Source: a virus
DNA: 23,278 nucleotides
Reading direction: 5' to 3' (one strand)
IMG/VR virus record: IMGVR_UViG_3300007541_000225
Location: 1-23,278 of that record
Shown here: positions 1 to 23,278 of the stretch, one piece after another
How positions within the stretch are numbered: the first letter of the stretch is position 1
Layout of the letters: each line of letters starts with the position of its first letter
Notes under the pieces: model-generated
Database searches by the model: none
What the model was told of the DNA's origin: nothing
The model's input: the letters and a program-made list of their open reading frames with translations, nothing else
Program-made: the position numbers and the translations under genes

Positions 1-2380
1 AAGAGGCCTTAGCGCCGGCCTCTGTAATCATCACCCGCCGCTTGTCTATCGGCTGATAGCCCATATCCCCGAGGACGTGCCCGAGCGCCCGAGATTTTAG
101 CACGTCGCCACCGTCCAACATGATCAGACGGTTGAAGTACGTCACGTCGATCAGGTCCGGCCCGACAATCTCACAGGCATGTTGGTCGAGCGCCACTTCG
201 ACCATATCCCGGTCGTCGCTGACGTTCAGGTCACGCATGCGCATAAGACCCTTCGTCATCGGCGCACGGCCACGCGGTGAAAAGTCCCCGGTCACCTCCC
301 AGTCCTTCAGCATCCGCGCCAGAGCATCGGGACGCTTCTCCAAGGTGTCGAACAGCTCCGCGAAGTACAGCTCCGCCGCCTTCTCGCCGCCGTGGGCCTC
401 CCACAGCTCCTCCTTGCGCGTGAAGGCCGTCGAGATCACGCAGTAGCGCCGGTCGTTGTCCGACACGGGGATGGCGTCGGCGTGGTTCGTCATCATCATG
501 TACGAGGTGAAGTTCGGGATATGCTTCTCGTCCTTACCCTTGTGGATAACTGTAATGACGTCGTTGCTGATGAGCGGTTTCATTTTGTCAAGGATTGCGT
601 ACTTGTTCGTCCCGGCTATGCGGATTTCCTCGACGTTGATCAGGACAGATCCTTCGGCCCAGCCGGTGAACTCGGAGTTGATCGCCGTTGTCGAGACCAC
701 CTTGGCGGCGGATCCCAGCAAATACTGCATGACTGTAAAGAAATACGTCTTGCCGTTGCCCTCTATGCCGTGCATCAGCAGCGCCCACTGCACCCGCTTG
801 CCCGGGTTCTGATAGACGTAGGACATGAAGTCCATGACGATGCGCCGCTCGCGCTCGTCGGGCACTGTGCGCCGCAGGTGGTCCTGAAACTTATCCACAG
901 CCCGCCGCGCCTCGGCGTCGACCTCCAGCGTCGAGCAGGGCTCCACGCCGTCGTCGACGTAGGTGTTGAGCCGGTCTAGTCCATCCTCGGTCTGGAAGAT
1001 GGTCCCAGCCCCCGGCCAGTACATCTTGCTGGCGACCGTCTGCAGGTTGCAGTGCCTCGTGACGTAGCTGATCGCGTCCGTCTGTGCGGCGACGCACTCC
1101 GGCATGCGATCGTACTTCGTCCGGAAAGACTGTCCGACAATAGAGTGCCGAACGGATACCCGGTCGTAAGTCGCGTCAGCCTCGACGTACACCCAGTCCT
1201 GCGCCCACGCCGGAACGTCTTGGGTAATGGACAAGGCCAGTTGATTGCCTTTTTTGCCTTTTCCACGGGCCATGTCCTTCTTGATCTCGGAGAGCGTCAT
1301 GCCGACGCCCTTGCCGTACTGCTCGTGCAGGATCTTGCAGACCTCCGACCGCATGGCGGCAGGCAGGGCGACGTCGCTCAGTCCGAGCACGGCTTCGCGT
1401 ACTGCTGCGTACTCCGCCTGCGACGTGACCGTGCGGGCTCTCTCGCGCAGGTCTTCGACGACGGGGCTGTCTGGGCGCAGGCCGAGGGCCTTGTCGCGGC
1501 CACCAGCCCGTTGGATGACCGTGGCGAGTGTGACAGGGCGCTTGCTGCCGCCGAAGGAGCGCCACTTGACCGGCATGTGGCGGGGGTCATGCTTGCCGGA
1601 CTTCGACGACCACGCCAGCCAACGCTGGTAGCCCTCGTCGGATCCCCGGTGCTGGTGCCAGAGCCCCATGCCGACAGTCAGCCACTCGTCGTAGTCGAGC
1701 GGCTCGGCGGGGTAGTTCTCCAGCAGGGTGTCAATGTCGGTCTCTTCGATGTCGAGGGGCTGCTCGGCGAGGAGCTGGTCGAGGTCGTCGAAGTCGTCGT
1801 CCTGCAGATCGTTGAACTGTTCGACCGTGGCCAAGTCGTCGGGCACCGTCCAGCAATCGTTGCCGATGGCCATGAAGAACGGCTCCACGCCGGGCTGGTG
1901 CGACGGCATGAACATGAGCTGGTTCATGACGTAGGAGCACTTGTCGGGCGTCCCCAGCCGCAGCTCCGCCGCCAGCCTATCCACGACCGCCGGGTACTCG
2001 TCGGCCAGCACGGGGCGCGAGAGGGGCACAACCACCCGCAGGCGGGGCTCCTCGGGCGTGTGTCGGTAGGTGGAGTAAATGGCCGCGTAGAACAGCGGCC
2101 CGGCAATATCAAGGATTTTCAACTGCCCAATCGTCATGTCGACCTTGTCGTAGTCGAGGACGGCCAAGTGGCGGACAGCGACGTTGCCCTTGCGGCCCTT
2201 GGACGGGTCAGTCAGCGGCCCCCCAATGTACGAGGCGCGTTTGGCCGACGCCTCCTTGCTGTCATACTCCACCGACTTGGCGAAGCCCTTCAGAAGCTCT
2301 TCCCAGCTCAGGTGCATGGCTTTCGCGGAGTTGAAGTCCCTGCAGTATGTGACGGTGAATTTTGCTTTTTGTTCGGTCAT
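1..2380 (-). CDS. Primase-helicase (AEP-type primase + PriCT-like + DUF5906/D5-type helicase), 3' end off window
   Basis: Reading the minus strand from the ATG at 2380 gives 793 codons with no stop, so the C-terminus lies beyond base 1. The N-terminal part looks like an archaeo-eukaryotic primase/polymerase: an acidic motif LDYDKVD near residue 75, then YSTYRHTPE (sxH-type) followed by an arginine-rich strand. A PriCT-2-like segment follows (DYDEWLTVGMGLWHQH). The C-terminal half is an SF3/D5-like ATPase with Walker A GIEGNGKT (538-545), Walker B INVEEI (E584-E585), a TNHADA sensor-like motif (632 on) and DNDRR (641-645, probable arginine finger). In known phages such proteins prime and unwind DNA at the fork; NrS-1 polymerase has this domain order. 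A GAGGGGG ribosome site precedes the start. The gene sits 29 bp after a small HTH gene on the same strand. Polymerase activity in addition to priming cannot be judged from sequence. Confidence 0.93.
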   Translation of the reverse strand, partial: MTEQKAKFTVTYCRDFNSAKAMHLSWEELLKGFAKSVEYDSKEASAKRASYIGGPLTDPSKGRKGNVAVRHLAVLDYDKVDMTIGQLKILDIAGPLFYAAIYSTYRHTPEEPRLRVVVPLSRPVLADEYPAVVDRLAAELRLGTPDKCSYVMNQLMFMPSHQPGVEPFFMAIGNDCWTVPDDLATVEQFNDLQDDDFDDLDQLLAEQPLDIEETDIDTLLENYPAEPLDYDEWLTVGMGLWHQHRGSDEGYQRWLAWSSKSGKHDPRHMPVKWRSFGGSKRPVTLATVIQRAGGRDKALGLRPDSPVVEDLRERARTVTSQAEYAAVREAVLGLSDVALPAAMRSEVCKILHEQYGKGVGMTLSEIKKDMARGKGKKGNQLALSITQDVPAWAQDWVYVEADATYDRVSVRHSIVGQSFRTKYDRMPECVAAQTDAISYVTRHCNLQTVASKMYWPGAGTIFQTEDGLDRLNTYVDDGVEPCSTLEVDAEARRAVDKFQDHLRRTVPDERERRIVMDFMSYVYQNPGKRVQWALLMHGIEGNGKTYFFTVMQYLLGSAAKVVSTTAINSEFTGWAEGSVLINVEEIRIAGTNKYAILDKMKPLISNDVITVIHKGKDEKHIPNFTSYMMMTNHADAIPVSDNDRRYCVISTAFTRKEELWEAHGGEKAAELYFAELFDTLEKRPDALARMLKDWEVTGDFSPRGRAPMTKGLMRMRDLNVSDDRDMVEVALDQHACEIVGPDLIDVTYFNRLIMLDGGDVLKSRALGHVLGDMGYQPIDKRRVMITEAGAKAS

Positions 2381-2409
2381 CCGAACCCCCTCGAAACCTG
2401 TGGATAATT

Positions 2410-2616
2410 TTATTTGCGGTCAATTTTGTTTCTGCGCATTTCCAACAGCTCAAGCGGCGTCGGTTCCAGAACCCGGCGGACGTCTTCAATATAAAACCTG
2501 TAATGCCCTGACGGCAGGCGCAGGAATGGTATCTCCCCAGCCTTAGCCAGTCGCAGAACTGTGCCCTTTGACACGCCCAGAAGGGCGGCCAGCTTCGATG
2601 ATGTTAGCGGCTTCAA
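2410..2616 (-). CDS. Small MerR/excisionase-like helix-turn-helix protein (TTG start)
   Basis: This 68-residue protein matches the HTH_17/excisionase pattern: LTSSKLAALLGVSKGTVLRL (helix-turn-helix, residues 4-23), then a short wing region GEIPFLRLPSGHYRFYIEDV. The family binds DNA and acts as excisionase, as a transcription factor, or as a small phage regulator. The start is TTG at 2614-2616, supported by a strong GGGAGAG site just upstream and by the lack of an earlier in-frame ATG. It is the first gene of the leftward transcript and is followed after 29 bp by the primase-helicase. It also borders the divergent promoter region, so autoregulation or control of the rightward operon is plausible but inferred. 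No integrase is visible, so a role as a true excisionase is unsupported here. Confidence 0.85.
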   Translation of the reverse strand: MKPLTSSKLAALLGVSKGTVLRLAKAGEIPFLRLPSGHYRFYIEDVRRVLEPTPLELLEMRRNKIDRK

Positions 2617-2696
2617 ACTTTCTCTCCCACAGGAATTGACACAAATCGTTTCATATCGTAATCAATCATTCTCTACAAGAGCAACGAGAGGACAAA
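2617..2696. promoter_or_regulatory. Divergent promoter/operator region
   Basis: These 80 bp separate the leftward HTH-primase operon from the rightward replication operon, so both promoters should lie here. Rightward there is a perfect TTGACA at 2636-2641, but the -10 is poor: TAATCA at 2659-2664 with a 17-bp spacer, or CGTAAT at 2657-2662 with 15 bp. Leftward, TTGTAG (2673-2678) and TATGAA (2650-2655) are spaced by 17 bp. ATTGA (2635-2639) and TCAAT (2662-2666) form the ends of an imperfect inverted repeat that could be an operator for the adjacent HTH protein. The hexamer calls are by eye and weak apart from the TTGACA. Confidence 0.4.
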
Positions 2697-3119
2697 ATGC
2701 TAGAACAGAATTTTGATAAGTTGATCGCGGCGGTCGAACGCATGGCCGACGCGGTCGAGAAGTTAGCGTCAAAAGACGCTCCAGCGTCAACGCCGGTTGC
2801 AGATGCGCCTGTGGACAAGAAGTCTGAGGCCGCTCAGAAGCCCAAGAAAAAAAGTGGCGACAACCGTGTAACAGCTCCGGCGGAAGAGACGGCAGTGGAC
2901 GATCAGTCTTTGACAGATCAAGGCATCACCTACGACGAGATGTACAAAGTCATGTTCGAGATTGCGCAGGCAACCAACGGGGGCAGGAATATCGTCCCGC
3001 CGATCCTGAAAGAATACGGCTACAACCACGTCCAGAACGTCAAGCCGGAACACTACGCCGAAATTCACGGCAGGCTTCTGACCATCGCAGCACGCATCGC
3101 AAAAGGGGAGATTGAGTAA
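2697..3119 (+). CDS. Hypothetical phage protein, helical N-terminus and conserved C-terminal domain
   Basis: 140 residues, no assigned function. Residues 1-25 form a heptad-like helix (MLEQNFDKLIAAVERMADAV). A charged, Ala/Pro/Lys-rich linker spans about 26-75. The last 60 residues form a compact domain around ITYDEMYKVMFEIAQA and VQNVKPEHYAEIHGRL. That C-terminal pattern (helix, variable loop, KYG/EYG, then a proline-led helix) resembles a small domain common at the ends of phage replication-module proteins. I know no function for it. It is the first gene of the rightward operon, with GAGAGGA upstream of the ATG at 2697. Its stop overlaps the next start (TAATG), indicating translational coupling. 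Confidence 0.85.
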   Translation: MLEQNFDKLIAAVERMADAVEKLASKDAPASTPVADAPVDKKSEAAQKPKKKSGDNRVTAPAEETAVDDQSLTDQGITYDEMYKVMFEIAQATNGGRNIVPPILKEYGYNHVQNVKPEHYAEIHGRLLTIAARIAKGEIE

Positions 3120-3415
3120 TGGACACCATCACAGTAAACGGCATCGAATACGTCCCCGCCAAGAAACCTACAGGCACACGCGCAGTTGTGGTTGTGGATC
3201 GCGGCTGGATATTTGCAGGCGACGTGACCCGCAAGGATGGACGCATATACATCTCCAACGCGCTGCATGTGTTCAAATGGGAAGAGTTGGGCTTCAGTGG
3301 GATGATCGACAACCCCGCGTGGGCCAAGGCCGATCTGCGGACCATCGCAGACGTGGACATTCCGGCGGGCGCTGAAGTGTTTTCCGTCCCTGTGCCGGAT
3401 GGGTGGGGGCTATGA
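3119..3415 (+). CDS. Small phage protein, DUF6948-like
   Basis: 98 residues. The pattern MDTITVNGIEYVPAK, then VVVVDRGWIFAGDV, then a strand with ISNALHVFKWEELG is the one I associate with the DUF6948 family of small beta-rich phage proteins of unknown function; the assignment is from memory. The start ATG overlaps the previous stop by one base, with GGGGAG upstream. The stop TGA overlaps the next start in an ATGA arrangement. It belongs to a tightly coupled run of small genes ahead of the exonuclease, so it is probably expressed early, but its role is unknown. Confidence 0.85.
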   Translation: MDTITVNGIEYVPAKKPTGTRAVVVVDRGWIFAGDVTRKDGRIYISNALHVFKWEELGFSGMIDNPAWAKADLRTIADVDIPAGAEVFSVPVPDGWGL

Positions 3416-3690
3416 GCCCCATCTTCTACCCCGCCGGTCACGGCGACGGACACGGCGACGGTGTCGGCTCCGGCTACGGCTACGGCTACGACGGCTCCGG
3501 CTCCGGCTCCGGCTTTGGCTATGGCTACGGCTACGACGGCTCTGGCTCCGGCTACGGCTATTATGGCTACGGCTACGGCACTGGCTACAACTACGGTTAT
3601 AGCTACGGATTTGGCGACGGCAGAGGCAACGGTTACGGGTTTGGCTACCGCACCGTCAGCACAACAGACAAGATCAGGAGAGAACTATGA
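3412..3690 (+). CDS. Gly/Tyr-rich low-complexity repeat protein
   Basis: 92 residues if translation starts at the ATG at 3412, which overlaps the previous stop (ATGA) and follows a GGTGGGGG stretch. The GTG at 3403 and ATG at 3399 are alternatives with worse context; the latter is in another frame. Residues 9-79 are almost entirely Gly, Tyr, Asp, Ser and Phe: I count 32 Gly and 18 Tyr. The 12-residue unit GYGYGYDGSGSG occurs twice exactly (21-32 and 36-47). There is no signal peptide. The C-terminus ends in a normal charged tail, TVSTTDKIRREL. The stop again overlaps the next start (ATGA), which argues that the frame is truly translated. The function is unknown. Such composition is typical of disordered or self-associating proteins. 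Confidence 0.82.
   Translation: MSPIFYPAGHGDGHGDGVGSGYGYGYDGSGSGSGFGYGYGYDGSGSGYGYYGYGYGTGYNYGYSYGFGDGRGNGYGFGYRTVSTTDKIRREL
3472..3552 (+). repeat. GGCTAC/GGCTCC hexamer repeats with a 36-bp near-direct repeat
   Basis: Two 36-bp units at 3472-3507 and 3517-3552 differ only at third codon positions (TAC/TAT, TCC/TCT) and encode the same 12 residues. They lie in a longer field of GGCTAC-like hexamers through about 3640. The silent differences suggest selection for the amino-acid repeat and not just recent slippage. Confidence 0.8.
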
Positions 3691-3962
3691 CTGAAGAAAA
3701 CAAAAACCAAGACCCGGTAACCAGCAGCGACGACAAGATACTCGCCGCATGGCAGGTGATGGATCGCATGTTCGCAGAGATGAACTTTACGGTGCTCGAA
3801 GCGGTAACGTCGCTTGTCTCGTCACTCGGTACGACACTCGTGAAAGCCGTTCCACCAGAGAACCACGACGAGGCAATCGACGAGCTGATCGTTGAACTCC
3901 GCGCAATGATTGCGGCGATCATTGAGGAAGACGAGGAAGAGAAAAAGAAAGGGCTCAACTGA
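3687..3962 (+). CDS. Hypothetical small helical protein with acidic C-terminus
   Basis: 91 residues, not recognised. It appears all-helical: a central amphipathic segment (LAAWQVMDRMFAEMNFTVLE) is followed by a hydrophobic stretch, LVSSLGTTLVKAV, and a helical end rich in Glu/Asp then Lys (IIEEDEEEKKKGLN). No signal peptide or clear membrane helix was seen. GGAGAG precedes the ATG. Start and stop both overlap neighbouring genes (ATGA at 3687, TGATG at 3960-3964), so it is translationally coupled to the downstream exonuclease and may be functionally linked to it. That link is inferred from position only. Confidence 0.82.
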   Translation: MTEENKNQDPVTSSDDKILAAWQVMDRMFAEMNFTVLEAVTSLVSSLGTTLVKAVPPENHDEAIDELIVELRAMIAAIIEEDEEEKKKGLN

Positions 3963-5089
3963 TGGCTCACGCTAAGTTGAGCGCGTCCGGGGCGCATCGC
4001 TGGTCGGCGTGCCCCGGCTCAGTCGCGGCGGAGGAAGGTATCCCTGATCGTTCGTCATCGTTCGCCGAGGAAGGCACACGAGCGCACGACATCATGGAGA
4101 AGGTTCTTAACCGCCAAGGGACGCCGGAAGACTACACGAAGGATCAGGAGATGATTGACGGCGTGCAGATGTACGTCGACTACGTCATGAACCTGTATCC
4201 GGAACGCAAGGTGAAGGCGCTCTTTGTTGAACGCCGCGTCAGCTTCGCCGACTGGGTGACGGACGGCTTCGGCACTGCGGACACGATCCTGATCACTGAC
4301 GACGTCCTCCATGTCATTGACCTGAAGTACGGCAAGGGTGTTCAAGTGTTTGCGGATAATAACCCGCAGGCACTCCTGTATGCTCTCGGAGCCTACTCTG
4401 AGTTCGAGTGGCTATGGCGGCCAAAGACCGTCAAGGTAAGTATCGTCCAGCCGCGGCTAGACCATATCAGCGAGTTTGAGATTTCAGTCTCCGACTTGAT
4501 GAAGTTTGGCGAGGTTATGCGGCAGGCGGCGGAGGCGACGCAGAATCCAGATGCCCCGCGTATTCCGGGCGAGAAGCAGTGCCGCTTCTGCAAGGCAAAG
4601 GCGACGTGCCCGGCGCTGATGAAGATGACTGCCGAGACCATCCTCGCCGACTTTGACGACCTTGAACCGTCGAAGCCAGCAAACAGTCTCACGCAAAAGC
4701 AGTTGTCCATGGTCATGCTGCGTAAGCCCATGATCGAGGCGTGGCTCTCGGCTGTCGAGAAGGTCGTTAAGGAAAAGCTCCTGACCGGAGAAGACTTTGA
4801 CGGCTTCAAACTGGTCGAGGGCCGCAGCCTGCGTAAGTGGCGTGACGAGAGTGATGCGGAAGAGTTCCTGTCTGAGTATTACGACGACAATCAGATTTTC
4901 AGCCGGAAACTGATTTCGCCGTCGCAGGCTGAGAAACTAATTGGCAAGAAACACGCCGACAAAATTTCTCACCTGATAACGAAGCCGCAGGGTGCGCCGA
5001 CCATCGCGCCGGAGCATGACCCTCGGCCCGCAATAAAGTCTGTGGTTGATATGTTTGACACTGTTGACCCGGACGATTTTGAAGACTAA
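3962..5089 (+). CDS. DUF2800 / RecB-Cas4-like PD-(D/E)XK exonuclease with probable Fe-S cluster
   Basis: 375 residues. The opening HAKLSASGAHRWSACPGS and the body match the phage DUF2800 family, part of the PD-(D/E)XK nuclease group. The active site is visible as GTAD (D107) and VIDLKYGKG (D120, K122), followed by the conserved NPQALLYALGAY helix. Four cysteines, C17 and C207/C210/C216 (in CRFCKAKATC), are placed as in AddB, Cas4 and RecB-like enzymes, where they hold a 4Fe-4S cluster. Family knowledge suggests 5'-3' exonuclease activity in recombination or genome processing. It overlaps the upstream gene by one base and is followed by an ssDNA-binding protein gene, a pairing often seen in phage recombination modules. 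Confidence 0.92.
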   Translation: MAHAKLSASGAHRWSACPGSVAAEEGIPDRSSSFAEEGTRAHDIMEKVLNRQGTPEDYTKDQEMIDGVQMYVDYVMNLYPERKVKALFVERRVSFADWVTDGFGTADTILITDDVLHVIDLKYGKGVQVFADNNPQALLYALGAYSEFEWLWRPKTVKVSIVQPRLDHISEFEISVSDLMKFGEVMRQAAEATQNPDAPRIPGEKQCRFCKAKATCPALMKMTAETILADFDDLEPSKPANSLTQKQLSMVMLRKPMIEAWLSAVEKVVKEKLLTGEDFDGFKLVEGRSLRKWRDESDAEEFLSEYYDDNQIFSRKLISPSQAEKLIGKKHADKISHLITKPQGAPTIAPEHDPRPAIKSVVDMFDTVDPDDFED

Positions 5090-5097
5090 TCCGAAAA

Positions 5098-5113
5098 AGA
5101 CGCTTCGGCGTTT
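5098..5113 (+). other. Intercistronic UUCG-tetraloop hairpin
   Basis: AGACGC-TTCG-GCGTTT can fold into a 6-bp stem (one G-T wobble) closed by the very stable C(UUCG)G loop. It sits in the 48-bp gap between exonuclease and SSB genes. No T-tract follows on the plus strand, so it is more likely an RNA-stability or processing element than a terminator. On the minus strand it would be followed by a short T run, but no minus-strand gene ends here. Confidence 0.4.
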
Positions 5114-5137
5114 CAACTAAAACTGAAAGGTAAAACT

Positions 5138-5659
5138 ATGAAAATCAAGCTGAACAATGTCCGCCTCTCCTTCCCGAGCATTTTCCATAAGGCCGTTTTT
5201 AACGGCAAGGAAACGAAGTACGAGGCGACTTTCCTACTTAACAAGGACGAGCACGCCGACAAGATCGAAGAGATCAACGAGGCAATCAAGTCCATGATCA
5301 AGACCGGTCTTAAAGGAGCAAAGCTCGGTCCGGACAAGATTTGCATGAAAGACGGGGATGAGATTGGCTACGATGGGTACGACAATACCATGTCGTTCAA
5401 GGCCAGTACCCAGAAGCGACCCATGGCGGTTGACCGCGACAAGAGCATCCTGACAGAGGACGACAACCGTCTCTATGCCGGGTGCTACGTCAATGCGTTG
5501 GTCGAACTGTGGGCGCAGAACAACGAGTATGGAAAGCGCATTAACGCGAACCTGCTCGGCGTTCAGTTCTTCAAGGACGGGAAACCGTTCTCTGATGGCG
5601 TGAGTGCGAGTTTGGATGACTTCGACGCATTTAACGATGACGAAGTTGACTTCATGTAA
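5138..5659 (+). CDS. Single-stranded DNA-binding protein, DUF2815/Enc34 type
   Basis: 173 residues beginning KIKLNNVRLSFPSIFHKA, with KYEATFLLNKDEH, then GYDGYDNTMSFKAS and YAGCYVNALVELWAQ. This is the pattern of the DUF2815 family, whose phage members (Enc34-type) are OB-fold ssDNA-binding proteins. The protein ends in an acidic tail closed by an aromatic residue (LDDFDAFNDDEVDFM), like the protein-interaction tails of SSB and T7 gp2.5. It would coat ssDNA during replication and recombination. Its position next to the DUF2800 exonuclease fits a recombination pair. GAAAGG precedes the ATG. The gene is followed by about 150 bp of structured non-coding DNA. Confidence 0.9.
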   Translation: MKIKLNNVRLSFPSIFHKAVFNGKETKYEATFLLNKDEHADKIEEINEAIKSMIKTGLKGAKLGPDKICMKDGDEIGYDGYDNTMSFKASTQKRPMAVDRDKSILTEDDNRLYAGCYVNALVELWAQNNEYGKRINANLLGVQFFKDGKPFSDGVSASLDDFDAFNDDEVDFM

Positions 5660-5810
5660 TGCGTAATTGCGGACGGTTTCTCCATGGCCGTCTGCAAGTC
5701 TGGTGGGCGTTTTAGTCATCGCACAGCCAGACAGCCCCGACAAGTGTACCAGCCCTTGTCGGGGCCCCTCCTAAAATCAGAAACTGAAACCAATCGAAAG
5801 GAAGAGAAAA
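5660..5810 (+). other. Structured intergenic region with successive hairpins
   Basis: This 151-bp gap has no ORF and contains several inverted repeats in a row. GCGGACGG (5669-5676) pairs with CCGTCTGC (5688-5695). GTCTGG (5698-5703) pairs with CCAGAC (5727-5732). A perfect 11-bp stem GCCCCGACAAG (5734-5744)/CTTGTCGGGGC (5755-5765) has a 10-nt loop. None is followed by a clear T-tract, only GTTTTA after the first. The region could be a leaky terminator, an mRNA 3'-end stabiliser or a small structured RNA. Just before 5811 there is an AAAGGAAG ribosome site for the next gene. Confidence 0.6.
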
Positions 5811-6068
5811 ATGAAACCAGATAACAATGAAGCCATTGCTCGACTCCGCACATTGAAGCCCGGGGAGAAATTTGTCTATTTTACCGGCGAATTGTCACGC
5901 GCCGCAGAGCCAAGCATGTTTAAGAGCGCAGAGCGAAAAGCCGAAGCCCTTACGGTTCGAGAACTTGCCGACGCCGCCTACGCCCAATACAAGATGGGCT
6001 GCGTTCATCTGCTCCAGCGGCGCGTAGGTAAGAATATGTTTGACTACATAGCGGTAGCAAAGAAATAA
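5811..6068 (+). CDS. Small conserved phage protein of unknown function
   Basis: 85 residues: an N-terminal helix (NNEAIARLRTLKPGEKFVYF), a Glu/Lys-rich middle with ELADAAYAQYKMGCVHLLQ, then RRVGKNMFDYIAVAKK. The layout LKPGEKFVYFTG ... A-Y-x-x-G-x-V-H-L-x-Q-R-R ... YIAVA recurs in small proteins of many phage replication modules and suggests a winged or alpha/beta fold. I know no function. A good AAAGGAAG site precedes the ATG. The gene is isolated, with structured DNA upstream and a terminator 16 bp downstream of its stop. Confidence 0.85.
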   Translation: MKPDNNEAIARLRTLKPGEKFVYFTGELSRAAEPSMFKSAERKAEALTVRELADAAYAQYKMGCVHLLQRRVGKNMFDYIAVAKK

Positions 6069-6083
6069 TTGCGCCAAAGCACG

Positions 6084-6116
6084 CTCCCCGGCTAATACTT
6101 CCGGGGAGTATTTTTT
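6084..6116 (+). terminator. Intrinsic terminator
   Basis: CTCCCCGG (6084-6091), a 9-nt loop and CCGGGGAG (6101-6108) form an 8-bp GC-rich stem followed by TA and six T residues (6111-6116). This is a good rho-independent terminator for the upstream plus-strand genes. An alternative, mutually exclusive hairpin AATACT (6094-6099)/AGTATT (6107-6112) overlaps it. The T-tract abuts the GGAGG ribosome site of the HNH gene. Confidence 0.85.
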
Positions 6117-6125
6117 GGAGGCAAC

Positions 6126-6593
6126 ATGGCCAAAAGAAAACGCAGGCACTTGCCGCAGCCAATACCAGAGATGACTGAAAAGGATGTCAAACGGTTCTGG
6201 GCGAAGGTAGATGTATGCGGCCATGATGAGTGTTGGGACTGGAAATCAACTGCCGCCGCCGTCGGATACGGTCGCATAAAAATAGCCCAGAAGCTATATT
6301 CTGCTCACCGCGTAGCGTTCTCTTTGGCCAATCCAGACGTAGACATCACCGGCAAGAAAGACGTTGTGATGCACTCCTGCGACAATCGCCGCTGTTGCAA
6401 CCCGGCCCATCTGCGTTTAGGTACTCTGCGCGACAATTTTATGGACATGGTCCAAAAGGGTCGCGGTGGAATAATTGTCAACATCAGAAACAAAGAGGCT
6501 ACTCCTCATGCTCGTCTTGGACTGCGAAGTTTATCAGAATTATTTTCTGCTTATGTTCAAAAAATTAGAGACAGGAAAGTACGCAACGATTGA
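6126..6593 (+). CDS. HNH homing-type endonuclease (HNH_3)
   Basis: 155 residues. The signature runs CWDWKS, GYGRI, SAHRVAF, then VMHSCDNRRCCNPAHLRLGT (H83, N92, H95, with paired cysteines 85/90/91) and the typical DNFMDMVQKGR helix. These are metal-dependent nicking or cleaving enzymes, usually mobile in phage genomes. GGAGG lies 4 nt before the ATG. The nuclease core ends near residue 113. The remaining tail (IVNIRNKEATPHARLGLRSL and on) runs into the polymerase gene, so the last 86 nt are read in two frames. The gene lies directly after a terminator and directly before the DNA polymerase, a usual target neighbourhood for homing enzymes. Activity seems possible, since key residues are present. 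Confidence 0.9.
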   Translation: MAKRKRRHLPQPIPEMTEKDVKRFWAKVDVCGHDECWDWKSTAAAVGYGRIKIAQKLYSAHRVAFSLANPDVDITGKKDVVMHSCDNRRCCNPAHLRLGTLRDNFMDMVQKGRGGIIVNIRNKEATPHARLGLRSLSELFSAYVQKIRDRKVRND

Positions 6594-8286
6594 GATGTTT
6601 GAGGGTCAATCAATCGACCCGCGCAGAATAAACCGCCTGATGACGTCAGACACGACAATCAGCTTCAATGGTAATTCCTACGATCTCTACATCATTGCCG
6701 CCGCCCTTGCCGGGTGGAAATGCTCGCAGATAAAAGAGTTGTCCGACGACTTGATCAAGTCGAAGTTGCCGGCGTGGAAGATCGCGCAGCAGCATGATCT
6801 GGAGCTGCCGCAGTGGGACCATGTCGACCTCTTCGAGGTAGCGCCCGGAAAGGCCAGCTTGAAGATTTACGGGGGCAGGCTGAACGCTCCGCGCATGCAG
6901 GATCTCCCCATAGAGCCTGACGCCATGATCAGCGCCGATCAGGCGGCAGAGATGCGGAAATACTGCGCAAACGATCTCGACACTACCGAGCGCCTCTACC
7001 GGGCTCTGGAGAGCCAGATACGCCTGCGGGAGGAGATGGGGCAGCAATACGGCGGGATCGACTTGCGCAGCAAGAGCGACGCCCAGATCGCCGAGGCGGT
7101 CATCAAGCATGAACTGACCGAGCTTACCGGCAAGTCCTACAAGCCGCGGAAGGTCGAGGTTGGTTCCCTGCTGAAGTACGAAGACCCCGGCTTCGTTGAG
7201 TTCCAGTCGCCGCACCTGCAGGAAGTGTTCCGCATGGTTCTAAACAGCGACTTCCCCGTCGGGCTGAACGGCTCTGTGCAGCTCCCCAAAGAGCTGCAGG
7301 ACAAGAAGATTATGATCGGCGAGACCGAGTACCGGATGGGCATTGGCGGCCTGCACAGTTGCGAGAAGTCCCGCACCGTCAAGGCAACATCCGAGCAGAT
7401 CCTTGCCGACTTCGACGTCGCAAGCTACTACCCGAACATCATCCTGAAGCAGCGCCTGTCGCCGAAGTCCATGGGGGCAGACTTCCTGACAGTCTACAAG
7501 GACATCGTCGCGCGGAGACTGAAGGCGAAGGCGGCGGGAGACAAGGTGACAGCAGACACCCTGAAGATTGTCGTGAACGGGTCGTTCGGGAAGCTGGGCA
7601 GCATGTACTCCAGCCTGTACGCGCCGGAGCTGATGATCCAGACGACGGTAACCGGCCAGCTCTGCCTGCTGATGCTGATCGAGATGCTGGAGGGCGCTGG
7701 AGCGAAGGTCGTCAGCGCCAACACTGACGGCGTCGTCGTCCTGTTCGACAAGGCGCTCGAAGACAAGATCATGGGCGTGACGTTTGAGTGGTCGATGCAG
7801 ACCAGCTTCGAGCTTGAGCGGTCAGACTATCGCTCGCTGCACAGCCGGGACGTGAACAACTACATTGCGGTTAAGCTGGACGGCAAGACCAAACGCAAGG
7901 GCGTCTATGCGGATCCGCTGCTGAACAAGAACGCCGACTTCCAGATCGTCAGTGACGCCGTCGCCAATTATCTGAGCGCAGGAACGTCACTGAGCAATAC
8001 GATATTAACCAGCAACGACGTTACGCGGTTCGTACACATCCGGACGGTGACGGGCGGCGCAGTGTGGCGGGGACAGTTCCTTGGCAAGGCGGTCCGGTTC
8101 TACTACTCGGCAGAAGTCATGCAGGGCGAGGCAATTCACTACGCGAGGAACTCCAACCGGGTTCCGCGGTCTGAGGGCGCAAAACCCATGATGGAGCTGC
8201 CCGAGAAGATGCCGTGCGACATGGACTACGGCAAATACCTTCTACTTGCGCGGGCGGCGCTGGCAGACGTGGGAGTCAAAGTATGA
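6508..8286 (+). CDS. Compact family B DNA polymerase with 3'-5' exonuclease domain
   Basis: 592 residues from the ATG at 6508; an upstream in-frame TTG at 6475 would add 11 residues but is poorly supported. Exonuclease motifs are Exo I LDCEV (D5, E7), Exo II FNGNSYD (N54-D59) and Exo III YCANDLDTTERLY. Polymerase motif A is DVASYYPNII (D303), motif B is KIVVNGSFGKLG (K353 on), and motif C is SANTDG (D407), where most PolB enzymes have DTDS. The protein is much shorter than cellular or T4/phi29-like PolB. It should be the replicative polymerase working with the primase-helicase and SSB in this window. The start overlaps the HNH gene by 86 nt. Its stop overlaps the next small gene (ATGA). Confidence 0.92.
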   Translation: MLVLDCEVYQNYFLLMFKKLETGKYATIEMFEGQSIDPRRINRLMTSDTTISFNGNSYDLYIIAAALAGWKCSQIKELSDDLIKSKLPAWKIAQQHDLELPQWDHVDLFEVAPGKASLKIYGGRLNAPRMQDLPIEPDAMISADQAAEMRKYCANDLDTTERLYRALESQIRLREEMGQQYGGIDLRSKSDAQIAEAVIKHELTELTGKSYKPRKVEVGSLLKYEDPGFVEFQSPHLQEVFRMVLNSDFPVGLNGSVQLPKELQDKKIMIGETEYRMGIGGLHSCEKSRTVKATSEQILADFDVASYYPNIILKQRLSPKSMGADFLTVYKDIVARRLKAKAAGDKVTADTLKIVVNGSFGKLGSMYSSLYAPELMIQTTVTGQLCLLMLIEMLEGAGAKVVSANTDGVVVLFDKALEDKIMGVTFEWSMQTSFELERSDYRSLHSRDVNNYIAVKLDGKTKRKGVYADPLLNKNADFQIVSDAVANYLSAGTSLSNTILTSNDVTRFVHIRTVTGGAVWRGQFLGKAVRFYYSAEVMQGEAIHYARNSNRVPRSEGAKPMMELPEKMPCDMDYGKYLLLARAALADVGVKV

Positions 8287-8417
8287 TAAGATACTGCTTC
8301 TACGCCCGCCTGCACGACGTCAACACTGTCTGGACGAGCGGGTGCCTGATAACACCCCTGCAGGCCCCTCACGGCCACTATAGCGTCATCGCCGAACTGA
8401 TCTGCTGCGATGCGTAA
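8283..8417 (+). CDS. Small hypothetical protein (44 aa)
   Basis: A 44-residue ORF starting at the ATG that overlaps the polymerase stop (ATGA) and ending at TAA 8415-8417: MIRYCFYARLHDVNTVWTSG ... ELICCDA. It has four cysteines, no signal peptide and no recognised domain. The tight coupling to the polymerase supports real translation. The same frame is open upstream inside the polymerase gene, so an earlier start is possible but unlikely. Function unknown. Confidence 0.55.
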   Translation: MIRYCFYARLHDVNTVWTSGCLITPLQAPHGHYSVIAELICCDA

Positions 8418-8468
8418 CAGGGGATAACGTGGAACTCCGACCACCACACTTACGAAAGGCCAGAAGCA

Positions 8469-8681
8469 ATGCCTATAACCGATGAAGATAACGACAAATT
8501 CAACTATTCTGACGCAGACTATAAACGCCTGCATATTGCGCTTTGCCACACGGAAGCGGCGCGGCTCGATCTCGAAATAGAAAACACAAGGATGCGGGCA
8601 GCGTTACAGGAAATATCAGAACTGGAAGATGTTCGGTGCGATGAAGCCTGCACAATAGCCAAGCAAGCCCTAGACAAATAA
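8469..8681 (+). CDS. Small coiled-coil hypothetical protein
   Basis: 70 residues with an acidic N-terminus (MPITDEDNDKFNYSDADYK) and a long helix of coiled-coil character (HTEAARLDLEIENTRMRAAL), ending ACTIAKQALDK. Small proteins of this shape are frequent in phage middle operons; I know no function. The GAAAGG ribosome site lies in an 11-bp leader, AAAGGCCAGAA, that recurs before the next gene. Confidence 0.75.
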   Translation: MPITDEDNDKFNYSDADYKRLHIALCHTEAARLDLEIENTRMRAALQEISELEDVRCDEACTIAKQALDK

Positions 8682-8693
8682 AAGGCCAGAAAG

Positions 8694-8849
8694 ATGATTA
8701 CTCACCGGATATGGATTCAGCAGAGGAAGCGGATGGACTACTACGGTCATACCAAGCGTGATACCGCTGTTCGCGAAGGATGGTTTCTGTTCTGGATAAT
8801 TCCGTTATATATCCGGGACAGAAAGCTGGAACGGCAAGGCACTCAATAG
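8694..8849 (+). CDS. Small basic, aromatic hypothetical protein (51 aa)
   Basis: A 51-residue ORF from ATG 8694 to TAG 8849: an Arg/Lys-rich N-terminus (MITHRIWIQQRKRMDYYGHT), then GWFLFWIIPLYI, a short hydrophobic and aromatic stretch of 12 residues, then RDRKLERQGTQ. The hydrophobic part is too short for a confident transmembrane helix but could dip into a membrane. The same AAAGGCCAGAA leader as in the previous gene lies directly upstream. No family was recognised. Confidence 0.6.
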   Translation: MITHRIWIQQRKRMDYYGHTKRDTAVREGWFLFWIIPLYIRDRKLERQGTQ

Positions 8850-8871
8850 ACTCACAAAGGGCCACTGATAA

Positions 8872-9315
8872 ATGCCGCGACCGATGTACGAGAGCGACAA
8901 GGACCGCCAGAATGAGCGGGTGATCGCCGAAATGCTGGAGCAGCGGTGGGACTGCGACGCAGAAAAACTTAAAATCGCCTGCGAAGTTGATTATTCTCTG
9001 ACCCGCGAAGGCCGGATCGTGGCCGTGATGGAGATTAAATGCCGAAACTACGACTACGATACGTTGGACGGGTGGGGCGGCCTGATCCTCAGCGCACACA
9101 AGTGGCAGGCTGGACGTCGTTGGAAAGAGACACACAATATAGCATTCATTCTGGTTCTTGGACTGACCGACGGTGTTTTTGCGTACAGGTTAAAGCCAGA
9201 AGATCCTTGGCCAGAAATGAAACTGAAGACCGCGGGAAGGCGTGACCGAGGAGACGCGCAGGACATCGAGCCGTGCGTCATGATCCCGATGCAAAAATTT
9301 CAGAAACTCGATTGA
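8872..9315 (+). CDS. PD-(D/E)XK-like putative nuclease
   Basis: 147 residues. The middle shows the PD-(D/E)XK core: EVDYSLTREGRIVAVMEIKC with D40, E54 and K56 on consecutive strands, preceded by a helix with E16/E20. A helix (SAHKWQAGRRW) and a further strand, IAFILVLGL, follow. Phage proteins of this kind are small endonucleases or resolvase-like enzymes of unknown specificity. The family match is by motif, not by recognised sequence. It is followed after 16 bp by a VRR-NUC gene, giving two candidate nucleases in a row, and then by a SNF2 helicase. AAAGGG upstream is somewhat far from the start. Confidence 0.75.
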   Translation: MPRPMYESDKDRQNERVIAEMLEQRWDCDAEKLKIACEVDYSLTREGRIVAVMEIKCRNYDYDTLDGWGGLILSAHKWQAGRRWKETHNIAFILVLGLTDGVFAYRLKPEDPWPEMKLKTAGRRDRGDAQDIEPCVMIPMQKFQKLD

Positions 9316-9331
9316 CGAATAAGGTTCGCCG

Positions 9332-9598
9332 ATGCTAGAAAAGCAAATAGAGCGAGCACTTGTACGTCGAGTGAAAGACCTTGGGGGGTTATGCGAAAAA
9401 TTTGTCTCTCCCGGACGCCGGAGCGTACCAGACCGTATTGTCACGCTGCCGGGCGGTAGGATCATATTTGTAGAATGTAAAGCCCCCGGAAAAAAGCCTA
9501 CGCCGCTGCAGGAGCGCGACCACGAAAAGCGACGGTCGCTTGGCTGCACGGTGTTAGTAATCTCAAAACTGGAAGATGTAAGCCAAATCAAATGCTAG
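9332..9598 (+). CDS. VRR-NUC domain nuclease
   Basis: 88 residues covering the whole minimal VRR-NUC fold: E7 in the first helix, VPDRIVTLPGG (D34), IIFVECKAPG (E48, K50) and TPLQERDHEKRRSLG (Q60). The family belongs to the PD-(D/E)XK group and is related to the nuclease part of FAN1. Phage stand-alone members are thought to cut branched DNA such as Holliday junctions. The stop overlaps the start of the SNF2-type helicase by 7 bp. That pairing is common in phages and suggests joint action on replication or recombination intermediates. Confidence 0.93.
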   Translation: MLEKQIERALVRRVKDLGGLCEKFVSPGRRSVPDRIVTLPGGRIIFVECKAPGKKPTPLQERDHEKRRSLGCTVLVISKLEDVSQIKC

Positions 9599-10935
9599 AC
9601 CGTAACAATCTACATGCTTACCAGAACCGCGCCGTGTCTTTCATCAAAGACCGCAAGCGGTGCGGCCTCTTCCTCGACATGGGTCTGGGCAAGACGACGT
9701 CCACACTGACGGCGGTCAGCGACCTGATCGACGACTTCCAGATACGCAAGACGCTCGTTATCGCGCCCCTGCGCGTCGCCAACAGCGTTTGGAAGCAGGA
9801 GGTCTACAAGTGGGCGCACCTCGATCACATGCGCGTCTCGGTCTGCACTGGCTCGGCAAAACAGCGTCTGGAGGGGCTGATGACCTCGGCAGACGTCTAC
9901 GTCATCAATCGCGAGAATGTTGACTGGCTCGTTAAGCACTACGGCCCCCAGTGGCCGTTCGACATGGTCATCATTGACGAGAGCAGCAGCTTCAAGAACC
10001 CGTCGACGAAGCGGTTCAGGTCACTGCGGCGCATTCTTCCGATGACGGAATACATGGTCCTGCTGACCGGCACGCCGTCACCCAACAGCCTGCTGGACCT
10101 GTGGCCCCAGATGTTTTTGATCGACTTCGGAGAGGCCCTTGGTCGCACTGTGACCGGCTACAAGCAGCGGTTCTTCGAGAGCGACTACATGGGCTACAAG
10201 TGGAACATCAGGGAAGGTGCCGCCGACAAAATCCACAGTCTGATCCAGCCCCGCGTCCTGCACATGAGCGCGGATGATTATCTCGACGTACCGCCGCGCA
10301 TAGACTTGGTTGAAAATGTCGAGCTGCCCCCCGAGGCGCTGGCGATATACAAGGACTTCGAGAAGACGCTACTGGCGGAGCTGGAGGACGGCGAAGAGGT
10401 CGAGGCGGCGACAGCGGCAGTCCTCGCCAACAAGCTCCTGCAGTTCGCCAATGGGGCAATCTACACCGACGACAAGCATAACTGGTCAGAGACGCACAAG
10501 GCCAAACTGGACGCCTTGGAGGAAATCGTCGAGGACAATCCAAACGAGACGCTGCTGGTTGCATACAACTACAAGTCGGATCTTGCCCGGTTGCAGGCCC
10601 GCTTCCCCGACGCAGTTGTCCTCGACAAAAAACAAACAACCATTGACAGGTGGAACGCCGGTGAGATTAAAATGCTTCTCGCCCACCCGGCGTCTGCTGG
10701 GCACGGGCTCAACCTGCAGAATGGCGGCAGCCTGATTGTCTGGTTCGGCCTGACGTGGTCCTTGGAGTATTACCAGCAATTCAATGCGCGACTGCACCGG
10801 CAGGGTCAAGAAAAGCCTGTCCGCATTCTGCATGTGATCGGTAGGGGAACTATCGACGAGAGAGTTATGGGCGTCCTTGCGCATAAGGACATGACGCAAC
10901 GCTCATTGTTGGCGGCACTGAAGCCGTCTAAATAG
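9592..10935 (+). CDS. SNF2-family DNA helicase/translocase
   Basis: 447 residues. Motif I is LDMGLGKTTS (29-38), motif II is IIDESSSFKN (D129, E130), motif III is LLTGTPSPN, and motif VI is NARLHRQGQEKPV (about 398-410), with NGGSLIVWFGLTWSLE before it. This is a compact, complete SF2 SNF2-like ATPase with both RecA-like lobes and no accessory domains. Such phage enzymes probably move along duplex DNA to assist branch migration, repair or replication. The ATG overlaps the VRR-NUC stop, with only a weak ribosome site, so coupling to the nuclease is likely. Confidence 0.94.
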   Translation: MLDRNNLHAYQNRAVSFIKDRKRCGLFLDMGLGKTTSTLTAVSDLIDDFQIRKTLVIAPLRVANSVWKQEVYKWAHLDHMRVSVCTGSAKQRLEGLMTSADVYVINRENVDWLVKHYGPQWPFDMVIIDESSSFKNPSTKRFRSLRRILPMTEYMVLLTGTPSPNSLLDLWPQMFLIDFGEALGRTVTGYKQRFFESDYMGYKWNIREGAADKIHSLIQPRVLHMSADDYLDVPPRIDLVENVELPPEALAIYKDFEKTLLAELEDGEEVEAATAAVLANKLLQFANGAIYTDDKHNWSETHKAKLDALEEIVEDNPNETLLVAYNYKSDLARLQARFPDAVVLDKKQTTIDRWNAGEIKMLLAHPASAGHGLNLQNGGSLIVWFGLTWSLEYYQQFNARLHRQGQEKPVRILHVIGRGTIDERVMGVLAHKDMTQRSLLAALKPSK

Positions 10936-10946
10936 AAGAGGGAAAA

Positions 10947-11285
10947 ATGAAAAACGTAAACGAGATATTGAACGAAAGAGAAAAAGTCAGCGGCAATTAC
11001 GGCGACGTTGCTCGCATGATCCAAGACACCCTGCGCCTGTGGGCTACGGGGCCAAATTGGAGCAAAGGCAAATTGACTGATCCGCAAGTGACCAGTCTGG
11101 AAATGATTGCGTTGAAAGTCACCCGCATCCTGCAGGGCGACAACAATCATGTTGACAGTTGGCGCGACATCGCGGGCTACGCGGAACTTGCCGCAATCGA
11201 AATCGAAAAGGCCGAAAGGGCTTTAGAGGAGAGCTTGCAAATTGTCGACGGGGCATTTAGCAAAATACCAAAGAAGGAGAAGTAA
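10947..11285 (+). CDS. DUF6378-like small helical phage protein
   Basis: 112 residues. The opening VNEILNEREKVSGNYGD and the later ALKVTRILQGDNNHVDSWRD followed by IAGYAELAA match what I remember of DUF6378, a helical phage family of unknown biochemistry. The conserved N-Y-G-D and the H-x-D-S-W-x-D-x-A-G-Y motif are intact. A strong AGAGGGA site lies before the ATG. It follows the SNF2 gene by 11 bp and precedes the transglycosylase by 1 bp, so it is part of the same transcript. Confidence 0.85.
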   Translation: MKNVNEILNEREKVSGNYGDVARMIQDTLRLWATGPNWSKGKLTDPQVTSLEMIALKVTRILQGDNNHVDSWRDIAGYAELAAIEIEKAERALEESLQIVDGAFSKIPKKEK

Positions 11286-11286
11286 A

Positions 11287-11874
11287 ATGAAATTAGCCCT
11301 CACACTCGCAGCAGTGATTGCATTTGTCGGCCCAGTGGCCGCGCAAGAGAATGATGCGGCAGACTTTTTCCGCAAGGACAAAAACTATTGGAGCCGCGGG
11401 CTAAAAGCCCCCGCCGTCATCGCATACAATGAGGACATCAGACATGTCCGTAGTATATCGAAGCGCAAGCAGATCGTGCGCCGCATGGTTGCCCATCAGG
11501 CCAGAAAGAAGCTGGGCAAGCGATGGGTAAAGTCAGCAGTCAAGATAGCCTATGTCGAGAGCCAGTTTAATCCGAAGGCAGTAGGCCCACGCACGCGCCA
11601 CGGCAGGGCGAGGGGCGTCATGCAGGTGATGCCAAAGTCTGCCCGCGCCATGGGGTTTAACCCGCGCCGCCTGAACGAGGCCGAGTATGGGATTGCTGCT
11701 GGCATTGCGCACATGCGTCTGTGCATCCAGAGCGGCGTGCGCACCGACGCCGAGATGTCGGCCTGTCATGTTGCGGGGACGCGGGGCTGGGCAATCCGTC
11801 TGCGTAAGCGTGCGCAACGTTACAAGAGAATTTACGTCGCCATGGTGCGCAGGGCACCCGGCTATTGGGACTAG
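11287..11874 (+). CDS. Exported lytic transglycosylase (putative endolysin)
   Basis: 195 residues from the ATG at 11287, which has GGAG 7 nt upstream. Residues 1-20 (MKLALTLAAVIAFVGPVAAQ) form a Sec signal peptide with an AxA-like cleavage site. The SLT domain has the catalytic Glu in IAYVESQFNPKAVG (E91), then RARGVMQVMPKSAR, YGIAAGIAHMRLC and SACHVAGTRGW. It would cleave the glycan strand of peptidoglycan in the periplasm. Placed next to a tiny membrane protein, it looks like the phage lysis enzyme exported by the host. A virion role is less likely, as virion transglycosylases lack signal peptides and another is encoded in the late block. Confidence 0.9.
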   Translation: MKLALTLAAVIAFVGPVAAQENDAADFFRKDKNYWSRGLKAPAVIAYNEDIRHVRSISKRKQIVRRMVAHQARKKLGKRWVKSAVKIAYVESQFNPKAVGPRTRHGRARGVMQVMPKSARAMGFNPRRLNEAEYGIAAGIAHMRLCIQSGVRTDAEMSACHVAGTRGWAIRLRKRAQRYKRIYVAMVRRAPGYWD

Positions 11875-11882
11875 GGGGAAAG

Positions 11883-12014
11883 ATGTCTTACCTGTTTGGT
11901 TTGGGGCTTATTAGCGCCACCGCAATTACCGTCCTGACTGTTGTCGGTTGCGGCTTCTTCACGCTGGTGATGGTCTTGGCCATCGAAGAAAAAATTCAAG
12001 AATGGAGAAAGTAA
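11883..12014 (+). CDS. 43-residue single-TM membrane protein, candidate holin/lysis helper
   Basis: ORF from ATG 11883 to TAA 12014 preceded by a strong GGGGGAAAG site. Residues 3-34 are almost fully hydrophobic (YLFGLGLISATAITVLTVVG then CGFFTLVMVLAI), followed by a charged tail, EEKIQEWRK. That gives one long or two very short membrane segments. It begins 8 bp after the transglycosylase and ends 1 bp before the DnaA-like gene. Its size and place suggest a holin-like or regulatory lysis protein. No family was recognised, so this is inferred from topology and context. Confidence 0.7.
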   Translation: MSYLFGLGLISATAITVLTVVGCGFFTLVMVLAIEEKIQEWRK

Positions 12015-12015
12015 A

Positions 12016-12477
12016 ATGGAATTTAACACGCCGGAAGCACTCTATCAGCACTACAAAAATGTCCGTCAACGCATTGAAACGGCCTCTAGAGAGGCAGCGA
12101 TAAAGAATGGCGTCATCATACTCCCGATCAAAAAACTGCCGCCTCCGGAGCAGAAAAAGGCGGCAGAGATAGAGCAAAGCGAAGACAATGCCGTCATAGA
12201 GATGGAGCCACCAAAGCACCTTAACGATACGCAAAGGATCATGTACGAGATTGCCCTTAAGCACGGGATTCTTGTGTCAGATATGCGCGGACCTGTGCGC
12301 CAGAGGCATTTTGTGCTTGCTCGGCAAGAGGCAATGTGGGAGATTAAACGTCAGAGGCCAGACTTGTCCCTGCCCCAGCTTGGGCGCATGTTTGGCGGGC
12401 GAGATCATTCGACAATATTTCACGGGATCCGGGCGCACCAACAGCGTCTAGATTCTGGTAAAGAATTGTGCGTCTAA
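12016..12477 (+). CDS. DnaA domain IV-like DNA-binding protein
   Basis: 153 residues. The C-terminal part (about 90-145) is a clear DnaA domain IV: RHFVLARQEAMWEIKRQRPD, SLPQLGRMFGGRDHSTIFHG (signature GGRDHST, 127-133). In DnaA this domain reads the DnaA-box with its helix-turn-helix and the DHS/T loop. No AAA+ ATPase domain is present. The N-terminal 70 residues are helical and charged and are not recognised. The protein could bind phage or host origin boxes, to start phage replication, to titrate host DnaA sites, or to act as a repressor. It is the last gene of the rightward operon, ahead of a strong terminator. Confidence 0.88.
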   Translation: MEFNTPEALYQHYKNVRQRIETASREAAIKNGVIILPIKKLPPPEQKKAAEIEQSEDNAVIEMEPPKHLNDTQRIMYEIALKHGILVSDMRGPVRQRHFVLARQEAMWEIKRQRPDLSLPQLGRMFGGRDHSTIFHGIRAHQQRLDSGKELCV

Positions 12478-12580
12478 TCGAACGCGCACAATACTCGTCA
12501 GAAATGGTTCTGGCGGGTGGACATTGGGTCTCATGTTACTCCATGCCCTTGTCCCTGTTGGATTACTCCGAAACTGACTT
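12478..12580. other. Non-coding spacer before the convergent terminator
   Basis: About 100 bp between the DnaA-like gene and the terminator. No ORF, repeat or clear regulatory motif was seen. Confidence 0.5.
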
Positions 12581-12607
12581 GCCCCGGCATTACGCCGGGG
12601 CTTTTTT
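12581..12607 (+). terminator. Intrinsic terminator between converging operons
   Basis: GCCCCGGC (12581-12588), loop ATTAC and GCCGGGGC (12594-12601) form a perfect 8-bp stem followed by six T residues (12602-12607). It closes the plus-strand operon. The T-tract overlaps the stop codon of the converging tail-fibre gene by two bases. On the minus strand no T-tract follows, so it is mainly one-directional. Confidence 0.92.
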
Positions 12608-14288
12608 AATATTCGACAATCACGACGCCAGCGGCACCTGACCGAGCAGAGGATGTTCCTGCTCCAGCTCCGCCCCCATAAGCCCTGCCGGCGGTTCCAT
12701 TTGCAGAATATGAGGCATTGGCGCTTGAGCCTCCTCCGCCAAGATACGACGACCCTCCACCACCAATTTCGAAGCCGGTGCCCGCGCCCCCATATGAGCC
12801 CGCAATATTCAATCCGCCGCCAGTCCCAATGCCTCCGGCTCCGCCAAGACCCGTAAGGTTTGGCCCACCGGCTCCGCCAGTTCCACTGCAATACGCCCCA
12901 AACGACGAAGTTCCACCAGAACTACCGGCTCCGGAAGTCGACCCCGCGCCTCCAGCGCCAACGGTTACAGCAACGGTTCCGCCGGGCGTCAATCCGGTAA
13001 TGACTTCAATGGCCGTGCCTCCTCCGCCGCCGCCAGAATATTGCGAAGATCCGCCACCGCCACCAACAACAGTCACTCGGACTTTCGTAACGCCCGCGGG
13101 AACAGTAAATGTTCCACTGGAGGTAAATACCTGCATTGAAGGGATTGTCGATGCCGCGCTTGTTTGCGTTGTCGCGTCCGGGAACTTTACGCCTCCCGAA
13201 GTGCTCTCAATGACACCTGCAACGGATAGCGGCTGCGTAGGGGCCAGAGTACCAATACCCACGCGATTTGTACTGCTATTAACGAAAAGCGTATTGGTGT
13301 CTACGGTCAAATTTCCGGAAACAATAGCCGCCGCACTTGCCGTAAATGTGCTGCTGACAGTCAACGTTCCGGTAACGGTGTCGCCAGCCTTATTCACGGG
13401 CGTATAGCCAATATTTGCAACCGCAGCCCCGGAGGCCAGCATTGAGCTGGTTATACCGCCGGTCGCTACGGATATAGTGCCGGACGTTGTTATTGGGCCG
13501 CCGGTAAGGCCAGACCCCGTTCCAACAGAAGTCACAGTTCCAGATGTTGTGGCCGCTGTTGTCTGCGTCGTTCCGTCTGGAAATCTAAAGCCACCTGTAG
13601 TGCTTTGTATGACACCGGCAACCGAGAGCGGGTAGCCGGGCGTGGCCGTTCCAACGCCAACGCGGTTATTGGCTGCGTCCACATACAGGGTGTTGCTGTC
13701 AACGTTGAGATTGCCGCTGACAGCCAGAGTGCCGCCAGACGTCGATATGCTATTCGACCCGAGCGTGACAGTCCCGTTGGTGATCGTGCCAGTCGCCGTC
13801 AACGTGGATCCGCTCCACGTCAGGCTGGATGAGGCCCCGAACGATCCGGAGGCGTTGTACTGGATTTGTGTGTTGGAACCAGCCGGGGGCGTCCTGTTGT
13901 CGTCTGCGAGGTTGATGTTGGTGCCGTCCGAGAACACCTGCGTCCGCTTACCCTGCGCACACACGACGCTCGTCCCCGCGCCCGCAGACGCGATGGTGAT
14001 CGTCCCCGCGCCAGACGTTGCGTTGTCGATGATCCATTGCCCGCCGACGCCGGAGGGGATGGTGTACGTCACGCCAGAGGCAATGCTGCCGGTGATGTAC
14101 AGGCGCATGGAGCGGTACTGGGAGGCGGTCAGCGTCGCCGACCCGGCAGTGGCATTCAACGACGTCGTCGAGCCAAGCGCCTGATCAATGACGTCCATGT
14201 CGCTGTTGACCGGGACTTCCCAATTGTCGACGTAGTCGCCATTGGCGGGCTTCTCAAGAGACTTGTTCGTTGTGTACGACGATGCCAT
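12606..14288 (-). CDS. Tail fibre / adhesin with glycine-rich tip
   Basis: 560 residues. The N-terminus (MASSYTTNKSLEKPANGDYV ... DMDVIDQALG) is a pattern often seen at the start of phage fibre proteins. The middle is Thr/Ser/Gly-rich beta structure with a 57-residue duplicated unit. The last ~155 residues are a glycine-rich domain (VVGGGGGSSQYSGGGGGG onward) ending AAGVVIVEY. Glycine-rich tips of this type are known from T-even adhesin gp38, where polyglycine helices carry variable receptor-binding loops. Here the fold is inferred from composition. It is the last gene of the leftward late operon, 10 bp after the putative ejection protein, with a TGAGGT ribosome site overlapping the previous stop. 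Confidence 0.85.
   Translation of the reverse strand: MASSYTTNKSLEKPANGDYVDNWEVPVNSDMDVIDQALGSTTSLNATAGSATLTASQYRSMRLYITGSIASGVTYTIPSGVGGQWIIDNATSGAGTITIASAGAGTSVVCAQGKRTQVFSDGTNINLADDNRTPPAGSNTQIQYNASGSFGASSSLTWSGSTLTATGTITNGTVTLGSNSISTSGGTLAVSGNLNVDSNTLYVDAANNRVGVGTATPGYPLSVAGVIQSTTGGFRFPDGTTQTTAATTSGTVTSVGTGSGLTGGPITTSGTISVATGGITSSMLASGAAVANIGYTPVNKAGDTVTGTLTVSSTFTASAAAIVSGNLTVDTNTLFVNSSTNRVGIGTLAPTQPLSVAGVIESTSGGVKFPDATTQTSAASTIPSMQVFTSSGTFTVPAGVTKVRVTVVGGGGGSSQYSGGGGGGTAIEVITGLTPGGTVAVTVGAGGAGSTSGAGSSGGTSSFGAYCSGTGGAGGPNLTGLGGAGGIGTGGGLNIAGSYGGAGTGFEIGGGGSSYLGGGGSSANASYSANGTAGRAYGGGAGAGTSSARSGAAGVVIVEY
13152..13322 (-). repeat. Tail-fibre internal repeat, copy B (57 codons)
   Basis: Encodes VSGNLTVDTNTLFVNSSTNR through FPDATTQTSAA. 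Copy A, of exactly the same length (171 nt), lies 399 bp away at 13551-13721. The copies agree at most residues, including NRVG(V/I)GT, PLSVAGVI and TTQT(T/S)AA. Confidence 0.85.
13551..13721 (-). repeat. Tail-fibre internal repeat, copy A (57 codons)
   Basis: Encodes VSGNLNVDSNTLYVDAANNR through FPDGTTQTTAA and is homologous to copy B at 13152-13322. The segment NRVGVGTATPGYPLSVAG resembles beta-structured repeats (G-I/V-G-T-x-x-P) common in fibre shafts. Confidence 0.85.
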
Positions 14289-14298
14289 TGGCGTGACC

Positions 14299-16650
14299 TC
14301 AAATGTGCTGGTTCGCTACTTCAAGGGCTTTTGCGACCTGATCGTCGCTCTCCTTGAGAAAATCCTCAGTGCTCTGACAAACCTGCTTCCGCGCCGCATT
14401 CGCCAGTGCCCGCAAGTTTACCGCACCCTTGACCGATCCGCCAGTGGCGCGGCCCGGTCGCTCAGTTGTGGGTGAGCCCTGCCCATAAGCAGTCACTGTG
14501 TTGCTTAGGATTGTGCTCATTTTATTGAACAAGCGCCCGACGGCACTGTTCTGCCGAGCAAGGTCTCCTAGTCGCTGTATGTCTCGTGGGTCGGTAGATG
14601 TCGCCAGAGGCAGTAACTTGTCGGCAATTCGCCTCTCGGTTGCATCCAGTGCGAGCTTACCCGCAGCCCCGGCCCCAGCGCCGATAGCCGCTTTAATTGC
14701 AAGTTCAGGTGAAAATTGACCCCCTAAGAACGCTCCTTCGAGAGCGGCAGCGGTAACTCCACCAGCAATTGCGGCTTTTGCGACACCCCCTTTTTCCGCA
14801 ATAAAATTAAGTTCTCTAACTTTACCAAGTAATTGTTCAGAGAGAACCTGCCCCTGTATTGCGGAATATCTCTGAGGGCCAAGAACCATTAGCGCACGGC
14901 TACGGAAATCTGGATTGTTGAACGATTTTGCCAGAGAGTTTACGCCTGTCAAACCACCAGCCGCCGTTTCAGACAAGCGCTGGGCAAACCCCGTGGCAAA
15001 CAATTCTCGCTGCTCTGGTGTCATTGTCCTGAACGCATCGGTAATTTCTTTGCGCTTGAAGCTGTTCATGTTCCCAAAGAACTTATAGCCTGCCTCCGGA
15101 GCATCAGCCGCCTTGAATGTTTCAAAAGCAACGCCCCGGGCGTTTCTGTAGCCGGGAACAGTATCGAGTGTCTTGAGTATCTGATCTCGCGCATTCTGAG
15201 CGGAAGACGCAAGCGTGTTGTCTCCCTGCCTCTTCGCAACTTCTCCAATGTCTCGAAGTTCCCGCTGCACCTGATCCCAATAAGACAAGTTTCCGTTTGT
15301 AACCCTTGGAGGAACTGCTTTTTGTCCGGGCGTAGTAACTACACCAGACGTTGTCCCTGTTGTCTGTGGTGGAACAGCGGCTTTACCCGGAGTAATGGAT
15401 GGCGAACGAATATTAAAACTGGGGTTGTTCTTTGCTGTTTCTTCTGCCCGCTTCATTGCCTGCTGAACAATTGGCCTGTCTAACAGAGAAGAAAATCTAT
15501 TTTGCGGTATGGATTGGGCGAGAGGATTAGATCGCGTTATGCTGTAGACTTGATCGCGGATAATCTTTCCGGACTGCTGCGCCAGCTCTTGTGCGCGGGC
15601 GGCATCAATTGGACCACCAAAAACATTTTGAATATTCTGTGAAAGTCTCTGCCCTGTCTCCGCCTTTCGAGCACGCAGACCCTCATTGAACATTGTCGCA
15701 GCTTCAGACGCAATCGGAGTGCGTTCAGCCATAGAGCCAAGAAGTTTGCGTGTCTCAGGACCAGCCATATCAGCAACACTAAGGGGCGAGCCAGTGCGCA
15801 TTGCTTCCCGCAACTGCTCCATAGTCATTGCTGTCTGACCGCGGCGAATATCTTCCGCAAGGGCGGCGGCTATACGTTTATTGCTCACGCCTTCGGGTGC
15901 AATAAGGCCCTTTAAGCCAGAAAAAAGTTTGCCGACTGCTCCGGCAGCAATCCCCGTTCCAATACCTCCAGCCAAAGCGCCAGTAAGTCTGCGGAACTCT
16001 TCGCTGCCCTTATCCTCAGAGGAGAGTGCGCCTAATTCAGAACCAACACCCGCCCCTGCGCCAGTAATTAAACGACCCGGTAAAGTTCGCACTGCGCCCG
16101 GCAAACCCTGCGCGGCAAATTCAGCACCCTTACCAGCAATTTTACCGGCGGTTGTTTGCGGTTCATAGGTAAGTGCCTCCGGAGCGCCAGCGGCCTTCAT
16201 TGTCGGTTTGAAAGTTTTCTCAACACCCTTGTATGTGGGCCAGTGCATGATGGGGGAAGAATACCCCTTCTTCTGCATTTCAGTCTGACTGCTTACCCAC
16301 GGAAGCGATTTTTGACCGTACTCTTCCTGTTCTTTAGGAGAAATCAAATCAAGTTTCTTAGCGAGCCACAATGCGCCAGAACGAACACCTTCTGGAACAT
16401 CCTTAGCAATAAATGTTTCTACAGAGCCGGGTCCACCCATTAGTGTTGCGGCGGCTCCCTTTGCTCCTTCCGACAATACAGATCGCCCAACATCTGACGC
16501 GGTTTCGCGAAATGTAGGGTCTGGGGGAAGTGGCTTATTTATATCTTTCAAACGTATATCGAGCGGACGAACTTCCGGTTCCGCGCTTTTTGTTTGCGCG
16601 GGGGCTGGAGCGAAAAAAGGATCTTTCAGGAGAGGATTTTCTTCGTCCAT
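14299..16650 (-). CDS. Putative internal virion / DNA-ejection protein, Gly/Ala-rich
   Basis: 783 residues. The N-terminus is Pro-rich (NPLLKDPFFAPAPAQ). Several Gly/Ala segments have amphipathic or membrane-active character: RLITGAGAGVGSELGA, GALAGGIGTGIAAGAVGKLF and AAIGAGAGAAGKLA. Long helical Gln/Arg/Glu regions lie between them. The end, RATGGSVKGAVN then STEDFLKESDDQVAKALEVA, matches a C-terminal pattern I associate with large virion proteins of podoviruses. By analogy with T7 gp15/gp16-type proteins it may form part of the channel for DNA ejection; this is inference from composition and place. GGAGGA precedes the ATG, which overlaps the stop of the transglycosylase ORF (TAATG), so the two are translationally coupled. 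Confidence 0.8.
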   Translation of the reverse strand: MDEENPLLKDPFFAPAPAQTKSAEPEVRPLDIRLKDINKPLPPDPTFRETASDVGRSVLSEGAKGAAATLMGGPGSVETFIAKDVPEGVRSGALWLAKKLDLISPKEQEEYGQKSLPWVSSQTEMQKKGYSSPIMHWPTYKGVEKTFKPTMKAAGAPEALTYEPQTTAGKIAGKGAEFAAQGLPGAVRTLPGRLITGAGAGVGSELGALSSEDKGSEEFRRLTGALAGGIGTGIAAGAVGKLFSGLKGLIAPEGVSNKRIAAALAEDIRRGQTAMTMEQLREAMRTGSPLSVADMAGPETRKLLGSMAERTPIASEAATMFNEGLRARKAETGQRLSQNIQNVFGGPIDAARAQELAQQSGKIIRDQVYSITRSNPLAQSIPQNRFSSLLDRPIVQQAMKRAEETAKNNPSFNIRSPSITPGKAAVPPQTTGTTSGVVTTPGQKAVPPRVTNGNLSYWDQVQRELRDIGEVAKRQGDNTLASSAQNARDQILKTLDTVPGYRNARGVAFETFKAADAPEAGYKFFGNMNSFKRKEITDAFRTMTPEQRELFATGFAQRLSETAAGGLTGVNSLAKSFNNPDFRSRALMVLGPQRYSAIQGQVLSEQLLGKVRELNFIAEKGGVAKAAIAGGVTAAALEGAFLGGQFSPELAIKAAIGAGAGAAGKLALDATERRIADKLLPLATSTDPRDIQRLGDLARQNSAVGRLFNKMSTILSNTVTAYGQGSPTTERPGRATGGSVKGAVNLRALANAARKQVCQSTEDFLKESDDQVAKALEVANQHI

Positions 16651-18407
16651 TATTGTCCTCCGATGAAATATCTGCTCATGCCAGATAACCCAAAACGCTT
16701 TTTGAATGCCGCGTCAACTTGTTGTGGCGTGTATTTTCCACGGCGAATGTCAGCAAGCACTTGGGGAGCCGTCAATATCATTTTTGATATAGCTTCTACT
16801 TCCTTAGTGTACTGGGACGATGGGCGCAAACGCTCAAAATCCTTTGACGCAAGGTGGCCCGTCGCCCCTTTTACTGAGCTGATATATGCTTCGTAGTGGC
16901 TTGCACGATCTATCGCCCTCTGTGTCTGCACCATTAGATCGGCAGATAGCTTCGCAAAAGATTTCGGGTTCATGCTCGGTTGCGCAATCGCTTTCTTCAA
17001 AAGATCAAGCGCCGCGTAACTTTCTTGCCCCGCCCCCTTGGCACTGGCGGCAGCCTGAAGAGCGGAAATTTTCTCATTTATTTGTTGGATACTATCGCTT
17101 TCACCAAAAGCATTGTCTCCCTTCCCAAAGACGCGGCCAAGTGTATTCAAAGCGCCAACAACTTGAGATCTTGCGTTGAAGCCAAACCCTGCTACGTTTA
17201 AGCCCTTACCCTTAGCTGCTTTGGCAAGGTTCTCGGCCAGATCGCCCATATAACGGGCGCTTTCTCTTGCCGCCTCCGCGGAAGACTTGACTGCTGTTGA
17301 ATATCTTTTTGCGGCTTCCGTGGCTATTGTGCCGGCTTCACCACCGTTTTCGACGATCTTACGATCTTCTTTAGCGACGGCAATTGTTTTATTGTCAATA
17401 AACGGTGACGCAACAGGCGTCTTCCCTGTAGCAAGTGTTTTTGAAGAAACTGCAGCGTCTTCGGTCGGTAGACCGGCTTCTTCTAATTTCTTTTTTGCTT
17501 CAGGCCCCGTGGGTACACTGCCCAAGAGCTCGGGAGCTTTGCCACTTTCAACCAAATCCATGTACTCTCCGTAGCGCATTGGCGTTCCGTTAGCGAGCCA
17601 TACGATCCGGGTCGTACCAATTACCTGAACGCTCTTCTGCACGTTACCGATAGCGATGCTACGCGCCGTCTCCGCTTGAACTGCCGCCGGCCCCTTAGCC
17701 TTCTCCTCTTCCGTCTCCTGCTTACGCAGGGCGGTGTAGGCGCTCGTGCCGCCAACAAGGCCCTCGCCGATTGCTCCGCCAAGAGTGGGGCGTGTCGAGG
17801 CCAGCATCGAGCCAATACCAGCAAGAGCGGGAACGACAAAGTTCTCTGACGTCAGGGCCTCTGCAGTATCAGGGCTGACGCCCATGCTACCGAGCAGGCT
17901 CTTGCCGCCGGTGCGCCACGGGGCCGAACGCGGAGTGTCCTTCACGAACTGGCCGGGCTCTTTGCTGAAACGGTTACGAGAGTCCGCCGAACTAATAACG
18001 TCTTTTGCAGTCTCAATTGCGCCGCGGGCTGGCGAGTCGGCGTACTTGGCGTCGATTGCCGGGTCGTAGCGACCGGCCTTGGCCATGACGTCGCGGGCGT
18101 ATTTTTCTTTTGCTGAACCGGCATTGTACGCCATCAGCGCCTCGGGGCTTGACGGATCAAGGCCGAGAGCCCGCGCCTTATTGGCCAGATAGTTTGCGCC
18201 GAACAGGATATTGGCCTGCGGGTCGCGAAGGCTCTCAGGGTCGACACCCTTCATGCCATACCCCGGATCCCGAGCGGTGCTGGGTTTAATCTGCGCCAGA
18301 CCAATCTCACCCGCGCCGCCAACAGCGCCCTTGCGGAAGCCGCTTTCCTGCGCAATCTTTGCCGCAATGATTGGCCGGAATACCAGTCTCAGCCGACGCC
18401 TTGGCAA
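16650..18407 (-). CDS. Lytic transglycosylase-bearing C-terminal part of the giant virion protein (frameshifted from 18307-21828)
   Basis: 585-codon open frame whose homologous part begins near 18371: IIAAKIAQESGFRKGAVGGA (catalytic Glu at 18347-18345), then GEIGLAQIKPSTA, ANILFGANYLANKA and ALMAYNAGS, a complete SLT domain except for its first helix. That missing helix (LQPLIAKASAETGIPA) is encoded in the overlapping upstream frame and ends exactly where this frame takes over. The possible start TTG at 18407 has no ribosome site and gives an unrelated Arg-rich leader, so independent translation is unlikely. After the domain come about 450 residues of helical sequence with Gly-rich segments (VPALAGIGSMLAS). 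The role would be local peptidoglycan opening during DNA ejection. One extra base in the sequence, or a +1 (or -2) ribosomal shift, would join the frames into about 1725 residues. Confidence 0.82.
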   Translation of the reverse strand: MPRRRLRLVFRPIIAAKIAQESGFRKGAVGGAGEIGLAQIKPSTARDPGYGMKGVDPESLRDPQANILFGANYLANKARALGLDPSSPEALMAYNAGSAKEKYARDVMAKAGRYDPAIDAKYADSPARGAIETAKDVISSADSRNRFSKEPGQFVKDTPRSAPWRTGGKSLLGSMGVSPDTAEALTSENFVVPALAGIGSMLASTRPTLGGAIGEGLVGGTSAYTALRKQETEEEKAKGPAAVQAETARSIAIGNVQKSVQVIGTTRIVWLANGTPMRYGEYMDLVESGKAPELLGSVPTGPEAKKKLEEAGLPTEDAAVSSKTLATGKTPVASPFIDNKTIAVAKEDRKIVENGGEAGTIATEAAKRYSTAVKSSAEAARESARYMGDLAENLAKAAKGKGLNVAGFGFNARSQVVGALNTLGRVFGKGDNAFGESDSIQQINEKISALQAAASAKGAGQESYAALDLLKKAIAQPSMNPKSFAKLSADLMVQTQRAIDRASHYEAYISSVKGATGHLASKDFERLRPSSQYTKEVEAISKMILTAPQVLADIRRGKYTPQQVDAAFKKRFGLSGMSRYFIGGQ

Positions 18408-21400
18408 TCAGCGGCTGCAGTTCGCGTGGAACATTGAGGGCCGTCTCTACAGCGCCCTCCGCAGGCATGTCGGGATCGACGTACAGGCCACCCGTCTGAG
18501 CAGCCTGCCGGGGAGCCAGCCCCGTGGCGACGTCCGTCGCACGCTTGTAGTCGAGCATCTCAAGGCCGCCGATGTTATGGACGGCGCTGCGGTCGCTCTC
18601 GGTCGTCATCAGGCCCATGCGGGTCTTGTTGTCGCCGTTGTTGTACTTGAAGGTATGCACCGGCTGGCCATTGAACAGGTGGCCAACGACCTCGTCGTCG
18701 TGCTTGCTGCGCGGGTCGGAAAGGAATGGCAATAGAGCAAGAAGGGCTTCAGCGCCCAATGCAGGAGCAGCGGTAGCAGCGGTAGCAGCGGTAGCAGCGG
18801 TAGCACCCAACGCTTCAGCGCCAAGAGCGCCAGCAGCGCCCGCGGCCCCTGCGCCAGCGGCTTCAGCGCCCAATGCGCCGAGACCTGCGCCTGCGGCTTC
18901 GGCGGCACCGAGACCTGCGCCTGCGGCTTTGGCAGCCCCCGCGGCCCCGGCAGCTTCAGCGCCACCGAGGATGTTACCAAGACCCGAGGCGGCCTTGGAT
19001 CCGGCGTCGTACAGAGACTTGCCAGTCTTTAGAAGATTGGTCAGTCCCGCAACCCCGCTGTCGCCACCCTGCGGACGATTGCTAGGCGGCTGCGCCGGGT
19101 TAGCCTTTGGCTGACTGGCTCCGGACTTTATCGTCTCACCCAAGAGTTCAGTAAAATCACCGGACCCAGCATTTACAGGCTTAATGGCTTTGTCTTTAGA
19201 GAAAAATTCTGCCGAGCTTTCATCGTCATTGGCGTATGGCGTCTCGTTGTCGACAAATCCTTTAGTCTGATACCCAGTACGTCCGCCGCGGGCGAGGAAC
19301 GCAAAGGCGTCTTCCGGGAATTTGGCCAGATCAATGGCACGGCTGGAGTCGCCGAGGTCAATCGGCGTATCGCTCGCGGGGGCAGTGTACATGTCTTCGA
19401 GAGAAGAGCGCGCGGCGCTCGCCGGCGCAGTCGTATTGACAGTGTTTCCGCCGGGAGCGGGTTTGGGCTGCGGGGGTTTTGAGATCAGCCCCACGTCCTG
19501 ACCAATGCCCTTACCAACCCGGTAGAGGTTCGCAAGCGCCTGACCGGTCGACGCAGCCTGCGCAAGTCCGCTGGGGCCGCGAGACGGCGGGCGTCCCGCT
19601 GTTGCCAGTTTGGCGACGGGGACAGGATTCTTGGCCATCGAGGCGTAGCCGCCACCCGAGCCGGGCGTGCTCCCGCCCATGCCAGCCGGAGACTTGCCGC
19701 CGTACATCCCAATGGGAGCGCCAACAGCGGCGAGGATTGCCTGCCACGTCGCGTCAGTCATGCCGCCGCGTGCGCGTTCGGGGCGTCCGCCCGTGCCGTA
19801 GTAGCCGGGCCGATCAACGTATCCGCCGCGAGCCCAGTTGTCAGACCAGACAGGCTCTTCAAACTTTGGCTCTTCAGGGGGCGTGATGATCATGGGCGAC
19901 ATATCGTTGCCCGCCAACTTGTCCATCAATTGCTGCCGACGCATCTGGCCGTACTGCTCGCCGCTCTCCAGTGGGCGACCATTGTACAGCGACGCAAGCT
20001 CTGCCTGCCACGACTCAGGCGTTCCAAGCGAATATCCTTCGGCCTTCGGCGCGAGCTGCGGAGCAATAGCGCCCGGCTGTATCGGGATGTTGCCGGTGAT
20101 CATCTTGGGACCAGCGAAGTCCGGAGACGTGAATGCGCCGAGGCCCTGCAGCGGAGACGCGATAGGAATGCCGCGTAGGCCAGCGGGGGCAGCAATCTGC
20201 ATGGGAGCCAGACCGCCGCCGTCAGCCTTTTTGACAGCGCCCTTGGTGGCTTCCTTGTAATCGACAGTAAGAGCCTCCGCGCCGCCGAGGCCCGGAACCT
20301 TTGCTTTTCCAACGGCTTCCGGATGTTTCTTGGCAACTTCTTGCGCGGACAACCCGATCTGCGTGCGCGGTTCGCCCTTGTAGTTGAAGCTGTAAATGGT
20401 CTGGCCGTCGTTGGTTTTACCAACTGGGCGCATGTTCTCTTTCAGACGCTCGTCCGAGAAGAAGCCCGCAGGCTGCGTCGTCGTTGTCGTGGATCCAGAC
20501 AGCGAGCCGGTGCCCATCGCAATGTTGGCAAGGAACTGCGCCAACTGGAACGGGTATGCGCGTTCCTGCTGGAACTGGTTGTATAGCGCCTGCAGGCCCG
20601 CCTGCTGCGTCTGCTGCTCTGCGGTTCCAACGCCCATCTGAGCCTGTGCGCCCGACATGGCGGCCTGCTGTGCTCCCGTGCCGAGGCTGGCAAGAAGGTT
20701 CGCCTGCTGCTGGCCAAGCCCTGCCTGCTGTGCGCCAGCGCCAAGAAGAGCCTGCCCCGTGCCAAGCTCCTGCTGATACTGCTGCTGCCCAAGGCCCGCG
20801 AGCTGCTGCGCGGCAGTGGCCCCCTGACCAAATGCGGTCTGGCCGAGATTGGCCGCAGTCTGTGCGCCAGTGATGCCCTGCCCGTAGAGAGCCTGTCCAA
20901 GCCCCGCCATCTGTTGCGCTGCGCCAAGCTGCTGACCGTACTGCTGCTGACCGAGGGCCGCCAACTGCTGACCAGCCGCCTGCTGGGCGGCGCGATTGGC
21001 CTGCTCCGCCGACAGTCCAAGGCCCTGTTGCTGCTGGGCCGTTTGCAGGGCCTGCGTGTACGCCTGCTGATAGAGGGGAGCAATCGCCTGCGCCTGCGCG
21101 AGCCCCTGTTGCCCCTGAAGAATTGCCCGCTGTATGCCAGCCCGGTCACCGCCAAATGCTCCGGCCCGGATGGCTTCGGCCTGCTGCTGCGACTGCTGCT
21201 GGCCAAACTGCTGCCCCAGCGCCCGCTGGGTCGCCTCGACAACGTTTTGTGTGTAGGGGCTCATATACTGCTGCGTCTGCAACTGCCCCGGAGAAATCGC
21301 CTGACTGCCCTGCAGAGCAAACTGTTGCGCAGCCTGATTGAGTGGGGCAGCAGCGCCAAGTCCAGCAAGAGTACCCGCGGTTGCGGCTTGATAATATGGT

Positions 21401-21828
21401 TGTGCTGCCCCCTGAGCCCCAGCAAGAGACTGCGCCGCAAATTGGTTAGCCGCTGCGCCCTGACCAAGGCCAGAAGCCAACTGCTGCTGCGCCTGCCCAT
21501 AATACGGCTGAGACGCCTGCGACGCGCCGGAGATGTTCTCGACACCTTGCTGGAATGTTGGCTGGCCAGCGTTAAACGACTGCTGTGCCACGTCGGTGGC
21601 GGCCTGATAGTAGGGCTGCGCCGCTCCAGCGGCCTGATTGATGTTATACGCCGCCGCCTGCTGCGTCGCCGTCATGGGGGCGACGAAGGCGTTGGGGTCT
21701 CCAGAATATTGTTGGAATGGCTGTTCGGCGACGGTCTCGGCGCGAGCATTTACCGCATTGTAGCGAGCAAGTACCTCCGGGGGGATCTGCACCTGCTGTG
21801 TAGTAGTTTGCGACTTGCCACCGCCCAT
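18307..21828 (-). CDS. Gln/Ala-rich giant virion protein with two S74-like segments and the start of a transglycosylase domain
   Basis: 1173 residues in this frame. Residues 1-440 are a Gln/Ala-rich helical region starting MGGGKSQTTTQQVQIPPEVL, with SPYTQNVVEATQRALGQQ and AGAFGGDRAG, features shared by internal virion proteins of many podovirus-like phages. A chaperone-of-endosialidase-like segment follows (SDERLKENMRPVG, S458, to VDYKEATKGAV). Next is a Gly/Pro/Arg-rich linker with ARGG motifs, then an Ala/Gly tract, then a second S74-like segment (SDPRSKHDDEVVG, S1037, to LDYKRATDVA). Residues from 1137 (LQPLIAKASAETGIPA) are the first helix of a transglycosylase that continues in the +1 frame near 18371. 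The last ~20 residues are out-of-frame junk ending at TGA 18307. GGAGAAA precedes the ATG. Confidence 0.85.
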   Translation of the reverse strand: MGGGKSQTTTQQVQIPPEVLARYNAVNARAETVAEQPFQQYSGDPNAFVAPMTATQQAAAYNINQAAGAAQPYYQAATDVAQQSFNAGQPTFQQGVENISGASQASQPYYGQAQQQLASGLGQGAAANQFAAQSLAGAQGAAQPYYQAATAGTLAGLGAAAPLNQAAQQFALQGSQAISPGQLQTQQYMSPYTQNVVEATQRALGQQFGQQQSQQQAEAIRAGAFGGDRAGIQRAILQGQQGLAQAQAIAPLYQQAYTQALQTAQQQQGLGLSAEQANRAAQQAAGQQLAALGQQQYGQQLGAAQQMAGLGQALYGQGITGAQTAANLGQTAFGQGATAAQQLAGLGQQQYQQELGTGQALLGAGAQQAGLGQQQANLLASLGTGAQQAAMSGAQAQMGVGTAEQQTQQAGLQALYNQFQQERAYPFQLAQFLANIAMGTGSLSGSTTTTTQPAGFFSDERLKENMRPVGKTNDGQTIYSFNYKGEPRTQIGLSAQEVAKKHPEAVGKAKVPGLGGAEALTVDYKEATKGAVKKADGGGLAPMQIAAPAGLRGIPIASPLQGLGAFTSPDFAGPKMITGNIPIQPGAIAPQLAPKAEGYSLGTPESWQAELASLYNGRPLESGEQYGQMRRQQLMDKLAGNDMSPMIITPPEEPKFEEPVWSDNWARGGYVDRPGYYGTGGRPERARGGMTDATWQAILAAVGAPIGMYGGKSPAGMGGSTPGSGGGYASMAKNPVPVAKLATAGRPPSRGPSGLAQAASTGQALANLYRVGKGIGQDVGLISKPPQPKPAPGGNTVNTTAPASAARSSLEDMYTAPASDTPIDLGDSSRAIDLAKFPEDAFAFLARGGRTGYQTKGFVDNETPYANDDESSAEFFSKDKAIKPVNAGSGDFTELLGETIKSGASQPKANPAQPPSNRPQGGDSGVAGLTNLLKTGKSLYDAGSKAASGLGNILGGAEAAGAAGAAKAAGAGLGAAEAAGAGLGALGAEAAGAGAAGAAGALGAEALGATAATAATAATAAPALGAEALLALLPFLSDPRSKHDDEVVGHLFNGQPVHTFKYNNGDNKTRMGLMTTESDRSAVHNIGGLEMLDYKRATDVATGLAPRQAAQTGGLYVDPDMPAEGAVETALNVPRELQPLIAKASAETGIPANHCGKDCAGKRLPQGRCWRRG
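18766..18801. repeat. Tandem 9-bp microsatellite, four copies
   Basis: AGCAGCGGT is repeated four times without error inside the Ala-rich region of the giant virion protein. On the coding strand it encodes repeats of Thr-Ala-Ala. It is in frame, so copy-number change would lengthen or shorten the linker by three residues. Confidence 0.9.
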
Positions 21829-21871
21829 ACCATTTCTCCGTTTTCCGGCCCCAGCCGGTCAACAGGAGGCG

Positions 21872-22384
21872 CTACTCCGCCGCCTGCTTCCACTCGCCGG
21901 TTTTCTTCCCGTACAGGAAAAAAGCGCCGGACGGTTCGCCAAAAATTCGCCGATACATCCTGACTTTCCCCTCCGTCCTTTGATTGGAAAGGACGCCAAT
22001 CGTGAGGGGCATGCCAAGCTCGTCAGAGACCTTTTTAGCAAAATCACATAACTTTCTAGCTCTTCCGCCACTTGCCGCCCTGAAATCAGGGTGAATGAAC
22101 ACAGCGCGTTCTTCTAGAATTTGGTGGTCACTATACCATATGTTGCCAATTCTCAAAAGGATTGCACCTTCAGCCGGTCCGCCGGGCTCGCTGATTATGC
22201 CGATAATGCCTTTGTCGCGGTTCAGCGCGGGCCAAATCTCGTACAGCAGCTTTTCCGGGTTTGGCGAGACAAAGCCATTTTCTTCGCAGGCGGCCATCCC
22301 AAGAGCCATAATTTCATCCAGATCGTCCGGAGTCCCCACGCGGACAACCAGATTATTTCTCTTTTCACCCTTTTTCTCAGCCAA
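21872..22384 (-). CDS. GNAT-family N-acetyltransferase (TTG start)
   Basis: 170 residues of the GNAT fold: VVRVGTPDDLDEIMALG (first strand and helix), GIIGIISEPGG and AEGAILLRIGNIWYS, then the acetyl-CoA motif A region FIHPDFRAASGGRARKLCDF, and MPLTIGVLSNQRTEGKVRMY, ending with FGEPSGAFFLYGK. Relatives occur as a single gene among the virion genes of many tailed phages; their target is unknown. The start is TTG at 22382-22384, preceded by a strong GAGGAGAGG site; the next Met (residue 26) lies inside the domain. Catalytic residues cannot be assigned with certainty. Confidence 0.9.
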   Translation of the reverse strand: MAEKKGEKRNNLVVRVGTPDDLDEIMALGMAACEENGFVSPNPEKLLYEIWPALNRDKGIIGIISEPGGPAEGAILLRIGNIWYSDHQILEERAVFIHPDFRAASGGRARKLCDFAKKVSDELGMPLTIGVLSNQRTEGKVRMYRRIFGEPSGAFFLYGKKTGEWKQAAE

Positions 22385-22397
22385 GTTACCCTCTCCT

Positions 22398-23093
22398 CTA
22401 GTCTTTCTTGGGTCCGGGCAGCTTCTGAAGCGTCTTGATTGTTTCAGAACGGGTGCCCTTTACCCACTCATCCAGAGCCGCGTGGCCCCGGTCCATGTCG
22501 CCGTTGCCAGCCCACATGACTTCTTCTGGAGACAGGACGTATTCGCCGCCGGCGGCGACAATAGCGACCGGATCCCCCTCCTGTTCAGCGCCAGTTATTG
22601 CAGCGCCTCCCGCATTCTTAAACATAATTTTGACGGCGCGAAAGCCAGCCATGGTGTTACCCTCACCCAGAGCTGAAACAATATCCGCCGGGATGACATA
22701 AGCGCCGCTCGGGACGTGCATCGGCAGGTGGTCCGTGCGCCCAGCAACGGGGCTGTGAATAGGGCCGACGTGCAGCTTTTCCGGAGCGCCAGTCGGGAGA
22801 GGGGCCTTTGTGGGACCACCAGTCTTTTTCTTTTCCGGATCGTCAATCCAGAACATCTTGTCGACATTCAGTGAATTGACGTGCGGCAAGCCTTTCGGAG
22901 CCGGAGCCAAGTCGCGAAGTTCTTTCGGTACGTCATTGACGTTTGGCATTTTCGCCTTTCCGCCAGACTGTCGCGCCTTCCGCGCAGTTTCAAGCGCCGC
23001 CGCGACAGCCTGCTTCTGCGGGTGACCAGCCTTTACCATTTCCGAAATGTTGGAGCTGATTGTCTTCTGAGAGGAACCGTGTTTCAGAGGCAT
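22398..23093 (-). CDS. Conserved phage virion-module protein of unknown function
   Basis: 231 residues. The N-terminus (MPLKHGSSQKTISSNISEMV then KAGHPQKQAVAAAL) is a small helical motif found in many phage proteins. The second half (HVGPIHSPVAGRTDHLPMHV, SGAYVIPADIVSALGEGNTM, IVAAGGEYVLSPEEVMWAGN) is strongly patterned, and I associate it with proteins near phage structural genes. The two parts are joined by a Pro/Lys-rich linker. No enzyme motif was identified. The start lacks a good ribosome site (only TGACGG) and lies 3 bp after the upstream stop, so translation is probably coupled to the gene before it. Confidence 0.85.
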   Translation of the reverse strand: MPLKHGSSQKTISSNISEMVKAGHPQKQAVAAALETARKARQSGGKAKMPNVNDVPKELRDLAPAPKGLPHVNSLNVDKMFWIDDPEKKKTGGPTKAPLPTGAPEKLHVGPIHSPVAGRTDHLPMHVPSGAYVIPADIVSALGEGNTMAGFRAVKIMFKNAGGAAITGAEQEGDPVAIVAAGGEYVLSPEEVMWAGNGDMDRGHAALDEWVKGTRSETIKTLQKLPGPKKD

Positions 23094-23096
23094 GGC

Positions 23097-23278
23097 TTAC
23101 ACCGTCAGATTGTAGAATGACATAGCGCCCGTAGCCGCCCCAACTGGGCTATTATTTAACCCACGGGCTGCCAAGGTATAGGTATCACTACTAGCGAACC
23201 CCTCTCCTGTCAGGGTAGCATTATAGCCTAGCTGGAGAGCAAAATTATAGCCTGTTGGTACGTCTGTGCTGAACGTAG
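23097..23278 (-). CDS. C-terminal part of an unknown virion-module protein
   Basis: The minus strand is open from the right edge to TAA at 23097-23099, giving at least 59 residues: TFSTDVPTGYNFALQLGYNA ... TYTLAARGLNNSPVGAATGA and SFYNLTV. The sequence is beta-rich with Thr, Gly and Asn, like an immunoglobulin-type or decoration domain. The start is outside the window and the family was not recognised. It precedes the 231-residue gene by 3 bp on the same strand. Confidence 0.7.
   Translation of the reverse strand, partial: TFSTDVPTGYNFALQLGYNATLTGEGFASSDTYTLAARGLNNSPVGAATGAMSFYNLTV

Follow-up and report, generated by a model that had tools for sequence, protein, structure and literature searches.

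From trimeric fibres and from MYRF, ICA/S74 domains are familiar as C-terminal aids to folding. The locus described here carries two S74-like segments in the interior of a long phage protein, which raises the question of whether these segments are genuine members of the family, whether they cut the chain in which they lie, and what the protein itself does. The window (the whole stretch of 23,278 nucleotides that was analysed, IMG/VR phage record IMGVR_UViG_3300007541_000225) holds the ORF concerned at 18307-21828; these coordinates, already given in the original prediction, were right, while the strand is corrected to minus. Our preferred explanation, to which we give about an even chance, is that of a fused ejection protein with two ICA-type modules that most likely still cut.

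18307..21828, minus strand: 1173-aa ORF, N-terminal and middle portion of a putative fused DNA-ejection (internal virion) protein (phrog_6121 and phrog_4287 matches), ended prematurely by a frameshift
20245..20457, minus strand: D1, first S74/ICA-like segment, residues 458-528 (Pfam S74, profile and fold comparison)
18535..18720, minus strand: D2, second, degenerate S74/ICA-like segment, residues 1037-1098 (blastp/phmmer, hhalign, alignment, conservation)
18721..18828, minus strand: Ala-rich hydrophobic stretch immediately preceding D2 and containing a 9-base tandem repeat (18766-18805)

Two S74-type segments and their recurrence

Both motifs reported in the original prediction lie where it had placed them: SDERLKENMRPVG starts at residue 458 and SDPRSKHDDEVVG at residue 1037, and each is followed by an F-N/K-Y strand and by YK-x-AT. 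The putative scissile bond of D1 would fall between Phe457 and Ser458, with Ser458-Lys463 as its dyad, and that of D2 between Leu1036 and Ser1037, with Ser1037-Lys1042. The proposed S74 assignment was borne out directly for D1, which matches Pfam PF13884 (S74) with E=1.1e-6 and 29.2 bits, above the cutoff of 22, whereas D2 gave no S74 match above cutoff when the protein was searched against Pfam, NCBIfam and PHROGs. D2 is nevertheless homologous to D1: blastp aligns the two with 34% identity (E=1e-9), D2 alone as query finds D1 copies in other phages (E values from 1e-7 to 9e-6), and a profile-profile comparison (hhalign) gives a probability of 97.3%. The homology of D2 stands on these pairwise and profile comparisons alone, an iterated-profile score of 2e-22 having been set aside as partly circular, because the D2 segments of relatives may be in the model.

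Both segments are far better conserved than their surroundings, with identities to three relatives of 94% (D1) and 95% (D2) compared to 56-65% in the adjoining segments, and in both of them silent changes far outnumber replacements (dN much below dS). The GxxAQ motif, which has been linked to trimerisation (PMC3742440), is present in D1 as GLSAQ and is replaced in D2 by GLMTT; this motif and the subsequent PEAV helix are lost from D2 in all four close relatives. Despite losing the helix and the AQ motif, the D2 of the window lineage retains S, D, R and K. Sequence comparison thus supports, well beyond chance, two S74-type (ICA-type) modules, each with a Ser-x4-Lys dyad.

Structure models of D1 and D2 were built on alignments of viral contigs only. 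The D1 model (pLDDT 54) consists of strands and short helices, with a short helix and then disorder at the domain end, and its comparison with a viral structure library returned 'Intramolecular chaperone auto-processing domain' proteins (E 4e-10) together with several fibre S74 domains. A fold search of the PDB with the same model found no match, only chromo-shadow-domain noise, and the D2 model was uninformative. A ThreeFoil match in the profile comparison was short and was rejected as spurious.

Within the explanation that we rate, as a whole, at about even, D1 and D2 would be minimal ICA modules, made up of a starting Ser-Lys dyad and a small beta-rich core and having no C-terminal coiled coil. 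The SDxRxK dyad motif and, probably, the beta-rich core are common to the window modules and the ICA domains of endoNF, GA-1 gp12, the T5-type LTF, Bd3182 and MYRF; these domains further have GxxAQ in common with D1, and the alignment begins at their cleaved Ser. Unlike them, the window modules have neither a C-terminal coiled coil nor a triple beta-helix stalk, and they are internal, duplicated and placed in what is probably an ejection protein rather than a fibre.

The original prediction regarded this layout as unusual, a view that does not survive a survey of IMG/VR and GenBank: among 150 complete ORFs, which were gathered by similarity and are not a random sample, 61 have two S74 copies and none has three, and S74 is already annotated at the end of ejection proteins of phiGT1, PAE2 and other phages. 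The two-S74 layout is therefore a recurrent family trait and not a singular one. The first copy starts at a median of residue 307 and never close to the N-terminus, the spacer between the copies spans 130-749 aa, and the median tail beyond D2 measures 713 aa. Hydrolases recognised downstream of the second copy are 27-66 aa away from it and of four types (SLT, Hydrolase_2, Phage_lysozyme2 and GH108), and such a position ahead of hydrolases from four families fits a segment that marks a module boundary. Many two-copy proteins have no recognised domain after the second copy, and in single-copy proteins the hydrolase is more distant, at about 250-460 aa.

The two copies also differ in what precedes them, usually a Ser/Thr-rich stretch for first copies and a hydrophobic one for second copies; in the 20 preceding residues, KD exceeds 1 in 12 of 16 second copies compared to 5 of 53 first copies. 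In a domain tree, the second copies do not form one clade (7 changes, at least 4 of them forced), which suggests repeated gain, loss or exchange of second copies, the 64 columns of the tree being too few to settle the matter. Our literature search found no paper describing S74 modules within fused ejection proteins, and the main text of the phiGT1 paper does not discuss S74.

Possible self-cleavage and the structural alternatives

In a census that used a profile beginning after the motif, so that Ser and Lys played no part in detection, both residues were kept in all 237 distinct copies and in 71 of 71 second copies, with Asp present in 236 of the 237 and only the neighbouring Arg varying more (226 of 237). 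This invariance favours retained chemistry. However, Asp2, Gly43 and Tyr77 are about as invariant as the dyad, and so invariance alone need not imply catalysis. The family profiles align at the dyad with the ICA domain of MYRF (7dc3), the T5-type long tail fibre (6f45) and the GA-1 neck appendage (3gud), and the PDB chain of 3gud starts exactly at the aligned SDER. The dyads S587/K592 of MYRF and S911/K916 of endoNF, in which the cut falls just ahead of the Ser (PMC8326128), occupy the same positions as Ser and Lys in this family, and Bd3182 is cut at the Ser of its SDxxxK (PMC10769870).

In MYRF, a C-terminal coiled coil drives trimerisation and cleavage. A long C-terminal helix or coiled coil is absent from all 201 testable copies of the family, in which at most 11 residues follow the domain before the first Gly or Pro, and we found no triple beta-helix stalk upstream of the modules. 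The missing C-terminal helix, the missing stalk and the loss of GxxAQ from D2 speak against the standard ICA reaction. Taken together, the sequence data make self-processing of this protein plausible but unproven.

According to the explanation that we prefer, the fused protein would be packaged in the head, then expelled, and would build a trans-envelope DNA channel. Residues 1 to ~530 would represent the ejection protein, which other phages encode on its own, with an S74-like module equivalent to D1 at its end, and the remainder would comprise a linker, D2, a peptidoglycan transglycosylase with which to breach the cell wall, and a helical C-terminal region. The protein would oligomerise during head assembly, whereupon D1 and D2 would cut the chain just ahead of Ser458 and Ser1037 into three separate parts of the ejectosome: the ejection protein, a middle segment and a segment with the transglycosylase. 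By the figures given in PMC8402733, the ejection proteins of P22 are packaged in unequal copy numbers, about 12, 12 and 30, and a polyprotein by itself could not yield such ratios. We found no virion proteomics of any fused-type phage in the literature. In its most general form, the proposal would be that widespread phages make parts of their ejection machine as one polyprotein, which cuts itself at two internal, coiled-coil-free ICA modules by means of their own Ser-Lys dyads and so couples the release of the hydrolase segment to assembly; we consider this a tentative proposal, somewhat less probable than an even chance.

The modules may instead be non-cleaving ICA remnants that serve as folding or oligomerisation joints, the long ejection protein entering the virion uncut. 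We regard this as a serious possibility that falls a little short of even, considering that every copy is without the C-terminal coiled coil, that D2 is without GxxAQ, that D1 stays within a continuous chain in most complete relatives, and that fusing a hydrolase would be pointless if it were always cut off. What it accounts for poorly is the dyad, as a pure scaffold should somewhere tolerate Thr, Ala or Asn in place of the Ser, or Arg in place of the Lys, among the 237 copies.

A third reading divides the roles, with D1 alone cutting (or chaperoning) and the D2 of the window lineage being a decayed copy kept for a structural reason. Such decay would agree with the absence of GxxAQ and the next helix from D2 in the close relatives, with a D2 score beneath Pfam detection, and with the long branch on which the D2 of this lineage sits in the domain tree, but not with the strong purifying selection on D2 or with its retained S, D, R and K. 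On balance, we find it rather unlikely.

Identity of the fused gene and its broken frame

The 1173-aa ORF is only part of a longer gene, whose remaining portion and neighbours are as follows.

18372..18376, minus strand: frameshift, 2 bases absent compared to five relatives, within the SLT domain and ahead of the catalytic-Glu motif QESGF
16650..18407, minus strand: out-of-frame rest of the same gene, with the SLT lytic transglycosylase domain (PF01464, about 18096-18371) and a C-terminal region of ~480 aa
21872..22384, minus strand: acetyltransferase-like gene preceding the fused gene (phrog_1249, 3.3e-5), in the place of phiGT1_16 'head assembly protein'; synteny with phiGT1 and MW202675
14299..16650, minus strand: 783-aa gene (phrog_5880), next after the fused gene, where phiGT1 has its third ejection protein (P22 gp16-like), by synteny only
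12606-14288: separate Gly-rich fibre gene

At the deletion site (~18374), the relatives L002, L003, L016, L017 and L020 all carry the 2 bases and read on stop-free. The gap is the sole uncompensated frame change within a gene compared to L002 and L003, the other one, at ~23094, being intergenic, and it may be an assembly error or a genuine mutation. Because the window lacks these 2 bases, its SLT domain sits in another frame than the 1173-aa ORF, and the nominal TTG start of the 16650-18407 ORF is an artefact of the frameshift. The PF01464 match in the window (2.6e-17) starts only at profile position 16, compared to position 2-3 in the continuous ORFs of L002, L003, L016 and L017; the catalytic-Glu motif (ES) is present as QESGF in the second ORF of the window, and the SLT domain is intact in the relatives. 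The unbroken proteins of these relatives measure 1,539-1,581 aa counted from ATG and run in the order S74, S74, SLT and helical C-terminal tail, all on a single polypeptide in L002, L003, L016 and L017, of which the L002 protein is truncated by the end of its contig. A transglycosylase after the second S74, as originally predicted, is thus correct for the gene family, where relatives have it in one chain, but not for the window ORF, and the predicted fragments of about 457, 579 and 689 residues silently join two different frames. The Ala/Gln-rich N-terminal region (20500-21500 in the window) varies greatly in length among the window, L002, L003 and L016, with D1 starting at residue 458 in the window, 602 in L002 and about 275-280 in L003 and L016.

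The two ORFs overlap at this point in the window, but a functional arrangement in which the downstream ORF itself, or programmed frameshifting, supplies a separate transglycosylase is highly improbable, given that the gene is continuous in each of the five relatives that span the site, that the window is short of 2 bases, and that the downstream ORF would begin inside the SLT domain; programmed frameshifting was rejected because the relatives read through the site.

Several lines of evidence bear on the identity of the protein. The window ORF matches the 'virion structural protein' family phrog_6121 (2.7e-26) and the 'DNA ejection protein' family phrog_4287 (2.8e-7), and residues 3-344 of L003 match positions 5-386 of the 392 of phrog_4287, nearly its full length, S74 being the C-terminus of phrog_4287. 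The SLT part matches internal core or DNA transfer proteins of phiEco32-like and P22-like phages. The order of acetyltransferase-like gene, fused gene, 783-aa gene and Gly-rich fibre gene is that of phiGT1 and MW202675, the tail-tube gene lying outside the window. These matches point to a DNA-ejection protein of the P22/T7 type, here fused, in a short-tailed (P22/LUZ24-like) phage, and this identity is the first component of the explanation that we hold, taken whole, to have an even chance. S74 is usually a fibre domain, and the annotation 'tail fiber domain-containing protein' is attached to some relatives. Gene order and the ejection-protein profiles nevertheless led us to reject the idea of a receptor-binding tail fibre bearing S74 domains of the C-terminal type, to which the SLT domain, the synteny with the phiGT1 internal virion proteins and the separate fibre gene leave a very small probability.

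Comparison with known phages places the fusion in context. The proteins phiGT1_17, NYA-2014a SUFP_020, EBPR podovirus 2 gp27 and PAE2_13 resemble the window in being phrog_4287/phrog_6121-type N-terminal proteins with a short S74 module at the end, and in Sulfitobacter phage phiGT1, NYA-2014a and EBPR podovirus 2 the ejection gene lies, in the same place, directly before a peptidoglycan-hydrolase gene. In these three and in Pseudomonas phage PAE2, however, S74 ends a separate protein of ~330-370 aa, whereas the window family has one chain with a second S74; likewise, the hydrolase of phiGT1, NYA-2014a and EBPR podovirus 2 is encoded by its own gene, unlike that of the fused window family. The internal position of D1 would then reflect an earlier joining of two ejection-protein genes, and D1 would mark the C-terminus as it was before. 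The 'Internal virion protein D' of MW202675 (1185 aa) likewise joins an ejection module, a single S74 and SLT into one polypeptide, but is without the second S74. In T7, gp14, gp15 and gp16 are the products of separate genes, and they are not known to carry S74 modules. The likeness of the window family to T7 gp16, an ejected internal protein whose N-terminal lytic transglycosylase opens the cell wall (PMC8954989), lies in an ejected virion protein with such an enzyme.

Implications and other features of the window

The invariant dyad, the absent coiled coil and the recurring junction between D2 and a hydrolase are new facts, which together allow a clear and cheap test: the invariant dyad predicts virion neo-N-termini beginning Ser-Asp, and these can be sought in cultured phiGT1 or PAE2. 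A large phage family with a shortened, often double ICA in proteins acting in the head and envelope would widen the reach of this chemistry and, if the explanation is true, ejection proteins annotated as a single long chain may be several mature parts.

Elsewhere in the window, all on the plus strand, a small ORF at 3403-3690 consists of nearly pure Gly-Tyr/Asp-Gly/Ser-Gly repeats (with a 6-base ACGGCT period) and lies just before the DUF2800 exonuclease gene region, and an HNH endonuclease ORF at 6126-6593 stands immediately ahead of the DNA polymerase ORF and overlaps it. At 9332-10935, an 88-aa endonuclease ORF is followed by a 447-aa SNF2 helicase ORF, which matches just the middle of the much longer phrog_62 (1881 positions). 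A second transglycosylase-like ORF at 11242-11874, on the strand opposite to the fused gene, is probably the lysis endolysin, and 12016-12477, close to where the two transcription blocks converge, weakly matches a DnaA-like replication initiation protein.
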